Translations under genes and position numbers: made by a program | Part shown: piece by piece, positions 1 to 64,000 of the stretch | Numbering within the stretch: the stretch's first letter is position 1 | Layout of the letters: every line of letters starts with the position of its first letter | The notes under the pieces: model-generated | The model's input: the letters and a program-made list of their open reading frames with translations, nothing else | Databases searched by the model: none | Told to the model about the DNA's origin: nothing | Source: Pseudoalteromonas shioyasakiensis | Lineage (GTDB): Bacteria > Pseudomonadota > Gammaproteobacteria > Enterobacterales > Alteromonadaceae | Direction: 5' to 3' | DNA: 64,000 bases | NCBI RefSeq assembly: GCF_019134595.1 | Contig: NZ_CP077770.1 | Coordinates: 1,508,001 to 1,572,000, forward strand

Positions 1-2
1 TA

Positions 3-734
3 TCAAAAGGCATTTTATTGGGGTTAGACGACGATGATGTGGCTCATTTTGCTTTAGATGTCAGCCATGTTCCAGATTCACTCATTGAGCCTATGCTCAA
101 TGGCGCTGAATTTGTTGATATTCGCAAGTTAGGCCCACAAGTTGAGCTAAAACAAGGTTCGATTGCCGCACTGGCAAGGGGTTTGTGTTTTTGGCACGCA
201 ACGCACCGTTTTTGTGGTCGTTGTGGTCATGAAAATAACATGGTTGAAGCAGGGCATTCACGTTTATGTGAGAACCAAACTTGCCAGCATCAAACTTTTC
301 CGCGAACCGATCCTGCGGTGATTATGATAGTCACAAAAACCTTTTCAGATGGGGTTGAGCGCTGCTTGCTAGGCCGTCAAGCAAGCTGGCCTGACGGTGT
401 TTTTTCAACTCTTGCTGGTTTTGTTGACCCAGGTGAAACACTAGAGCAGGCCGTTGCCCGCGAAGTTATGGAAGAAGCTGGTGTTGCGGTGAAAGATATT
501 CAATACATCGCTTCACAGCCTTGGCCATTTCCATCATCAATTATGTTTGGCTTTATGGCCACAGCAGTTTCAGAAGATATTCAAGTAGATAAAGATGAGT
601 TAGACGATGCAAGATGGTTTAGCCGTGCTGAACTTAATGAATTCGGCCAATGGCATGAGCAGGGCAGTCACCTTAAACTAACCCGACAAGATTCTATTTC
701 TCGATTTTTGGTTGAGCACTGGCGCAACCTGTAA
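3..734 (+). CDS. nudC: NADH pyrophosphatase NudC (5' end outside window)
   Basis: Nudix hydrolase that cleaves NAD(H) and NAD-capped RNA 5' ends, yielding NMN(H). The frame is open to the left edge, so the gene is cut there; a TTG at 18 is only an internal codon. The middle holds a zinc-ribbon (CGRCGH followed by a second cysteine pair), then a full Nudix box beginning GFVDPGETLEQA and ending EVMEEAGV. The SQPWPFPSS motif that marks NADH-type Nudix enzymes follows it. The C-terminal half aligns well with E. coli NudC. The stop lies 19 bases before metC, so the two may be co-transcribed. Family assignment is firm; the missing N-terminal domain cannot be judged. Confidence 0.93.
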   Translation, partial: SKGILLGLDDDDVAHFALDVSHVPDSLIEPMLNGAEFVDIRKLGPQVELKQGSIAALARGLCFWHATHRFCGRCGHENNMVEAGHSRLCENQTCQHQTFPRTDPAVIMIVTKTFSDGVERCLLGRQASWPDGVFSTLAGFVDPGETLEQAVAREVMEEAGVAVKDIQYIASQPWPFPSSIMFGFMATAVSEDIQVDKDELDDARWFSRAELNEFGQWHEQGSHLKLTRQDSISRFLVEHWRNL

Positions 735-753
735 AGCACAGCTTGGACAAATT

Positions 754-1932
754 ATGACAAAGACAAATAAAAATACCCAAATCGTCTCTGCAGGGCGTAA
801 AAAAGCATATACACAAGGGGTTGTGAACCCTGTGGTGCAACGTGCATCAACGGTAGTATTCGATTCAGTGGCTGATTTAAAAGCAGCGGCGAAGAAGCGA
901 GGTGACAAAACGTTATTTTATGGCCGTCGCGGTACGACGACACATTTTGCTCTGCAAGAAGCGATTACTGAACTTGAAGGCGGCGAAGGCTGTGCGCTGT
1001 ATCCATCAGGGGCGGCTGCAATAAGCAATGCACTACTCTCGTTTGTGAAAACGGGCGATCATATTTTAATGGTGGATACCGCTTACGAGCCAACCCGTGA
1101 TTTTTGTGACAAAATACTGGCTGGATTAGGCATTGAAACAACCTATTACCCGCCGGGAATTGGTGCAGGGATTAGTGAGCTTATTAAAGATAACACTCGC
1201 GTATTGTTTTTAGAGTCACCTGGCTCAATCACCATGGAAGTGCAAGATGTGCCAGCCATGGTTGCTAAGGCAAATGAGCGCGGTGTAATGACCATGCTAG
1301 ATAACACCTGGGGGAATGGTCTGCATTTTAGACCGCTTGAGCATGGCGTAGATATTAGTATTCAAGCTGCTACAAAATACATCGTTGGTCACTCTGATGT
1401 GATGATGGGGGTGGCGGTTGCTAATAAAAAGTATTGGCCAACCCTTCGAGAAAATTCATACCTACTTGGTCAATGTACCTCTGCAGATGATGCCTATTTA
1501 GCATTACGTGGTCTGCGTACTATGGCTGTGCGTTTAAAACAGCATGAACAAGCTGCCATCGAAGTGGCTAAATGGCTTGAGACGCACCCATTAGTTGATC
1601 ATATTCGCCATCCGGCCTTTGCAACGTGCCCGGGTCATGAGTTCTTTAAGCGAGATTTTGATGGCAGTAACGGCTTATTTTCATTTGTAATGAAGCAAGG
1701 TAATCAACAAGCGATTGATGCGTTTTTAGATAGCTTGCACCATTTTAAAATGGGCTTTTCTTGGGGTGGTTATGAGAGTTTAGTCACAGCAAACCTGAGC
1801 ATGAAAGGGCTACGCTCTGAAACAGGTTGGTCGCAAGGCCCGGTAATAAGGCTACACATTGGTCTTGAAGATGTGGCTGATTTACTAGCCGACCTTGACC
1901 AAGCGCTTGCAGTGTACGAAAGCCACCTCTAG
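754..1932 (+). CDS. metC: Cystathionine beta-lyase MetC
   Basis: PLP-dependent beta-lyase converting cystathionine to homocysteine, pyruvate and ammonia in methionine synthesis. The protein is 392 residues from the ATG at 754. The open frame reaches back to a TTG at 712 inside nudC, but the family N-terminus (MTKTNKNTQIVSAGRKKAYT) fits the ATG. Seen: the substrate-binding YGRRGT motif, the LESPGSITMEV segment, and the PLP lysine in SIQAATKYIVGHS; the C-terminus RLHIGLEDVADL matches E. coli MetC closely. Like other transsulfuration enzymes it may have side activity on cysteine. No MetJ box was identified. A terminator follows. Confidence 0.95.
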   Translation: MTKTNKNTQIVSAGRKKAYTQGVVNPVVQRASTVVFDSVADLKAAAKKRGDKTLFYGRRGTTTHFALQEAITELEGGEGCALYPSGAAAISNALLSFVKTGDHILMVDTAYEPTRDFCDKILAGLGIETTYYPPGIGAGISELIKDNTRVLFLESPGSITMEVQDVPAMVAKANERGVMTMLDNTWGNGLHFRPLEHGVDISIQAATKYIVGHSDVMMGVAVANKKYWPTLRENSYLLGQCTSADDAYLALRGLRTMAVRLKQHEQAAIEVAKWLETHPLVDHIRHPAFATCPGHEFFKRDFDGSNGLFSFVMKQGNQQAIDAFLDSLHHFKMGFSWGGYESLVTANLSMKGLRSETGWSQGPVIRLHIGLEDVADLLADLDQALAVYESHL

Positions 1933-1957
1933 GTTAAAAGTTTATACTTTGTTACAT

Positions 1958-1985
1958 AAGACCCGCTTGTCGGGTCTTTTTTTTC
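1958..1985 (+). terminator. Rho-independent terminator after metC
   Basis: AAGACCCG / CGGGTCTT stem with a short CTTGT-type loop followed by a run of T. It ends the nudC-metC transcript and separates it from the ABC transporter genes. Confidence 0.88.
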
Positions 1986-2047
1986 TGGTAATTCAAGCTG
2001 TTTCAACTTAGTGTAATTCTAATAATAAAATTCATTAAGGATTATGA

Positions 2048-2866
2048 GTGACGCAGTTACATCCTAAACGTCTTGCACAAATTGCCCAATTTGAGCTGGT
2101 ACGACTATTTCTGACCAAACGTGGTTTGTTGGCGGTTGCCGCTTTTGCCATTTGTTGGCTACTTATTTTACGCTATCCCATTGCCCAATCTGTGACCTTA
2201 ATTAGCTCACCTGATTTTGCCGACTTTGCAAGGCAAGCATTTGGCGCCATTGGCATTAGTAAATTACTTGATTGGCCTGAATCTGAACTTGCCGTTTACT
2301 GGCTGATTGCTTTATTTAGTTTCCCAAGCTTTTGTTTGTTTTTATGTAGTGACCAAACAGTGGGTGATAGGCAACGAGGTACGTTACGCTTTTTATCACT
2401 TAGAGCTACTCGTTCAGAAATTATTATTGGCCGCTTTTTAGGGCAGCTACTCATTTTAGCGGCATTGTTATTTGTTACCTTGATGGCAACGGTTGCAATG
2501 CTCGGCTATCGTGAGCCAAGTTTGCTGCTTTCTGGCTTATCACGAAGCTTTATGTTGTTATTTTATTTGCTTGTTGCGGTTATGCCATTTATTGCTTTGA
2601 TGAGCTTTTTGAATACCTTTGCCCGTTCATCGCGTCTTGCATTTGTGTTGGCTATTTTGTTCTTTGCTGGCGGTAATATTGTGATTGGCTTACTAACATG
2701 GCAATGGCCTGCATTTGAGGTTTTAAATTACATATTTCCGGGCTATCAACTTGATTTAATGGCGGGTCAGCGTGCAGGTGTCACATTGGCTCTTGGTTTA
2801 CCACTTTTACAAACGGTAGTGCTACTGGTTGCTGGTGAACGAATTTTTGCGAGGAGCTCATTATGA
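2048..2866 (+). CDS. ABC-2 type exporter permease
   Basis: Integral inner-membrane protein of 272 residues with about six hydrophobic segments, partner of the ATPase that follows. The start is GTG at 2048, with an AAGGA Shine-Dalgarno 8 bases upstream; an ATG at 2044 is in another frame and stops after seven codons. The cytoplasmic stretch SDQTVGDRQRGTLRFLSLR is typical of ABC-2 permeases. The stop overlaps the ATPase start (ATGA), so translation is coupled. Size and partner resemble NosY/NosF pairs, but no nos genes are near, so the substrate is unknown. Confidence 0.82.
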   Translation: MTQLHPKRLAQIAQFELVRLFLTKRGLLAVAAFAICWLLILRYPIAQSVTLISSPDFADFARQAFGAIGISKLLDWPESELAVYWLIALFSFPSFCLFLCSDQTVGDRQRGTLRFLSLRATRSEIIIGRFLGQLLILAALLFVTLMATVAMLGYREPSLLLSGLSRSFMLLFYLLVAVMPFIALMSFLNTFARSSRLAFVLAILFFAGGNIVIGLLTWQWPAFEVLNYIFPGYQLDLMAGQRAGVTLALGLPLLQTVVLLVAGERIFARSSL

Positions 2867-3771
2867 CCGTTTTAATTCAAGCACAAGGCTTGTCAAAAAA
2901 CTACGGGGCTAAACGAGCGCTCGATAACGTTAGCTTTGAGATAAACAAAGGGGCACCGGTAGCGCTAGTTGGTCCAAATGGTGCGGGTAAAACAACGTTA
3001 TTCAGTTTGTTATGTGGCTATATATTACCAAGCTCAGGAAAGCTATCGGTGATGGGTCATACCCCAGGCAGTGCGGCGTTATTTGGTAAGCTAACCGCGT
3101 TGCCGCAAGATGCCCAGCTTGATCCTCGTTTTAGTATTGCGCATCAACTTAACTTTTATGGTCAATTACAAGGGCTCAGTGGTGCGGTTCGTAAAAAAGA
3201 AACGGCTCGTGTTTTAGAGCTCGTTGGTTTGTCAGAAGTGGCTAAGCAGCGACCAGATGACCTTTCTCATGGTATGCGTAAGCGAGTGACGATTGCACAG
3301 GCATTAATTGGTTCACCTGAAATAGTGATGCTTGATGAAGCAACTGCAGGCCTTGATCCAATTCATGCTCGTGAGGTAAGGGAGCTGGTAAGTTCTTTAA
3401 GTAACGAAGCAACATTTATTTTAAGCTCCCATGACTTAACTGAGCTTGAGCGATTATGCTCTGGGGTTTTACACCTCGATAAAGGGGTGTTAAGTGAGCA
3501 TCAAGCCCGTTCTAGCACGCAGGATAATAAACACTTTATTACGCTGCAGTTAAATCAACAATATGATGATGTAGAAGCAAAGCTTGCTGGCCTTGCCCAA
3601 GTACATCATGTTTATATGAGCCAAGCAAAAGAATATGTGATCGAGTTTGAAAAAACCGCTGAGCCTTTTGATATCAATCTTCTACACTTTTGTTATCAAC
3701 AAGGTTGGCAGTATCGTCAACTGGTAAATGGTCACACACTCGAAAACCAAATTTTTCATAAGGAGAGCTAA
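2863..3771 (+). CDS. ABC transporter ATP-binding protein
   Basis: ATPase of 302 residues driving the upstream permease. Walker A is GPNGAGKTT and Walker B ends VMLDEATAGLD; the H-loop is SSHD. The signature reads LSHGMRKR rather than LSGGQ, a common form in ABC-2 exporters of the CcmA/NosF type. About 85 residues follow the nucleotide-binding domain and probably form a regulatory or dimerisation tail. It overlaps the permease by 4 bases and lies 2 bases before the PH-domain gene, so all three form one operon. Substrate not predictable. Confidence 0.88.
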   Translation: MTVLIQAQGLSKNYGAKRALDNVSFEINKGAPVALVGPNGAGKTTLFSLLCGYILPSSGKLSVMGHTPGSAALFGKLTALPQDAQLDPRFSIAHQLNFYGQLQGLSGAVRKKETARVLELVGLSEVAKQRPDDLSHGMRKRVTIAQALIGSPEIVMLDEATAGLDPIHAREVRELVSSLSNEATFILSSHDLTELERLCSGVLHLDKGVLSEHQARSSTQDNKHFITLQLNQQYDDVEAKLAGLAQVHHVYMSQAKEYVIEFEKTAEPFDINLLHFCYQQGWQYRQLVNGHTLENQIFHKES

Positions 3772-3773
3772 TT

Positions 3774-4148
3774 ATGGGTCTATTAAGCGGATTAATGGGT
3801 AACGCAAGTGAAGTCGATAACGATGATTTAGAAGAGCTGCTTGCTAATACCCTGATTGATGGTGAAACAGTACAAAAAGCCTATAAAGTCATTCGTGATA
3901 TGTTCATCTTTACCAATAAAAGATTAATTATTTTTGATAAACAAGGTGTTACTGGTTCTAAAGTTGAAATGCTGAGTATTGCTTACTCAAAAATAACTAA
4001 GTTTAGTAAAGAAAGTGCTGGGCATTTTGACCTTGATGCTGAACTAAAAATTTGGGTTGGTTCAGATCCAACGCCAATCAGCAAAGACTTTAAAGCAGGA
4101 GATAACATTAATGAGGTTTATAGAATTATAAGCGAGTTTGCTTTATAA
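3774..4148 (+). CDS. Bacterial PH-domain protein (bPH_3 / DUF1696-like)
   Basis: Soluble protein of 124 residues with no signal peptide or membrane segment. The pattern of a short helix, then strands (GETVQKAYKVIRDMFIFTNK, RLIIFDKQGV) and a C-terminal helix (NEVYRIISEF) is that of the small bacterial pleckstrin-homology family. These proteins form rings and are often linked to membrane stress or transport; no enzymatic residues are evident. The gene starts 2 bases after the ABC ATPase and has a good AGGAG site, so it is the third gene of that operon. A role in regulating the exporter is an inference from position only. Confidence 0.75.
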   Translation: MGLLSGLMGNASEVDNDDLEELLANTLIDGETVQKAYKVIRDMFIFTNKRLIIFDKQGVTGSKVEMLSIAYSKITKFSKESAGHFDLDAELKIWVGSDPTPISKDFKAGDNINEVYRIISEFAL

Positions 4149-4175
4149 GGTACTGACAAGCTTTATTTTTTCACT

Positions 4176-4214
4176 AAAAGTTGGCTTAGAGACGCAAGTT
4201 TCGGCCAACTTTTT
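4176..4214 (+). terminator. Terminator after PH-domain gene
   Basis: Inverted repeat AAAAGTTGGC / GCCAACTTTT with an 18-base loop and trailing T-rich run. It ends the ABC-transporter operon. The remaining 155 bases up to the next gene probably hold its promoter; no clear box is called. Confidence 0.7.
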
Positions 4215-4368
4215 CTTTACATTTGCCGACACTTTATTACAATTAATCAAGTAAAAACAAATGCTTAGTTAAGTTTCCATTCAGTTTTCTCACGTTAGCA
4301 TGTGCCCAACTTAGCCATCAGGCTAGTTTTCAACAGCAATGAAACAATGTTAATAGGGAAATCTGTTT

Positions 4369-5157
4369 ATGAAAAAGTTAGCAGTTATTATTTCGAGTAT
4401 GCTTCTGTCAACTGCCGCGACTGCTGCGGATAGTTACCAATCAATCAGCCATTTAGGATACATGGACACCGATGGCAACGACACAGTAAGTGTTGACTCA
4501 ACATATTACTTCGCGCCAAAGAAAACAATGGGTCCATACGACCAGTTTGAATACATCAACAGAACAACCAACGTATTTGGTTCGTACGCAGATGATGACT
4601 TTGGTGATGTAACTAACATCGGTGGTGAATACTTCGTACAAGATTTTGTATTTGGTGCGGGTTACAGCAACTACGATTACGGTTCAGATACTGATTTATT
4701 CAATGTGTCTGCAGGTTACTTCTTTAATCCTAACCTTCTTCTTAAAGCGACATTTATCGACGTAGAAGACGGTGATAACACTGTAATGTTCGACCTTAAG
4801 TACAATCACCAGCTTAACAGCACTGATTACTTAGGTTTCACATTCACAGCTGACGATGAGTTTGATTACCGTGCAGTAAATGCAAAATACTTCATGGATC
4901 TTCAACAAGGTAACTACCTAACAATTGAAGGTACAATCTCTGATACAGACGATAGCGGTAGCTCTTGGGAACTAGGTTCTAACTATTACTTCTCTAAAGC
5001 AACGTCAGCATTTGTAACGTTTAACAAAGAAGATGACTACAGCTTTGGTGCACAGCACTTCTTTAACAAAAACGTTGGTTTAAAAGCAGGTTATGCAAAC
5101 AACTGGGATGACTCAGACTACGATGCATACTTTGCAAACGTAAGCTTACAGTTTTAA
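4369..5157 (+). CDS. Putative outer-membrane beta-barrel protein (porin-like)
   Basis: 262 residues with a clear Sec signal peptide (MKKLAVIISSMLLSTAATAA, cut before DSYQ). The mature part alternates short polar/aromatic strands with Asp/Gly-rich turns (DDFGDVTNIGGEYFVQDFVF) and ends SLQF, a terminal phenylalanine as expected for BAM-assembled barrels. It is strongly acidic, common in marine outer-membrane proteins. It stands alone between terminators. I do not recognise a characterised family; 'putative porin' is inferred from the architecture, and the length would suit about 12 strands. Confidence 0.72.
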   Translation: MKKLAVIISSMLLSTAATAADSYQSISHLGYMDTDGNDTVSVDSTYYFAPKKTMGPYDQFEYINRTTNVFGSYADDDFGDVTNIGGEYFVQDFVFGAGYSNYDYGSDTDLFNVSAGYFFNPNLLLKATFIDVEDGDNTVMFDLKYNHQLNSTDYLGFTFTADDEFDYRAVNAKYFMDLQQGNYLTIEGTISDTDDSGSSWELGSNYYFSKATSAFVTFNKEDDYSFGAQHFFNKNVGLKAGYANNWDDSDYDAYFANVSLQF

Positions 5158-5175
5158 TCATTAATTTGATGATAT

Positions 5176-5205
5176 AAAAAAGCCCGCATTATGCGGGCTT
5201 TTTCG
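5176..5205. terminator. Bidirectional terminator between convergent genes
   Basis: AAAAAAGCCCGCAT / ATGCGGGCTTTTT stem with A and T tracts on both sides, so it can serve the beta-barrel gene (+) and the M2 peptidase gene (-). Confidence 0.9.
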
Positions 5206-5214
5206 TTTTTATCA

Positions 5215-7065
5215 TTACCAACCGCACTGGCGGCCTTCATTTTGCTCATCAAGGTATTTTTGTAACGGTGCAAAGTAATCTAAGATTGCTGTTGCATCCA
5301 TTTCTTCTTTACCAGTGATAGTAGCAAGAGCTTCTTGCCATGGGCGGCTTGAGCCCATTTCTAACATTGCATTTAGTTTTTCACCTGCCTCAGCAGAGTT
5401 GTATACAGAACAACGGTGAATCGCTTCTTCGTTACCGGCAATTTCACATAAACTTCTGTGGAAGTCGAATTGTAAAATGTGCGCTAAGAAATAACGTGTG
5501 TAAGGCGTGTTTCCTGGTACGTGATACTTGGCACCTGGATCGAAGTCTGCTTCGCTACGTGCGATAGGCGCTTGTACACCTTGGTATTTTTCACGTAATT
5601 CCCACCACGCTTTGTTGTAGTTCTCTGGTGTTACTTCACCTGAGAAAACTTTCCAGCGCCATTGGTCTACTAATAAACCAAATGGGATAAATGCTACTTT
5701 GTCTAATGCCATTTTCATTAACAGGCCGATATCTTTTGATTCATCAGGCACTTCGTCTAATAAACCAATTTCTTTTAAATAACCCGGCGTTACAGAAAGA
5801 GCAATGGTGTCACCAATCGCTTCGTGGAAACCATCGTTCGCACTTTCTTGATAATAAATAGGCTGCGTGTTGTACGCGCGTTGATAGAAGTTATGGCCTA
5901 ACTCATGGTGAATAACAGAGAATTCTTCACCTGTGCGTTGAATACACATCTTAATACGTAGGTCGTCTTTACTATCAATATTCCAAGCTGACGCATGACA
6001 CTGTACGTCACGATCTTGTGGTTTAGTGAATAGTGAGCGCTCATAGAAGGTATCTGGCAATGGCGCAAAACCCATTGAGGTGAAGAACTTCTCAGCGCCA
6101 CGTACCATTTTAAGTTCGTCGTAATCGTGTTCAGCTAATAGTTCTGTTACGTCATAACCAGGATCGGCATTTTCTGGCGCAACAACATCGTAAATGTTAC
6201 CCCACGTTTGTGCCCACATATTACCTAAAAGGTGTGCAGGGATAGGCTGGTCTTGAGGTACTTTATCTTCGCCATATTTTTCACCTAGCTTGGCACGAAC
6301 GTGACAATGTAATGAATCATAAAGCGGTTTAACTTGGCCCCAAATACGGTCGAGTTCTTTTGCAAAATCATCGGCTGGCATGTCGTATTTACTACGCCAC
6401 ATAGCACCTGTATCTGCATAACCTAGCTCTTTTGCACCTTCATTGGTGAGGGCAACTTGTTGCTCATAAAGCGGGCGCATAGGTTTTGAAACTTGACGCC
6501 AACCTTGCCATAAATCAAGCAATTCATTGTAATCACGGCTCGTTGCCATTTTGGCCGTCATCTCGCCAAGGCTTAAACAGCTACCATCTTCTTTACAGTA
6601 TTTACCTTTACCATAAATACCCCCTAGCTCAGCCACTAATTGTGAGAGCTTAGCTGTTTTTTCAGCATCTTGTGGTGCAGGTAAGGTGAGGGCTAGTTTA
6701 AGTTTATCGAGTTTACGACGCGCATCGTAATCAAGCTCTAAACTATCGAATTTTGCAGCTTCATTAGCAAGGCGAACAACGGCTTCGGTCATCTTGCGAT
6801 TTACTTCAGCAGATAGTTCAGCAGTATCATGGGTAATGAAGTTGGCATAAATCCACTCAGCACGGCTTGCCTCTAAATAAAGCGCGCTTAATTCTTTTTC
6901 AGTAGCGGCGATAAATTTATCGGCATCTTGTCCGGTTACTTGGCTTGTTTTGACTTCAGCAGTCGTTGTTTTATTGCTCGCAGCGTCATCATTACAGCCT
7001 GTAAGTGCAAGTGCGCTTGTGACCATAAGCGCGCTGATGCTGAGCTTAAATGGAGTCTTTTTCAT
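5215..7065 (-). CDS. M2-family peptidyl-dipeptidase (bacterial ACE homologue), lipoprotein
   Basis: Zinc metallopeptidase of the angiotensin-converting-enzyme family, 616 residues, which removes C-terminal dipeptides. The N-terminus is a lipoprotein signal with lipobox LTGC near residue 23, followed by a short Asp/Asn/Ser-rich linker. The zinc site HHELGHNFY (HEXXH at residues 387-391) is intact, and the third ligand lies in FHEAIGDTIALS. Length fits bacterial single-domain ACE proteins. The residue after the lipid cysteine is Asn, so outer-membrane anchoring facing the periplasm is more likely than inner-membrane retention. Probably serves peptide scavenging. It is monocistronic, divergent from fadE. 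Confidence 0.92.
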   Translation of the reverse strand: MKKTPFKLSISALMVTSALALTGCNDDAASNKTTTAEVKTSQVTGQDADKFIAATEKELSALYLEASRAEWIYANFITHDTAELSAEVNRKMTEAVVRLANEAAKFDSLELDYDARRKLDKLKLALTLPAPQDAEKTAKLSQLVAELGGIYGKGKYCKEDGSCLSLGEMTAKMATSRDYNELLDLWQGWRQVSKPMRPLYEQQVALTNEGAKELGYADTGAMWRSKYDMPADDFAKELDRIWGQVKPLYDSLHCHVRAKLGEKYGEDKVPQDQPIPAHLLGNMWAQTWGNIYDVVAPENADPGYDVTELLAEHDYDELKMVRGAEKFFTSMGFAPLPDTFYERSLFTKPQDRDVQCHASAWNIDSKDDLRIKMCIQRTGEEFSVIHHELGHNFYQRAYNTQPIYYQESANDGFHEAIGDTIALSVTPGYLKEIGLLDEVPDESKDIGLLMKMALDKVAFIPFGLLVDQWRWKVFSGEVTPENYNKAWWELREKYQGVQAPIARSEADFDPGAKYHVPGNTPYTRYFLAHILQFDFHRSLCEIAGNEEAIHRCSVYNSAEAGEKLNAMLEMGSSRPWQEALATITGKEEMDATAILDYFAPLQKYLDEQNEGRQCGW

Positions 7066-7233
7066 AACGTTCCCTAGAAGTTTATTGTTATTTATTGCCC
7101 ATGCATAATAGCAGTGTCTTAGTAAACAACAAACTGCCTAGTCGAAAACAACCTAAGTAAGAGCTGCTTACGTTGTATTTATGGCACGATCAGTCATACT
7201 TGAAGCAGTTAATTAAAATAAAAGGATTGCACA

Positions 7234-9513
7234 ATGACGACCGTAATCATTCTGTTACTGGTTGCTGTGATTGTAATTTTTGCGGTGAAAGACATTCGCC
7301 TCAATCTTGTCACACGACCTACGTTTAGTATGTTTAAAAAAGTTTTGCCGCCGTTATCGCAAACAGAACGTGAAGCTATGGAAGCAGGTGATGTTTGGTG
7401 GGATGGTGAACTATTCAGTGGTAACCCTGATTGGCAAAAACTGCATCGTTTTCCTAAACCTGAACTCAGCGAAAAAGAACGCGCATTTATGGGCGAGCAA
7501 GTCGAAACCTTGTTAGCCATGCTTGATGATTATCAAATTGTGCAAAAAGATAAAGACCTACCAAAAGAAGTGTGGGACTACCTAAAAAAAGAAGGTTTTT
7601 TTGCGTTAATCATTCCTGAAAAATTTGGTGGTCGCGAGTTTTCGGCGATTGCAAATTCAACCATCGTATCGAAAATTGCCACTAAGAGCTTAACCGCTGC
7701 GGTCACCGTTATGGTGCCCAATAGCTTAGGTCCAGGTGAATTACTGCTTCACTATGGTACTACTGAGCAACAAGAGCGTTGGTTGCCAAGCCTGGCTAAG
7801 GGTGATGATGTACCTTGCTTTGCATTAACAGGTCCTGAGGCTGGGTCTGATGCAGGCAGTATTCCTGATACAGGGGTGGTTTGTAAGGGCATGCATAACG
7901 GTGAAGAAGTGATTGGTTTAAAACTTAACTGGTCAAAACGTTATATCACCCTTGCGCCAATTGCCACAGTGCTGGGTCTTGCATTTAAAATGTACGATCC
8001 TGAGGGCTTATTAGGTGATAAAAAAGAGCTTGGCATTACATGTGCGCTTATTCCAACTGATCACGAAGGTGTACAAACAGGTGAGCGTCATTACCCGTTA
8101 AACATGGCATTTATGAATGGCACAACATACGGTAAAGATGTGTTTATTCCACTTGATTGGATCATCGGTGGCGAAAAGGGCGCTGGTCGAGGCTGGCGAA
8201 TGTTAGTTGAATGTTTAAGTGCAGGCCGCGGTATTTCGTTACCGGCACTTAGTACAGCAACTGGCCATTTGGCTTCAAGAATGACATCAGCATATGCAAC
8301 CGTACGCCAACAATTTGGTGTTTCGATCGGCCAATTTGAGGGTGTCCAAGAGGCATTGGCACGTATTGGTGGATTAACTTACACCTTAGAATCAGCAAGG
8401 CTAATGACCGCAGGGGCGATTGACTTAAAATTGAGTCCGTCTGTGGTTACCGCTATAGCTAAGTACCATATGACTGAAATGGGTCGTACAGTAATGAATG
8501 ATGCTATGGACATTCATTCTGGTAAAGGTATTCAAGTTGGTCCTAATAACTATTTAGCCCATGGTTATATGGGGATCCCGGTATCGATTACTGTTGAAGG
8601 TGCAAATATTCTTACTCGTAATTTGATGATCTTTGGCCAAGGCGCTACCCGCTGTCATCCGTTTGTTTTAAAAGAAATGGAAGCAGCAGCAATGGAAGAT
8701 CATGATGTTGCTTTAAAAGAATTTGATTCATTACTACTGCAACACATTCTTTTTGCAGGTAGCAATGCGGGTATGGCATTTGTGCACGGTTTAACACGCA
8801 GTTACTTTGCTAAAGCCCCTGTATGTGGCGCAACTACTGTTTACTACAAACAGTTAAGCCGCATGAGCCGTGGTTTAGCATTTTGTACTGATGTTGCCAT
8901 GTTAGTATTAGGCGGTGAGTTAAAACGCAAAGAGATGATTTCGGCACGTTTAGGTGATGTGCTTAGCCACTTATACCTTGCTTCATGTGTATTGAAACGC
9001 TACGAAGATGAAGGACGTCAGCAAGCTGACCTACCATTTGTGCAATATGCCGTTGAGCATTCGTTATTCTGCATTGGTCAGGCATTCGACGGCTTCTTTA
9101 AAAACTTCTCTAATCCTGTGGTTAATTTTTTACTAAAACGTATTGTGTTCCCACTAGGTAATCACTACCACCGTCCAAGTGATGAGTTAGCCCAAACAAT
9201 GTGTGAGCACATGAGCAAACCTGGGGTCTTTAGAGACAGATTAACCCACCTTTGTTATGTCGATGAAAATGCAGGGACAGGTGTAATGGAAAATGCCTTT
9301 TTAACCATGATAGATACCCATGAAGACTTTAAGCAGCTTCGTAAATGGCAAAAAGAAGGCACTATTGCCAAAAACCTTGAACTCGAGGGCGCAATTGCCG
9401 CAGCAGCAGAGAAAAACTTAATCAATGAGACGGTAGCAGAGCGTATGAATCAAGCCAATGAGCTACGGAAAAAAGCAATAGCCGTTGATAACTTTGCTCC
9501 CGGCGAGCTGTAA
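7234..9513 (+). CDS. fadE: Acyl-CoA dehydrogenase FadE
   Basis: First, FAD-dependent step of fatty-acid beta-oxidation (acyl-CoA to trans-2-enoyl-CoA). The 759-residue protein aligns along its whole length with E. coli FadE (814 residues), including PNSLGPGELLLHYGT, CFALTGPEAGSDAGSIPDTG, KRYITLAPIATVLGLAFK and ITVEGANILTR. It differs in having only one N-terminal hydrophobic segment (residues 4-18), where E. coli has a longer hydrophobic leader, which explains the shorter length. No FadR or PsrA operator was recognised in the 168-base spacer shared with the divergent peptidase gene. A terminator follows. Confidence 0.95.
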   Translation: MTTVIILLLVAVIVIFAVKDIRLNLVTRPTFSMFKKVLPPLSQTEREAMEAGDVWWDGELFSGNPDWQKLHRFPKPELSEKERAFMGEQVETLLAMLDDYQIVQKDKDLPKEVWDYLKKEGFFALIIPEKFGGREFSAIANSTIVSKIATKSLTAAVTVMVPNSLGPGELLLHYGTTEQQERWLPSLAKGDDVPCFALTGPEAGSDAGSIPDTGVVCKGMHNGEEVIGLKLNWSKRYITLAPIATVLGLAFKMYDPEGLLGDKKELGITCALIPTDHEGVQTGERHYPLNMAFMNGTTYGKDVFIPLDWIIGGEKGAGRGWRMLVECLSAGRGISLPALSTATGHLASRMTSAYATVRQQFGVSIGQFEGVQEALARIGGLTYTLESARLMTAGAIDLKLSPSVVTAIAKYHMTEMGRTVMNDAMDIHSGKGIQVGPNNYLAHGYMGIPVSITVEGANILTRNLMIFGQGATRCHPFVLKEMEAAAMEDHDVALKEFDSLLLQHILFAGSNAGMAFVHGLTRSYFAKAPVCGATTVYYKQLSRMSRGLAFCTDVAMLVLGGELKRKEMISARLGDVLSHLYLASCVLKRYEDEGRQQADLPFVQYAVEHSLFCIGQAFDGFFKNFSNPVVNFLLKRIVFPLGNHYHRPSDELAQTMCEHMSKPGVFRDRLTHLCYVDENAGTGVMENAFLTMIDTHEDFKQLRKWQKEGTIAKNLELEGAIAAAAEKNLINETVAERMNQANELRKKAIAVDNFAPGEL

Positions 9514-9536
9514 TTTCTTGTAAAGTTAAATTAAAC

Positions 9537-9563
9537 AAAGCCTTGCATTTGCAAGGCTTTTTT
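9537..9563 (+). terminator. Terminator after fadE
   Basis: AAAGCCTTGC / GCAAGGCTTT stem with ATTT loop and T run. Confidence 0.88.
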
Positions 9564-9573
9564 ATATTAGCTT

Positions 9574-9613
9574 ATACCAATTCGCTTAATTAAGTATTAT
9601 TGAGGATTGGTAT
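9574..9613. repeat. Remnant of an intergenic inverted-repeat element
   Basis: Begins ATACCAATTCGCTTAATTAA and ends GATTGGTAT, matching the outer end of the larger element at 35206-35367 (as reverse complement). Only about 40 bases remain, so this looks like a deletion derivative. Its right end forms the TAA stop of the GGDEF-EAL gene, exactly as the larger copy does for the usp gene. Confidence 0.6.
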
Positions 9614-11982
9614 TACAGGCCGCTAGCGATGACTTTTTCTGCTTCACTAGCTGGCATGGGTTTCGCTTTTAAAAAGCCTTGGCCAAATTTACATTGAGTT
9701 TGTTTTAAAATTGCTAATTGTTTTTCTGTTTCAATCCCTTCAGCAACAACATCGAGCTTTAACGACTGTGCTAACGATAAAATGGCATCAACTAAGGGGT
9801 TGTGCGCTTTGTTTAAGTGGTCAATGAAACTTTTATCAATTTTCATTATGTGAATCGGTAATTGGTGTAAATAACCAAGCGCAGAGTAGCCAGTACCAAA
9901 ATCATCTAAACAAAGTTTTACTTCAAGAGGCTCAAGGCCCTTGATGATTTTTGTAGCAAGCTCTAAATTACCAATTAGCCCAGATTCGGTGATTTCTAAG
10001 CACAGCGAACCTAAAGGAAGCATGTATTTAGAGTACAAGGCATGAATTTGTGCCACAAAATCGAGGCTCGCAAAATGACGCGATGACACATTCACAGTAA
10101 TGCGGCCAAATGCTTTACCTTCACTCGTCCACTTTGAGATTTGCTTAGCAGCAAGCTCAAGCAAATGTAAATCTAGATTAATAATCTGGCCAGTGTCTTC
10201 TGCAACCGGAATAAAATCGTTAGGTGAGACAAAGCCTTTACTAGGGTGGTGCCAGCGTACGAGCGCTTCAAACCCTACAACTTTTGTGTCTTGAATGGTA
10301 AAAATTGGCTGGTAATAGAGCTCAAAATCGTCATGCTCAATACCATGCTGTAAATCATTTTCTATATCAGCATGATTTTTAAGTTTTTTACGCATAGTAT
10401 TGTTGAAAAACTTAACCTTGCCTCGTCCAGACGACTTCGCCTCGTACATTGCTGCATCGGCATGTTGTAATAGTTTATACGCTTGATCGCGACTACTCTC
10501 ACAAAACGCAACACCAATACTGGTAGATGCTTGCAATAGGTGGCCGTCAATATTGAGAGGCTCAGCGAGAGCCTGTTGAATTCGGTCAAGGGCATCATTA
10601 ATTTGCTGTTTATCGGTGATGTTTTCCATAAGAATGGCAAACTCATCTCCCCCTAAACGGGCAAAGGTGTCGGTGTTGCGAATAGTACCTAAGATCAACT
10701 CACAGATTTTTACCAAAAAGTGGTCGCCAACCTCGTGACCTAATGAATCATTGATACTCTTGAAGCGGTCAAAGTCTAGATAGAGTAGGGCATGTTGATT
10801 GCGCTTATCAGCTCTTGCAAGGCGAAGGATCGCATGTTTGATTCGTTCAATTAGCAACGAGCGATTAGCAAGGCCAGTTAATTCGTCGTGTAGAGCGCGG
10901 TGCTCAAGCTCTTGTCTCGATAATTGACGGTCTATCGCCATGCTAATTTGACGGCTCACATACGTGAGTAAGGCACGGTCGTGTTCGTCATAGTGATAGC
11001 TTTCACTGTAACTTTGTACAGCGATAACACCACTAATACGCTCATTTACTTTAAATGGCACACCTAACCAAGACTCGGCCTGGCGACCAACCATTTTGAA
11101 ATGACCCGCATCAATGTGCTGTTGAAATTCTTCTTTCGTAAAAAGTAAAGATTGGTCGATGTTTAATAAATAATAAGATGCAGTGTCTTTTAGTTGTTCT
11201 TTCGATATTTTCTTGTGCGCGTTAGACCGCACGCCTTCTTCGATAATATAAACTAAATCAAGCACATCGAGTTGCTTGTCATACAAGCCAATAAAAAAGT
11301 TATCTGCTCTAAGTAAAGAGGTAATAATGCCATGTAAAGACTCAAAGAAACTATCTAGCTCGCTCGATTGATAAGTTAGATTGGCTATTTGCAGCATCGA
11401 GCGTTCTAGTTTTTGTGCATCGTTTAACTGCATCACAGTTTGCTGTAAATCTTCTACGGTGCGAACCTGATTTATCTTGGCACTTAATAGATGCGCTACT
11501 GTTGATAAAATCTCTAAATGCGCGTCGTTGTAGTAATCTTTTTGCGGGTGCTCACAGTCAATGACACCCAGAACTTTTTCTTTGTAAACTAATGGTACAC
11601 AAAGCTCAGAAAGAGCAGGGCGAGAGTCTGCGATATAACGCGGGTCTTTACTTACATCGCCAATCATTAACGGTATACCAGTGCTTGCGACATACCCAGT
11701 AATACCTTGATCAAAGCTGATTTCTGTACGATCGATATGGTAAGTATCGTGGCTGCTTGCAGTGCCAATAGACGCCATTTCTTTAAGGGTACGCGTTTTA
11801 TCGTCTGCTAGATAAATAACACACTCTATAAAACCTAGGCGGCTTACCACTTCTGACGTGACATACTCTAATAGCTCTTCAACTGTGTCTAATTGCATCA
11901 CAGAGGATGAGAACTGATTGATAATATGTAGTTGGTCTGTTTTGACCTCAAGTGCAAAAGCAGCGTCTAAACTCTTAGGCAT
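9613..11982 (-). CDS. Cyclic-di-GMP enzyme: GAF-GAF-GGDEF-EAL
   Basis: Cytoplasmic protein of 789 residues, no membrane segment. Two GAF-type sensor domains (about 20-165 and 190-350) precede GGDEF (about 365-525) and EAL (about 540-785). The cyclase site is intact (LGGDEF) with an RNTD inhibitory site five residues before it. The EAL side keeps FEALVRW, NVSSRHF, ITESGL, DDFGTGYS and VAEGIET, so phosphodiesterase activity is also plausible. A bifunctional enzyme that switches direction on GAF ligand binding is the simplest reading. Its last codon and stop abut the repeat remnant. Monocistronic. Confidence 0.9.
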   Translation of the reverse strand: MPKSLDAAFALEVKTDQLHIINQFSSSVMQLDTVEELLEYVTSEVVSRLGFIECVIYLADDKTRTLKEMASIGTASSHDTYHIDRTEISFDQGITGYVASTGIPLMIGDVSKDPRYIADSRPALSELCVPLVYKEKVLGVIDCEHPQKDYYNDAHLEILSTVAHLLSAKINQVRTVEDLQQTVMQLNDAQKLERSMLQIANLTYQSSELDSFFESLHGIITSLLRADNFFIGLYDKQLDVLDLVYIIEEGVRSNAHKKISKEQLKDTASYYLLNIDQSLLFTKEEFQQHIDAGHFKMVGRQAESWLGVPFKVNERISGVIAVQSYSESYHYDEHDRALLTYVSRQISMAIDRQLSRQELEHRALHDELTGLANRSLLIERIKHAILRLARADKRNQHALLYLDFDRFKSINDSLGHEVGDHFLVKICELILGTIRNTDTFARLGGDEFAILMENITDKQQINDALDRIQQALAEPLNIDGHLLQASTSIGVAFCESSRDQAYKLLQHADAAMYEAKSSGRGKVKFFNNTMRKKLKNHADIENDLQHGIEHDDFELYYQPIFTIQDTKVVGFEALVRWHHPSKGFVSPNDFIPVAEDTGQIINLDLHLLELAAKQISKWTSEGKAFGRITVNVSSRHFASLDFVAQIHALYSKYMLPLGSLCLEITESGLIGNLELATKIIKGLEPLEVKLCLDDFGTGYSALGYLHQLPIHIMKIDKSFIDHLNKAHNPLVDAILSLAQSLKLDVVAEGIETEKQLAILKQTQCKFGQGFLKAKPMPASEAEKVIASGL

Positions 11983-12173
11983 AGATTAAAAGGTAACCGA
12001 AATGTTGTATTAATTTATTACGTTAACCTACTATCAAACTATCCACAAAGTTATTTTCAAAAAAAACTGGAACTGGTGTAAACTAGGCACCTGAATATGA
12101 ACTTGGGTAAATAAGCGAGGTTATTTGCTCAATGTTTACGCTATCCCCCTAACTTTAGCCGTGGAAACAAGCA

Positions 12174-13220
12174 ATGTCAGATTTAAATTCGATGCAAACT
12201 CTAACAATTACACGCCCAGATGATTGGCACATTCATTTACGTGATGGCGAGCAACTCGTTGATACCGTTCGTGATGCTAGCCGTTACATGGGGCGCGCGA
12301 TCATCATGCCGAACCTTGTTCCACCGGCAACCTGCACAGACACTGCTTTATCTTACTACGAGCGAATTAAAGCAGCGGGCCCACAAGGTAACTTTGAACC
12401 ATTAATGGTGCTTTACCTAACAGACAAAACTACACCAGAAGAAATCAAAAAAGCTAAAGCGACAGGTAAAATTGTTGCTGCTAAGTTGTACCCAGCTGGT
12501 GCGACTACCAACTCAGATTCGGGTGTAACATCAATCAAAAACATTTACCCGGTACTTGAGGCAATGCAAGAAGTTGGGATGTTGCTGCTAGTGCATGGTG
12601 AAGTAACCGATTCATCAATCGATATTTTTGACCGTGAGAAGATATTCCTAGAAACAATTCTAGCGGACGTGGTTAATGACTTCCCGAGTCTTAAAATTGT
12701 GCTTGAGCACATCACGACAAAAGATGCGGTAGAGTTTGTTAATAATGCACCAGAGAATGTTGCTGCAACCATTACTGCTCATCACCTTCTTTATAACCGT
12801 AATCATATGCTCGCAGGTGGTATTCGCCCGCATTATTACTGCTTACCTATTCTAAAGCGTAACATTCATCAGCAAGCGCTAATTGGTGCTGCAACAAGCG
12901 GTAGCAAAAAATTCTTCTTAGGTACTGATTCTGCACCACATTACAAAGACAAAAAAGAAGCGGCTTGTGGTTGTGCAGGGGCTTATACTGCTCACGCAGC
13001 TATTGAGCTTTATGCTGAAGCGTTTGAAGAAGCAGGAGCTTTAGACAAGCTAGAAGGTTTCGCGAGCCACTTTGGCCCTGACTTCTATGGTATGCCTCGA
13101 AACCAAGATACAATTACATTGGTAAAAGAGAGCTGGACAGTACCAGCAAGCTATAAACTAGGCGATTCAGAAGTGGTACCAATCAAAGCTGAAGCGCAAA
13201 TGGATTGGCAAGTTAAATAA
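12174..13220 (+). CDS. pyrC: Dihydroorotase PyrC (class II)
   Basis: Zinc amidohydrolase cyclising N-carbamoyl-aspartate to dihydroorotate in pyrimidine synthesis. 348 residues, full length against E. coli PyrC. Metal ligands are visible: [10 protein letters not shown] (HxH), the carbamylated lysine in AAKLYP, LLVHGEV, LEHITT, and the catalytic Asp in FLGTDSAPH. The flexible-loop region [14 protein letters not shown] is conserved. ATG 12174 is chosen; an internal ATG at 12192 would remove six residues. The 190-base leader may carry pyrimidine control, but only a weak AAATAA/TTATTT stem is visible. Confidence 0.95.
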
Positions 13221-13248
13221 GTTTTAGCAAGCTATAAATTGAGAATTT

Positions 13249-13275
13249 AAAAGCCCATCTATTTGATGGGCTTTT
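13249..13275 (+). terminator. Terminator after pyrC
   Basis: AAAAGCCCATC / GATGGGCTTTT stem, TATTT loop, followed by T residues. Confidence 0.88.
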
Positions 13276-13562
13276 TTTCATTGATAATTAATTGTTTATA
13301 AATAGTACTGTCATATATTTATGTTTAGGCAGTTGACCTTAAAATTATTTTCGATTAATAGAGCTAAAAGCAATTTAATGTGTTAGTCTTAAATTGCTTT
13401 GAGTTTTTGCGTATTGAATTTACGGATAATGTGCGGCTGTACGGTTACCGGTTTGGTTATTGGTTCTTCCTGTACTTTACCCCAAGTTTATTGGGCATTC
13501 ACTCAGGGAGGATAGAGCCATTATGGCTGAATTTTAATAATTGACTTACAGGAAAATTTGGT
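13276..13562 (+). promoter_or_regulatory. Promoter region and long 5' leader of the cold-shock gene
   Basis: About 290 bases without an ORF between the pyrC terminator and csp. The first part is AT-rich (TTGTTTATAAATAGTACTG) and could be the promoter. The rest, from about 13430, is less AT-rich, with self-complementary patches (GGTTACCGG). A long structured leader is the usual arrangement for cspA-type thermoregulated genes; here it is inferred from position and length only. Confidence 0.45.
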
Positions 13563-13772
13563 ATGTCAAACACGGTTACTGGTAAAGTTAAGTTCTTCAA
13601 CGAAGCTAAAGGTTTCGGTTTTATTGAACAAGAAAATGGCCCTGATGTATTCGTACACTTCAGCGCTATCACAGGTACAGGCTTCCGCACTTTAAGCGAA
13701 GGTCAGCAAGTATCTTTCGGCATCAAACAAGGTCAAAAAGGCCCTGAAGCTGAGAACGTAGAAGTAGCATAA
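13563..13772 (+). CDS. Cold-shock domain protein (CspA family)
   Basis: 69-residue single-domain OB-fold protein that binds single-stranded RNA and DNA and melts mRNA structure. RNP1 (KGFGFI) and RNP2 (VFVHF) are both present, and the start [15 protein letters not shown] is typical. Basic and aromatic binding residues are conserved. It stands alone with a long leader and a very strong terminator. Which E. coli paralogue it corresponds to cannot be told from sequence, and cold induction is only suggested by the leader. Confidence 0.93.
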
Positions 13773-13793
13773 TTTATTATGCGAACCTAAGCA

Positions 13794-13824
13794 TTTTGGT
13801 GAAACAGTTTCTGTTTCACCAAAA
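13794..13824 (+). terminator. Strong terminator after csp
   Basis: Perfect 14-base stem TTTTGGTGAAACAG / CTGTTTCACCAAAA with a three-T loop. Confidence 0.85.
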
Positions 13825-14205
13825 TTCATTTCCATGCCCTGCCACACCTCAAGTTTAAACCCTCAATAAACACGAATAAATTGTACCGAAATTATCTTCC
13901 TCCAAAGGCATTGTTTAAGACTAAATTAATCAGCCAATAAGCTAGAACTTCGCATTCTATGCCCTAAAAGCTACTCTCCATAACTAAAGTATTATATGCT
14001 GTACTGATGAAATTTATTTTTAACATGACATCACCTGTTATGTTTAGTTAGTAGTTTTCATCGAGCCTTAATGTTATCAGCTAAAAGTTTATAGTTATTT
14101 TCAGCAATCTAGAAATAACCCGCTAAACTTAATTTATCCACATGTGGAAAAAATGCTGAGTAACTTTTACCTGTTTGATGAAATATAATGAAGGTTTGCT
14201 AATCG
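13825..14205. other. Intergenic region, 380 bases, nothing clear
   Basis: AT-rich spacer between csp and the orphan regulator. No ORF with ribosome-binding site and no strong hairpin was found. A CCACATGTGG palindrome sits near 14140, about 65 bases before the regulator start, and could be an operator. Confidence 0.4.
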
Positions 14206-14820
14206 ATGAGCATAGGAAACAATATACTTTTGGTAGACGACCACCCAATGGTGGCAACAGCAATTAAAATGGTACTCGCTAAGTCTACACTAGTGAACGA
14301 AGTACAAGCTGTTGGAAGTCAAAAGGAAGCATTGCAGTTTTTAAAAAGTAATAATGTAGCGCTGGCAATTTTAGACATTGAGTTAGAAGACTCAGATGGC
14401 TTTAGTTTATATAAGCGTGCAGTCAGTAGTGGGTTTACTGGCAAAGTATTGTTTTTATCTGCTAAGCAAGACAAGCATATTATTCGTACCGCAGCAAAAC
14501 TAGGCGCTCAAGGATTTGTTAACAAGGCCGAAAGCCTTGAAGATATCTCCTCTGCAGTTGAAATGATATTGCGGGGTTATACTTTCTTTCCTCAAGAACA
14601 CCTAATAGCGTCTGAAAAAGACATAGACGAGTTACTCACTGAACGTGAACTCGCAGTGATGAATTATCTACTGCAAGGTTTATCGAACAAAGATATAGGT
14701 GAAAAGCTCTTCATTAGTAACAAAACGGTTAGTACATACAAAGCGAAAATATTTGAAAAACTTGAAGTTGATTCAATTATATCACTCGCTAAACTTGTAA
14801 AAGACCGCGCCGTATTCTAA
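14206..14820 (+). CDS. NarL/LuxR-family response regulator (orphan)
   Basis: 204 residues: receiver domain (about 1-120) with acidic pair VDDH and phosphoacceptor Asp57 (AILDIE), then a LuxR-type helix-turn-helix (LTERELAVMNYLLQGLSNKD through NKTVSTYKAKIFEKL). A transcription factor activated by phosphorylation. No kinase gene adjoins it, so its partner is elsewhere. Start ATG 14206 lacks a strong Shine-Dalgarno but fits the family N-terminus. Targets unknown. A terminator follows directly. Confidence 0.88.
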   Translation: MSIGNNILLVDDHPMVATAIKMVLAKSTLVNEVQAVGSQKEALQFLKSNNVALAILDIELEDSDGFSLYKRAVSSGFTGKVLFLSAKQDKHIIRTAAKLGAQGFVNKAESLEDISSAVEMILRGYTFFPQEHLIASEKDIDELLTERELAVMNYLLQGLSNKDIGEKLFISNKTVSTYKAKIFEKLEVDSIISLAKLVKDRAVF

Positions 14821-14848
14821 ATCTCTCACCCGTAGCGGTGAGAGATTT
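14821..14848 (+). terminator. Terminator after the NarL-type regulator
   Basis: ATCTCTCACC / GGTGAGAGAT stem with a CGTAGC loop, followed by only a short T stretch, so efficiency is uncertain. Confidence 0.6.
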
Positions 14849-15172
14849 CAACTCCCTCATTCTTGTGTTTAGTGTCTGATTTGACTGCTTATTGAGCAGG
14901 AATAGCTAGTGGATGAATAAAAATTCTTCTAAACAGATTTATTAGATGAACAAAGTGAATTTTTTTTTCATTTTTCTTCAGCATTTTCAGATTTGGTGAA
15001 ATGTTACATTTATGTTTAAGGTTGAAGCTTGCATCAATGCAATGTTCGCCAGCAAAGGGCTATAGAAGTATCACATGAACACCTCTGTTATATTTTTGTT
15101 AATTCGTTGTTTTGGTTATTTTCATCTCAACGACGAGTCACCAAATTTTTCCGATGAAAGCCGAACATCAAG
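14849..15172. other. Intergenic region upstream of the TonB2 promoter
   Basis: About 320 AT-rich bases. No supported ORF. Long T tracts near 14960-14985. No canonical Fur box (GATAATGATAATCATTATC type) was recognised, although TonB systems are often iron-controlled. Confidence 0.4.
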
Positions 15173-15230
15173 TTGACAGACTCTGATGCATTTAGCATTA
15201 TTGGAGAGTTGATATCTATTAAAAGATATC
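15173..15230 (+). promoter_or_regulatory. Sigma-70 promoter and 5' hairpin of the TonB2 operon
   Basis: Perfect -35 TTGACA (15173-15178), 17-base spacer, -10 CATTAT (15196-15201). Transcription should start near 15208. An inverted repeat GATATCT (15211-15217) / AGATATC (15224-15230) would then form a stem-loop at the very 5' end of the mRNA. It could equally be a DNA operator. The leader continues about 65 bases to the first start codon and includes an unused CGGAGGAT sequence. Confidence 0.65.
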
Positions 15231-15294
15231 AGGGTTGTTCTCTTCGGAGGATAATTAAATTATAAAAGTAACATTACTTAATTGGTTGGGAACT

Positions 15295-16065
15295 ATGTCT
15301 GTTAAAATCAGAAAGAGTCTTGTAGCATCAGCGTTGGTTGGCGCTTTTGCATTTGCAAGCAGCAATGTGATTGCAGATCCTTTGAAAGATGTGCAAGATG
15401 CAGGTCAACAAATTCAAAAGGCTGCTGTTAAGTCTCAAACTAAAATTGACAATGTATATGGTCAAACTCAAGAGCTAATCGCTGAGTACCGTAGCATTGT
15501 TGACGAAACTGAGCTAATGAAGGTTTATAACGATCACGTAGCACGTTTGGTCGCTGACCAAAACGCTTCAATCGAATCGTTTGACCGTCAAATCGCAACT
15601 ATCGATAACACGAAACAAAACGTTGTGCCTTTGATGTATCGCATGATCGATACGCTTGAGCAATTCATCAAAGCGGACGTTCCGTTCAATCTTGAAAACC
15701 GTCTTGCACGTGTTGAAAGACTTCGTGACATCATGGCGTCAGCATCAGTTACTACATCTGAAAAATTCCGCCAAGTTCTTGAAGCTTACACTGTTGAAAC
15801 TGCATACAGCTCAGCTGTAACTGCTTCTCAAGGTACTCTTGAGATCGATGGTAAAAGCATCAACGTTGACTTCGGTCGTTTAGGTCGTATCACTTACGTA
15901 GCTCAGTCTTTTGACCTTAAGCACGCGTGGGTGTGGGATAACAACACTAAACAGTGGAAAGAATTAGGTGAAGAATACCTAAAACCTGTTAAAGAAGTTA
16001 TCCGTATGGCGCGTAAACAAGCGACATTAGAACTTGTTAAACTACCAATTTTTGGCGCGGAGTAA
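15295..16065 (+). CDS. DUF3450 periplasmic protein of the TonB2 system
   Basis: 256 residues from ATG 15295; a TTG three codons earlier is a worse start. Sec signal peptide (cut near SNVIADPLKD), then a long, mostly helical, charge-rich coiled-coil body (about 25-150) and a C-terminal beta-rich segment (YVAQSFDLKHAWVWDNNTKQ). DUF3450 genes precede the ttpC-exbB-exbD-tonB-TPR group in Shewanella, Vibrio and Pseudoalteromonas; the protein is thought to be a periplasmic accessory. First gene of the operon, 6 bases before the next. Molecular role unproven. Confidence 0.85.
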   Translation: MSVKIRKSLVASALVGAFAFASSNVIADPLKDVQDAGQQIQKAAVKSQTKIDNVYGQTQELIAEYRSIVDETELMKVYNDHVARLVADQNASIESFDRQIATIDNTKQNVVPLMYRMIDTLEQFIKADVPFNLENRLARVERLRDIMASASVTTSEKFRQVLEAYTVETAYSSAVTASQGTLEIDGKSINVDFGRLGRITYVAQSFDLKHAWVWDNNTKQWKELGEEYLKPVKEVIRMARKQATLELVKLPIFGAE

Positions 16066-16071
16066 TCAATA

Positions 16072-17436
16072 ATGAAGAAACTATTTAAAGGTTTTGCTGT
16101 TGCAGCAGTACTATCTGTTTCTGCAGGTACCGCGCTTAATGCACACGCAAACACTGATGCTTTAGACAAAATTCTTGAGCAAGTTAAGCAAGAACGTATC
16201 TCTGAAGGCAAATTAAATAAGCAACGTGAACAAGAGTTCCTTTCAGCTCGTGCTGACAAGCAAGCGTTACTTAACAAAGCTAAAAGCGATCTAGCTGCTG
16301 AAAAAGCACGTGGTGACCGTTTAGCTAAAGAATATGCTCAAAACGAAAATACTTTAGCTGAAAAAGAGCAAGCTCTTTTAAACGCTCAAGGTACATTAGG
16401 TGAGATGTTCGGTGTTGTACGTCGTGCAGCTGCTGATGCAATCGGTTCAATCGAAGCATCACTTGTTTCTGCTGAAAAACCAGGACGTGCTGAAGTACTT
16501 CGCTCACTAGCTGCTGCGAAAGAACTTCCAACTGTTCGTGAACTAGAAGAGCTTTGGATTTCTCTTCAAACTGAAATGACTGAGTCTGCTAAAGTTTCAA
16601 CTTTCGAAACTGAAGTTGCAGGTCTTGACGGTTCATCTTCTGTGAAGCAAGTAACTCGTATCGGTAACTTCAACTTAGTAACTGACGACGGTTATTTAAT
16701 CTACTCTCCAGAAACTAAAGCGATTCAACCTCTAGGTAAGCAACCTGATAGCTACATCCTAGCTGGTATCAGCGATTTAGAAGGTACTTCTGCAGATAAC
16801 TATGCTGGCGTATACATCGACCCGACTCGTGGCGCGATCTTACGTATCAACACGCAGAAGAAATCACTAATGGAATACTACGAGCAAGGTGCTGAAGTAG
16901 GTTACATCATCACAGTATTACTTATTGTTGGTCTACTTATCTTCATCGTTCGTTTCATTGATCTTGCGCTTACTAGCACTAAGATCAAGAGCCAGCTTAA
17001 AAACCTTTCTACTCCGAATACAAACAACCCACTGGGTCGTATTCTTAAGGTTTACGCTGACAACAAGAATCAAGACGTTGAAAACCTTGAGCTTAAACTT
17101 GACGAAGCAATCCTACGTGAAACGCCTCGCATCGAAGCTGGTATCAACATCATCAAGATCTTGGCAGCAATCGCTCCATTACTAGGTCTACTAGGTACGG
17201 TAATCGGTATGATCCTTACGTTCCAAACAATCACATTGTTCGGTACAGGTGATCCGAAGATCATGGCTGGTAATATCTCTCTAGCACTTGTTACTACAGC
17301 GTTAGGTCTAATTGCAGCTCTACCACTTATTCTACTTCACTCAATTGTTGCGGGTCGTAGTAAGTCGGTTCTACACGTCCTTGATGAGCAAAGCGCTGGT
17401 ATCATCGCTGCTCACGCGGAGAAGGAGAAAGCCTAA
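16072..17436 (+). CDS. TtpC-like MotA/TolQ/ExbB proton-channel protein
   Basis: 454 residues. Signal peptide (residues 1-26), a periplasmic coiled coil (about 30-115, rich in E/K/A/Q), a globular stretch, then a membrane segment at about 280-300 and a MotA/TolQ/ExbB domain (about 335-450; APLLGLLGTVIGMILTFQTI). This is the extended ExbB architecture called TtpC in Vibrio, needed along with ExbB2/ExbD2 for TonB2 function. The stop overlaps the next start (TAATG). It should couple proton-motive force to the TonB arm. Confidence 0.88.
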   Translation: MKKLFKGFAVAAVLSVSAGTALNAHANTDALDKILEQVKQERISEGKLNKQREQEFLSARADKQALLNKAKSDLAAEKARGDRLAKEYAQNENTLAEKEQALLNAQGTLGEMFGVVRRAAADAIGSIEASLVSAEKPGRAEVLRSLAAAKELPTVRELEELWISLQTEMTESAKVSTFETEVAGLDGSSSVKQVTRIGNFNLVTDDGYLIYSPETKAIQPLGKQPDSYILAGISDLEGTSADNYAGVYIDPTRGAILRINTQKKSLMEYYEQGAEVGYIITVLLIVGLLIFIVRFIDLALTSTKIKSQLKNLSTPNTNNPLGRILKVYADNKNQDVENLELKLDEAILRETPRIEAGINIIKILAAIAPLLGLLGTVIGMILTFQTITLFGTGDPKIMAGNISLALVTTALGLIAALPLILLHSIVAGRSKSVLHVLDEQSAGIIAAHAEKEKA

Positions 17437-17960
17437 TGCTAGTCCTGATGGAGATCTGGGAATCTATCAGGGATTTTGTTGGCACAGGCGGCCAGGTATT
17501 ATACGTGGTCGCGATAGCACTCTTTCTTATGTGGGTTTTAATGATTGAGCGCTATTGGTTCCTACTAGCTGAGTTTCCTCGTATGACGAAGAACATTGTA
17601 GCTCAGTGGGATGCCCGCCAAGACACTACGTCTTGGTACGCACACAGAATCCGTGAAGCATGGATTTCTGAAGCGTCTGAAAAATTAGATCAGCGTATGT
17701 TGTTGATTAAGACATTAGTAGCTGTTTGTCCTTTAATCGGCTTATTAGGTACTGTAACGGGTATGATCGCGGTTTTCGAAACCATGGCTACTCAAGGTAC
17801 TGGTAACGCACGTTTAATGGCATCAGGTATTTCAATGGCAACAATCCCAACAATGGCTGGAATGGTTGCGGCACTATCTGGAGTATTCTTTAGCTCACGT
17901 CTAGAAGCGAGAGCGAGAATGGCGAAAGCTAAACTTGTAGATAGCATGCCTCATCACTAG
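17436..17960 (+). CDS. exbB: ExbB2 (TonB2 system proton channel)
   Basis: 174-residue MotA/TolQ/ExbB protein with three membrane segments (about 20-40, 88-110, 125-150). The motif PLIGLLGTVTGMIAVFETMA is the family signature. It starts in the one-base overlap with the upstream gene. Two ExbB-type proteins in one operon (this and TtpC) is the hallmark of the TonB2 class. Short length agrees with ExbB2 rather than ExbB1. Confidence 0.9.
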   Translation: MLVLMEIWESIRDFVGTGGQVLYVVAIALFLMWVLMIERYWFLLAEFPRMTKNIVAQWDARQDTTSWYAHRIREAWISEASEKLDQRMLLIKTLVAVCPLIGLLGTVTGMIAVFETMATQGTGNARLMASGISMATIPTMAGMVAALSGVFFSSRLEARARMAKAKLVDSMPHH

Positions 17961-17974
17961 AGAGAGAATTAAAT

Positions 17975-18379
17975 ATGGCACGTAAACAACGTTTTCGTGA
18001 AGAAGAAGAAGCAGCGGTTGACATGACGCCAATGCTTGACATCGTATTTATCATGCTTATTTTCTTTATCGTAACTACATCGTTCGTTAAAGAGGCTGGT
18101 ATCGAAGTCAATAAACCTAAAGCAGCTGCAGCTACGAAGCAAAAAAATGCAAACATTTTTGTTGCTATCCGTGCTGACGGTGCGATCTGGATTGATAAAC
18201 AACAAGTAGACGTTGAGCGTGTATCAGCTAAGCTTGAAAGTTTATTAGCAGAACAACCTACTGAAGTTGTAATTTTGCAAGCTGATAAAGAAGCAAAACA
18301 CGGCGTAGTAGTTAAAGTTATGGACCAGATCAAAGCGACGGGTGATAACCTTAAAATTTCAATAGCTGGAGATCAGTAA
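17975..18379 (+). CDS. exbD: ExbD2 (TonB2 system)
   Basis: 134 residues: short cytoplasmic N-terminus, one membrane helix (DMTPMLDIVFIMLIFFIVTT) carrying the essential proton-path Asp of ExbD/TolR, then a periplasmic domain. Stop overlaps the tonB start by one base, so stoichiometry is likely set by translational coupling. Confidence 0.92.
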   Translation: MARKQRFREEEEAAVDMTPMLDIVFIMLIFFIVTTSFVKEAGIEVNKPKAAAATKQKNANIFVAIRADGAIWIDKQQVDVERVSAKLESLLAEQPTEVVILQADKEAKHGVVVKVMDQIKATGDNLKISIAGDQ

Positions 18380-18996
18380 TGATTCGTTTTCTGTTTTCAC
18401 TGATTGCAGGTGGGGCAGTTACTTTCGGCTTGTTCTACTTCATGGCGTACCTCATCTCCGGTGGAGCTGATCGTGCGACTGAACAAAAAGAACAGATTGT
18501 AGTCGAAATTATGACGAATCCGCCTGAATCTAAGGTGCAGGAGAGGAAGCGTGTTCCGCCTCCGCCTCCGCCACCGCCAAAGCAGCCGCCTAAGCCGCAG
18601 CCGCCTCAGCCGGAAAACAGCAACCCGAACACTGGTGGTTTGTCATTTAATATGCCAAGCATCGATGTGGGTAGCACAGCTGGTGGCCTAAGTGGTCCAG
18701 GTGCATTTGGACGTGATGGTGACGCGACACCTATCGTTCGTATTGAACCAAAATACCCTACGCAAGCAGCGCGTGATGGTAAAGAAGGTTGGGTACAACT
18801 TTCATTCACTATCAATGAAGTAGGTGGTGTAGAAGACGTTGAAGTGATCGACGCAGATCCTAAACGTATCTTTGACCGCGAAGCTAAACGTGCGCTACGT
18901 AAGTGGAAGTACCGTCCGAAAATCATCGATGGTAAACCACAGAAGCAATTTGGTCTTCAAGTACAATTAGACTTTAAACTTAACCAAGGCAACTAA
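18379..18996 (+). CDS. tonB: TonB2 energy-transducing protein
   Basis: 205 residues: N-terminal membrane anchor (about 5-30), a short proline-rich spacer (a run of Pro then KQPPKPQPPQP, about 55-75) and a C-terminal TonB domain (PIVRIEPKYPTQAARDGKEG, WKYRPKIIDGK). The spacer is short compared with TonB1, again matching TonB2. It delivers energy to outer-membrane receptors. None are encoded in this window, so clients are elsewhere. Confidence 0.93.
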   Translation: MIRFLFSLIAGGAVTFGLFYFMAYLISGGADRATEQKEQIVVEIMTNPPESKVQERKRVPPPPPPPPKQPPKPQPPQPENSNPNTGGLSFNMPSIDVGSTAGGLSGPGAFGRDGDATPIVRIEPKYPTQAARDGKEGWVQLSFTINEVGGVEDVEVIDADPKRIFDREAKRALRKWKYRPKIIDGKPQKQFGLQVQLDFKLNQGN

Positions 18997-19007
18997 GGAG
19001 GCGAGTA

Positions 19008-20267
19008 ATGAGAAATTTATCTAAAGTAACAGCACTTGCGCTTCTTATGTCTCTATCAGGTGTAGCTTTTACTGCACCTGCTTTAGCGGCGCCAGATTAC
19101 GCGAAGATTGAAGCGCGTAAAAAAGCAAAAACTAAAGTTATGGGAGAGCGCGTTGGTAAGAAAGTTATTAAAGCGTTTGACTTGTACAATGAAGATAAGC
19201 TTGATGAAGCGATTGCACTACTTAAAGAAATTGATCCTTCGGACGATTTCGATAAGGCAACAGTCGATCGTTACTTAGGCCAAATGTACGCTCAAAAAGA
19301 GCAGTACCAATTGGCTATTAAGCACATCTCAGCGGCAGTTAAGCCTGATGTTTTAAACTTTGCTGACCAAGAGCAAGGCCTAAAACTTCTAGGTGATATG
19401 TACGCGGGTACTGAGCAATATGCAAAAGCGAAAGAAGCTTATGCAGCTTGGATGGACTTCACAGGTGAGGAAGACGACAAAGTTTATACGCGTATTGCGC
19501 AAGCAAACTACGAGTTAAAACTTTACAAAGACGTACTTCCTGCTGCAGACAAAGCAATTGAATTGGCAAAAGAACCTGCTAAAGCTTCTTACCAATTAAA
19601 GCTAGCTGCCTATTTTGAACTTAAACAGTACAAAAAAATGGTAGAAGTAGCTGAAGAGATTGTTCGTGTTTGGCCTGAAGACAAAAAAGCCTGGGTTGGT
19701 TTAGGTAAATACTACCTACAAACCGAAGACTTCAAGAAGGGTCTAGCGACCATGGAAGTTGCCTACAAAAATGGCTATTTTGAAAACGAAGTTGAATACA
19801 AAGTACTTTCTAACTTCTATTCGTTAACTGATATTCCTTATAAAGCAGCAGTCGTGCTTGAAAAGGCAATCAACGAAGAAAAAGTTAAGCGTAACAAGCA
19901 AAATATCAGCGCAGTGGCATCTAACTACCACCGCTCTAAAGATATTGAAAAAGCAGCTAAATACTATGAAGAAGCGGCTAAATTTGATGACGATGCAGAG
20001 CTTTACCGCAAAGCGGGTTCATTACTTTTACAATCGCAAAACTATAGTGCAGCCGTTGTTCGTTTGAACAAGGCATTAGAGTTAGGTTCTGACAAAAAAG
20101 GAACTATCTACTCTGATTTAGCTGAAGCTTACTATTACCAAGAGAAGTACAAGCAAGCTTACAACGCTATCACTAAAGCAATGGATGATCCGCGCACGCG
20201 TCGTTTCGCGAAGAGCTGGTCAACCTTCATCAAAGATAAAGCCGCTCGTAACGGTGTAAAAATCTAA
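19008..20267 (+). CDS. TPR-repeat periplasmic protein of the TonB2 operon
   Basis: 419 residues with a Sec signal peptide (cut after APALA) and a body of consecutive tetratricopeptide helices (for example LGQMYAQKEQYQLAIKHISA, LAEAYYYQEKYKQAYNAITK). A strong AAGGAGG site precedes the ATG. TPR proteins at this place in TonB2 operons are required for or enhance TonB2-dependent transport in Vibrio, probably as a scaffold with TtpC. Last gene of the operon; a terminator follows. Confidence 0.87.
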   Translation: MRNLSKVTALALLMSLSGVAFTAPALAAPDYAKIEARKKAKTKVMGERVGKKVIKAFDLYNEDKLDEAIALLKEIDPSDDFDKATVDRYLGQMYAQKEQYQLAIKHISAAVKPDVLNFADQEQGLKLLGDMYAGTEQYAKAKEAYAAWMDFTGEEDDKVYTRIAQANYELKLYKDVLPAADKAIELAKEPAKASYQLKLAAYFELKQYKKMVEVAEEIVRVWPEDKKAWVGLGKYYLQTEDFKKGLATMEVAYKNGYFENEVEYKVLSNFYSLTDIPYKAAVVLEKAINEEKVKRNKQNISAVASNYHRSKDIEKAAKYYEEAAKFDDDAELYRKAGSLLLQSQNYSAAVVRLNKALELGSDKKGTIYSDLAEAYYYQEKYKQAYNAITKAMDDPRTRRFAKSWSTFIKDKAARNGVKI

Positions 20268-20285
20268 TTGATGTTGTTTTAAATT

Positions 20286-20310
20286 AAAAAGCCCCTCTGG
20301 GGCTTTTTTT
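20286..20310 (+). terminator. Terminator of the TonB2 operon
   Basis: GCCCC / GGGGC stem with TCT loop, A-tract before and seven T after. Confidence 0.88.
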
Positions 20311-20323
20311 ATGGAATTTTAAA

Positions 20324-21328
20324 ATGCTAAGACAGATCGTATTATTAGTTGTCGCAAGTGTGATGCTGATAGCTTGCTCTGAGCAAACATCAGGTTTCAA
20401 AACATTTAGTGAAGGGCAGCAAGCGCTGCAAACTATTAATAATTTATTATCGACTCAAGAACAGCAAAGTGAAGCTGCTAGCTGGCCTTTCTCAGAAAGT
20501 TATTTGCAAGCGCGTCATCAAGCCTATCAAGGACTAAAAGTGACTAAGTTAGATGTGTCACAACAGGCGCAATTAAATTATTTAATTATTGCTGAGCGTT
20601 ATCCTGAGCGTTACTTTGTATGGCCTGTACAACGTGATGTTATTAGCCAAGCTCGTTCATTAGATGACTACTCAGAAAATGCATTAGCTAACTGGCTAGA
20701 GTTAGTTGAAACAAAGTTAATTGCAGCTGAGCAAAGCAATCTGAAATTAAATAAAATCGAATTAACGTTTTTACATAATATGGTCAAATCGCACCTTGAT
20801 AATAGTGATGACAGTGTACAAGCAGCACTTAGTAAACTTAATCAATATTTAACTCAATATAAACCGCGTACAAAACTTGGTTTAGTCGGTTTGGCAAATG
20901 GTAAAGATTGGTACCAAAGTAAACTTAATTACTTTAGTGGTGAGACTAAGCCGCCTTTAAATTGGTTAAGTGAAATCCAGGCTTCGTTAAAGCAATCGCA
21001 GAGTGCAGATTTTGTATTACCTGTATCAGACTCTCACGCTAAACCATTAGTAATGAATTATTTTGTAGAAAATCATCAGCACACAGGCCTTGATTGGCAG
21101 CTTGATTATCTCGACCCGCTCAAAAGTAAGCGTAAACTCACACAAGGCGAGCAATACTTCTGGCAAGTTATGATGGAAACTGATTTGGGTATTCATTATC
21201 ACACGTGGAGTGAACAACAAGCACGTGTTAACTTGATGAAGCGTTTAGGTGTAGATCAGCAGCAAGCTGATTGGTTAATTGAGGATATCGTGCTTTATCC
21301 TGCGATGAGCTTTATTTTTATAAATTAG
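20324..21328 (+). CDS. Lipoprotein with remote DUF885 similarity, apparently lacking metal site
   Basis: 334 residues, lipobox LIAC at about residue 18. I see two stretches reminiscent of DUF885 peptidase-like proteins: GLANGKDWYQSKLNYFSGET (family: G..yY...l...Tt) and, at the C-terminus, METDLGIHYHTWSEQQA followed by YPAMSF (family: vDtGlH..gWs..qA then PgqA..Y). DUF885 proteins usually carry an HE..PGH zinc-type motif and are about 550-600 residues. Here that motif is absent and the protein is short, so it is probably a degenerate, non-catalytic relative. The start lies 13 bases after the TonB2 terminator, with a weak ribosome site. Function unknown. Confidence 0.6.
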   Translation: MLRQIVLLVVASVMLIACSEQTSGFKTFSEGQQALQTINNLLSTQEQQSEAASWPFSESYLQARHQAYQGLKVTKLDVSQQAQLNYLIIAERYPERYFVWPVQRDVISQARSLDDYSENALANWLELVETKLIAAEQSNLKLNKIELTFLHNMVKSHLDNSDDSVQAALSKLNQYLTQYKPRTKLGLVGLANGKDWYQSKLNYFSGETKPPLNWLSEIQASLKQSQSADFVLPVSDSHAKPLVMNYFVENHQHTGLDWQLDYLDPLKSKRKLTQGEQYFWQVMMETDLGIHYHTWSEQQARVNLMKRLGVDQQQADWLIEDIVLYPAMSFIFIN

Positions 21329-21342
21329 TACTGCGCTGCGCT

Positions 21343-21678
21343 CTATGGAGCGCAACGTCGGCAACGTTGGCTTGCAGGATCTGCGAGTAAACGTTCGTCA
21401 TCAATTTTTTCTTCACAATCACAGCAATAGCCATACTGCCCAATATCGATTTGGCATAGTGCTGCTTCTAACTTTTCTATTCGAGCAATCAATATTTGAT
21501 ACTCAGAACCGAGATTATTTGCTGTCAGCTCTAACCAGTCTGAAGGGGGATTATCCTTGAGTTGCGATAGCAGTTGCTGATGATAGGCTTGATCAGAATT
21601 AGCCAGCATATCGAGTAAACGTTGTCTAACCTGCGCAAGTTCTGCAGATAACTTTGTTTGAATTTCAGTATTGTTCAT
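21343..21678 (-). CDS. DksA/TraR-type C4 zinc-finger protein
   Basis: 111 residues: long N-terminal helical part (QTKLSAELAQVRQRLLDMLA) and a C-terminal finger CCDCEEKI followed by QRCRRC. The IGQYGYCCDC context is the DksA/TraR finger signature. DksA itself is about 150 residues with a coiled-coil tip DxxDxA; that motif is not seen here, so this is a small TraR-like relative that may or may not act on RNA polymerase. Convergent with the lipoprotein gene, 14 bases apart. Confidence 0.82.
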   Translation of the reverse strand: MNNTEIQTKLSAELAQVRQRLLDMLANSDQAYHQQLLSQLKDNPPSDWLELTANNLGSEYQILIARIEKLEAALCQIDIGQYGYCCDCEEKIDDERLLADPASQRCRRCAP

Positions 21679-21729
21679 CGCTTTTCTTCCAAGTGGGCAA
21701 TACTGGTATTATCAAACAAAATCGATTTG

Positions 21730-22707
21730 CTAATTATGATTTGTATCAATACTCGGCGCTTTCGCGTACTTTCTTAGTACATCTGCAACTTCATCTTTGG
21801 CTTTTAGACGGCGGATCTCATCAAAAAGTGCGTTAGCTTGTGGATATTGACGTTTTAAATAGCCGAGCCATTGCTTAGTACGAGAAGCAAAATACTTTTC
21901 ACATTTACTCTCGTCTTGGTGCATAGATGAATGAATAATGTGGTAAATCACATGTTCCCATAACATCGGAGTGTAATGCTCGTTTTTTGCATGAGATTTT
22001 ATTTGTTTTGCTAAATCAGGCATCGCTAATGCACCACGACCAAGCATTAAGTCTTGGCAATGACTGCGTTTTTGACAAAGCATGGCATCTTCAACTTGCC
22101 AAATTTCGCCGTTAGCAACGACCGAAATATTTTTATCTTTGATCAACGGGGGGATTTTTTCCCAGTATGCCGGTGGGTTGTAACCATCTCTTTTAGTTCT
22201 GGCATGAATAGCAAGACTTGAAGCACCCGCGCTAACAACAGCATCAACAATTTCTTGGCTATTGCTGTCGTCATCAAAACCGAGCCTGATTTTGGCACTA
22301 ACCTCATGACAAGGATCAACGGCATCACGTACGGCTTTGATAATGTCGTACATATGCTCAGGGTCTTTTAATAGTACCGCACCACCTTTACTTTTGTTCA
22401 CTGTTTTAGCAGGGCAACCAAAATTTAAGTCAATGCCATGCGAGCCTAAGCCTATTGCTTTAACGGCATTTGCTGCCAAAGCATCGGCAACTTGACCTAA
22501 TAACTGAATACGAACTGGTGTACCTGCACGGGTATAGCCAGCTGTTTTTAGCTCAGGGCAATAGCGATGAAACACGCGTTCAGGGAGCGTGTCTTCAACG
22601 ACGCGAACAAACTCCGTTACGCATAAATCAAATCCACCTAAATCAGTTAGGAGTTGTCGCATTTTAAAATCCACAACGCCTTCCATCGGTGCTAAAACTA
22701 GTCGCAT
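21730..22707 (-). CDS. dusC: tRNA-dihydrouridine(16) synthase DusC
   Basis: FMN-dependent enzyme reducing U16 of tRNA. 325 residues, colinear with E. coli DusC: MRLVLAPMEGVVD, TEFVRVVEDTLPERVFHR, QLLGQ, and catalytic Cys98 in NFGCPAKTVNKSKGGAVLLK. The VVANGEIW and LMLGRGAL segments bind the flavin phosphate. DusC rather than DusA/B is preferred from the CVTEFVRV context and the size of the C-terminal helical tRNA-binding domain. Monocistronic, divergent from hvfA. Confidence 0.92.
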   Translation of the reverse strand: MRLVLAPMEGVVDFKMRQLLTDLGGFDLCVTEFVRVVEDTLPERVFHRYCPELKTAGYTRAGTPVRIQLLGQVADALAANAVKAIGLGSHGIDLNFGCPAKTVNKSKGGAVLLKDPEHMYDIIKAVRDAVDPCHEVSAKIRLGFDDDSNSQEIVDAVVSAGASSLAIHARTKRDGYNPPAYWEKIPPLIKDKNISVVANGEIWQVEDAMLCQKRSHCQDLMLGRGALAMPDLAKQIKSHAKNEHYTPMLWEHVIYHIIHSSMHQDESKCEKYFASRTKQWLGYLKRQYPQANALFDEIRRLKAKDEVADVLRKYAKAPSIDTNHN

Positions 22708-22777
22708 GATACCTGTTAACTCATCAAAAATTAGGACGCGTATTCTAGCTGTTCTGGATTGTTTTATAAATCGTAAT

Positions 22778-22806
22778 TTGCATTCTAGGCACTTTCAGAA
22801 AATAAT
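22778..22806 (+). promoter_or_regulatory. Possible promoter of the hvfABC cluster
   Basis: TTGCAT, 17-base spacer, AATAAT, about 75 bases before hvfA. The -35 match is weak. Related clusters elsewhere are driven by ECF sigma factors, and no ECF gene is present here, so this call is tentative. Confidence 0.3.
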
Positions 22807-22880
22807 TATAAAAATTTTGAAAGTAATTTTTAGTTCTCGGGTCTTGTTTAATAACCCTTTATAAAAAAGCGAGTCATCGA

Positions 22881-23369
22881 ATGAACACAGTTAAGAAAAA
22901 TTCAATTGCATTAACATTAGGTGCGGTTGTAGTAGGTGCGTCAAGTTTTGCAGCCACTGATGCCAGTGCAAACCCATTTGAATTTCAGCAAATGCAAGCA
23001 GGCTATCAGCTAGATGCCGCTGAAGGTAAGTGTGGCGAAGGTAAATGCGGCGCAGACAAAAAAGCAGCTAAAGAAGGTAAGTGCGGCGAAGGTAAATGTG
23101 GCGCAGACAAAAAAGCAGCTAAAGAAGGCAAGTGCGGCGAAGGTAAATGTGGCGCAGACAAAAAAGCAGCTAAAGAAGGCAAGTGCGGCGAAGGTAAATG
23201 TGGCGCAGACAAAAAAGCAGCTAAAGAAGGTAAGTGCGGCGAAGGTAAATGTGGCGCAGACAAAAAAGCAGCTAAAGAAGGTAAGTGCGGCGAAGGTAAA
23301 TGTGGCGCAGACAAAAAGAAAGCTAAAGAAGGTAAGTGTGGCGAAGGTAAATGTGGTTCTAACCACTAA
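22881..23369 (+). CDS. HvfA-type RiPP precursor with 14 EGKCG motifs
   Basis: 162 residues. N-terminal Sec-type leader (about 1-31, ending ATDASAN), a short linker, then seven copies of a 17-residue unit EGKCGEGKCGADKKAAK (last copy truncated, ending SNH). Each unit holds two EGKCG motifs, giving 14 cysteines and none elsewhere. EGKCG is the core motif of HvfA from Haemophilus influenzae, whose cysteines are converted by the MNIO enzyme HvfB with HvfC into copper-binding oxazolone/thioamide groups. The next two genes encode exactly those partners. So this is very likely a secreted, modified metal-binding peptide. The number of motifs and paired arrangement are notable. ATG 22881 lacks a strong ribosome site. 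Confidence 0.88.
   Translation: MNTVKKNSIALTLGAVVVGASSFAATDASANPFEFQQMQAGYQLDAAEGKCGEGKCGADKKAAKEGKCGEGKCGADKKAAKEGKCGEGKCGADKKAAKEGKCGEGKCGADKKAAKEGKCGEGKCGADKKAAKEGKCGEGKCGADKKKAKEGKCGEGKCGSNH
23022..23357 (+). repeat. 51-bp tandem repeat inside hvfA
   Basis: Six full 51-base units and one partial, nearly identical at DNA level; differences are mostly third-position changes (GGT/GGC, TGT/TGC) plus AAA-to-KAK in unit six. Period equals 17 codons, so gain or loss of units keeps frame. Long open frames on the other five frames here are by-products of this repetition. Confidence 0.95.
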
Positions 23370-23386
23370 GCGCTCATTTAGCTTTT

Positions 23387-23411
23387 AAAAGGGCCGTAAA
23401 GGCCCTTTTTA
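23387..23411 (+). terminator. Intra-operon terminator/attenuator between hvfA and hvfB
   Basis: AAAAGGGCC / GGCCCTTTT stem with GTAAA loop and T run, 17 bases after the hvfA stop and directly before the hvfB ribosome site (AGGAGGT). It should cut most transcripts after hvfA and let some through to the enzyme genes, giving excess precursor. Confidence 0.8.
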
Positions 23412-23423
23412 GTAGGAGGTAGT

Positions 23424-24287
23424 ATGTTAAAAGAATCAGTAGCTGGTTTTGGGCAGGTTGGTTTAGGTTTGCGCCGAGAAATGCTTGATGAAATGCTCAT
23501 TGATGTTCCAAAACCCATTGAGTTTTTAGAAGTTGCGCCAGAAAACTGGCTAAAGCTTGGGGGACGTTTTGGTAAACAATTTAAACAGCTTACCGAAAAA
23601 CATGCCTTTGTATGCCATGGCTTATCGTTATCAATTGGTTCACCAGCAGCGCTTGATATTGACTTTGTGCAATCGCTTAAAGCCTTTTTTAAAGAGCATA
23701 ATATTCGTTTATTCAGCGAACACTTAAGCTACTGCTCGGGCGAAGGGCATATGTACGATTTAATGCCTATACCATTTACTGAAGATGCAATTAAACATGT
23801 GGCCTCTCGTATTAGGCAAGTACAAGATATTCTAGAGCAGCCAATTGCCATCGAAAATGTCTCTTACTATGGCGCCCCTGGCCAACAAATGACAGAACTT
23901 GAATTTACTAATGCTGTTTTAGAAGAAGCGGATTGTAAACTGCTGCTCGACGTGAATAACATTTACGTTAATTCGATTAATCATGGTTACGACGCTGAGC
24001 AATTCTTAGCGGCCTTACCAACAAAACGTATTGCCTATGGGCATGTTGCGGGCCACTACACTGAGGCCGAAGATTTACTGGTTGATACCCATGGTGCGCC
24101 AGTTATCGATCCTGTTTGGCAATTGCTTGGAAAAGCTTATGAAGTTCATGGGGTATTTCCTACCTTGTTAGAGCGTGATTTTAATATTCCGCCGATGAGT
24201 GAGTTATTAGCTGAGCTGAAAACCATTGAAGCACTGCAGCAAACAGCTAACAAGCAAAACCAAGCAAGGGTGAAATGCAGTGCCTAA
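23424..24287 (+). CDS. DUF692 / MNIO iron oxidase (HvfB-like)
   Basis: 287-residue TIM-barrel enzyme of the multinuclear non-heme iron oxidative family (MbnB, HvfB). Putative iron ligands are in VCHGLSLSIGS, LFSEHLSYCSG, IAIENVSYY, LLLDVNNIYVNS, IAYGHVAGH, VDTHGAPVIDP and LLERDF, the usual order for the family. It should oxidise cysteines of the EGKCG core. It has a strong ribosome site and overlaps the next gene by 8 bases. Target assignment rests on adjacency to the EGKCG precursor; other MNIO enzymes act on different peptides. Confidence 0.9.
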   Translation: MLKESVAGFGQVGLGLRREMLDEMLIDVPKPIEFLEVAPENWLKLGGRFGKQFKQLTEKHAFVCHGLSLSIGSPAALDIDFVQSLKAFFKEHNIRLFSEHLSYCSGEGHMYDLMPIPFTEDAIKHVASRIRQVQDILEQPIAIENVSYYGAPGQQMTELEFTNAVLEEADCKLLLDVNNIYVNSINHGYDAEQFLAALPTKRIAYGHVAGHYTEAEDLLVDTHGAPVIDPVWQLLGKAYEVHGVFPTLLERDFNIPPMSELLAELKTIEALQQTANKQNQARVKCSA

Positions 24288-25038
24288 TAATTTTACCAAA
24301 GTGCAGCAAGCGTTTATGGCGCATATACGCGACCCTCAGCAACATGCTAAGCCTAGCGATGTTGAAGAGCGCCGGATGGCGATTTATCGCGACTTATTTT
24401 TTAATAATGTGGATGGGTTTGTTAGCTCTGCGTATCCAGTACTAAAAAGTTTATATTCAGAGCAAGCTTGGCATAGCCTCGTTAGGCAGTTTTTTAGCCA
24501 GCATGATTGTAAATCTCCTTATTTTTTAGATATTGCAGGGGAGTTTTTGGCCTTTCTTGCTAATGACTATGAAGTGCAAAGTGATGATCCCGCGTTTATG
24601 TTAGAACTAGCGCACTATGAATGGGTTGAGCTCGATGTATCGGTTGCTCAAGAGGTGCCAGAAGAAGTGAGCTTATCGGCTCATCAAGTGACAAGCTCTG
24701 CATTATTCTTAAGTTCGCTTGCGCGTAACTTGAGTTACAGTTTTCCTGTTCATACCATCAGTGTAGATAATCAACCAAGTGAACCTGCGGCACAACCAAG
24801 TTACTTTGTGGTTTATCGTGATAGTGATGACGAAGTACAATTTTTATCGACAAATGCGATGACCGCATTACTTCTTAGTATCATAGAATCTCAGCCGGGT
24901 GCAGATTTTAATGATGTATGCCAAGCAGTTGCAGAGCATGCGCCTCAATTTAGCCAAGAGCAGCTGTATCAGGGAGCGCTCAATACCTTAAGTGCCATGG
25001 CAGAGCGCGGCATTGTGGTGACTAATACATTGGTTTAA
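24280..25038 (+). CDS. DUF2063 partner protein (HvfC-like)
   Basis: 252 residues. N-terminal DUF2063 domain (about 5-100; QQAFMAHIRDPQQHAKPSDV, YPVLKSLYSEQAWHSLVRQF, HYEWVELDVSV) once annotated as 'putative DNA-binding' but now known in HvfC/MbnC-type proteins to recruit the precursor peptide to the MNIO enzyme. The C-terminal part is a winged-helix-like region. It overlaps hvfB by 8 bases, so the two are co-translated, fitting an obligate complex. Confidence 0.86.
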   Translation: MPNNFTKVQQAFMAHIRDPQQHAKPSDVEERRMAIYRDLFFNNVDGFVSSAYPVLKSLYSEQAWHSLVRQFFSQHDCKSPYFLDIAGEFLAFLANDYEVQSDDPAFMLELAHYEWVELDVSVAQEVPEEVSLSAHQVTSSALFLSSLARNLSYSFPVHTISVDNQPSEPAAQPSYFVVYRDSDDEVQFLSTNAMTALLLSIIESQPGADFNDVCQAVAEHAPQFSQEQLYQGALNTLSAMAERGIVVTNTLV

Positions 25039-25123
25039 AAATCGGCTAAAGCTCTTTATTGATGAGGGCAGTTCGACTATTATGTGCGCCTTATTTTGTC
25101 GTGCTTAAATAAAGGTAGTAACT

Positions 25124-25246
25124 ATGTCGAATGATAAAGACTTTAAAGATCCGTTCAATGCAACTTATTTCATTGCGTTTTTAGCTGTATTCGGTGGCAT
25201 TGGCTGTCTAAACGCTATTCTTGGTTGGATCACTTCTTTATCTTAA
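25124..25246 (+). CDS. 40-residue single-span membrane peptide
   Basis: Small ORF MSNDKDFKDPFNATYFIAFL... with a charged N-terminus and one hydrophobic segment (about 15-38) containing a single Cys. An AAAGGTAG ribosome site lies 6 bases before the ATG, and a terminator follows, so it reads as a real gene. It sits 85 bases after hvfC. HvfD, the DoxX-like membrane protein often found at this place, is absent; whether this peptide belongs to the cluster is unknown. I do not recognise the family. Confidence 0.65.
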   Translation: MSNDKDFKDPFNATYFIAFLAVFGGIGCLNAILGWITSLS

Positions 25247-25271
25247 TCTGCGCAAGCAAATTTAAGACAAT

Positions 25272-25295
25272 AGGCTGCATAATGCAGCCTTTTTT
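25272..25295 (+). terminator. Terminator after the 40-residue peptide gene
   Basis: AGGCTGCAT / ATGCAGCCT perfect 9-base stem with a single-base centre (RNA loop will be wider), then T run. Confidence 0.82.
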
Positions 25296-25407
25296 ATAGT
25301 TGATATTTCTTGTTAAGTGATTAATTTCGAAACTTGCTACCGACTTTCTACTAAGGTGATGTTATACTCTCGAGCTTTGTTAGATAAACTTTTTGAGCAG
25401 TATAATT

Positions 25408-25953
25408 ATGACTCAAGCAACTTCAACGCTCATCAAACAGAGCATTGCAACGATCGCTGATTACCCAAAGCCGGGCATTATGTTCCGCGACGTAACAACT
25501 TTAATGGCTAATGCTGACGCATTTAAAGCAACTATCGACAGCTTTATTGCAGCATATAAAGACCAAGGTTTTACAAAAATCATCGGTACTGAATCTCGTG
25601 GTTTTATCTTCGGTGCACCACTTTCTTACGCACTAGGTATTCCATTCATTCCAGTTCGTAAACCAGGCAAGCTTCCTCGTGAAGTGATTTCACAAAGTTA
25701 CCAATTAGAGTATGGTGAAGATATTCTTGAGCTTCATACAGACGCAATTGTCCCTGGCGATAAAGTGTTACTGGTAGATGACTTACTAGCGACAGGTGGC
25801 ACAATCGAAGCAACTGCAAAATTAGTTGCTAAACTAGGCGGTAACGCAACTGATGCCGCATTTGTTGTTTCTTTACCTGAGCTGGGTGGTGAGCAACGAG
25901 TTGCTGATATGGGCATCAAAATCTTAAAGTTGGTTGAATTCGAAGGCGAATAA
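25408..25953 (+). CDS. apt: Adenine phosphoribosyltransferase Apt
   Basis: Purine salvage: adenine + PRPP to AMP. 181 residues from ATG 25408; the frame extends to a TTG at 25393 but the ATG matches E. coli length (183). PRPP-binding motif [13 protein letters not shown] and the catalytic-loop [10 protein letters not shown] are intact. Lies 3 bases before dnaX, the conserved apt-dnaX-ybaB-recR order of gammaproteobacteria. Confidence 0.95.
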
Positions 25954-25956
25954 TTA

Positions 25957-28407
25957 ATGAGTTATCAGGTTCTAGCAAGGAAATGGCGACCACAAACCTT
26001 TCACGAGTTAGTGGGGCAGTCTCATGTTAAACAGGCATTGGTTAATGCATTAACACAAAATAGACTCCATCATGCTTATCTCTTTACTGGAACCCGTGGG
26101 GTGGGTAAAACAACCATTGCACGTATATTCGCAAAAAGTCTCAACTGCGATAAGGGTATCTCTGCTGAGCCATGCGGCCAATGTTCAAGTTGTACTGACA
26201 TTGAAGCAGGCCGTTATATCGATTTGTTAGAAATCGATGCGGCATCACGTACCAAAGTAGAAGATACCCGCGAAATCCTTGATAACGTTCAATACGCACC
26301 AACACGTGGTCGTTACAAGGTATACCTAATCGATGAAGTTCACATGCTGTCAAAGCATAGTTTCAATGCATTACTTAAAACATTGGAAGAGCCGCCAGAG
26401 CATGTGAAGTTTTTATTAGCGACAACCGATCCGCAAAAACTGCCAGTGACGATTTTATCGCGTTGCTTACAGTTTAATTTAAATGCTTTGTCGCAATCAG
26501 AAATTCATGACCAGCTTGCCCATGTTCTTAATCAAGAACAGCTAAATTTTGATGATAAATCATTATCTATTTTAGCTAAGGCAGCCGATGGTAGTATGCG
26601 TGATGCATTGAGTCTTACAGACCAAGCAATTGCGCAAACCAATGGCAATATTAATCATCAGGCAGTGCAAACTATGCTTGGCTTGATGGATACTCAATAT
26701 AGCCAAACCATGTTAGCAGCGTTACTGTGCCAAGATGGCGATGCATTACTTCAAGAAGTAAAAGCAGTTGTTAGCCGAAACCCTAACTTTGTAGCCTTGC
26801 TCGACGATTTAATTGCCCTGACGCACCTTATTCAGCTTGTGCAACTCGTGCCTAGTGCCGCGGCACTTGATGATACTAACCGTGAGTTTATTGAGCAGGT
26901 GGCACAAACCACTGATGCACAGCAGATGCAGGTGTACTACCAATTGCTATTAAATGGTAAAAAAGATTTGCAGTGGGCACCCGATGCTAAACTTGGTTTT
27001 GAAATGATCATGTTGCGACTGCTTGCATTCCAACCTACGCAATTTGCACAAAGCCAAACACCAACGAATACCCAGCAGCAGGTTAAGCCAAGTGGTGCCG
27101 GTGCACTACGTGATATTTTGAAAAAATCAACGGCGCAACGTGAGCAAGCAGCTTCAGAGCAAGCACCAGTTGCACATAGCTCTCAGGCAACTGCTGTTCC
27201 TTCAGAGCCTCAGCCAGCACAAGCTGAGCCTATTCAAGCAGAACCTAATCAAGCTGCCAAGGCAGAAACGGCAAATAGTCATGAGCCTGCCCAGCAAGTT
27301 GAAGCAACAGCAGAAGAGCAGCCTGATGCTGGTCAACAGCCTCAGCAATCTGTTGAAACTGCAATGGCCGCTGAAGTTGAACCTGCGCCACAACAGCAAG
27401 AGCAAAGCCACTCAGGGCAAGTGCCTGCAGCTGAATACTCATCACCAGAGTATTCCTCGCAAGATTACATGGACGATCATGAAGCACAAATGGACCCATC
27501 ACTTGCTGCGCAATACGATGATGTGATGAATAGCGCCTATGATCAGGGCTTTACTGCCAATGAAGCATCTGAGCCTCAGCAACAGCAAGCTGCACCAGTG
27601 CAATTACAACAGCAGCAAAGTCAGGCGCAGTCGGCTATTGCTCGTATTTTACAAGACCGCAATATTTCAGGTGCCGGGCGTTTAAGTGGTGCAGCAACGC
27701 AAACTAATGCTAAAGCAGAACCACAGCCTGAAGCGAAGCCCAAAGCAGTGCCGCCAGCGCAACAAAGCACAGCCGCGACCAATATTCAGCCTCAGCAGCA
27801 AGCAATGGCTGCTGAAGTAAAAAAGCCCATCCCCCAGCAAACGGGGGAGAGCAGTAATAAAGTAAAAAAAGTCGACTTTCGAGAAAAGCATCAAACAATC
27901 ACCGAAAACTTAGCGCCTGAGTTACTTGAGCAGATCAATCCTCAAAAAGCGCCAGAGCCAGTAGTCGAAGAAGCCAGTATTCCGATACCTGATGATTTTG
28001 AAAGCCCGATCAGCAGTATTAAATTTGCACACGAACAAGACGAATGGGCGTATTTAATTAAACGCATGGGGCTTGGTGGTCGCATGCGCCAATTTGCGCT
28101 GCATTCAATTTTTACCAAGCAGAATAATCAGCTTCACATCGAAGTTGACTCATCACAGCGCCATTTAGATAGTGCAGTGCTTAGACAAAAACTCAATGCT
28201 GCATTAAGTGAAATTTACGGCCATAATGTAGAGCTTAGTATCGAGTTTGCTGATGGCGTAATTGATTCACCGTATTTGATTCAACAAAAAATCGATGCGG
28301 GACGCCATCAACAAGCGATTGATGTAATAAATAGCGATGAGAATATAGTGCAATTTCAGCAGTTATTTAGCGCTATAATCGATGAAAACAGTATTCAGGC
28401 ATTGTAA
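25957..28407 (+). CDS. dnaX: DNA polymerase III subunit tau (and likely gamma), DnaX
   Basis: Clamp-loader ATPase, 816 residues (E. coli tau: 643). AAA+ domain: Walker A GTRGVGKTT, zinc cysteines in CDKGISAEPCGQCSSC, DEVHML (Walker B), SRC sensor. Domain III ends near residue 370. A long Gln/Glu/Ala-rich linker (about 370-625) accounts for the extra length. The C-terminal alpha-binding domain (EQDEWAYLIKRMGLGGRMRQ onward) is intact. A slippery A-AAA-AAG with hairpin sits at codons 622-623 (separate entry), so a shortened gamma form is expected. Starts 3 bases after apt. Confidence 0.95.
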   Translation: MSYQVLARKWRPQTFHELVGQSHVKQALVNALTQNRLHHAYLFTGTRGVGKTTIARIFAKSLNCDKGISAEPCGQCSSCTDIEAGRYIDLLEIDAASRTKVEDTREILDNVQYAPTRGRYKVYLIDEVHMLSKHSFNALLKTLEEPPEHVKFLLATTDPQKLPVTILSRCLQFNLNALSQSEIHDQLAHVLNQEQLNFDDKSLSILAKAADGSMRDALSLTDQAIAQTNGNINHQAVQTMLGLMDTQYSQTMLAALLCQDGDALLQEVKAVVSRNPNFVALLDDLIALTHLIQLVQLVPSAAALDDTNREFIEQVAQTTDAQQMQVYYQLLLNGKKDLQWAPDAKLGFEMIMLRLLAFQPTQFAQSQTPTNTQQQVKPSGAGALRDILKKSTAQREQAASEQAPVAHSSQATAVPSEPQPAQAEPIQAEPNQAAKAETANSHEPAQQVEATAEEQPDAGQQPQQSVETAMAAEVEPAPQQQEQSHSGQVPAAEYSSPEYSSQDYMDDHEAQMDPSLAAQYDDVMNSAYDQGFTANEASEPQQQQAAPVQLQQQQSQAQSAIARILQDRNISGAGRLSGAATQTNAKAEPQPEAKPKAVPPAQQSTAATNIQPQQQAMAAEVKKPIPQQTGESSNKVKKVDFREKHQTITENLAPELLEQINPQKAPEPVVEEASIPIPDDFESPISSIKFAHEQDEWAYLIKRMGLGGRMRQFALHSIFTKQNNQLHIEVDSSQRHLDSAVLRQKLNAALSEIYGHNVELSIEFADGVIDSPYLIQQKIDAGRHQQAIDVINSDENIVQFQQLFSAIIDENSIQAL
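27819..27857 (+). promoter_or_regulatory. Predicted programmed -1 frameshift cassette in dnaX
   Basis: In-frame heptamer A AAA AAG at 27819-27825 (X XXY YYZ), four bases, then a GC hairpin TCCCCC (27830-27835) / GGGGGA (27843-27848) with a 7-base loop. In the -1 frame ten codons follow and then TAA (27855-27857), so the product would be 633 residues ending AHPPANGGEQ and lacking the alpha-binding domain. No clear upstream Shine-Dalgarno-like enhancer as in E. coli was found. Confidence 0.8.
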
Positions 28408-28466
28408 TTAGTTACAATAGCCCTTATCTTCATGCCAATTAAAGTAGTTTAGAAAGAGAGACAGTT

Positions 28467-28793
28467 ATGTTTAAAGGTGGAATGGGTAACATGATGAAGC
28501 AAGCGCAGCAAATGCAAGAGCGCATGCAAAAAGCCCAAGACGAAATTGCAAACCTTGAAGTAGTAGGTGAAGCAGGTGCAGGCCTAGTTAAAGTAACTAT
28601 GCTTGGTAACCACAATGTACGTCGTGTTGAATTAGATGAAAGCCTAATGGAAGACGACAAAGACATGATCGAAGATTTACTAGCGGCAGCGTGTAATGAT
28701 GCTGTACGTCGTGTTGCTGAAGAAACACAAGAGCGCATGAGCAAAGTAACTGGCGGTATGCAATTACCACCAGGTATGAAAATGCCATTCTAA
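28467..28793 (+). CDS. ybaB: Nucleoid-associated protein YbaB/EbfC
   Basis: 108-residue DNA-binding protein forming tweezer-like dimers. [20 protein letters not shown] and the central [20 protein letters not shown] match the family; the Met/Pro-rich C-terminus ([11 protein letters not shown]) is typical. Lies between dnaX and recR as in most gammaproteobacteria and probably shares their transcript. Confidence 0.93.
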
Positions 28794-28803
28794 GTGATTT
28801 TGT

Positions 28804-29412
28804 ATGCAACTATCTCCTAGTTTAACACAGCTAATTGAAGCGCTACGATGCCAGCCGGGCATTGGCCCAAAGTCGGCACAGCGCATTGCTTTTCATTTGC
28901 TTGAGCGTGACCGTCAAGGTGGTAAACAACTTGGCCACGCATTAACCAAGGCAATGGATGAAGTAGGGCATTGTCAATCTTGTCGTACTTTTACAGAGCA
29001 AGCTGTATGCGATATTTGTTCAAGTGTTAAACGCCAAGATAGTGGTTTATTGTGTGTCGTTGAATCACCAACCGATGTACTCGCTATTGAGCAAACTGGT
29101 CAATACCAAGGTCTTTACTTTGTTTTAATGGGTCACTTGTCGCCAATTGATGGCATAGGACCAAAAGAAATTGGCCTTGATATTCTTGAAAGTAAGTTGC
29201 AACAAGGTGGTATTAATGAGGTGATCCTAGCGACCAATCCAAGTGTTGAAGGTGAAACCACAGCCCACTACATTGCTGAGCTTTGTCATAAGTATCAGGT
29301 CGGTGCATCTCGTATTGCTCACGGTGTCCCTGTTGGTGGTGAGCTCGACTTACTTGATGGTATGACATTGATGCACGCATTTAGCGGACGACGCGCCGTA
29401 AACCAAAATTAA
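28804..29412 (+). CDS. recR: Recombination mediator RecR
   Basis: 202 residues (E. coli 201). Helix-hairpin-helix [16 protein letters not shown]4 zinc finger [16 protein letters not shown], and Toprim domain with [14 protein letters not shown] and [13 protein letters not shown]. Works with RecO (and RecF) to load RecA at single-strand gaps. Ten bases after ybaB; terminator follows. Confidence 0.95.
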
Positions 29413-29428
29413 TACCTGATATGGTATC

Positions 29429-29455
29429 AAAAGCCTGCTTTATGCAGGCTTTTTT
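29429..29455 (+). terminator. Terminator of the apt-dnaX-ybaB-recR operon
   Basis: AAAAGCCTGC / GCAGGCTTTT stem, TTTAT loop, T run. Confidence 0.88.
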
Positions 29456-29495
29456 GTGTATAGCCCCCAATTTAGCCGCTAATTTAATTTTTTGC

Positions 29496-29523
29496 CTTGA
29501 AGTTCAAAAAGCCTGCCCCATAT
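29496..29523 (+). promoter_or_regulatory. Sigma-32 heat-shock promoter of htpG
   Basis: CTTGAAG at 29496-29502, 13-base spacer, CCCCATAT at 29516-29523. Both boxes agree with the RpoH consensus (CTTGAAA, CCCCATNT). Start site expected near 29530, about 43 bases before the ATG. Confidence 0.85.
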
Positions 29524-29572
29524 AAAGAGTCATAGTGCAGATTAGACACTTTGTTAATTGGAGATTTACACA

Positions 29573-31486
29573 ATGACTGCAGCACAAAAAGAAACATTAG
29601 GCTTTCAAACCGAGGTTAAACAGCTGCTTAACCTTATGATTCACTCACTTTACTCTAATAAAGAAATATTTTTACGTGAGCTTGTATCAAACGCGTCAGA
29701 TGCGGCAGATAAATTACGTTTCCTTGCGCTTTCTAATGGCGATTTATACGAAAACGATGCGGAACTAAAAGTACGTATCAGTGCCGATAAAGAAGCAAAC
29801 ACGGTCACCATTACTGATAACGGTATTGGTATGAGCCGTGAAGATGTGATCAATTCACTAGGTACAATTGCAAAATCAGGCACCGCAGAATTTTTCCAAA
29901 ACCTAACAGGTGATCAAAGCAAAGATTCACAATTGATTGGTCAATTTGGTGTTGGTTTTTACTCAGCATTTATCGTTGCTGACAAAGTAACAGTGCGTAC
30001 TCGTAAAGCAGGTGAAAGCCAAGGTATTGAATGGCAATCTGCAGGTGAAGGTGAGTACACATTACAAGAGATTGATAAACCATCACGCGGCACTGAAATC
30101 GTTCTTCACCTTCGTGAAGACGAAACAGAGTTTGCTGATGAGTTCCGTCTACGTAGTATCGTAACTAAATACTCAGACCACATTTCTATTCCAGTTGAAA
30201 TGTATAAAGCAGAAGTACCTGAATCTGAAGGTCCTGACGGCGAGAAAATTCCAGCACAGCCAGGCGAGTGGGAAGGTATTAACCGCGCGACAGCACTATG
30301 GACTCGCGATAAGTCAGAAGTAACAGACGAAGAGTACAAAGAGTTTTATAAGCATATTGGTCATGATTGGGAAGAGCCACTTAGTTGGGCACATAACAAG
30401 GTTGAAGGTAAAACTGAATACACTAGCTTGTTATACATCCCGAAAAAAGCACCTTTCGATTTATGGAACCGTGAACGTCAATCAGGTTTAAAACTGTATG
30501 TGCAACGTGTTTTCATCATGGATGACGCTGAGCAGTTCATGCCAAGCTACTTACGTTTTGTGAAAGGTTTACTTGATTCAAATGATTTACCACTTAACGT
30601 GTCGCGTGAAATCTTACAAGACAACAAAGTAACGCAAGCAATCCGTAAAGGTTGTACATCGCGCGTACTTAAAATGCTTGAGCGTATGGCGAAAAACCGC
30701 GAAGAAGATTACCAAACGTTCTGGAACGAGTTTGGTCAGGTGTTAAAAGAAGGCCCAGCTGAAGATGCGGCTAACAAAGAAGCCATTGCTAAGCTACTGC
30801 GTTTTGCTTCTACACATACTGACGAAAGCACACAAAATGTATCGCTTGATCAATACATTGAGCGTATGAAGCCAGAGCAAGACAAAATCTACTATGTAGT
30901 TGCTGATTCATTTGCAGCTGCGAAGAACTCGCCACACTTAGAGATCTTCCGTAAGAAGGGCATCGAAGTATTGCTTCTAAGCGACCGTGTTGATGAGTGG
31001 ATGATGAGCTACTTAACAGAGTTCAACGAAAAATCATTCCAGTCAATTACCCGTGGTGACTTAGATTTAGGCAACATGGATGACGAAGAAACTAAAAAAG
31101 CGCAAGAAGAGTCAGAAAAAGAAGTTGCAGGCCTAGTTGAGCGCATTAAAACGGCACTAGGTGATAACGTTAAAGACGTACGCTTTACACACCGTCTAAC
31201 TGACTCTCCTGCATGTGTTGTTGCTGATGAGCACGATATGAGCTCACAAATGCAAAAGTTAATGGAATCAGTTGGTCAAACAGTCCCTGAGCAAAAGCCA
31301 ATTTTTGAGCTAAACCCAGAGCATCAGCTTGTTAAACACTTAAATGTTGAACAAGATGAAGACAAGTTTGCTCAGTGGTCACAAGTGCTTCTAGATCAAG
31401 CATTACTTGCTGAGCGCGGTACTTTAAAAGACCCTGCAGGCTTTGTAACTCGTTTGAACAAACTTATGCTAGATTTAAGTAAATAA
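29573..31486 (+). CDS. htpG: Hsp90 chaperone HtpG
   Basis: 637-residue ATP-dependent chaperone. The frame extends to a TTG at 29558, but ATG 29573 behind TTGGAGAT gives the family start ([20 protein letters not shown]). N-terminal GHKL ATP site: [41 protein letters not shown]. Middle-domain Arg loop [12 protein letters not shown]-terminal dimer domain present. Heat-shock promoter precedes it and a terminator follows; monocistronic. Confidence 0.96.
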
Positions 31487-31508
31487 GCGTTTTAGTAGAA
31501 TGAGTTGG

Positions 31509-31533
31509 AAAAGGGAGCAAGGCTCCCTTTTTT
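31509..31533 (+). terminator. Terminator after htpG
   Basis: AAAAGGGAGC / GCTCCCTTTT stem with a 3-base loop and T run. Confidence 0.88.
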
Positions 31534-31644
31534 ATTGCCGCTAATATAGGCAATTGGTATAAGTTACTTGAGGTATAGCCTTAGTTGTGGAAGAATTCAG
31601 GCTCTAAAAACAAAACTCCACTGATCGACCATTTTTAAGATTAG

Positions 31645-32310
<666 letters not shown>

Positions 32311-32332
32311 TTTACCTTTTAGAATCACAAAT

Positions 32333-32359
32333 AAAAAACCGCCTCTGGGCGGTTTTTTT
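32333..32359 (+). terminator. Terminator after adk
   Basis: AAAAAACCGCC / GGCGGTTTTTT stem with TCTG loop. Confidence 0.9.
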
Positions 32360-32390
32360 GTGTCTGTCTCGCTGCAAGTAAAATTGCGCT

Positions 32391-32972
32391 TTACAGTTTC
32401 TTTAATGCCGCAATAGCACTGTCGTAATCAGGCTCTTTTGAAAGGTTATCGACAAGCTGCTTGTAAACGATGTTATGTTCTTTATCGAGCACAAATACGG
32501 CGCGGGTTAACAAGCCCATATCTTTGATAATCAAACCGTAGTTCTTACCAAAGTCACGCCATACTGAGTCAGATAAAGTCACTACTTTGTCTATATTCTC
32601 CGCTTTACAAAAGCGCTTCTGTGCGAACGGTAAGTCTGCGCTTAAGGTTAGCATCGCCACACTTGGGTATTCTGAAGCTACTTTTTCATTAAAGTGTTTG
32701 GTTTGAATACTACATACACCGGTGTCTAAACTTGGCACAACGCTTAAAAGCACGGCTTGGCCTTGATAGTTGTCTAATGTGACGGGGGTAAAGCTGCCGT
32801 CTACTACTTTAAAATTAGGCGCTTTTTGACCAACTTCAACACCTTGTCCTAGTAAAGTGACCGGCTTAGACTGGGCAGAAACCTTACCAGCATCTAAACT
32901 ATTTTCTGATAAATCACCTGCATAACTAAACGTGCATACTGCACCTAATGCAAATATAAGTGGACGTAACAT
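32391..32972 (-). CDS. tpx: Thiol peroxidase Tpx with predicted signal peptide
   Basis: Atypical 2-Cys peroxiredoxin reducing hydroperoxides with thioredoxin-like donors. 193 residues, about 25 longer than E. coli Tpx. Peroxidatic Cys87 (PSLDTGVCSIQT) and resolving Cys122 (KRFCKAENID) have near-normal spacing. The extra N-terminus (MLRPLIFALGAVCTFSYAGD) looks like a Sec signal peptide, so a periplasmic location is likely. Convergent with adk; separate promoter expected upstream of 32972. Confidence 0.9.
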   Translation of the reverse strand: MLRPLIFALGAVCTFSYAGDLSENSLDAGKVSAQSKPVTLLGQGVEVGQKAPNFKVVDGSFTPVTLDNYQGQAVLLSVVPSLDTGVCSIQTKHFNEKVASEYPSVAMLTLSADLPFAQKRFCKAENIDKVVTLSDSVWRDFGKNYGLIIKDMGLLTRAVFVLDKEHNIVYKQLVDNLSKEPDYDSAIAALKKL

Positions 32973-33177
32973 AATAAGATTCCTTCAAATTAACGCATTT
33001 AACACCAGTGTATTATACTCATGGGGTGGCTCCAAGGATTAGTACAATTTAAAATTGTAAATAACCAGTAGTTTGATTAACATGTGTTCGTGACCCTATT
33101 TTTTATATATAAAAATAAGAATAAAGTTGCTAGGCTAATTTACGCCTAGTTAAAAAGTACGGATTTAGAGAGAGAGT

Positions 33178-34182
33178 ATGTCAACTTCGGTATTAGTTTG
33201 TGATGATTCAAAGTTAGCTCGTCGACAATTAGCACGCTCTTTACCCGATGATTGGGATATTAAAGTTGAGTTTGCTGAAGACGGTGTTCACTGTATTGAG
33301 CAAATCAAAAAAATTCAGCCTGAAATACTGTTTCTCGATTTAAACATGCCTGAAATGGATGGCTACGAAGTACTTCAAGCTATTCAAGAACAAGACCTTC
33401 ATGTTCTCACCGTGGTTGTGTCTGGCGATATCCAACCTAACGCTCACCAACGTGTTCTTGAGTTAGGCGCTATCGACTTTATTCAAAAACCTTGCTCTGC
33501 AGAAAAGCTTGCTAATATCATCGAGCACCATGGCATTAAAGATAAAGCCATGCGTGAGCGCCTTGCTAATAAGCTAGGTGAGCAAGTTGACCCTGATGTG
33601 CGTGACATCTATCAAGAGCTCACAAACGTGGCTATGGGGCAAGCAGGGGACTTATTAGCGCGTCTTCTTAATGTATTCGTAAAGCTTCCTATTCCTAATG
33701 TAAATGTATTAGAGGTAAATGAGCTCGATATGGCTTTACGTTCTATTGATGCGAATGCCACTACATCTGGTGTGTGCCAAGGTTTTATCGGTGGTGGTGT
33801 ATCTGGTGAAGCCTTATTGCTATTAAATGATTCAAGTTTTAAAGAAATTGCGTCACTAATGAATTACGAAGGCGAGCTTAACGATAAAGTTGAGCTTGAG
33901 CTGCTGATGGATGTCAGCAACATTCTAATTGGCGCGATTTTATCTGGGCTTTCTAAACAGCTCGATATGCGCTTTAGCCAAGGTCATCCTGTGGTGCTAG
34001 GACAGCATTGTGATGTGACCGATTTAGTAAAAGCCAATAAATCTCGCTGGCAACGAACGCTGGCGATTGAGATCAGCTATGGCATCGAAAATCACAACAT
34101 TAACTGTGATTTGATGTTGCTGTTCACCGAGGACTCATTAAAAACCCTTAAGTACAAAGTAGCTTATTTATTAGAAGACTAA
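33178..34182 (+). CDS. Response regulator fused to a CheC/CheX-type phosphatase domain
   Basis: 334 residues. Receiver domain (1-125) with Asp54 in LFLDLNMPEMDGYEVL. Then a CheC-like domain carrying two copies of the E-x2-N phosphatase motif: IYQELTNVAMGQAGDLLARL (about 143-165) and ELLMDVSNILIGAILSGL (about 240-258). CheC-family enzymes dephosphorylate CheY-type receivers, so this may act on its own or another receiver. It lies 3 bases before a diguanylate cyclase gene. No chemotaxis genes nearby. Confidence 0.85.
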   Translation: MSTSVLVCDDSKLARRQLARSLPDDWDIKVEFAEDGVHCIEQIKKIQPEILFLDLNMPEMDGYEVLQAIQEQDLHVLTVVVSGDIQPNAHQRVLELGAIDFIQKPCSAEKLANIIEHHGIKDKAMRERLANKLGEQVDPDVRDIYQELTNVAMGQAGDLLARLLNVFVKLPIPNVNVLEVNELDMALRSIDANATTSGVCQGFIGGGVSGEALLLLNDSSFKEIASLMNYEGELNDKVELELLMDVSNILIGAILSGLSKQLDMRFSQGHPVVLGQHCDVTDLVKANKSRWQRTLAIEISYGIENHNINCDLMLLFTEDSLKTLKYKVAYLLED

Positions 34183-34185
34183 ACT

Positions 34186-35148
34186 ATGCCTGCAGCCGAT
34201 TTTAATATGAATGAACTCCATTGGTTAATGGATATGTTTAATACCGTTGATGTAGGCCTAGTGGTGCTCGATAGAGACTACAAAGTCTGCATCTGGAATG
34301 GGTTTATGGAAAACCATTCCGGCTTATTGCCAAGCGCGGTGAAAGATAAAGACCTGTTTGACTTATTTCCATCAATCGATGAAAAGTGGTTTCGCAGTAA
34401 ATCTGAGTCAGTATTCATTCTAAATAATCGCTCGTTTACTATTTGGGAGCAGCAGCCGTATATTTTTCGTTTTAAAAATTACCGTCCAATTACCGGTAAA
34501 GCGGATCATATGTATCAAAATGCCACCTTTATCCCACTGACAACGACCACAGGTGAAGTATCGCATATCTGTATCATTATCTACGATGTAACCGATGAAG
34601 CGGTGAATAAAAAAGAGCTAGAAGAAGCCAACAGCAAGCTTGAACAAATGAGCCGTACAGATGCACTGACTAAGCTTACTAATCGTGGTTATTGGGAAGA
34701 AAAATTACGCAAAGAATATATGCGCATTGTGCGCAGTGGCGGATGTAGCAGCTTGTTGATGTTTGATATTGACCACTTTAAAAAGGTTAATGATGAGCAT
34801 GGCCATCGCGGCGGTGATGAGGCATTGCGTCATATTGCAGACTTACTGCGTAAGACGCTGCGTGAAACAGACTTAGCAGGTCGCTATGGCGGTGAAGAGT
34901 TTGCGGTAACCTTGCTTGATACTGATCATGAAGGTGCGCATATCTTTGCTGAGCGACTAAGAACACTGATTGAGAACTCATCAATTTACTTTGATGGCAA
35001 ACAAATTCAACTGACGGTCAGTATTGGTTTTGCGTGCTTCGACGAGAAGTTTGATCGCTACGAAAAGTGGGTTGAAGCAGCCGATAAAGCCTTATATCAC
35101 TCAAAAGAAAACGGCCGTAACAAGGTCACAGCTTATACAGATTTATAA
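34186..35148 (+). CDS. PAS-GGDEF diguanylate cyclase
   Basis: 320 residues, no membrane segment. N-terminal PAS-like domain (about 12-145; DVGLVVLDRDYKVCIWNGFM), a short coiled linker, then GGDEF (about 155-318) with active motif RYGGEEF and an RETD inhibitory site five residues before it. Synthesises c-di-GMP. It follows the REC-CheC gene by 3 bases; together they read as a phosphorylation-linked c-di-GMP module. Terminator follows. Confidence 0.9.
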   Translation: MPAADFNMNELHWLMDMFNTVDVGLVVLDRDYKVCIWNGFMENHSGLLPSAVKDKDLFDLFPSIDEKWFRSKSESVFILNNRSFTIWEQQPYIFRFKNYRPITGKADHMYQNATFIPLTTTTGEVSHICIIIYDVTDEAVNKKELEEANSKLEQMSRTDALTKLTNRGYWEEKLRKEYMRIVRSGGCSSLLMFDIDHFKKVNDEHGHRGGDEALRHIADLLRKTLRETDLAGRYGGEEFAVTLLDTDHEGAHIFAERLRTLIENSSIYFDGKQIQLTVSIGFACFDEKFDRYEKWVEAADKALYHSKENGRNKVTAYTDL

Positions 35149-35154
35149 ATAAAG

Positions 35155-35178
35155 AAGGGGCAAATAAGCCCCTTTTTG
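35155..35178 (+). terminator. Terminator after the diguanylate cyclase gene
   Basis: AAGGGGC / GCCCCTT stem, AAATAA loop, T run. Confidence 0.85.
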
Positions 35179-35205
35179 ATATTTATTTGATTAAGTTTGA
35201 GGACT

Positions 35206-35367
35206 ATACCAACCCGCAATAATACTTAATCATTTTGAGGGATTAAACCGGTCGCTACCTGCGTTAAAAATTTCTGATTTAGAACAACTAAATAACGAAA
35301 TTTTTGCCTTGTTATCAACGAGGTTTCCTTGCCTCAAAATAGACCACTTAATTAAGCGAATTGGTAT
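35206..35367. repeat. Intergenic terminally inverted repeat element (MITE-like), about 162 bp
   Basis: Left end ATACCAACCCGCAATAATAC and right end (reverse complement) ATACCAATTCGCTTAATTAA, each followed further in by an ATTTTGAGG block, so the ends are imperfect inverted repeats of about 40 bases. The core has no ORF. I recall similar sequences between genes in Pseudoalteromonas and relatives, but copy number must be checked. The right end forms the TAA stop of the usp gene. Confidence 0.7.
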
Positions 35368-36248
35368 TAAACCCCAAGTGGCGGTAAAACAAGAATATCT
35401 GTTTTAAGTAGCTTCATGACTTTTTCGGCGGTATTACCAATTAAATGACCTTTAATACCTGTATTACCCACCGAACCCATAATCACTAAGTCTGCATTTA
35501 ATTTAGCTGCAACACTTGGGATCACTTGCTCAACGACACCAGCTTTGATTTTAAGTTTTTCTTTTAAGTCGTGCGCTTCTATTAAGGTACGCTGTGCTAC
35601 GGGTAGCTTTTCAAAGGCGTTAATCACTTGCTCATCTGAAAATACAATGCCTAAATCACGTAAAAACGGTGATACATGTACGGTATAACAGGCATAAAAC
35701 TCGCTGTCGTAGTCTTTAGCATAGGCTAAGCCTGCTTTGATAATTGCTTCGTTTAAACAGTATTTAGTCGCCTTCTCACTGCCTAAATCAAGGGCTGCCA
35801 GTACATTAGTATTGTTACGCCACTTGTTATCGGCGGCCAAATAAAGTGGCAGTGGGCTAAAGCGAATAAGTTGCCAGTCTAGCTCTGTAAATTGCGTTTC
35901 TTCGTCGATGTGGCGAGTTTTAATCACCATTTCATAGTCTGACGTATCAAGCTCATTAGCTAGCCACTGTACTGGGCTTTCATGCCACAGGGTTTGCAAA
36001 GTATAGCTATCATCATCTAAATGCTCGCTGATAAGTGGAGCAAGTGCTGCACGGACTTTAGCGAGCTCTTTGTCTTGAATAGCGAGCGCTTCATCAGGTG
36101 GAATAGAGAATAAAATGTTATTGGTGTCTTCGTAGCTAAAAGCAACAATATCAATATGCTTCAAGCCTTTGGCTTTTTGCTTTGCATGTAATATAGACGT
36201 TTTAGCATCTGCTGTTGAGTCGATGATCACCAGTATTTTTTTATTCAT
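35367..36248 (-). CDS. Tandem universal stress protein (UspE-like)
   Basis: 293 residues with two Usp domains (about 1-145 and 148-293). The second keeps the nucleotide-binding pattern MGSVGNTGIKGHLIGNTAEK (G-2x-G-9x-G-T); the first has lost it. It starts 6 bases after ycgB and is the last gene of the yeaG-yeaH-ycgB group, so it is probably co-expressed in nutrient stress or stationary phase. The stop codon abuts the repeat element. Confidence 0.88.
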   Translation of the reverse strand: MNKKILVIIDSTADAKTSILHAKQKAKGLKHIDIVAFSYEDTNNILFSIPPDEALAIQDKELAKVRAALAPLISEHLDDDSYTLQTLWHESPVQWLANELDTSDYEMVIKTRHIDEETQFTELDWQLIRFSPLPLYLAADNKWRNNTNVLAALDLGSEKATKYCLNEAIIKAGLAYAKDYDSEFYACYTVHVSPFLRDLGIVFSDEQVINAFEKLPVAQRTLIEAHDLKEKLKIKAGVVEQVIPSVAAKLNADLVIMGSVGNTGIKGHLIGNTAEKVMKLLKTDILVLPPLGV

Positions 36249-36254
36249 TTTTGG

Positions 36255-37769
36255 CTACTCTGTTGTGTGTCGGGTATCACTGCTTGGGCATTCACCCAAT
36301 AATGAAACTTCACCTGTTGCGGTTTCTTGTTCCAGTTTTACCTTAAAGCCCCATAGCCTGTAAAGGTGTTTTAACACTTCATCTTTTGATTTAGCTAACG
36401 GAATATTGTTATGCGGCACATAACGCAGAGTAAGTGAACGATCTCCTCTAATATCAACATTATAGACTTGAATATTTGGTTCGTGATTACTTAGATTGTA
36501 TTGTGCCGACAGGGTTTCACGAACCTGGTGATAGCCCATTTCATCATGAATGGCACCGACATTGAGGGTCGGCTCTTTTTCATGATCAATAATGGTAAAC
36601 AACTTAAAATCACGAATAATTTTTGGCGATAAAAACTGGCTAATAAAGCTCTCGTCTTTAAAGTTTTGCATTGCAAAGTGCAGGGTTTCTAACCAATCGC
36701 TGCCAGCATACTCTGGAAACCATTTCTTGTCTTCTTCTGTTGGGTTTTCACAAATACGGCGAATATCAACCATCATGTTAAAGCCAAGAGCATAGGGGTT
36801 GATCCCTGAATAATAATTGCTGTTGTAGGGCGGTTGATACACCACATTGGTGTGACTTTGTAAAAACTCGAGCATAAAGGCATCGGTGAGCTTACCTTCG
36901 TCGTACAGGTGGTTCAAAATGGTGTAATGCCAAAACGTAGCCCAGCCCTCATTCATCACTTGAGTTTGTTTTTGTGGGTAAAAATATTGCGAAATTTTAC
37001 GCACAATTCGAATTATTTCTCGTTGCCATGACTCTAGCAGCGGCGCATTTTTTTCGATGAAGTACAAAATGTTTTCTTGTGGCTCTTCTGGAAAACGGCG
37101 CTCACGTTTTTTCGACTCTTGCTGCGAAGTCGGTATCGTGCGCCACAACTCGTTGACTTGCGATTGTAGGTAGTCTTCACGTTCTTGTTGGCGTTTTTGT
37201 TCTTCAAAAAGTGAAATACGTTGCGGGCGTTTGTAGCGGTCTACACCATAATTCATTAACGCATGGCATGAATCAATCAGGTTTTCGACCTCGGTAATAC
37301 CGTATTTCTCTTCGCACTTGGCAATGTAATTTTTGGCAAATAATAAGTAATCGATAATTGAGCTGGCATCAGTCCAGGTTTTGAATAAGTAATTGCCTTT
37401 AAAAAATGAGTTGTGACCATAGCAGGCGTGGGCCATTACCAAGGCTTGCATTGGCAGGGTGTTTTCTTCCATTAAATAGGCAATGCAAGGATCTGAGTTA
37501 ATAACAATTTCATAAGCAAGGCCCATTTGCCCACGCTTATAATTTTGCTCTGTTTGAATGAATTTTTTACCATACGACCAGTGGCTGTAGCCAATCGGCA
37601 TACCCACACTCGAATAGGCATCCATCATTTGTTCAGCAGTGATCACCTCAATTTGATTCGGGTAGGTATCGAGTTTATAAATTTTCGCTACCCGCTCAAT
37701 CTCAGTTTGATACTCTGTTAGTAGATCAAATGTCCAATCAGGACCGTCGCTAATACGTTTATCGGCCAT
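36255..37769 (-). CDS. ycgB: SpoVR family protein YcgB
   Basis: 504 residues, full length for the SpoVR family (YcgB in enterobacteria), a stationary-phase protein of unresolved function. Family blocks seen: YPNQIEVITAEQMMDAYSSV, MALVMAHACYGHNSFFKGNY-like segment (ALVMAHACYGHNSFFKGN) and VMNEGWATFWHYTILNHLYD with a possible metal-binding His/Glu arrangement. It is always next to yeaG/yeaH in this lineage, 20 bases after yeaH. Confidence 0.93.
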   Translation of the reverse strand: MADKRISDGPDWTFDLLTEYQTEIERVAKIYKLDTYPNQIEVITAEQMMDAYSSVGMPIGYSHWSYGKKFIQTEQNYKRGQMGLAYEIVINSDPCIAYLMEENTLPMQALVMAHACYGHNSFFKGNYLFKTWTDASSIIDYLLFAKNYIAKCEEKYGITEVENLIDSCHALMNYGVDRYKRPQRISLFEEQKRQQEREDYLQSQVNELWRTIPTSQQESKKRERRFPEEPQENILYFIEKNAPLLESWQREIIRIVRKISQYFYPQKQTQVMNEGWATFWHYTILNHLYDEGKLTDAFMLEFLQSHTNVVYQPPYNSNYYSGINPYALGFNMMVDIRRICENPTEEDKKWFPEYAGSDWLETLHFAMQNFKDESFISQFLSPKIIRDFKLFTIIDHEKEPTLNVGAIHDEMGYHQVRETLSAQYNLSNHEPNIQVYNVDIRGDRSLTLRYVPHNNIPLAKSKDEVLKHLYRLWGFKVKLEQETATGEVSLLGECPSSDTRHTTE

Positions 37770-37789
37770 ACTTTACCTCACTGGCAAGG

Positions 37790-39076
37790 CTATGCGGCGC
37801 CTTGCTGCTGACGATTCTTTTTAAATAATTCACGGAAAATAGGGTAAATGTCCTCAACGCCACGAATGTGTTGCATGGCAAAATTGTCGTGGGTTTGCAC
37901 TATTGATTGATACTCTCGCCATAAACTTTGATGAGCACGGGCAGTAATTTCGATATAGGCGTAATAGCGCACCGCCTTTAATAGTTTATTACGTAAAATT
38001 TCGCCACAGTTTGGCGAATCATCAGCCCAGTTATCACCATCAGAGGCTTGCGCTGCGTAAACATTCCACTCTTCAGGGTTATAGCGCTCGGCGATGATTT
38101 CGTTCATCAGTTTTAATGCACTAGATACTATGGTGCCACCCGTTTCTTGAGAATAGAAAAACTCTTGCTCATCGACTTCTTTAGCTTGGGTATGATGACG
38201 AATATAGACAACCTCTATATTTTTGTAGCTACGAGTTAAAAATTGATAAAGCAGAATATAAAAGCGTTTTGCCATGTCTTTCGTTGCTTGATCCATCGAG
38301 CCAGACACATCCATTAAACAAAACATGACTGCTTTGCTTGTTGGGTGTGGTTGCTTTTCATAATTACGAAAACGTAAGTCGTAATTATCAATAAATGGCA
38401 CTGCTTTAATGCGGTTTTGCAGCTCCTCAATTTGTCGTTCAAGTAAAGCAATTGCCGCCTTGTCTGGCTGCTCTTCAGCTTGTAGCAGAGCGAGCTGACC
38501 CTCAAGCTCAGCAAGGTGACGTTTTTTGCCTGCAGTCATTGCCACTCTTCGAGCAAGCGAGCCTTGCAATGAGCGAACAATATCAATATTACTTGGCATG
38601 CCGTCGTTACAAAAACCAGCGCGATGGGTTTTCATCTGCACCAGTTTATCGAGCTGGTTTTGTTGCAGGTTGGGCAGTTCAAGATCTTCGAACAGTAAAT
38701 CTAAGTATTCATCTTTTGAAATAGAAAATACAAAGTCGTCTTGTCCTTCACCAGAGTCACTGGCTTCACCTTCGCCACTACCACCACCTTGACCGCCTCC
38801 TTGCGGGCGCTTGATTTTGTCGCCCGTAGAAAACTGGTCATTGCCTGGGTGGATCTGTTCACGGTCGCCACCACGTCCTTGATGAAAAATAGGCTCACTG
38901 ATATCACGTTGCGGAATAGAGATACTCTCGCCGCTGGTGGTATCGGTTACACTGCGCTTATTAATGGCATCAGATACCGCTTCTTTAATCTGTTTTTTAT
39001 AACGCCTGATGAACCGTTGACGATTCAAGGTACTTTTGTTTTTTCCATTCAGGCGTCGGTCAATAAAATGCGCCAT
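37790..39076 (-). CDS. yeaH: YeaH (DUF444, von Willebrand A-like)
   Basis: 428 residues. N-terminal basic region ([20 protein letters not shown]), a Gly/Ser/Asp-rich linker (about 85-110), then a VWA-like domain with MIDAS motif MDVSGSMDQ and a downstream Asp-rich segment. Works with the YeaG kinase; deleted strains of E. coli show altered nitrogen-starvation and stress survival. Lies 26 bases after yeaG. Confidence 0.93.
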
Positions 39077-39102
39077 AACAACCCCCTTAAAACAAACGTT
39101 TT

Positions 39103-41025
39103 TTACTGCGATTTTCTAACGCGTAAATACCATTCAGAAAGTAAACGTACTTGTTTTTGGGTATAGCCTTTCTCAACCATACGATTGACAAAGTCTTCGT
39201 GTTTTTTCTGATCTTCAGCCGAGGTTTTCGCATTGAAGGAAATAACCGGCAGCAGATCTTCAGTATTTGAGAACATTTTCTTCTCAATAACTGTGCGAAG
39301 TTTTTCGTAGCTGGTCCAAAGCGGATTCTTGCCTTGGTTGTGGGCACGCGCCCGCAGTACGAAATTAACTATCTCATTACGGAAATCTTTAGGGTTTGAA
39401 ATACCCGCAGGTTTTTCAATCTTCTCAAGTTCTGCGTTAAGAGCTGCACGGTCAAATAACTGGCCTGTATCTGGGTCACGGTATTCTTGATCTTGGATCC
39501 AGAAATCTGCATAAGTGACGTAGCGGTCAAAGATGTTTTGCCCATATTCTGAGTACGATTCTAAATAGGCTGTTTGTAACTCTTTACCGATAAACTCCAC
39601 ATACTGAGGAATGAGGTATCCTTTTAAGTGGCTTAAGTAACGCTCTTCAACATCGGCGGTAAATTGCTCTCGCTCAATTTGCTGTTCAAGAACATAGAAT
39701 AAGTGCACTGGGTTGGCTGCCACTTCAGTGGTATCGAAGTTAAATACCCGCGATAGGATCTTGAACGCAAAGCGAGTAGAAAGCCCTGTCATGCCCTCAT
39801 CAACACCCGCGTAATCGCGGTATTCTTGATACGACTTCGCTTTCGGATCGGTGTCTTTTAAGCTTTCGCCGTCATACACCCGCATTTTTGAATAAATACT
39901 TGAGTTTTCTGGCTCTTTAATACGCGAAAGGGTGGTAAATTGCGCCAGTGTTTTTAATGTGCCCGGTGCACAAGGCGCATCATGTAATTCACTGTTCTCG
40001 AGTAGTTTGTTGTAAATCTTAACTTCTTCAGAAACACGTAAACAATAAGGCACTTTGACGATGTAAACACGGTCTAAAAATGCTTCATTGTTTTTGTTGT
40101 TCTTAAATGTTTGCCACTCAGATTCATTTGAGTGAGCTAAAATCATACCATTAAACGGCAGGGCACTAATGCCTTCTGTGCCGTTATAATTGCCTTCTTG
40201 CGTAGCTGTAAGCAGTGGATGTAGCACTTTGATTGGCGCTTTAAACATTTCTACAAATTCCATTAAGCCTTGGTTCGCTAAACAAAGTGCACCTGAATAG
40301 GCATAGGCATCAGGGTCGTTCTGTGCAAAGTGCTCAAGCTGGCGAATATCTACCTTACCAACTAACGCTGAAATGTCTTGATTGTTTTCATCGCCCGGCT
40401 CAGTTTTCGCAATCGCAACTTGATTTAAAATAGATGGGAAGCGCTTAACCACTCTGAATTGGCTAATATCACCATTAAATTCGCTTAAGCGTTTTGCAGC
40501 CCACGGTGACATCACTGTTTTTAAATAACGCGGTTTAATGCCATATTCTTTTTCTAAAAGTTCAGCGTCTTCATTTGGGTCAAATAACGCTAAAGGGTGG
40601 TCGTTAACAGGCGACCCTTTGATTGAGTAAATAGGTACCTGCTGCATTAAATATTTTAGCTTTTCAGCAATAGATGATTTACCGCCACCTACCGGACCAA
40701 GTAAATACAGTACTTGCTTACATTCTTCTAAGCCTTGCGCAGCATGTTTTAAATAAGAGACGATTTGTTCAATGGCATCTTCCATACCATAAAAATCGTG
40801 AAATGCAGGGTAGCGTGCGACTACGCGATTTGAAAACAGTCTGCTTAAGCGTGCATCGGTTGATGTGTCTATAATTTCCGGCTCACCGATGGCCATCAAT
40901 AGCCGTTCAGGTGCGCTGGCATAAGCTGATTTATCCTTCTTACAGATCTCGAGAAATTCCTCAATACTGTATTCTTCTTCTTGCGCTGCTTCGTATCGTG
41001 ATTGGTAATGCTCAAAAATACTCAT
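39103..41025 (-). CDS. yeaG: PrkA-type serine kinase YeaG
   Basis: 640 residues: N-terminal AAA domain with Walker [10 protein letters not shown] and a C-terminal PrkA kinase-like domain. [20 protein letters not shown] at the start is typical. Preceded by a strong GGAGGT site. In E. coli yeaGH is sigma-54/NtrC dependent; I looked for a GG-N10-GC promoter in the 190 bases upstream and found none, so control here may differ. First gene of yeaG-yeaH-ycgB-usp. Confidence 0.94.
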
Positions 41026-41215
41026 AGAGACCTCCGAAAACCCGCTAAAATGACGTGTAATTAGATTAAGAGAAAAGCAAAGGTTATTTAAAGCTTAGTC
41101 ACGATTTTGAATTTTTGCGCAAGAAAATTAAGAATTTAATTGAAAAAAGCTCATCTTGATTACGCTTTTTGGCTGAGGGCTTGGCTGCGACTTAGAAGGG
41201 GCGTGCACTGGCAAT

Positions 41216-41241
41216 AAAAAAGACGCCGAAGCGTCTTTTTT
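41216..41241. terminator. Terminator after sodB (bidirectional shape)
   Basis: AAAAAAGACGC / GCGTCTTTTTT stem with CGAA loop; it serves sodB on the minus strand, 22 bases after its stop. Confidence 0.9.
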
Positions 41242-41263
41242 GATTACTGTGTGTAACAGAAGA

Positions 41264-41845
41264 TTAAGCGAAGTTAGCGTTCGCGAAGTCCCAGTTAACT
41301 AATGCCCAGAAACCTTTTAGGTAATCTGGACGAACGTTACGGTAATCGATGTAGTAAGCGTGTTCCCAAAGATCCACAGTTAGGATTGGTGTAACACCTT
41401 CATCAGTTAATGGCGTTGCAGCATTTGATGTGTTTACGATATCAAGTGTGCCGTCAGCTAGTTTAACTAACCAAGTCCAGCTTGAACCGAAGTTGTTTAC
41501 TGCTTTGTCGTTTAACGCTTCTTTGAATGCGTCGAAAGAACCCCATTTAGCGTTGATAGCGTCAGCGATTGCGCCAGTAGGCTCGCCACCGCCGTTTGGA
41601 GATAGGCTGTTCCAGTAGAACGTGTGGTTCCAGATTTGTGCAGCATTGTTAAATACGCCACCTTCTGAAGAACATACGATTTCTTCTAGAGATTTGTTTT
41701 CGAATTCTGTGCCTGGGATCAGACCGTTTAATTTCACAACGTAAGTGTTGTGGTGTTTACCGTGGTGAAACTCTAGAGTCTCTTTTGAAATATGTGGCTC
41801 TAATGCATCGATTGCGTATGGTAGTGACGGTAGTTCAAATGCCAT
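41264..41845 (-). CDS. sodB: Iron superoxide dismutase SodB
   Basis: 193 residues. Metal ligands His27 (EFHHGKHH), His74 (IWNHTFYW), and Asp/His in [10 protein letters not shown]. Gln70 in NAAQIWNH and FGSSWTWLV mark the iron rather than manganese type. Strong GGAGAT ribosome site. Divergent from grxD, sharing a 264-base spacer with palindromic sites, which suggests shared iron/redox control. Confidence 0.96.
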
Positions 41846-41918
41846 TTTTTATCTCCATCTTCTTGGTTGATAGTCCACTCAGTTATAGGTAATAGCAAGG
41901 TAAACCGCGCACTTCCCT

Positions 41919-41968
41919 ATACCAAGTGGTATTATAGTGTTACTATAATTGTTGAGTATTTTACTCAA
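41919..41968. promoter_or_regulatory. Palindrome cluster in the sodB-grxD spacer
   Basis: Three adjoining inverted repeats: ATACCAAGTGGTAT (41919-41932); ATTATAGT-GTT-ACTATAAT (41931-41949), which contains a perfect TATAAT -10 box on each strand; and TTGAGTA-TTT-TACTCAA (41952-41968), which resembles an IscR type-1 site except at two symmetric positions. Divergent promoters with operator(s) are inferred. Confidence 0.55.
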
Positions 41969-42109
41969 GTTTTAGCAAACAGCAATGCTATTGCTAAAGA
42001 CTATTTAAAATTGTGGCTACGAATGCCGATTTTAAGTTATATATCTGAGGCCACAGTGAAACTTTTTCAAGGCCAATGTAGTAAGCCAATGTCTTTTTTG
42101 AGGTTGTAA

Positions 42110-42448
42110 ATGGAAACCATCGATAAAATTAAACAGCAAATTTCTGAAAATCCTATCCTTCTTTACATGAAAGGATCACCAAAGTTACCTAACTGTGGTT
42201 TTTCTTCACAAGCATCACAAGCACTTATGGCGTGTGGTGAGCAGTTTGCTTACGTTGACATTCTACTTAACCCAGATATCCGTGCAGAGTTACCTGCATA
42301 CGCAAACTGGCCAACATTCCCACAACTATGGGTAGAAGGCGAGCTTATCGGTGGTTGTGACATTATCATCGAAATGTTTCAACGTGGTGAATTACAGCCA
42401 CTAATCACTGAAACAGCTGCAAAGTACAAAGAAAAAGACGCTGAATAA
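42110..42448 (+). CDS. grxD: Monothiol glutaredoxin GrxD (Grx4)
   Basis: 112 residues with CGFS active site at 29-32 (LPNCGFSSQ), the conserved lysine in LLYMKGSP, and TFPQLWVEGELIGGCDII for glutathione binding. CGFS glutaredoxins carry [2Fe-2S] clusters and work with BolA in iron sensing and cluster delivery. Spacer and direction pair it with sodB. Terminator follows. Confidence 0.95.
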   Translation: METIDKIKQQISENPILLYMKGSPKLPNCGFSSQASQALMACGEQFAYVDILLNPDIRAELPAYANWPTFPQLWVEGELIGGCDIIIEMFQRGELQPLITETAAKYKEKDAE

Positions 42449-42467
42449 TTATATTTAGTGTAGAAAG

Positions 42468-42492
42468 AAGCCGCTGATTGCGGCTTTTTTTA
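42468..42492 (+). terminator. Terminator after grxD
   Basis: AAGCCGC / GCGGCTT stem with TGATT loop and T run. Confidence 0.88.
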
Positions 42493-42503
42493 TATCAAAT
42501 TTA

Positions 42504-43796
42504 TCAAGCTGGCAGCAAAACATGCACGCTTAACCCACCTTGCTCACGGTTATGTAAGCTTATTTGCCCGTGATGTGCTTCAACTATTTCTCTGCAAAGT
42601 GCTAACCCTAAACCACTGCCTGTTGCTTTAGTTGAGTAAAAGGGGATAAGTGCGTTTGCCATTACAGCTTCACTCATGCCTTTGCCTTTATCACTCACAG
42701 TGATGTGTGTGCCACTTACTTCTTGTTGCACAGTTAAGCTGATATCTTCGGGGTTTGAACCCGATTCATAGGCATTTTTTAATAGGTTAATAAGTAACTG
42801 TTCGAGTTGTGTGTGATCAGCATCAGTTGCCACTCGCTCATCAAGTGAGACCTCAACCTGCCACTGACTTTTTAATTGCTCGATGAGTGTCTGCCAGTTA
42901 ATCGTCGACAGTTGAGGGGTGGGTAACTTGGCAAATTTACCATAGCCTTGCACAAACTCATTAAGGTGTTTTATGCGGTCTTCAATGGTGGTAAATACCC
43001 GTTTTAAACGTGGCTCGTCGACTTCTTTTGTTAATAGTTGCGCGCTATGAAGCATAGACGACATAGGCCCTAGTGAGTTGTTAAGCTCATGGCTAATAAT
43101 ACGAATAACTTTTTTCCAAACCTCTACTTCTTGGCGGCTTAGTTCACGGGTCAGTTGTTTAAAAACATATAGTTGGTGAAACTGATTATTAAGTAATAAT
43201 CGCCCTGTTGCCATATGCCAAGTTTGTGATTCTTGATCTGCTTTGTCGAGGGTAAATAAACCATCAACGCCTTTGTGAATCGCACGCGTTAATTGCTCGC
43301 AGCTTGAATCTAATAAGTTTTCAAGCTTGGCGCCTTCAAGGGCTGATTTAGCATCGAGTAAGCTGCGGGCACTGTGGTTGCTATACACAATAAAGCCTTG
43401 GTCGTTAGTCAAAAGCACAGCTTGTGGGGAGCTTTGCAGTACTTTGTCGAGCATCAACTCACGCTGATAAATCCATTGTTTTTCTTGGCGAAGCTGTTTT
43501 GCGGTTTGGTTATAAAGCCGGCATAAATCGCCAAGCTCATCGCTGCCATCATAGGCTAATAATGTGGCCAGCTCACCATCTTTAAAATTAAGCAGTCCGG
43601 TTTCGAGCGAGTTCATACCATCAATGAGCGGGGCTGATAATTGCGCGGCAAAAAATCCGCTTATCAAGGCACAAGCGAGCAGCGCTAATAGGCTATAAAG
43701 TAAGCTTATGCCCGCAAAATAACACACCAACACAAGCGGTAATGCAGATGCTGCAATACACAAAGTTATGATTTTATATCGAAACGAAAAACGCAT
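42504..43796 (-). CDS. NtrY-like membrane sensor histidine kinase
   Basis: 430 residues: two close N-terminal membrane helices (about 9-30 and 32-55) with almost no periplasmic loop, a HAMP-like linker, a PAS domain (about 105-205), the H-box RIISHELNNSLGPMSSML and an HATPase domain (GKGMSEAV, GSGLGLALCREIVEAHHG). It should sense a membrane or cytoplasmic signal and phosphorylate the sigma-54 activator whose stop it overlaps by one base. Last gene of the efflux operon. Confidence 0.88.
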   Translation of the reverse strand: MRFSFRYKIITLCIAASALPLVLVCYFAGISLLYSLLALLACALISGFFAAQLSAPLIDGMNSLETGLLNFKDGELATLLAYDGSDELGDLCRLYNQTAKQLRQEKQWIYQRELMLDKVLQSSPQAVLLTNDQGFIVYSNHSARSLLDAKSALEGAKLENLLDSSCEQLTRAIHKGVDGLFTLDKADQESQTWHMATGRLLLNNQFHQLYVFKQLTRELSRQEVEVWKKVIRIISHELNNSLGPMSSMLHSAQLLTKEVDEPRLKRVFTTIEDRIKHLNEFVQGYGKFAKLPTPQLSTINWQTLIEQLKSQWQVEVSLDERVATDADHTQLEQLLINLLKNAYESGSNPEDISLTVQQEVSGTHITVSDKGKGMSEAVMANALIPFYSTKATGSGLGLALCREIVEAHHGQISLHNREQGGLSVHVLLPA

Positions 43797-45124
43797 TAGT
43801 ACTCAATCTTAAATTTATCAAGCCTGCGATAGAGTGCTTGGCGGCTTAAGCCAAAATGGCGAGCCACTTTAGCAATCACCCCTTTGTACTCACGCATGGC
43901 AAGCTCAATCTCTTGTTTGTTAGGCTCAGCTCTTGTTTGTGTTGGGGTGTTTGTTTCAACTTGTAAGCCAAAATCTGCAAGCTCAATCACCCCTGTGGGT
44001 TTTAAAACTGCAGCACGTTTACAGGCATTTTCAAGCTCACGAACATTACCCGGCCAGCTATGGGCGAGCAGGGCTTTTTCTGTACTAAGCGACAGTGTGC
44101 GCTCAGGTAAAAAGTGTGCGACCAAAGCTAAAATATCATCTGGGCGATGGGCAAGGCTTGGTAAATTTAACTCAATTACATTTAAGCGGTAGTAAAGATC
44201 TTCTCGAAATTGACCTGCTTTAATTGCATGGTTTAAATCTTCATTGGTGGCTGAAATCACCCGCACATTCACTTTACGTGTTTGCGTTGAACCTAAACGT
44301 TCAAATTCACCGGTTTGTAAAATGCGTAATAATTTCATTTGCCCAGAAAGTGGCAAGTTACCAATTTCGTCTAAAAATAGAGTGCCACCATCGGCCGCTT
44401 CAAAACGACCAATACGCTGTTTTGTAATACCGGTATAGGCGCCAGCTTCGGCACCAAATAACTCGGCCTCAATAAGCTCGCTTGGTAAAGCACCGGCATT
44501 AACAGTGATAAAGGGTTTATCAGCTAATAATGAATTGGCCTGTATTATGTGTGCAATGCGCTCTTTACCACTGCCGTTGGGGCCTGTGATCAGCACTGAA
44601 ATATCTGATTTAGCAACTTGAATAGCAAGATTAACAATGTGCTCCATAGCGGTACTTTTATAAACCAAACCCACCAAATCTGCTTGTTGCACGGATGCGT
44701 CACGTTCTTGCTGGTGGCGTGTAAAGGTTTCGTTTTGCTGTTTTGCTTTACCCAGCTCGATTAGGTTATTTACACAAGTAAGTAGCTTGGCGTCGTCCCA
44801 TGGTTTTGGTAAATAATCAGCAGCCCCTGCTTTGACAAGTTCAACGGCAGTAGAAAGCTCTGTCCATGCGGTGATCAAAATAATCGGTAGGTGAGGATTA
44901 ATGTCTCGTAAGGCATAAAAAAGTTCTTTGCCTTCTTCGCCGGAAGTGGTGTCGGCGGTGAAGTTCATGTCTTGAATAACAAGCGCTATGCGTTGGTATT
45001 GTACGGCTTGAATTGCCTCAAACGGGTTACTTGCTGTAACAACATCAAAACCGTGAATTTCGAGTAATAACGACAATGCATCCAAAATGGCTGGGTTATC
45101 GTCGACGATCAGTATTTTTTCCAT
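43796..45124 (-). CDS. NtrC-family sigma-54-dependent response regulator
   Basis: 442 residues: receiver (Asp52 in VIQDMNF), AAA+ sigma-54 activation domain (Walker A GPNGSGKE, Walker B GGTLFLDEIG) and a C-terminal Fis-type helix-turn-helix (GVIAKVARHFGLSRQALYRR). The sigma-54 contact loop reads GAYTGI instead of GAFTGA; the Phe-to-Tyr change is common, the last Ala-to-Ile is not. It lies 81 bases after the efflux permease, across an 11-bp hairpin. Likely target: the palindromes upstream of the same operon. Confidence 0.9.
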   Translation of the reverse strand: MEKILIVDDNPAILDALSLLLEIHGFDVVTASNPFEAIQAVQYQRIALVIQDMNFTADTTSGEEGKELFYALRDINPHLPIILITAWTELSTAVELVKAGAADYLPKPWDDAKLLTCVNNLIELGKAKQQNETFTRHQQERDASVQQADLVGLVYKSTAMEHIVNLAIQVAKSDISVLITGPNGSGKERIAHIIQANSLLADKPFITVNAGALPSELIEAELFGAEAGAYTGITKQRIGRFEAADGGTLFLDEIGNLPLSGQMKLLRILQTGEFERLGSTQTRKVNVRVISATNEDLNHAIKAGQFREDLYYRLNVIELNLPSLAHRPDDILALVAHFLPERTLSLSTEKALLAHSWPGNVRELENACKRAAVLKPTGVIELADFGLQVETNTPTQTRAEPNKQEIELAMREYKGVIAKVARHFGLSRQALYRRLDKFKIEY

Positions 45125-45165
45125 ATTATTGTTTTAGTTATTTTCCTAATAAGGGTGCAAGATGA

Positions 45166-45193
45166 ATGCTACACTGTTAATCCAGTGTAGCAT
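45166..45193. repeat. Intercistronic 11-bp inverted repeat
   Basis: ATGCTACACTG (45166-45176) / CAGTGTAGCAT (45183-45193), loop TTAATC, between the efflux permease stop and the regulator start. No T run follows in the direction of transcription, so mRNA stabilisation or processing fits better than termination. Confidence 0.7.
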
Positions 45194-45205
45194 AGGTTGG
45201 GAGAA

Positions 45206-46411
45206 CTAAATTGTTCGAGTTGCAATGCTCGGTGAGATATTCGCAGCCCGTTTTGCAGGGGCAAGTACCGCTAATAAACTCATAACGAACACTGCCAGCG
45301 CTGTAGCAAGTACGTAACTAATATCAAGCTGAGCAATTGAAAAGTGCTGCATCAGTAATTGCCCTAAATACACGGCAGCAATCACACCAATCACCAAGCC
45401 AACAACACATATCATGGCGTTTTCAACTAAGAAGTAGCTGATGATGGCAGATTTTCTGGCGCCTAAAGCGCGGCGAGTACCTATTTGTTTAGTGCGCTTA
45501 CTAATATTGAATAGCGTTAGGCCGAAAATACCCAGGGCCGTCACCAACACTAAAATAGTAATAAGTACAATCAGCATGCGCATCATTAATGTATCTTCTG
45601 CCATGTATGACTCTTTATCGTCATCTAAGCCACGAATGCGAGAAATTACACGTTTGTTGTAGTTTTTCAGCATGGCTTCTTCAACACGGTTCATGACTGA
45701 TTGACGTTGACCAGGCTCTGTTCTAACCACAAAACGTGCATTTGTACCAGGCTTAATAAAAGGCAGCAGTGCTACGTTATCTGGGCGGCTGTCTTTAAGC
45801 CATGGGCCCTTCATAAGATCAATTACACCAATTATTTTCATTGGAATATCACCAAAATAGACAGTTTGGCCTAAACCATTGCCGTCAGGGAATAGCTCAT
45901 CGAGTAGAGTTTTAGTGACAACGGTTACTTTTGAAAGCTCATCATAGTTATCGGTGACAATCACTTCATCTTCGGTGTAGTTACGCCCACCAATGAGTTT
46001 TACACCATAGGTATTGATACCATGCTCATCGATAAACATGTATGAAGTACGGGCTGATTTACTCTCTTCAGGTGCTGGTTTTAAGCTAAAATCAGACGAA
46101 GAACCACTGCCCGAAAGCGGTGTGTTGCTCGAATAAGCAGCATCGACTACCCCAGGTATTTGACGAAGCATGGCTTCATCAAGCTCATATTGCTGAGACG
46201 GTGACACATCTTTGCCAAACATCATGACATTAAAAACGAAAATGTCTTGTTCAGGGTAGCCTGTTTCTTGGCTTAAATAGCTAATCCTGTCTTGAATAAT
46301 AAACGCCGCATTACTAACAATTGCAGTGGTGATGGCAATTTGGATCAGTAATAAAATAGCGCCAACTTTTGAGCGGCATAAGGCGTGAAAGATAGGTTTA
46401 ATTTCTAACAT
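45206..46411 (-). CDS. MacB-like ABC permease (FtsX family), second copy
   Basis: 401 residues: one N-terminal membrane helix, a large periplasmic MacB core domain (about 45-275) and an FtsX domain with three C-terminal helices (VLITILVLVTALGIFGLTLF and two more; cytoplasmic RALGARKSAIISYFLVENA). Half of a heterodimeric type VII ABC mechanotransmission system with the next gene upstream; 11-base gap. Substrate unknown. Confidence 0.87.
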   Translation of the reverse strand: MLEIKPIFHALCRSKVGAILLLIQIAITTAIVSNAAFIIQDRISYLSQETGYPEQDIFVFNVMMFGKDVSPSQQYELDEAMLRQIPGVVDAAYSSNTPLSGSGSSSDFSLKPAPEESKSARTSYMFIDEHGINTYGVKLIGGRNYTEDEVIVTDNYDELSKVTVVTKTLLDELFPDGNGLGQTVYFGDIPMKIIGVIDLMKGPWLKDSRPDNVALLPFIKPGTNARFVVRTEPGQRQSVMNRVEEAMLKNYNKRVISRIRGLDDDKESYMAEDTLMMRMLIVLITILVLVTALGIFGLTLFNISKRTKQIGTRRALGARKSAIISYFLVENAMICVVGLVIGVIAAVYLGQLLMQHFSIAQLDISYVLATALAVFVMSLLAVLAPAKRAANISPSIATRTI

Positions 46412-46422
46412 GGGTGTCTTCC

Positions 46423-47736
46423 TTATTGGCTCTTAAGATAAATAGCAGGGTTGGTTTTACATACCAGCCAAGCAGGGTACAGACCCGCAATAATACAGGT
46501 GCTTATTGCAATCACCGGTGCGCTGAGCAGCATGGTTAAATCCATAGTGGCTAAGCTTTGGTAGTAGCTATAGCTTTGACGAACGCCTAATAAGCCCACT
46601 TGCGCCAAAATAATACCCAAGATGCCACCTAAGAAACCTAACATCGCTACCTCAACAATATGTTGAAAGAATATTTGGCGTTTGCTGGCACCTAATGCAC
46701 GGCGAACACCAACCTCAGGAGCGCGGCGTAAAAACTTCGCTAGTAATAAACCTAAAATGTTGGCAAGGCATACCGCTAAAAACATAAAGCTTAGGCCAAC
46801 CAGAATTTCGTTGTCTTCGCTAACGACATTGTTGTACTGCATCCACTCATTTACATCGCGTAAAGTAGCGGTTAATTTTTCGCGGTTAAAACGACCTAGC
46901 TTTTGTTGCTCTTGCATATAGGCCATTAAAAAGTCTTGGTAAGCTTGTTTTTCTGCAGGTGTTTTTAGTTCAACCCAAAATTGTAACCACACCATTTCAG
47001 AATTGAGCTTGTCGTTAAAGGTATTGGTTTTTTCGTGTTTCCAACCATTGGTATTACCCCAGTTCTCAAGCTGGCGTGCTTTCATTAAGCTAAAGGGTAA
47101 AAACAGTTGTTCGGTTTTATTAAATGCACCGTTATTTAGGTCATAGTATTTGGTGGTGATATTCCAATCATCAATCACGCCAATGACTTCGTAACTAGCA
47201 TCATCGAGGTACACCATTTTGCCTACTGGGTTTTCACCAGCAAAGAGTTTGTCGTTTAATTCTTTATTGATCACTACAACAGGTGCTGCATCGGCTTCTT
47301 GTTGCTCGCTCCAAACTCCACCATAAATAAACGATAAGTTGAACATATCGAAAAAGTCTGGGGTGGTAAGGCGAGCTTGACCAATAAATGGTTTAACTTT
47401 GTCTGAGTCTAAGTAAACCGAAAAACCCGTTCTAACCATAGTGACACGCTTGCCACCAGCTTTGGCTTGATTAAGGTTAACTGCATCTTGATAAGTTAAT
47501 TGCAGTGGCATGTTATCGACTGTCCACCACGTACGGCCTTCATCCATGGTTTGTAACTGAACAGAATAAAGGTCGCTACTTTTTTCAGGAATAGGGTCTG
47601 CCGACATCATGTGATACACAGATAAACTGGTCATGGTTACGCCAATACCAATGGCAATGGCCAATACCATTAAAAAGCTCACAAGTGGCGTGCGCTTAAA
47701 GCTGCGCCAGCTTAAATCTAAATAATGAAGGAACAT
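46423..47736 (-). CDS. MacB-like ABC permease (FtsX family), first copy
   Basis: 437 residues with the same topology as its neighbour: N-terminal helix, periplasmic core (about 45-320) and three C-terminal helices (RRALGASKRQIFFQHIVEVA in the cytoplasmic loop). The periplasmic domain is larger. The two differ strongly, so they form a heterodimer rather than redundant copies. The start is 2 bases after the ATPase gene. Confidence 0.88.
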   Translation of the reverse strand: MFLHYLDLSWRSFKRTPLVSFLMVLAIAIGIGVTMTSLSVYHMMSADPIPEKSSDLYSVQLQTMDEGRTWWTVDNMPLQLTYQDAVNLNQAKAGGKRVTMVRTGFSVYLDSDKVKPFIGQARLTTPDFFDMFNLSFIYGGVWSEQQEADAAPVVVINKELNDKLFAGENPVGKMVYLDDASYEVIGVIDDWNITTKYYDLNNGAFNKTEQLFLPFSLMKARQLENWGNTNGWKHEKTNTFNDKLNSEMVWLQFWVELKTPAEKQAYQDFLMAYMQEQQKLGRFNREKLTATLRDVNEWMQYNNVVSEDNEILVGLSFMFLAVCLANILGLLLAKFLRRAPEVGVRRALGASKRQIFFQHIVEVAMLGFLGGILGIILAQVGLLGVRQSYSYYQSLATMDLTMLLSAPVIAISTCIIAGLYPAWLVCKTNPAIYLKSQ

Positions 47737-47738
47737 GG

Positions 47739-48446
47739 TTACACTCCAGCCGCTTTAAGGTTTTGAGTGCCTTGATACAAGGTGAAGTCAGCTAGTTGGC
47801 CATCAACAACTTGGATGTTACGTGGTGCTCTGCGGGCAAGTTCAGGATCATGGGTAACCATGATGATGGTTGCGCCATCACGATTGATTTGCTCAAGTAG
47901 CTCCATCACTTGACGCGCCATTAAGCTATCTAAATTACCAGTTGGCTCATCGGCAAGTAAAAAGCGCGGTTCACCAGCAAGGGCTCTGGCAATAGCCACA
48001 CGTTGTTGTTGACCACCAGAAAGTTGTTGCGGTAAGTGCTTAGCACGTGATGCTAAACCAACTTGCTCTAAGCATTGCTCGATTCGGCGTTTACGCTCAG
48101 CAGCTTTGATACCGCGATAACGCAGTGGTACTTCAATATTTTCATAGAGGTTCAAATCTGGGATCAGGTTAAAACCTTGGAAAATAAAACCAATTTTTTG
48201 GTTTCGAAGATCTGCACGCTGGTTGTCGTTTAGTTTACCCACGTCAATACCATCTAACATGTATTGGCCTTCGCTAAATGGTTCTAACATACCGGCGATG
48301 TTTAAAAATGTGGTTTTACCTGAGCCACTTGGGCCCGTTACGGCGATAAACTCACCTTCTTCAACTTGTAGATTAAAGTCGCGAAGGGCGTGCGTTTGTA
48401 CCATATCTGTTTGATACACTTTGCTGATGTTGTTCATTGTAAGCAT
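47739..48446 (-). CDS. MacB/LolD-type ABC ATPase
   Basis: 235 residues. Walker A GPSGSGKTT, Q-loop FQGFNLIP, signature LSGGQQQRVAIARAL, Walker B FLLADEPTGNLD, H-loop VTHD, all intact. In MacB itself the ATPase and permease are fused; here they are separate proteins as in LolCDE and many peptide exporters. ATG 48446 is used; a second ATG three codons later is equally plausible. Confidence 0.92.
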   Translation of the reverse strand: MLTMNNISKVYQTDMVQTHALRDFNLQVEEGEFIAVTGPSGSGKTTFLNIAGMLEPFSEGQYMLDGIDVGKLNDNQRADLRNQKIGFIFQGFNLIPDLNLYENIEVPLRYRGIKAAERKRRIEQCLEQVGLASRAKHLPQQLSGGQQQRVAIARALAGEPRFLLADEPTGNLDSLMARQVMELLEQINRDGATIIMVTHDPELARRAPRNIQVVDGQLADFTLYQGTQNLKAAGV

Positions 48447-48467
48447 GTTGATTATTCCTTTTATTTG

Positions 48468-49724
48468 TTAGCGTAAAACCAGTGTGGATGCTTTTTTAAA
48501 GCGATCGTAGTTTGAGATAATTAACTTATCGCCAGGCTCTACACCTTCAATTATCTCCACAGCATTGATACTGCTTGCACCGGTTTTTATATCGATTAAA
48601 TAAGCCATGTCACCATCAACTTTATAAGCATGGGTGCCACCTTGTTGTAAGAAAGCGCCGCGTTTTACTTGCAATACATCGTCGCGATTCTCTAGTAAAA
48701 TACGTGCGGTTAAGCGTTGGTTTTGGCGAATTCCAGAAATCTCATTGTCAAAGCGTACGCGGGTTGTGACCTCGCGGTTATTCACTTCAGGCGAAATAGC
48801 CGATAGGGTGCCTGTGACATGACGAGCACCTAAAGTAAGCTCAACTTGCATACCAAGACCCAGCTCATTGGCGTAGCTTTCTGGTACTTGCAGTTCTGCT
48901 TCAAAGTTACTTAAATCGACCAATGTCATTAATGGTTGGCTTTGTGTGACCGCTTCTTTTTGTTGCACTAATAAGTTACCCACAATGCCGCTTACACTCG
49001 CGGTAATAGTGAGTTCATTTACTTGTCTGAGTAAGTCATCAACAATTAGTTGCTGACGTGCCAGATCACGCTCTGCTGCTTTTAGCTCAAATGCGAGGGT
49101 ATCTTTAGCTAAGCTGACTTCTTGCTCGGCGTGCTTATATGAAAGCTTGGCACGGGCTAAGTCATCAACCGCTTTTTCTAAATCTATTTGGCTAATTAAA
49201 TGTTTTTCGATTGAGATTTTAGCTCGGCGGTTTTCTCTATCTGCAGCATTGAGTTCAACTTGCGCTAAATCGAGCGCTTTAGTCAGACTTAGTTTTTGTC
49301 TACGCGCTTCAAGTTGCTTGCGCTGTAATTCGCCTTCTAATCGCGCTAATACTGATTGTTGTTGTTTTAGCTCGTTGGTTAGCTCAGGGCTGGTTACGGT
49401 TGCGATCACTTCATTTACTTCAACGCTATCACCGGCTTTTACTTTTAAATCGACAAAGCCGCGTTCAGGGCTGTAAACCTTTGGCGCATTAGCTGCAACG
49501 ATTTTACCGCTTGCTGCTACATCTCTGGTGAGTGTCTTTTGGCTTACTTCACTAATTTGTAGGCTTGCTGCATCAACCGAAATGCTGCCATCGTTACTGG
49601 CAAACAATGCTTGAAAGCCGAGAGCACCAACAAGTATTACACCTGCAGCAATTATTAGTGGCTTTTTAATGGTGTTTTTCTTAGCCACGGTAATATCTTG
49701 GGCACTGGTATCCTTAATCATCAT
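48468..49724 (-). CDS. Periplasmic adaptor protein (HlyD/MacA/RND family)
   Basis: 418 residues: N-terminal membrane anchor (KKPLIIAAGVILVGALGFQA), biotinyl-lipoyl-like halves (GFVDLKVKAGDSVEVNEVIA and its partner), a long coiled-coil hairpin (about 115-225), beta-barrel and membrane-proximal domain. It links the permeases to a TolC-type outer-membrane channel, not encoded here. The start overlaps the stop of a 30-residue ORF (ATGA). The AAGGAG site is 2 bases before the first ATG and 5 before the second (49721), so the second may be used. Confidence 0.88.
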   Translation of the reverse strand: MMIKDTSAQDITVAKKNTIKKPLIIAAGVILVGALGFQALFASNDGSISVDAASLQISEVSQKTLTRDVAASGKIVAANAPKVYSPERGFVDLKVKAGDSVEVNEVIATVTSPELTNELKQQQSVLARLEGELQRKQLEARRQKLSLTKALDLAQVELNAADRENRRAKISIEKHLISQIDLEKAVDDLARAKLSYKHAEQEVSLAKDTLAFELKAAERDLARQQLIVDDLLRQVNELTITASVSGIVGNLLVQQKEAVTQSQPLMTLVDLSNFEAELQVPESYANELGLGMQVELTLGARHVTGTLSAISPEVNNREVTTRVRFDNEISGIRQNQRLTARILLENRDDVLQVKRGAFLQQGGTHAYKVDGDMAYLIDIKTGASSINAVEIIEGVEPGDKLIISNYDRFKKASTLVLR

Positions 49725-49813
49725 AACTCCTTACGATTCTCAAAACACACAATCATGAAGCCAACGGCAAGCATGGTAAGTGGAGAAGCCATAAACAAAC
49801 TGATAGTGAACAT
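49721..49813 (-). CDS. 30-residue membrane peptide leading the efflux operon
   Basis: Small ORF on the minus strand, MFTISLFMASPLTMLAVGFM..., hydrophobic through residue 23 and ending in a charged tail (ENRKEL). A TTGAGGA ribosome site lies 8 bases before its ATG. Its TGA overlaps the adaptor-protein ATG, and its last codons contain the adaptor's AAGGAG site. It sits between the predicted sigma-54 promoter and the first known gene. It may be a KdpF-like small subunit of the exporter or a coupling leader peptide. Not a family I recognise. Confidence 0.65.
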   Translation of the reverse strand: MFTISLFMASPLTMLAVGFMIVCFENRKEL

Positions 49814-49847
49814 TTTGAAATCCTCAATTTCGCTGATGTCTTATCTA

Positions 49848-49863
49848 TACCAGTAGCGTGCCA
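49848..49863 (-). promoter_or_regulatory. Sigma-54-like promoter of the efflux operon
   Basis: Read on the minus strand: TGGCACG, four bases, TGGTA. The -24 box is perfect; the -12 box has GT where GC is usual, so strength is uncertain. It lies about 35 bases before the small ORF. Confidence 0.5.
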
Positions 49864-49915
49864 GTTTTTAATTTGTTGATTTTTAATGGTTTTATGTTCA
49901 GTCAGTGAATTAATG

Positions 49916-49956
49916 TCTGTCCGCGGACAGAAAAAGTGTCCGCAGCGGACACTTTT
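49916..49956. promoter_or_regulatory. Two activator-type palindromes upstream of the efflux operon
   Basis: Site 1: TCTGTCCGCGGACAGA (49916-49931), a perfect 16-bp palindrome. Site 2: AAAAGTGTCCG-CAG-CGGACACTTTT (49932-49956). Both share TGTCCG/CGGACA half-sites but with spacers of 0 and 3. They lie 53-94 bases upstream of the -24 box, as expected for NtrC-type enhancer sites. Likely bound by the operon's own regulator. Confidence 0.7.
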
Positions 49957-50116
49957 AGGTTGTTTATTGTTGACGCAAGGGTAAAGAAACTCAGTCATTG
50001 CGACTAAGGTAGCCTGCTCAGATACATAGTTTGTAACTATGCTAAAGCCAAGAGTAAATAATGATGCAGTTAGGCTAGGCGAGACCCCGTAAAAAACTGC
50101 ATTGATATTCATAAGT
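49957..50116. other. Spacer between the efflux enhancers and the gltB leader
   Basis: No supported ORF. A 119-codon minus-strand open frame crosses 49753-50112 but overlaps the promoter, enhancers and small ORF and lacks a ribosome site. Confidence 0.4.
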
Positions 50117-50130
50117 TGAATAATTATTCA
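50117..50130 (+). promoter_or_regulatory. ArgR-box-like palindrome (distal)
   Basis: TGAATAATTATTCA, a perfect match to the core of the ARG box (TnAATwwwwATTnA), about 290 bases before gltB. Confidence 0.45.
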
Positions 50131-50282
50131 AAATAAAGTGCAGTTTACGTTAACGTAAAGAAGTGGGTTTTTAGATTGTTTTTTTACAAGTTGTTAAATT
50201 TGACACCAGTGTCATAAAAAAATAACGGGTAAAACACGACTAAATGTAAAAAAATAGCATAGAATTTAAAAAGTGCCTTAAG

Positions 50283-50329
50283 TGAGAAATATTCATGAAT
50301 ATGAATATGTATTCAAAACTCTATTGACT
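50283..50329 (+). promoter_or_regulatory. ArgR-box-like pair and -35 box upstream of gltB
   Basis: TGAATATGTATTCA (50302-50315) is a good ARG-box core; an imperfect partner TGAGAAATATTCA (50283-50295) lies just upstream, close to the spacing of tandem ARG boxes. A TTGACT (-35-like) begins at 50324, so a bound repressor would overlap the promoter. ArgR control of gltBD is known in E. coli. About 90 bases remain to the GAGGGG-type ribosome site. Confidence 0.5.
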
Positions 50330-50417
50330 CATGAGGTATTTGGCGATAGTTTTGTTCGTCTGCTAGCACTGTCACAAAAGACTGAACCGCTAGTCGTTGT
50401 AGCAAGGGGAGGGGTCT

Positions 50418-53400
50418 ATGTTATACGACTCAAAATTAGAAAAAGATAATTGTGGCTTTGGCTTAATAGCCCAGGTCAATGGTCAGGCGAGTCACCGCTT
50501 GATTCGAACAGCAATCACTGGCTTAGATCGCATGGAACACCGTGGTGGTATTTCTGCTGATGGTAAAACAGGTGATGGCTGTGGTTTATTAATGCAAAAA
50601 CCTGATAGTTTCTTTCGTGCTATTGCCAGCGAACATGATTGGCACCTAGGAAAGAACTACGCCGTAGGCATGGTATTTTTAAATGCCGATCCTGTACTTG
50701 CGCAAACAGCTAAAGATGTGTTGAGTGAAGAACTCGAAAAAGAAACCTTGAGCATTCAAGGCTGGCGCGTAGTACCTACCGATGCGTCATGTTTAGGGCC
50801 AATTGCAAAAAAACAACTACCAGGCTTTGAACAAATTTTTGTTAGCGCACCAGAAGGCTGGCGTCCAAAAGATTTAGAACGTCGCCTGTATGTAGCGCGT
50901 CGTCGTGCTGAAAAGCGTCTCGAAAACGATGAACATTTTTATATTGCCAGTTTATCTGGTTTAGTTACTGTCTATAAAGGCTTAATGATGCCTGTAGACT
51001 TACCTAACTTTTATTTGGACTTAGCTGACATTCGCATGACTAGTGCGATTTGTGTATTTCACCAACGTTTCTCTACTAATACACAACCTCGTTGGCCACT
51101 GGCGCAACCATTTCGCTATTTAGCGCATAATGGTGAAATTAATACGATTCAAGGTAACCGCCAATGGGCACGTGCCCGGGCGTATAAGTTTGCCTCACCA
51201 CTTATTCCTGATTTGCAATCAGCAGCACCATTCGTTAACGAAAGCGGCTCTGACTCTTCTAGCTTAGATAATATGCTTGAGTTGTTCTTAGCAGGTGGCA
51301 TGGATTTATTCCGTGCAATGCGTATGCTTGTGCCGCCAGCATGGCAGAAAAACCGCGCCATGGATGATGACCTACGTGCATTCTATGACTTTAACTCAAT
51401 GCATATGGAACCATGGGATGGCCCAGCTGGTATTGTAATGTCTGACGGTCGTTTTGCTGCTTGTAACCTTGACCGTAACGGTTTACGCCCAGCGCGCTAT
51501 GTAATCACTCAAGATGGTTTTATTACCCTTGCCTCAGAAGTAGGTATTTGGGACTACGCGCCAGACGAAGTGGTTGAGAAAGGCCGTGTTGGTCCTGGTG
51601 AGTTATTAGTTATTGATACTCATCAAGGTAAAATTTGGCATTCAGATGAGATTGACCAAGACCTTAAGTCACGCCATCCATATAAAGCATGGCTTGAAGC
51701 AAACGTTAAGCGTTTAACGCCATTTGAACAGTTATCTGAAAAAGATGCGGGTAACCGTTCTTTTGATGACGAAACACTGCTTAAGTATCAAAAAATGTTT
51801 GGCTACACCAACGAAGAGCTTGATAGCGTGATTCGTGTAATGGGTGAAAATGGTCAAGAAGCAACAGGTTCAATGGGCGATGACACGCCATTTGCGGTAC
51901 TGTCAGAAGGCCATCGGTCACTGTTTGATTACTTCCGACAAAAATTTGCGCAAGTAACCAATCCACCAATTGATCCGCTTCGCGAAAACCATGTTATGTC
52001 ATTGGCAACCTGTATTGGTAGTGAGCAAAACGTATTTAACGAAACAACCGGCCACGCTAAGCGTTTACAGTTTGATACGCCGATTTTGATGTACGCTGAT
52101 ATGCAACAACTGATCAATGCTGACGATGAGCATTACAGCTACTGTAAAATTGATATCACTTACACACTAGAAGAAGGCTTAGAAAACGCAATCACACGTA
52201 TTTGTGATGAAGCACAAGAAAAAGCAGCGTCAGGCTGTGTCATGCTTATTTTAAGTGACCGTAACTTTAGTGAAACGCATTTGCCGATCCCGGCTGCGAT
52301 GGCGGTTGGTTCAATTCAAAAGCGTTTAGTCGATAATAACTTACGTTGTGAATCTAATATCATCATCGAATCGGGCAGTGTCCGTGATGCGCACCAATTT
52401 GCGGTATTACTTGGCTTTGGTGCAACGGCAATTTATCCGTACCTTGCTTATGAATCATTAGTTGCAATGAGTGACAAAAAGACCCTGAACAAGAGCTATT
52501 GCGAAGTAACGCTTGCTTATCGTAATGCGATTAATAAGGGTTTGTATAAAATTATGTCGAAAATGGGTATCAGTACTGTCGCTTCGTACCGCTGCTCAAT
52601 GTTATTTGAGGCAGTTGGTTTATCAGATGCGGTTGTAGAAACCTGTTTTAACGGTGTAGCTAGTCGTATCAAAGGGGCCTGTTTCACTGATTTTGATGAT
52701 GACCAACGTAAACTTCATAAACTGGCATTTAGTAAACGTAAGTTATTAAGTCATGGTGGCTTACTAAAATATGTTCACGGTGGTGAGTACCACGCGTATA
52801 ACCCAGATGTTATTCAAACACTGCAAAAAGCAGTGCGCTCTGGGGATTATAAAGATTACTTAGCATATGCTGATTTAGTAAATAACCGCCCGATCACCAA
52901 TTTACGTGACATGCTAGCGGTGAAAATCCCTGATACAGGTGTGAGTGTTGACGACGTAGAACCTGCAACTGAGCTTTACAAACGTTTTGACTCAGCAGCA
53001 ATGAGTATTGGTGCATTATCGCCAGAAGCACATGAAGCACTCGCGATTGCAATGAACCGCTTAGGTGGTTGTTCAAACTCTGGTGAAGGTGGTGAAGACA
53101 AGCTTCGCTACGGTACAGAGAAAAACTCACGTATTAAGCAAGTTGCTTCAGGCCGTTTTGGTGTAACACCACATTACTTACGCAGCGCTGATGTAATTCA
53201 GATTAAAGTGGCGCAAGGTGCAAAACCAGGTGAGGGTGGTCAATTACCGGGTGAAAAAGTAACGCCGTATATTGCAAAATTACGTTATTCAGTGCCGGGT
53301 GTGACCTTGATTTCACCTCCGCCACATCACGATATTTACTCGATTGAAGATTTAGCCCAGCTTATTTTCGATTTAAAGCAAGTAAACCCAGATGCACTGA

Positions 53401-54875
53401 TCTCGGTGAAACTCGTTTCTGAACCGGGTGTAGGTACTATCGCAACTGGCGTAGCTAAAGCCTATGCCGATTTAATTACCATTGCTGGTTATGATGGTGG
53501 CACAGGTGCAAGCCCGCTTACTTCTGTTAAGTATGCAGGTAGCCCTTGGGAGCTTGGTCTTGCTGAAACCCAACAAGCGCTGGTAGAAAATGGTTTACGT
53601 CACCGTATTCGTCTGCAAACAGATGGTGGTCTGAAAACAGGTCTAGATATCATTAAGGCGGCTATTTTAGGTGCTGAAAGCTTTGGCTTTGGTACGGGTC
53701 CTATGGTGGCTCTTGGTTGTAAATACCTACGTATTTGTCACTTAAACAACTGTGCGACCGGTGTTGCGACGCAAGACGATACGCTGCGCCAAAAGCATTA
53801 TCATGGCCTGCCAGAAATGGCGATGAACTACTTTAAGTTTATTGCCGAAGAAGCACGCCAAATTATGGCAAGCTTAGGTGTAACTCGTTTAACAGACTTA
53901 ATTGGTCGTTTAGACTTACTTGAAGCAATTGAAGGCAACACAGAGAAACAAAAGAAAGTAGATCTGTCGTCTGTGATTGCTGTGCCTAACAACCCAACGG
54001 GTGAAACACTGTATTGTAGCGTTCCTAATAGCTCGCACTACTTAGGCCAGCTAAATGAAACCTTGCTTGAAAAAGCCAAGCAAGCAATTGACGAAAAATC
54101 GGGTATCTCGCTGGTTAACCGTATTTGCAATACAGACCGCTCAGTGGGCGCTATGTTATCGGGCTATATCGCTTCTAAACATGGTAACCAAGGTATGGCT
54201 GCAGATCCTGTCTCTATTGAGCTTCATGGTACAGCGGGTCAATCATTTGGTGTGTGGAATGCTGGTGGTCTTGAAATGACCCTCGTTGGTGATGCCAATG
54301 ACTATGTTGGTAAAGGCATGGCTGGCGGCAAGTTAGTAATTCGCCCGCCACTGGGTTCATCTTTCGAAAGCCACAAAGCGACCATTGCCGGTAATACCTG
54401 TTTATATGGTGCAACGGGCGGTAAATTATTTGCAGCAGGCTGTGCCGGTGAGCGTTTTGCAGTGCGTAACTCAGGCGTACAAGCGGTAGTAGAAGGTGTT
54501 GGTGACAACGGCTGTGAATATATGACAGGTGGTGTGGTTTGCGTACTTGGCAAAGTAGGTATCAACTTTGGTGCAGGTATGACAGGTGGTTTTGCTTATA
54601 TTCTTGATGAAGGCAACGACTTTGAAAAACGCATTAACCCAGAGCTTGTTGAAGTAGTTACGTTAGAAGGATTGGCATCGCAACAAGAACATTTACGCGG
54701 TCTAATTGCTGAGCATTTAGAGCTTACAGGCTCAAACCGCGCTGAGCAGATTTTAGCTAATTTTGATTTATACATGCCGATGTTTAAATTAGTTAAGCCA
54801 AAATCTAGTGATGTAAAAAGTTTACTCGGACACCGAGCGCGCAGCAGCGCAGAGCTTCGTGTTCAGGCTCAGTAA
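50418..54875 (+). CDS. gltB: Glutamate synthase (NADPH) large subunit GltB
   Basis: Large subunit of GOGAT: glutamine + 2-oxoglutarate to two glutamate. 1485 residues. The first 11 residues are a propeptide and the class-II amidotransferase nucleophile is Cys12 (DNCGFGLIAQ). Domains in order: GATase-2 (12-430), central domain, FMN-binding synthase domain (about 830-1190; GEGGEDKLRYGTEKNSRIKQ, YDGGTGASPLTS), [3Fe-4S] cysteines in LGCKYLRICHLNNCATGVAT, and the GXGXG helix domain (about 1230-1480). Strong GGAGGGG ribosome site. Nine bases before gltD. Confidence 0.96.
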   Translation: MLYDSKLEKDNCGFGLIAQVNGQASHRLIRTAITGLDRMEHRGGISADGKTGDGCGLLMQKPDSFFRAIASEHDWHLGKNYAVGMVFLNADPVLAQTAKDVLSEELEKETLSIQGWRVVPTDASCLGPIAKKQLPGFEQIFVSAPEGWRPKDLERRLYVARRRAEKRLENDEHFYIASLSGLVTVYKGLMMPVDLPNFYLDLADIRMTSAICVFHQRFSTNTQPRWPLAQPFRYLAHNGEINTIQGNRQWARARAYKFASPLIPDLQSAAPFVNESGSDSSSLDNMLELFLAGGMDLFRAMRMLVPPAWQKNRAMDDDLRAFYDFNSMHMEPWDGPAGIVMSDGRFAACNLDRNGLRPARYVITQDGFITLASEVGIWDYAPDEVVEKGRVGPGELLVIDTHQGKIWHSDEIDQDLKSRHPYKAWLEANVKRLTPFEQLSEKDAGNRSFDDETLLKYQKMFGYTNEELDSVIRVMGENGQEATGSMGDDTPFAVLSEGHRSLFDYFRQKFAQVTNPPIDPLRENHVMSLATCIGSEQNVFNETTGHAKRLQFDTPILMYADMQQLINADDEHYSYCKIDITYTLEEGLENAITRICDEAQEKAASGCVMLILSDRNFSETHLPIPAAMAVGSIQKRLVDNNLRCESNIIIESGSVRDAHQFAVLLGFGATAIYPYLAYESLVAMSDKKTLNKSYCEVTLAYRNAINKGLYKIMSKMGISTVASYRCSMLFEAVGLSDAVVETCFNGVASRIKGACFTDFDDDQRKLHKLAFSKRKLLSHGGLLKYVHGGEYHAYNPDVIQTLQKAVRSGDYKDYLAYADLVNNRPITNLRDMLAVKIPDTGVSVDDVEPATELYKRFDSAAMSIGALSPEAHEALAIAMNRLGGCSNSGEGGEDKLRYGTEKNSRIKQVASGRFGVTPHYLRSADVIQIKVAQGAKPGEGGQLPGEKVTPYIAKLRYSVPGVTLISPPPHHDIYSIEDLAQLIFDLKQVNPDALISVKLVSEPGVGTIATGVAKAYADLITIAGYDGGTGASPLTSVKYAGSPWELGLAETQQALVENGLRHRIRLQTDGGLKTGLDIIKAAILGAESFGFGTGPMVALGCKYLRICHLNNCATGVATQDDTLRQKHYHGLPEMAMNYFKFIAEEARQIMASLGVTRLTDLIGRLDLLEAIEGNTEKQKKVDLSSVIAVPNNPTGETLYCSVPNSSHYLGQLNETLLEKAKQAIDEKSGISLVNRICNTDRSVGAMLSGYIASKHGNQGMAADPVSIELHGTAGQSFGVWNAGGLEMTLVGDANDYVGKGMAGGKLVIRPPLGSSFESHKATIAGNTCLYGATGGKLFAAGCAGERFAVRNSGVQAVVEGVGDNGCEYMTGGVVCVLGKVGINFGAGMTGGFAYILDEGNDFEKRINPELVEVVTLEGLASQQEHLRGLIAEHLELTGSNRAEQILANFDLYMPMFKLVKPKSSDVKSLLGHRARSSAELRVQAQ

Positions 54876-56300
<1,425 letters not shown>

Positions 56301-56325
56301 TTCTAAGGCACCATTCACCATTTTT

Positions 56326-56352
56326 AAAAGCAAGCTGCCTAGCTTGCTTTTT
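56326..56352 (+). terminator. Terminator of gltBD
   Basis: AAAAGCAAGCT / AGCTTGCTTTT stem, GCCT loop, T run. Confidence 0.88.
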
Positions 56353-56562
56353 TATTGCCTACTTTTTAGCTGTCTTGAGAATCTAATCAAGATTCAGAAA
56401 AATAATGAAAAAATAACGCTTATTACCTACAATCTACGAATGAATTTTACAGTTGAACAGAAAAAATTCATTATTTCGTACTAACTCCATATTTGCTCCA
56501 TATTGTTGCGTTTTAATATTTATCAGAGGCAGAAGCCCATCTGAATATTTGATGCTAACAAC

Positions 56563-56775
56563 ATGGATAAAAAGAAAATGTTTTGCGAACACACAAATAA
56601 CGAGCAGTTAAGCTTTTTTCAGCCAAGTTCAAAATCTGAAAATGATTTACTCAATGAGGTCATGAATAGTGAAGACTTGCACGATATTCTGACAATGGTT
56701 TTACTAGATGAGACCTTATCAGACGCCCTTAAAGCGATGGTGAAGCAACAACTAAAAACAATAAAAAAAATATAA
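56563..56775 (+). CDS. Small acidic protein of unknown function (70 aa)
   Basis: 70 residues, no signal peptide: a polar N-terminus with one Cys and His (FCEHTNNEQ), then an amphipathic helix-rich part (LHDILTMVLLDETLSDALKA) and a lysine-rich tail. It ends 13 bases before the OmpR-type regulator, so the two form an operon. No strong ribosome site at ATG 56563 (an ATG at 56578 is an alternative). Not recognised; could be a phosphorelay accessory, by position only. Confidence 0.55.
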   Translation: MDKKKMFCEHTNNEQLSFFQPSSKSENDLLNEVMNSEDLHDILTMVLLDETLSDALKAMVKQQLKTIKKI

Positions 56776-56788
56776 AACGGAAATAAAA

Positions 56789-57481
56789 ATGCCGCAGATA
56801 TTAGTCGTTGAAGACGACTTAGATATTGCAGAACAAGTGCTGTTGTTCTTCAATGCATCTGGCTTTACCACTCACCACATCACTGATGGCAGTGCTGTGG
56901 TGTCGTGGGTTAAAGAAAATAGTCCGGATGCAATAATTCTAGATGTAATGTTACCCAATTTAGATGGCGTGGAGTGCATGAAGCAGATCCGCGCTTTTTC
57001 TATGGTACCTATTATTATGGTAACCGCTAAAGTCGAAGAGGCTGATAGGTTAAAAGGGTTAGAACATGGTGCTGATGACTATGTCTGTAAACCTTTTAGC
57101 GGTGCAGAGCTGGTGATGCGTGTTAAAGCTATTTTAAGGCGCTGCGCGCCGGTATCTAATAGCAATGAAGCTGTTGAAACGGCAGCTACTATTTGTTTAA
57201 ACGAAGATGCGCTTGAAGTTGAGATTAAAGGCGTGTCTTTGGGTTTAACTAAAGTGGAATTTGACGTATTTAAGCTTTTGTATAAAGCCCCTAAGCGCGT
57301 TTTTTCAAGACAGCAGATACTTGATCATATCCAACCCAATAACTTTGATATTACCGACCGCGTAATCGACAGTCATATCAAAAATATTCGCAAAAAACTA
57401 AAGAATTTACAGTTCTCTCCTAAGATAGTCGCTTCCGTTTACGGTGCAGGCTATCGCTATGATGAACGTCAAATCGATTGA
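56789..57481 (+). CDS. OmpR/PhoB-family response regulator
   Basis: 230 residues: receiver with Asp52 (IILDVMLPNLDG), Thr/Lys switch residues in MVTAKVEEADRLKGLEHGAD and CKPFSGAELVMRVKA, then a winged helix (LTKVEFDVFKLLYKAPKRVF, DRVIDSHIKNIRKKL, VYGAGYRYD). A transcription factor, probably partner of the TPR-containing kinase on the opposite strand 550 bases away. Confidence 0.9.
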   Translation: MPQILVVEDDLDIAEQVLLFFNASGFTTHHITDGSAVVSWVKENSPDAIILDVMLPNLDGVECMKQIRAFSMVPIIMVTAKVEEADRLKGLEHGADDYVCKPFSGAELVMRVKAILRRCAPVSNSNEAVETAATICLNEDALEVEIKGVSLGLTKVEFDVFKLLYKAPKRVFSRQQILDHIQPNNFDITDRVIDSHIKNIRKKLKNLQFSPKIVASVYGAGYRYDERQID

Positions 57482-57503
57482 TTTGGCGTTCATCGCTTTC
57501 ATA

Positions 57504-57965
57504 TCAGTTACACAAAGTACTTTCACCTTTTCGAATAGAATGGCTGAACACATACACTGATAATTCTCTTGCTTGAATATCTTGCCAAATGCGTTTGCTA
57601 GGACTAGGGCACAACGCATAATGTAAATATTGACTTAACGCTTCACCTTCAAGGGCTATCGCAGTAGGCGTTTGTACATAGACCTGAATCGCATTAGTTG
57701 AGTAGTTAATTTTATTTAAGCGCCACTGGCCCATTAAGAATTGCTTTGCAAAGAACTGGGAGATACGTTGTTTAGCAGCTTCAGATAGTGGAGGGTACTC
57801 TATTGGCTTTTCGTAGCTTGCATAATAGAGCCATGCACTTAACAGTATGCTGGCAAGGGCCGCGTAAATTGGCAGTGGCGACTTTTTGGTTTTTTTAACT
57901 TTGCTTTGGCGGTGTTTACGCTCAACAGATTTTGCCCATTGAGCGTGCTTTAATGACTCTGACAT
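57504..57965 (-). CDS. Single-span membrane protein of unknown function
   Basis: 153 residues: a basic cytoplasmic N-terminus (AKSVERKHRQSKVKKTKKSP), one membrane helix (about 32-50), then a periplasmic domain with two cysteines (YALCPSPS and the C-terminal STLCN), possibly disulphide-linked. Lies between the regulator and kinase genes, 66 bases downstream of the kinase on the same strand, so may be co-transcribed with it. No family recognised. Confidence 0.65.
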   Translation of the reverse strand: MSESLKHAQWAKSVERKHRQSKVKKTKKSPLPIYAALASILLSAWLYYASYEKPIEYPPLSEAAKQRISQFFAKQFLMGQWRLNKINYSTNAIQVYVQTPTAIALEGEALSQYLHYALCPSPSKRIWQDIQARELSVYVFSHSIRKGESTLCN

Positions 57966-58031
57966 GGTTCCATTCCACAGTAGTTTATAGTGCTATTTAA
58001 GCAATAAAATGTGGTGGAAAAATGGAGAGGC

Positions 58032-60074
58032 TTATTTATTGCCTAAAGGCAGTAAGATTCTGATACATAAGCCACCTGACTTACCTGGTAACGCGTTAAT
58101 ATTACCTGACATCAACTCGACAAAACTCTGACAAATTGATAACCCTAAACCAGACCCCCCTGATGCGCGGCTACGAGACTCTTCAACACGATATAAACGG
58201 TCAAAGAGCTTGCCTATATGAGCTTTACCTACACCCGGAGAAGTATCATCAACTTGAATAAACAGCTCTTGTTTGTTCGCTCTCACCTTTAGGCGAACAT
58301 GGCCTGGCGTGTCTGTATATAGACACGCATTAGTAAAAATATTGTTGAGGATTTGGTCTATTTTTTGTTTATCTACCGTAATCTCAACATCATCAGCAAT
58401 AACAATGTCAGTGAAAAATGTGAGCTGATGACTGCAAACATAACGGCGCATATCTTGCTCATATTCAGCAAAAATTTGCGCGGCATTATATTGTTGAAGG
58501 TTCAATGTCAGGGTTTTGTTTTCAGCTTGAGATAACTGATACACATCTGAAATTAAGTTATTAAGTTGTGCTATTTTGCCATTAATTTTGCTGTAAGCGA
58601 GATCGCGGTTTTCCTGAATATCGAGCTCAAGGGCTTCTATATGCAGCTTCAATACGCTCAATGGTGTGCGTAATTCATGAGAGATATCAGCAAGCATTTT
58701 GTCTTTTTCAATCAAGCTATATTGATACAGCTTTGCTTTAAATAGTGCTTTTCGATGCTTAAAGTAATACAGCACTAAGGCAAGCGTACTGAACAATAAA
58801 ACAATGCCGGCTGATAACAGCCATATCTGTTTTTCTAATCGCTGATTATTCATTTGAGCTGTAGCGAGTTTGTTTTTTTGTATCTCATCATCAATGCGCT
58901 GCTGTTGCTCGATTGCTGTTAATTGTGTTTTGTTCTTTTCAACAGCTTGATTTAAATGCTCTTCAAATAAAGACTCGGCCAGTTTATTTTCAAGCTTTAG
59001 CTGCTCGGCAGCTAGCTTGTAATCACCAATAAGTTCAGCATAAATTGCGGTATAGCCATGCTGTTTTTGATTCAATAAACGGTTATCAATATCAGTTAAC
59101 AACTCTTTTGTTCGACTTAAATAAAGACCAATTAGCTCAGAGTTTTTAAGTGCTAAATGCAGTTCAATTAAGTTAAAGTAAGAGTAAATCTTACTTAACG
59201 CCGAGCCAGATTCAAGCGCTGCGTTAAGCCCAGACTCTGCACTACTTAATGCCATATGTTGGTTGCCTATTTTCAAATACAGTTGCATTAACGTATGCTT
59301 CGCCGTCGCCATATTCTCATAGGCATTGATATCGGCTAAACGGGTATAGGCGTTATTTAATAAGGGAAGAGCCTGCTCTAAATCACCTCGTTTATATACC
59401 AGCTTGGCAAGCTGTAAGCTGGTATCAGCAATATTCATTTGGTTTTTGGTTTTAATATCAAACTCGAGTGCTTTTTTATAGAAGTACTCAGATTGCGAGA
59501 GGTCATCAAGCCTGTGAGCAAGGTTAGCTAAGTTATAAAAGTTAGTGGCAACTAGTTCAAAATTATCGCTGCTTTCTAATAACGCTTGCGCTTTTACCTG
59601 ATGATGCATTGATTGCTCAAGATCATTCAGCGTGTCGTATAGTGAACCTAAATTGCTATGGCTTTGTGCTTGTAGGTTTTTGTCTTCAAGTTCGTTTGCA
59701 AGCGCTAAGGCTGCCATGTAGTGCTTCTTTGCTTCAATCGTTTTTACTTGGCGACGGTAGTTGATCCCCAACTCTTTTTGGATGTGGTATTGGTCCTTTT
59801 TGCTCAGACTTGCAAGCTTTTGTATTGGCGATAACAGTTCAATCGCTTTGCTGTAATGACCTTGTTTACGTAAAAGAGGCGCTTGTGCCATAGCAATTTC
59901 GGGGCTTGATGTAGCGTTATTTACATCTTTGTATTGCTCAAGAATAGAGAGAGCTTCACTGAGCTTACCTTGGTTCTCAAGGTCAGTGACTTGATTTAAT
60001 AGAGAGCTAGGTAGTGAGGTTGCTACACACGAAAAAGACAGTAAACACGTGGCGATAAGTAAAGAGTATTTCAT
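58032..60074 (-). CDS. Sensor histidine kinase with periplasmic TPR domain
   Basis: 680 residues from ATG 60074; the open frame starts at a TTG (60089) but the ATG gives a clean signal peptide (MKYSLLIATCLLSFSCVATS). TPR helices fill about 25-385 (SHSNLGSLYDTLNDLEQSMH, LANLAHRLDDLSQSEYFYKK), then coiled coil, one membrane helix (IWLLSAGIVLLFSTLALVLY), H-box ADISHELRTPLSVLKLH and an ATPase domain with GSGLGLSICQSFVEL. Periplasmic TPR sensors may bind peptides or partner proteins. Probable partner of the OmpR-type regulator. Confidence 0.88.
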   Translation of the reverse strand: MKYSLLIATCLLSFSCVATSLPSSLLNQVTDLENQGKLSEALSILEQYKDVNNATSSPEIAMAQAPLLRKQGHYSKAIELLSPIQKLASLSKKDQYHIQKELGINYRRQVKTIEAKKHYMAALALANELEDKNLQAQSHSNLGSLYDTLNDLEQSMHHQVKAQALLESSDNFELVATNFYNLANLAHRLDDLSQSEYFYKKALEFDIKTKNQMNIADTSLQLAKLVYKRGDLEQALPLLNNAYTRLADINAYENMATAKHTLMQLYLKIGNQHMALSSAESGLNAALESGSALSKIYSYFNLIELHLALKNSELIGLYLSRTKELLTDIDNRLLNQKQHGYTAIYAELIGDYKLAAEQLKLENKLAESLFEEHLNQAVEKNKTQLTAIEQQQRIDDEIQKNKLATAQMNNQRLEKQIWLLSAGIVLLFSTLALVLYYFKHRKALFKAKLYQYSLIEKDKMLADISHELRTPLSVLKLHIEALELDIQENRDLAYSKINGKIAQLNNLISDVYQLSQAENKTLTLNLQQYNAAQIFAEYEQDMRRYVCSHQLTFFTDIVIADDVEITVDKQKIDQILNNIFTNACLYTDTPGHVRLKVRANKQELFIQVDDTSPGVGKAHIGKLFDRLYRVEESRSRASGGSGLGLSICQSFVELMSGNINALPGKSGGLCIRILLPLGNK

Positions 60075-60388
60075 TTGTGGTTTGAACAAGCTTAATGTGT
60101 GTTAATACTAACCTGCAAATGTGTGCAAATTATGGAGCTACTAGCTAGCGTTTTATGGCGACCAAATTTCACCTAGTTATATAGGATTGCTATAAATCAG
60201 GTGGGACCTGAGTTGTTATTATTTTTCACCTTTTTGTATCATTCTCAAAAATTTCTGATTGTATTCAATTAAATGAAGCCTAGAATTAGTCTGAACATAA
60301 TTTATACATAACTGGATTAATGATAAATAATTTATTTAACATTTTTACTAATAATAAAGTTTTAATTAATTCTTCAGGCGAAAATAAA

Positions 60389-61984
60389 ATGAAAAAATCT
60401 ATTTTATCAATATTAATGGTATGCGGAGCTGTTGCTACAGATGTTTCTGCAAATAGCTGCACAGGCGAGCTCTATGGTATTAACTCTGGTCGAGGCCACT
60501 TAGGTTTCGTATTTTCACTTGATGAGCAAGCGCAAAGCGCTGCTGTTCATTCAAAAGCTGCTTTTTCATCTGCAGCTATCGCATTTGATAGTACAAGAAA
60601 CCGACTTTACTACGTAGCAGCCCCGCGACCACTTTCTTATAGACTAGATGTGAGTGAATTTAATTTGTCAGATGATGAATTAAAAGACCTGCCAATCAAA
60701 GGCGAAAAGTATAAATATACGCGTCTAGCTTATGTTGATATGGATACAAAGGAGCACACAGTGCTTAGTCGCTCTAATCCAATGACTCGCTTGGCGTATG
60801 ATCCTAACCGTGATGTTATTTATGGCTCTAAAGGCAGTAAGTTTTATGTTATTTATCCAGATTCTGGCGAGACCCAGTTTGTAGGTAATATGACTGGCTA
60901 TGGTAATAGCTCAGATATTCTTCGTGGTGATATAGTTGTTAAAAATGGTGAAGTCTATTTAGTTTCTTCAACAAGTATATTTTCGTTAGATTTAGATTCA
61001 TTGCAGCTTACGAAAAAGTCTGAGCATGGTTTAACAACGGTAACAGGTGCTGCACTTGACCAAAATGGTGAGCTGCTTATTTCACGCGAAGTAATAAACG
61101 ATCAAGGTAATTACAATATAACTAAGCTTTATAAAGCCTCGATTGAAACAGGTGAAACGTGTGCAATGGGTACTTACCCAATGCGTATTAATGACTTAGC
61201 ACTTAACACATTAAAGCCGGTTGCATGTTATGCCCAGCCAACCTGTAGTACAGAGGCCGAGCCAATTATTGTTACTAGTATTGATCAAGCTAGGCAAGCT
61301 ACTTGGGCTGGTTATACGCTTAATGGTTCTTTAATGGAATGGTCTTTAGAAAAATTGATAAGTACAGCAAACTTTGGTGAAAATGGCGTAGTTCGTAAGC
61401 CATTATCAATAAATAATGATTTTGCAGAGTCAAATTCAATTACTGAAGAAGCACTCGATAAATATAATACAGATATCTTTTTTATAGGCAGCTTCCGACT
61501 AAGCAATTTCACTGATGCAGAACTAAATGAAGCATATAATTGGTCATTAAAGAAAGGTAATGTAGCTATCATTGCTGGTGATGCTGATTACCCAGAAGAA
61601 AAAATATACCCAAGATGGGGTTATAAAGTAACAAATGAAGGCTACATTGATGGGCCAAATTTGCCGAATCCTGACGGGCTGAATACCCAAGCTCAGCAAG
61701 CTATTTTTGCAGGCCCATTTGGTGGTGTGACTAATTTCTATCAAGCAGGTGGTGCTAGGGGGTATTTTTCTGAGATGCCTACTGGAGCACAAGTTTTGGC
61801 TGTAAATCAACAAGGCTTACCAACTATCGTAAAAGACCCTACAACAGGTGATATCATCTTGGCTGATAGTGGCATGTTAACGAATCAGACCAAATCAGAA
61901 AATATTACAGAAGGGTCAGGTGTTACAAGTATGGCAGATCGATTACTAATGAATTTGTTTAATTTTGCAAGTGAAATTGAGTAG
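60389..61984 (+). CDS. Secreted protein of unknown function, copy 1
   Basis: 531 residues from ATG 60389, with signal peptide MKKSILSILMVCGAVATDVS cut before ANSCTGE. An in-frame ATG 23 codons earlier (60320) would hide the signal, so it is not used. The first half (about 25-290) has repeated beta strands of a propeller type (LYGINSGRGHLGFVFSLDEQ, AFDSTRNRLYYVAAPRPL, AYDPNRDVIYGSKGSKFYVI). A Cys pair (VACYAQPTCST) forms a hinge, and the second half resembles an alpha/beta fold (TDIFFIGSFR, KKGNVAIIAGDADYP). No catalytic motif seen. Ends FNFASEIE. Confidence 0.75.
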   Translation: MKKSILSILMVCGAVATDVSANSCTGELYGINSGRGHLGFVFSLDEQAQSAAVHSKAAFSSAAIAFDSTRNRLYYVAAPRPLSYRLDVSEFNLSDDELKDLPIKGEKYKYTRLAYVDMDTKEHTVLSRSNPMTRLAYDPNRDVIYGSKGSKFYVIYPDSGETQFVGNMTGYGNSSDILRGDIVVKNGEVYLVSSTSIFSLDLDSLQLTKKSEHGLTTVTGAALDQNGELLISREVINDQGNYNITKLYKASIETGETCAMGTYPMRINDLALNTLKPVACYAQPTCSTEAEPIIVTSIDQARQATWAGYTLNGSLMEWSLEKLISTANFGENGVVRKPLSINNDFAESNSITEEALDKYNTDIFFIGSFRLSNFTDAELNEAYNWSLKKGNVAIIAGDADYPEEKIYPRWGYKVTNEGYIDGPNLPNPDGLNTQAQQAIFAGPFGGVTNFYQAGGARGYFSEMPTGAQVLAVNQQGLPTIVKDPTTGDIILADSGMLTNQTKSENITEGSGVTSMADRLLMNLFNFASEIE

Positions 61985-61995
61985 GTAATTATTTG

Positions 61996-62028
61996 AAAAT
62001 CGCGAAGTATTTATCTTCGCGATTTTTT
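61996..62028 (+). terminator. Terminator after copy 1
   Basis: AAAATCGCGAAG / CTTCGCGATTTT stem, 7-base loop, T run. Confidence 0.88.
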
Positions 62029-62317
62029 AAATCCTGCGAGCAAGGTTCACCAAGTTATAAAATAGAGTTTTTAGTTAATGTTTATCTTAATTTAATACCG
62101 CTTAGTGATAAAGTTTTATTCTTAATGCAGTAAAGCCTGAGTTGTTATTATTTCCCACCTTTTTGTCTAATTATCAAAAGTTTCTGATTGTATTTAATCT
62201 ACGGAAGCCTAAAATCAACGTGAACATAATTTATACGCAGTTTTATTAATGATTAATAATTTATTTATCATTTTTACTAGTGATAAAGTTTTGATTAATT
62301 CTTCAGGTGAAAATACA
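62029..62317 (+). promoter_or_regulatory. Spacer and duplicated promoter region of copy 2
   Basis: From 62136 it matches the region upstream of copy 1, including GAACATAATTTATAC about 100 bases before the start, a likely promoter block since it is conserved in both. 62029-62135 is unique and holds nothing clear. Confidence 0.45.
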
Positions 62318-63913
62318 ATGAAAAAATCTATCCTATCTGTATTGATGGTATGCGGATCAGTTGCTGCTGATGCTTCGGCAACTAGCTGTACAGGCGAGCT
62401 CTATGGTATTAACTCTGGTCGAGGTCATTTAGGCGTTGTTTTTTCGCTTGATGAACAAGCTCAAACAGCAGCTATTCATTCAAAAGCGAAGTTTTCTTCA
62501 GCAGCAATGGCGTTCGATAGTACTCGTAATCGTTTATACTATGTTTCAGCCCCACGAGCTTTAACTTATAAGCTAGATCCGAGCTCTTTGAACTTATCAG
62601 ATGATGAATTAAAAGACTTACCAATTAAAGGCGAAAAGTATAAATATACTAAACTAGCTTTTGTTGACATGGAAACAGGCGAGCATACAGAAGTTGCTCG
62701 AACAAGCCCGATGACTCGATTAGCATATGACCCAAACCGTGATGTTATTTACGGCTCTAAAGGCAGTAAGTTCTATGTTATTTATCCAGATTCTGGTGAA
62801 ACCCAATTTGTAGGCAATATGACTGGTTACGGAAGTAGCTTAGATATTTTCCGTGGTGATATGGTTGTTAAAAATGGTGAAGTCTATTTAGTGTCTGCAA
62901 CCAGTATTTTCTCTTTGGACCTTTCTACACTTACGTTATCGAAAAAGTCTGAACATGGCTTAACAACTGTAACGGGTGCAGCACTTGATCAAAATGGTGA
63001 GCTCCTTATTTCTCGCGAAGTAATAAACGATCAAGGTAATTACAATATAACTAAGCTTTATAAAGCGTCGATTGAAACGGGGAAAACATGTGCAATGGGT
63101 ACTTACCCTATGCGTATTAACGATTTGGCACTTAATACATTAAAACCAGTTGCGTGTTATGCCCAGCCAACCTGTAGCACGGGTGCAGAGTCGTTTGTTA
63201 TCACGAGTATTGATAAACAACGAAAAGCGACTTGGCAAAATTATACAATGAATGCTTATTTATTTGATAAGCCAATAGCAAAACTGACTAGTTCTGCAAA
63301 CTTTGGTGAAGGTGGAATTGTAAATAAAACACTTTCAATTAATCATGATTTTGCAGCTGCCAATTCTATTACAGAAGCAGCTATTGATTCTTATGATACA
63401 GATATCTTTTTTGTAGGAAGCTTTAACGATACAGATTTCACCGATGCTGAACTCTCAGAGCTTTACAATTGGTCAAAAAAATCAGGAAACGTCACTATTA
63501 TTGCCGCTGATCCGGATATGCCTAATGAAAAAGTGTATGCGAAATGGGGTTATACGGTTACACGTGATGGTTATGTAGATGGTCCAAATACACAAAACCC
63601 TGATGGTGTGGGTACTCAAGCTCAACAAGCTATTTTTGCTGGCCCTTTTGGTGGTGTCACAAGTTTTTATCAAGCAGGTGGTGCTAAAGGGTATTTTTCT
63701 GAGATGCCTGCAGGTACACAAGTCTTAGCAATTAATCAAGATGGCTTGCCTACGATTGTTATGGACTCAGAAACTGGCGATATTCTTCTATCTGATAACG
63801 GTATAGTTAACTCGCAAAATAAAGAAGGTAATTATACTGACGGAACAGCAGTTTCAAGCATGACTGAACGTTTATTTATGAACTTAATTAATTTCGCCAG
63901 CGAAATTGAGTAA
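62318..63913 (+). CDS. Secreted protein of unknown function, copy 2
   Basis: 531 residues, same length and architecture as copy 1: signal peptide (MKKSILSVLMVCGSVAADAS), beta-propeller-like first half, the same Cys pair, and alpha/beta-like second half. The first half is nearly identical to copy 1, notably around the strands GSKGSKFYVIYPDSGETQFV; the second half has drifted (WSKKSGNVTIIAADPDMPNE against WSLKKGNVAIIAGDADYPEE). Upstream ATG at 62249 is again in frame. Terminator follows. Role unknown; two secreted variants may differ in ligand. Confidence 0.75.
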   Translation: MKKSILSVLMVCGSVAADASATSCTGELYGINSGRGHLGVVFSLDEQAQTAAIHSKAKFSSAAMAFDSTRNRLYYVSAPRALTYKLDPSSLNLSDDELKDLPIKGEKYKYTKLAFVDMETGEHTEVARTSPMTRLAYDPNRDVIYGSKGSKFYVIYPDSGETQFVGNMTGYGSSLDIFRGDMVVKNGEVYLVSATSIFSLDLSTLTLSKKSEHGLTTVTGAALDQNGELLISREVINDQGNYNITKLYKASIETGKTCAMGTYPMRINDLALNTLKPVACYAQPTCSTGAESFVITSIDKQRKATWQNYTMNAYLFDKPIAKLTSSANFGEGGIVNKTLSINHDFAAANSITEAAIDSYDTDIFFVGSFNDTDFTDAELSELYNWSKKSGNVTIIAADPDMPNEKVYAKWGYTVTRDGYVDGPNTQNPDGVGTQAQQAIFAGPFGGVTSFYQAGGAKGYFSEMPAGTQVLAINQDGLPTIVMDSETGDILLSDNGIVNSQNKEGNYTDGTAVSSMTERLFMNLINFASEIE

Positions 63914-63936
63914 GCTTAATATATAAATTATTATAT

Positions 63937-63970
63937 AAAAATCGCGAAGTATTTTTGCTTCGCGATTTTT
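63937..63970 (+). terminator. Terminator after copy 2
   Basis: AAAAATCGCGAAG / CTTCGCGATTTTT stem, related to the one after copy 1. Confidence 0.88.
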
Positions 63971-64000
63971 ATATTTAACTATGATTTTTTACCAACAGCC

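Follow-up and report, generated by a model that had tools for sequence, protein, structure and literature searches.

The hvfABC genes and their products

The window, by which we mean the whole stretch of 64,000 nucleotides that was analysed, carries on its + strand the three genes hvfA, hvfB and hvfC. The first of these, hvfA (22881..23369), encodes a precursor peptide of 162 amino acids with 14 EGKCG motifs and 14 cysteines. Residues 1-30 (22881..22970, +), read by eye, make up a putative Sec signal peptide that ends in DASA and is followed by NPF; next come the segment NPFEFQQMQAGYQLDAA (22971..23021, +) and an array of seven EGKCGEGKCG pairs and six lysine-rich spacers (23022..23357, +), which read ADKKAAK except for the last one (ADKKKAK), and the chain closes with the tail SNH. 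At the DNA level the array consists of a 51-bp unit in 6.6 copies with 97% matches and a score of 614 in Tandem Repeats Finder, figures that speak against a chance origin. HvfA scores 145.5 bits against NF050188 (cut-off 95) and contains six stretches that match the NCBIfam doublet model NF050137 ('KCGExKCG_twice'), and the seven paired units, 14 motifs and 14 cysteines described in the original prediction are confirmed on the reading frame. Two other identities were rejected, namely that of bufferin Buf1 (DUF2282), as the precursor has no Pfam match and the BufB model NF050167 scores 270.1 against a cut-off of 310, and that of methanobactin, as the MbnB model TIGR04159 scores 36.4 against a cut-off of 325.

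The sequence ANPF is kept across the HvfA precursors of the genus and NPF-x(6-8)-GY[QM] is present in 95/95 of them, a conservation that makes NPFEFQQMQAGYQLDAA a candidate recognition sequence for HvfC. This idea is weakened by the report that FonBC tolerates single alanine changes ahead of the core (PMC12668002, cited here and below, like PMC8888699, PMC7907618, PMC3511200, PMC13419390, PMC12538549 and PMC11795689, from excerpts of its text).

The gene hvfB (23424..24287, +) encodes an MNIO (DUF692) enzyme of 287 amino acids (NF003818, 445.8 bits with a cut-off of 360; PF05114, 357 bits), which by homology is predicted to form 5-thiooxazole. It overlaps by 8 bases with hvfC (24280..25038, +), which starts with GTG and encodes a DUF2063/RRE partner protein of 252 amino acids (NF050145, 314.4 bits with a cut-off of 142; PF09836, PF22106). 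Both products thus lie above the curated cut-offs, and the predicted pair of overlapping genes stands. The iron ligands of the MNIO active site, whose absence from a structural alignment would have spoken against the original prediction, are present in HvfB and conserved in the genus: H65, H100, E144, D176, N179, H207, D221, H223, E250 and D252 are found in 106-107 of 107 genus HvfB proteins, the sole exception being the interrupted frame of one locus (L158, see below). Residues E144 to D252 were mapped directly by alignment to MbnB and 3bww and to the ligand list of VcMbnB (PMC8888699), and H65 and H100 were assigned via conservation only. Residues R17, R18 and F253 are kept as well and match by motif the Arg-Arg and Phe of FonB that are described as substrate-selecting (PMC12668002).

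Between hvfA and hvfB lies a hairpin followed by T residues (AAAAGGGCC-GTAAA-GGCCCTTTT, 23387..23409, +), which is a candidate attenuator. The gap between the two genes in the window folds at -18.5 kcal/mol, and in our own scan a hairpin with a T-run occurs in 65/95 genus gaps (raw count). Downstream, between hvfC and apt, there is a frame for a 40-residue single-span membrane protein (MSNDKDFKDPFNATYF..., 25124-25246, +) with no Pfam or NCBIfam match; a small frame weakly like it occupies the same place in loci of Shewanella, Aliiglaciecola, Paraglaciecola and Aestuariibacter.

Conservation and array variation within the genus

Among genus genomes searched, one per species, HvfB is present in 107/108, G006 being the only one without hvfB at E 1e-20. 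A match to hvfC lies on the same strand in 107/107 loci and a divergent dus gene in 96/96 loci that have more than 2 kb upstream, and this near-universal arrangement marks hvfABC as a core locus of the genus. The nearest named HvfB relatives are those of P. shioyasakiensis and close strains (98% identical). The window's own genome has one DUF692 gene in all; more than one HvfB match was seen in 49/108 genus genomes, and the extra copies, found elsewhere in these genomes and with 35-40% identity among the matches listed, probably belong to other RiPP classes.

NF050188 scores genomes per stretch, and in this mode 0/108 genus genomes pass its cut-off, so units were counted on reading frames instead. 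Ten of the 107 loci were left out as hvfA ran off the contig end or was absent, and of the remaining 97 two more were dropped (L133 with masked bases, L135 cut), which gave 95 arrays. The number of motifs per precursor ranges from 4 to 58; 14 is both the mode (27/95) and the median, 24/95 precursors have more, 44/95 have fewer, and the number is even in 77/95. The array of the window was therefore wrongly called unusually repetitive. The 1,338 E[GA]KCG motifs of the 95 arrays fall into 644 doubles, 38 singles and 4 triples. Even among the nine genomes with HvfB at least 92% identical, the window's included, the count varies from 13 to 17 motifs, and in one of them (L071) a Phe replaces a Cys.

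Spacers vary among species in both length and sequence. With stretches that hold a broken doublet counted in, most of them (522/538) are 5-13 residues long, their length is uneven within 40/92 arrays, and they are rich in lysine, with hydrophobic or aromatic residues at 47/4,455 positions. The EGKCGEGKCG pair is thus the conserved unit, and unit number and spacer vary fast. With the doublet near-fixed and the spacers variable and poor in hydrophobic residues, we infer that the doublet is the unit both for modification and for metal binding, and that the spacers join these units as flexible linkers. Third-position divergence is 0.287 within arrays versus 0.36-0.37 between distant species and in the closest species is the same within arrays as between species, and concerted evolution of the units is only moderate.

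Several loci deserve separate mention. The longest array, with 58 EGKCG motifs (L158, G045:C1:574090-578502), is followed by an hvfB with an in-frame stop at about codon 146, which may be a pseudogene or a sequencing error; this array may thus lack a working enzyme at its locus. Another precursor (L137, G037) has 27 KCG motifs, mostly in EGKCG-EAKCG doublets, the second motif being altered in most units. Assemblies break inside or beside the hvfA array at 11/107 loci (L079, L099, L103, L108, L123, L129, L135, L143, L144, L152 and L162), so that unit counts from such draft genomes are unreliable.

A predicted promoter element common to hvfA, hvfX and an ECF sigma factor gene

An alignment of the region upstream of hvfA from 28 diverse species shows, besides a stretch by the start codon, two conserved blocks, TGAAA and GGTCT. 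In the window they form the element TGAAA-N17-GGTCTT (22818..22845, +), which by its conservation is a predicted ECF-type promoter. An exact TGAAA-N-GGTC[TA] precedes hvfA in 86/95 genus arrays, with a spacing of 17 or 18 only when 13-20 is allowed; of the nine others, eight have CGAAA and one (L110) has neither. The window contains one match versus 0.39 expected from shuffles, so that the evidence lies in conservation and not in the single match, and a genome-wide search for the looser pattern TGAAA-N14/19-GGTCTW found no enrichment (36 matches versus 32 for the reversed control).

The same element stands before a gene for an ECF sigma factor in the window's own genome (C1:2683258-2683767), 13 bases ahead of its start, and this gene is followed by one for a DUF3379 protein. 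In the best 30 of 45 genus genomes searched the element before ecf is exact in 23/30 and has one mismatch in 7/30; before gor, which encodes glutathione reductase, it is exact in 12/30 of the best 30 of 45, which suggests that gor is a partial member of the regulon. The gor locus L199/L218 corresponds to G000:C1:3222466-3223821. A third copy, again exact, precedes hvfX (DoxX family; NF050144, 208 bits with a cut-off of 80), which in the own genome lies about 450 kb from hvfABC; no DoxX gene was found beside the cluster in the window. The presence of HvfX in a genome is a trait that is not universal in the HvfA/captophorin family. In the genus hvfX was found in 41/45 genomes at E 1e-30, and G006, which has no hvfB, is also without hvfX, like three others of the 45. 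In the best 30 of the 41, with loci placed by tblastn, the element before hvfX is exact in 18/30 and has one mismatch in 12/30.

Shuffled versions of the upstream stretches (ecf/gor, hvfX and other-genus sets) gave 0.07-0.33% exact matches and 2-4% with one mismatch. Among 454 control stretches, each upstream of another ATG frame with 150 or more codons at the genus loci, eight matched exactly, and these were frames overlapping hvfA (3), gor (1) and ecf (4), the others giving 0/446; matches with one mismatch preceded 20/454 control frames. A common GAAA-N17/18-GGTCT element thus stands at hvfA, at the unlinked hvfX and at one ECF sigma factor gene with DUF3379. No published report of an element common to the three was found in a literature search that lay mostly outside the subscription journals.

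The element and DUF3379 beyond the genus

In the family of Pseudoalteromonas DUF3379 is present in 169/196 genomes and HvfA in 139/196, eight genus genomes included. The element precedes hvfA of other genera in nearly all of 32 genomes with DUF3379, taken from those with listed coordinates (27/32 exact, 4/32 with one mismatch, 1/32 with three), and in 1/7 without DUF3379 (G154, 85% complete, exact). These seven are those with listed coordinates of ten HvfA-positive family genomes that do not stand among the listed DUF3379 matches, from which the absence was inferred, and in one of them (L280) the chosen hvfA start codon is doubtful. The Fisher p values for DUF3379 present versus absent, 1.5e-5 with up to one mismatch and 8.6e-4 for exact matches, ignore kinship, six of the 32 genomes repeating a genus and three of the 7 sharing one. 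Among named loci the element occurs in 6/9 of Alteromonadales and Shewanella (one locus incomplete) and in 0/11 others (Neptuniibacter, Oleispira, Nitrosomonas and the like). The ecf frame of other genera was located in 18/20 loci (L318 and L331 are outside the count) and is preceded by an exact element in 13/18, by one with a single mismatch in 4/18 and by one with three mismatches in 1/18. In Arsukibacterium indicum (L018) hvfABC, hvfX (235 bits), ecf and DUF3379 (206 bits) follow one another on one strand, and the ECF sigma factor is 59% identical over 156 residues to that of Pseudoalteromonas.

By its model, DUF3379 is a putative anti-sigma factor of the membrane whose outer domain may resemble RseB; it carries an invariant His-Cys-His. 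A sequence search of the PDB gave nothing credible, the best E being 0.082 for an unrelated entry, and Foldseek on its own, with the model against the PDB, gave no match at E 0.001. A literature search with most subscription journals outside its range found no paper with the term DUF3379, and the papers that join DUF692 or DUF2063 with ECF sigma factors concern, to judge by titles and abstracts, other systems.

Discussion

The hvfABC locus is nothing out of the ordinary for Pseudoalteromonas and belongs to a family of modified, copper-binding peptides that has been described before; it is probably under the control of a newly recognised stress-sensing switch. The original prediction held that the cluster had no description for this genus. 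The genus is in fact covered by PMC12452194 (2025), which reports double-EGKCG 17-residue repeats in Pseudoalteromonas with up to 58 cysteines, as in the precursor of P. piscicida; nothing essential sets those Buf_EGKCG/oxazolin precursors apart from the one with 14 cysteines described here. With the cluster already documented the original claim adds little, and its assignment to the hvfABC RiPP family with paired cysteines agrees with published relatives (fontiphorin, oxazolin, gonophorin and MmrA of Microbulbifer).

We are highly confident that the locus as a whole represents a vertically kept core captophorin (Buf_EGKCG/oxazolin) pathway under an autoregulated ECF/DUF3379 switch. Judging from characterised relatives, HvfC would bind the N-terminal part of HvfA and activate HvfB, which would convert each Lys-Cys to 5-thiooxazole. 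HvfA would be exported by Sec and act in the periplasm as a buffer with many sites for Cu(I) along its chain. Transcription of hvfA would depend on the autoregulated ECF sigma factor, held by DUF3379 as its membrane anti-sigma factor, and the same sigma factor would also drive hvfX at its separate locus, as well as gor in some of the species. Such ECF/DUF3379 control is most likely: the promoter pattern and the operon context are observed, and binding of the sigma factor and the nature of the signal are what we infer.

Would a different ECF sigma factor or sigma-E serve hvfA just as well, the element reflecting a similar -10 only? The own genome does have 12 sigma-70 region 2 matches, and GGTCT is similar to the -10 of E. 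coli sigma-E promoters. We nevertheless consider this unlikely, since the DUF3379-linked gene is the only sigma gene at the 12 loci to be preceded by the element with at most one mismatch (a single further match at these loci lies before a LysR-type frame), the element co-varies with DUF3379 across genera, and Arsukibacterium has the gene order hvfABC-hvfX-ecf-DUF3379. More speculative is how the switch would be thrown. With somewhat less than even confidence we propose that DUF3379 is a one-piece anti-sigma factor, RseA-like inside and RseB-like outside, whose His-Cys-His binds copper or is oxidised and thereby frees the ECF sigma factor to turn on hvfABC and hvfX, and gor in some species, throughout the Pseudoalteromonas family and Shewanella. 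In the sigma-E pathway RseA and RseB are two proteins, whereas DUF3379 is one and carries the invariant His-Cys-His. Copper is one candidate inducer; in H. influenzae the hvf genes respond to HOCl via RpoE2 (PMC7907618).

As to the chemistry, the loss of about 4 Da per cysteine that the original prediction expected agrees with published relatives, but the oxazolone/thioamide groups that it named, the original assignment for oxazolin as cited in excerpts of PMC12452194, are very improbable in the modified chain. Alkylation-assisted HMBC gave 5-thiooxazole, with -4 Da per Cys, for fontiphorin, oxazolin and gonophorin, for which copper binding and aggregation are among the reported results (PMC12668002), and the original oxazolin group now accepts the revision and describes a mixed-valent diiron cofactor (PMC13419390). 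The absorbance of 5-thiooxazole lies at about 305 nm. In Microbulbifer 8 H are lost per two-Cys cassette (PMC12538549), and FonA is processed in vitro with two repeats and not with one (PMC12668002). The suggested role in copper binding agrees with the work on relatives and would by analogy extend to this peptide.

It has also to be asked in what form the array acts. The published AlphaFold2 model of the P. byunsanensis homologue (PMC12452194) would have a long array fold as a β-helix with the cysteines inside, like a copper storage protein. We regard such a fold as improbable here: AlphaFold2 gave the HvfA of the window, which is a different protein from that of PMC12452194, a mean pLDDT of 35.8 and no secondary structure (5 near-identical rows), the spacers are uneven in length and nearly without hydrophobic residues, and the program is reported to invent confident β-solenoids for perfect repeats (PMC11795689). 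A protease might instead cut at the spacers and release two-Cys peptides, as is left open in the excerpts of PMC12668002 and as their lysine content would allow; this we think rather doubtful, as the cluster consists of three genes only and encodes no protease. The reading that we prefer remains that of one flexible chain of modified doublets.

The comparison with known systems places the regulation in a wider frame. H. influenzae HvfABC/HvfX (oxazolin) shares the HvfA, HvfB and HvfC equivalogs and has its hvf genes under an ECF sigma factor, all four requiring RpoE2 under HOCl, and a similar regulon is under SigE in Neisseria (PMC7907618). It differs in having 6 target cysteines versus 14 here, in hvfX, which here lies at another locus, and in the anti-sigma partner, the 67-aa HrsE there and predicted to be DUF3379 here. 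Fontiphorin (FonABC) and Microbulbifer MmrABC resemble the present system in their EGKCG repeats and three-gene cluster, and their loss of 4 Da per Cys and binding of copper are predicted for it too; they have fewer repeats and other spacer sequences. The bufferins of Caulobacter (SigF/NrsF) likewise have an ECF sigma factor that co-regulates MNIO-RiPP operons, and differ in the DUF2282 precursor, the promoter GTAACC-N16-CGAA and the DUF1109 anti-sigma factor (PMC3511200).

With the predicted regulon DUF3379 gains a proposed function, and hvfABC, hvfX and a sigma factor gene are linked across large chromosomal distances. Array length changes fast and the doublet hardly at all, so that the precursors form a natural set of variants with which to study how many sites per chain one MNIO enzyme processes. 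In addition, the regulon makes the signal for production of a bacterial 5-thiooxazole metallophore testable in a marine genus and, if the proposed role of DUF3379 is true, these marine bacteria would have a metal or oxidant sensor dedicated to their copper-peptide pathway.
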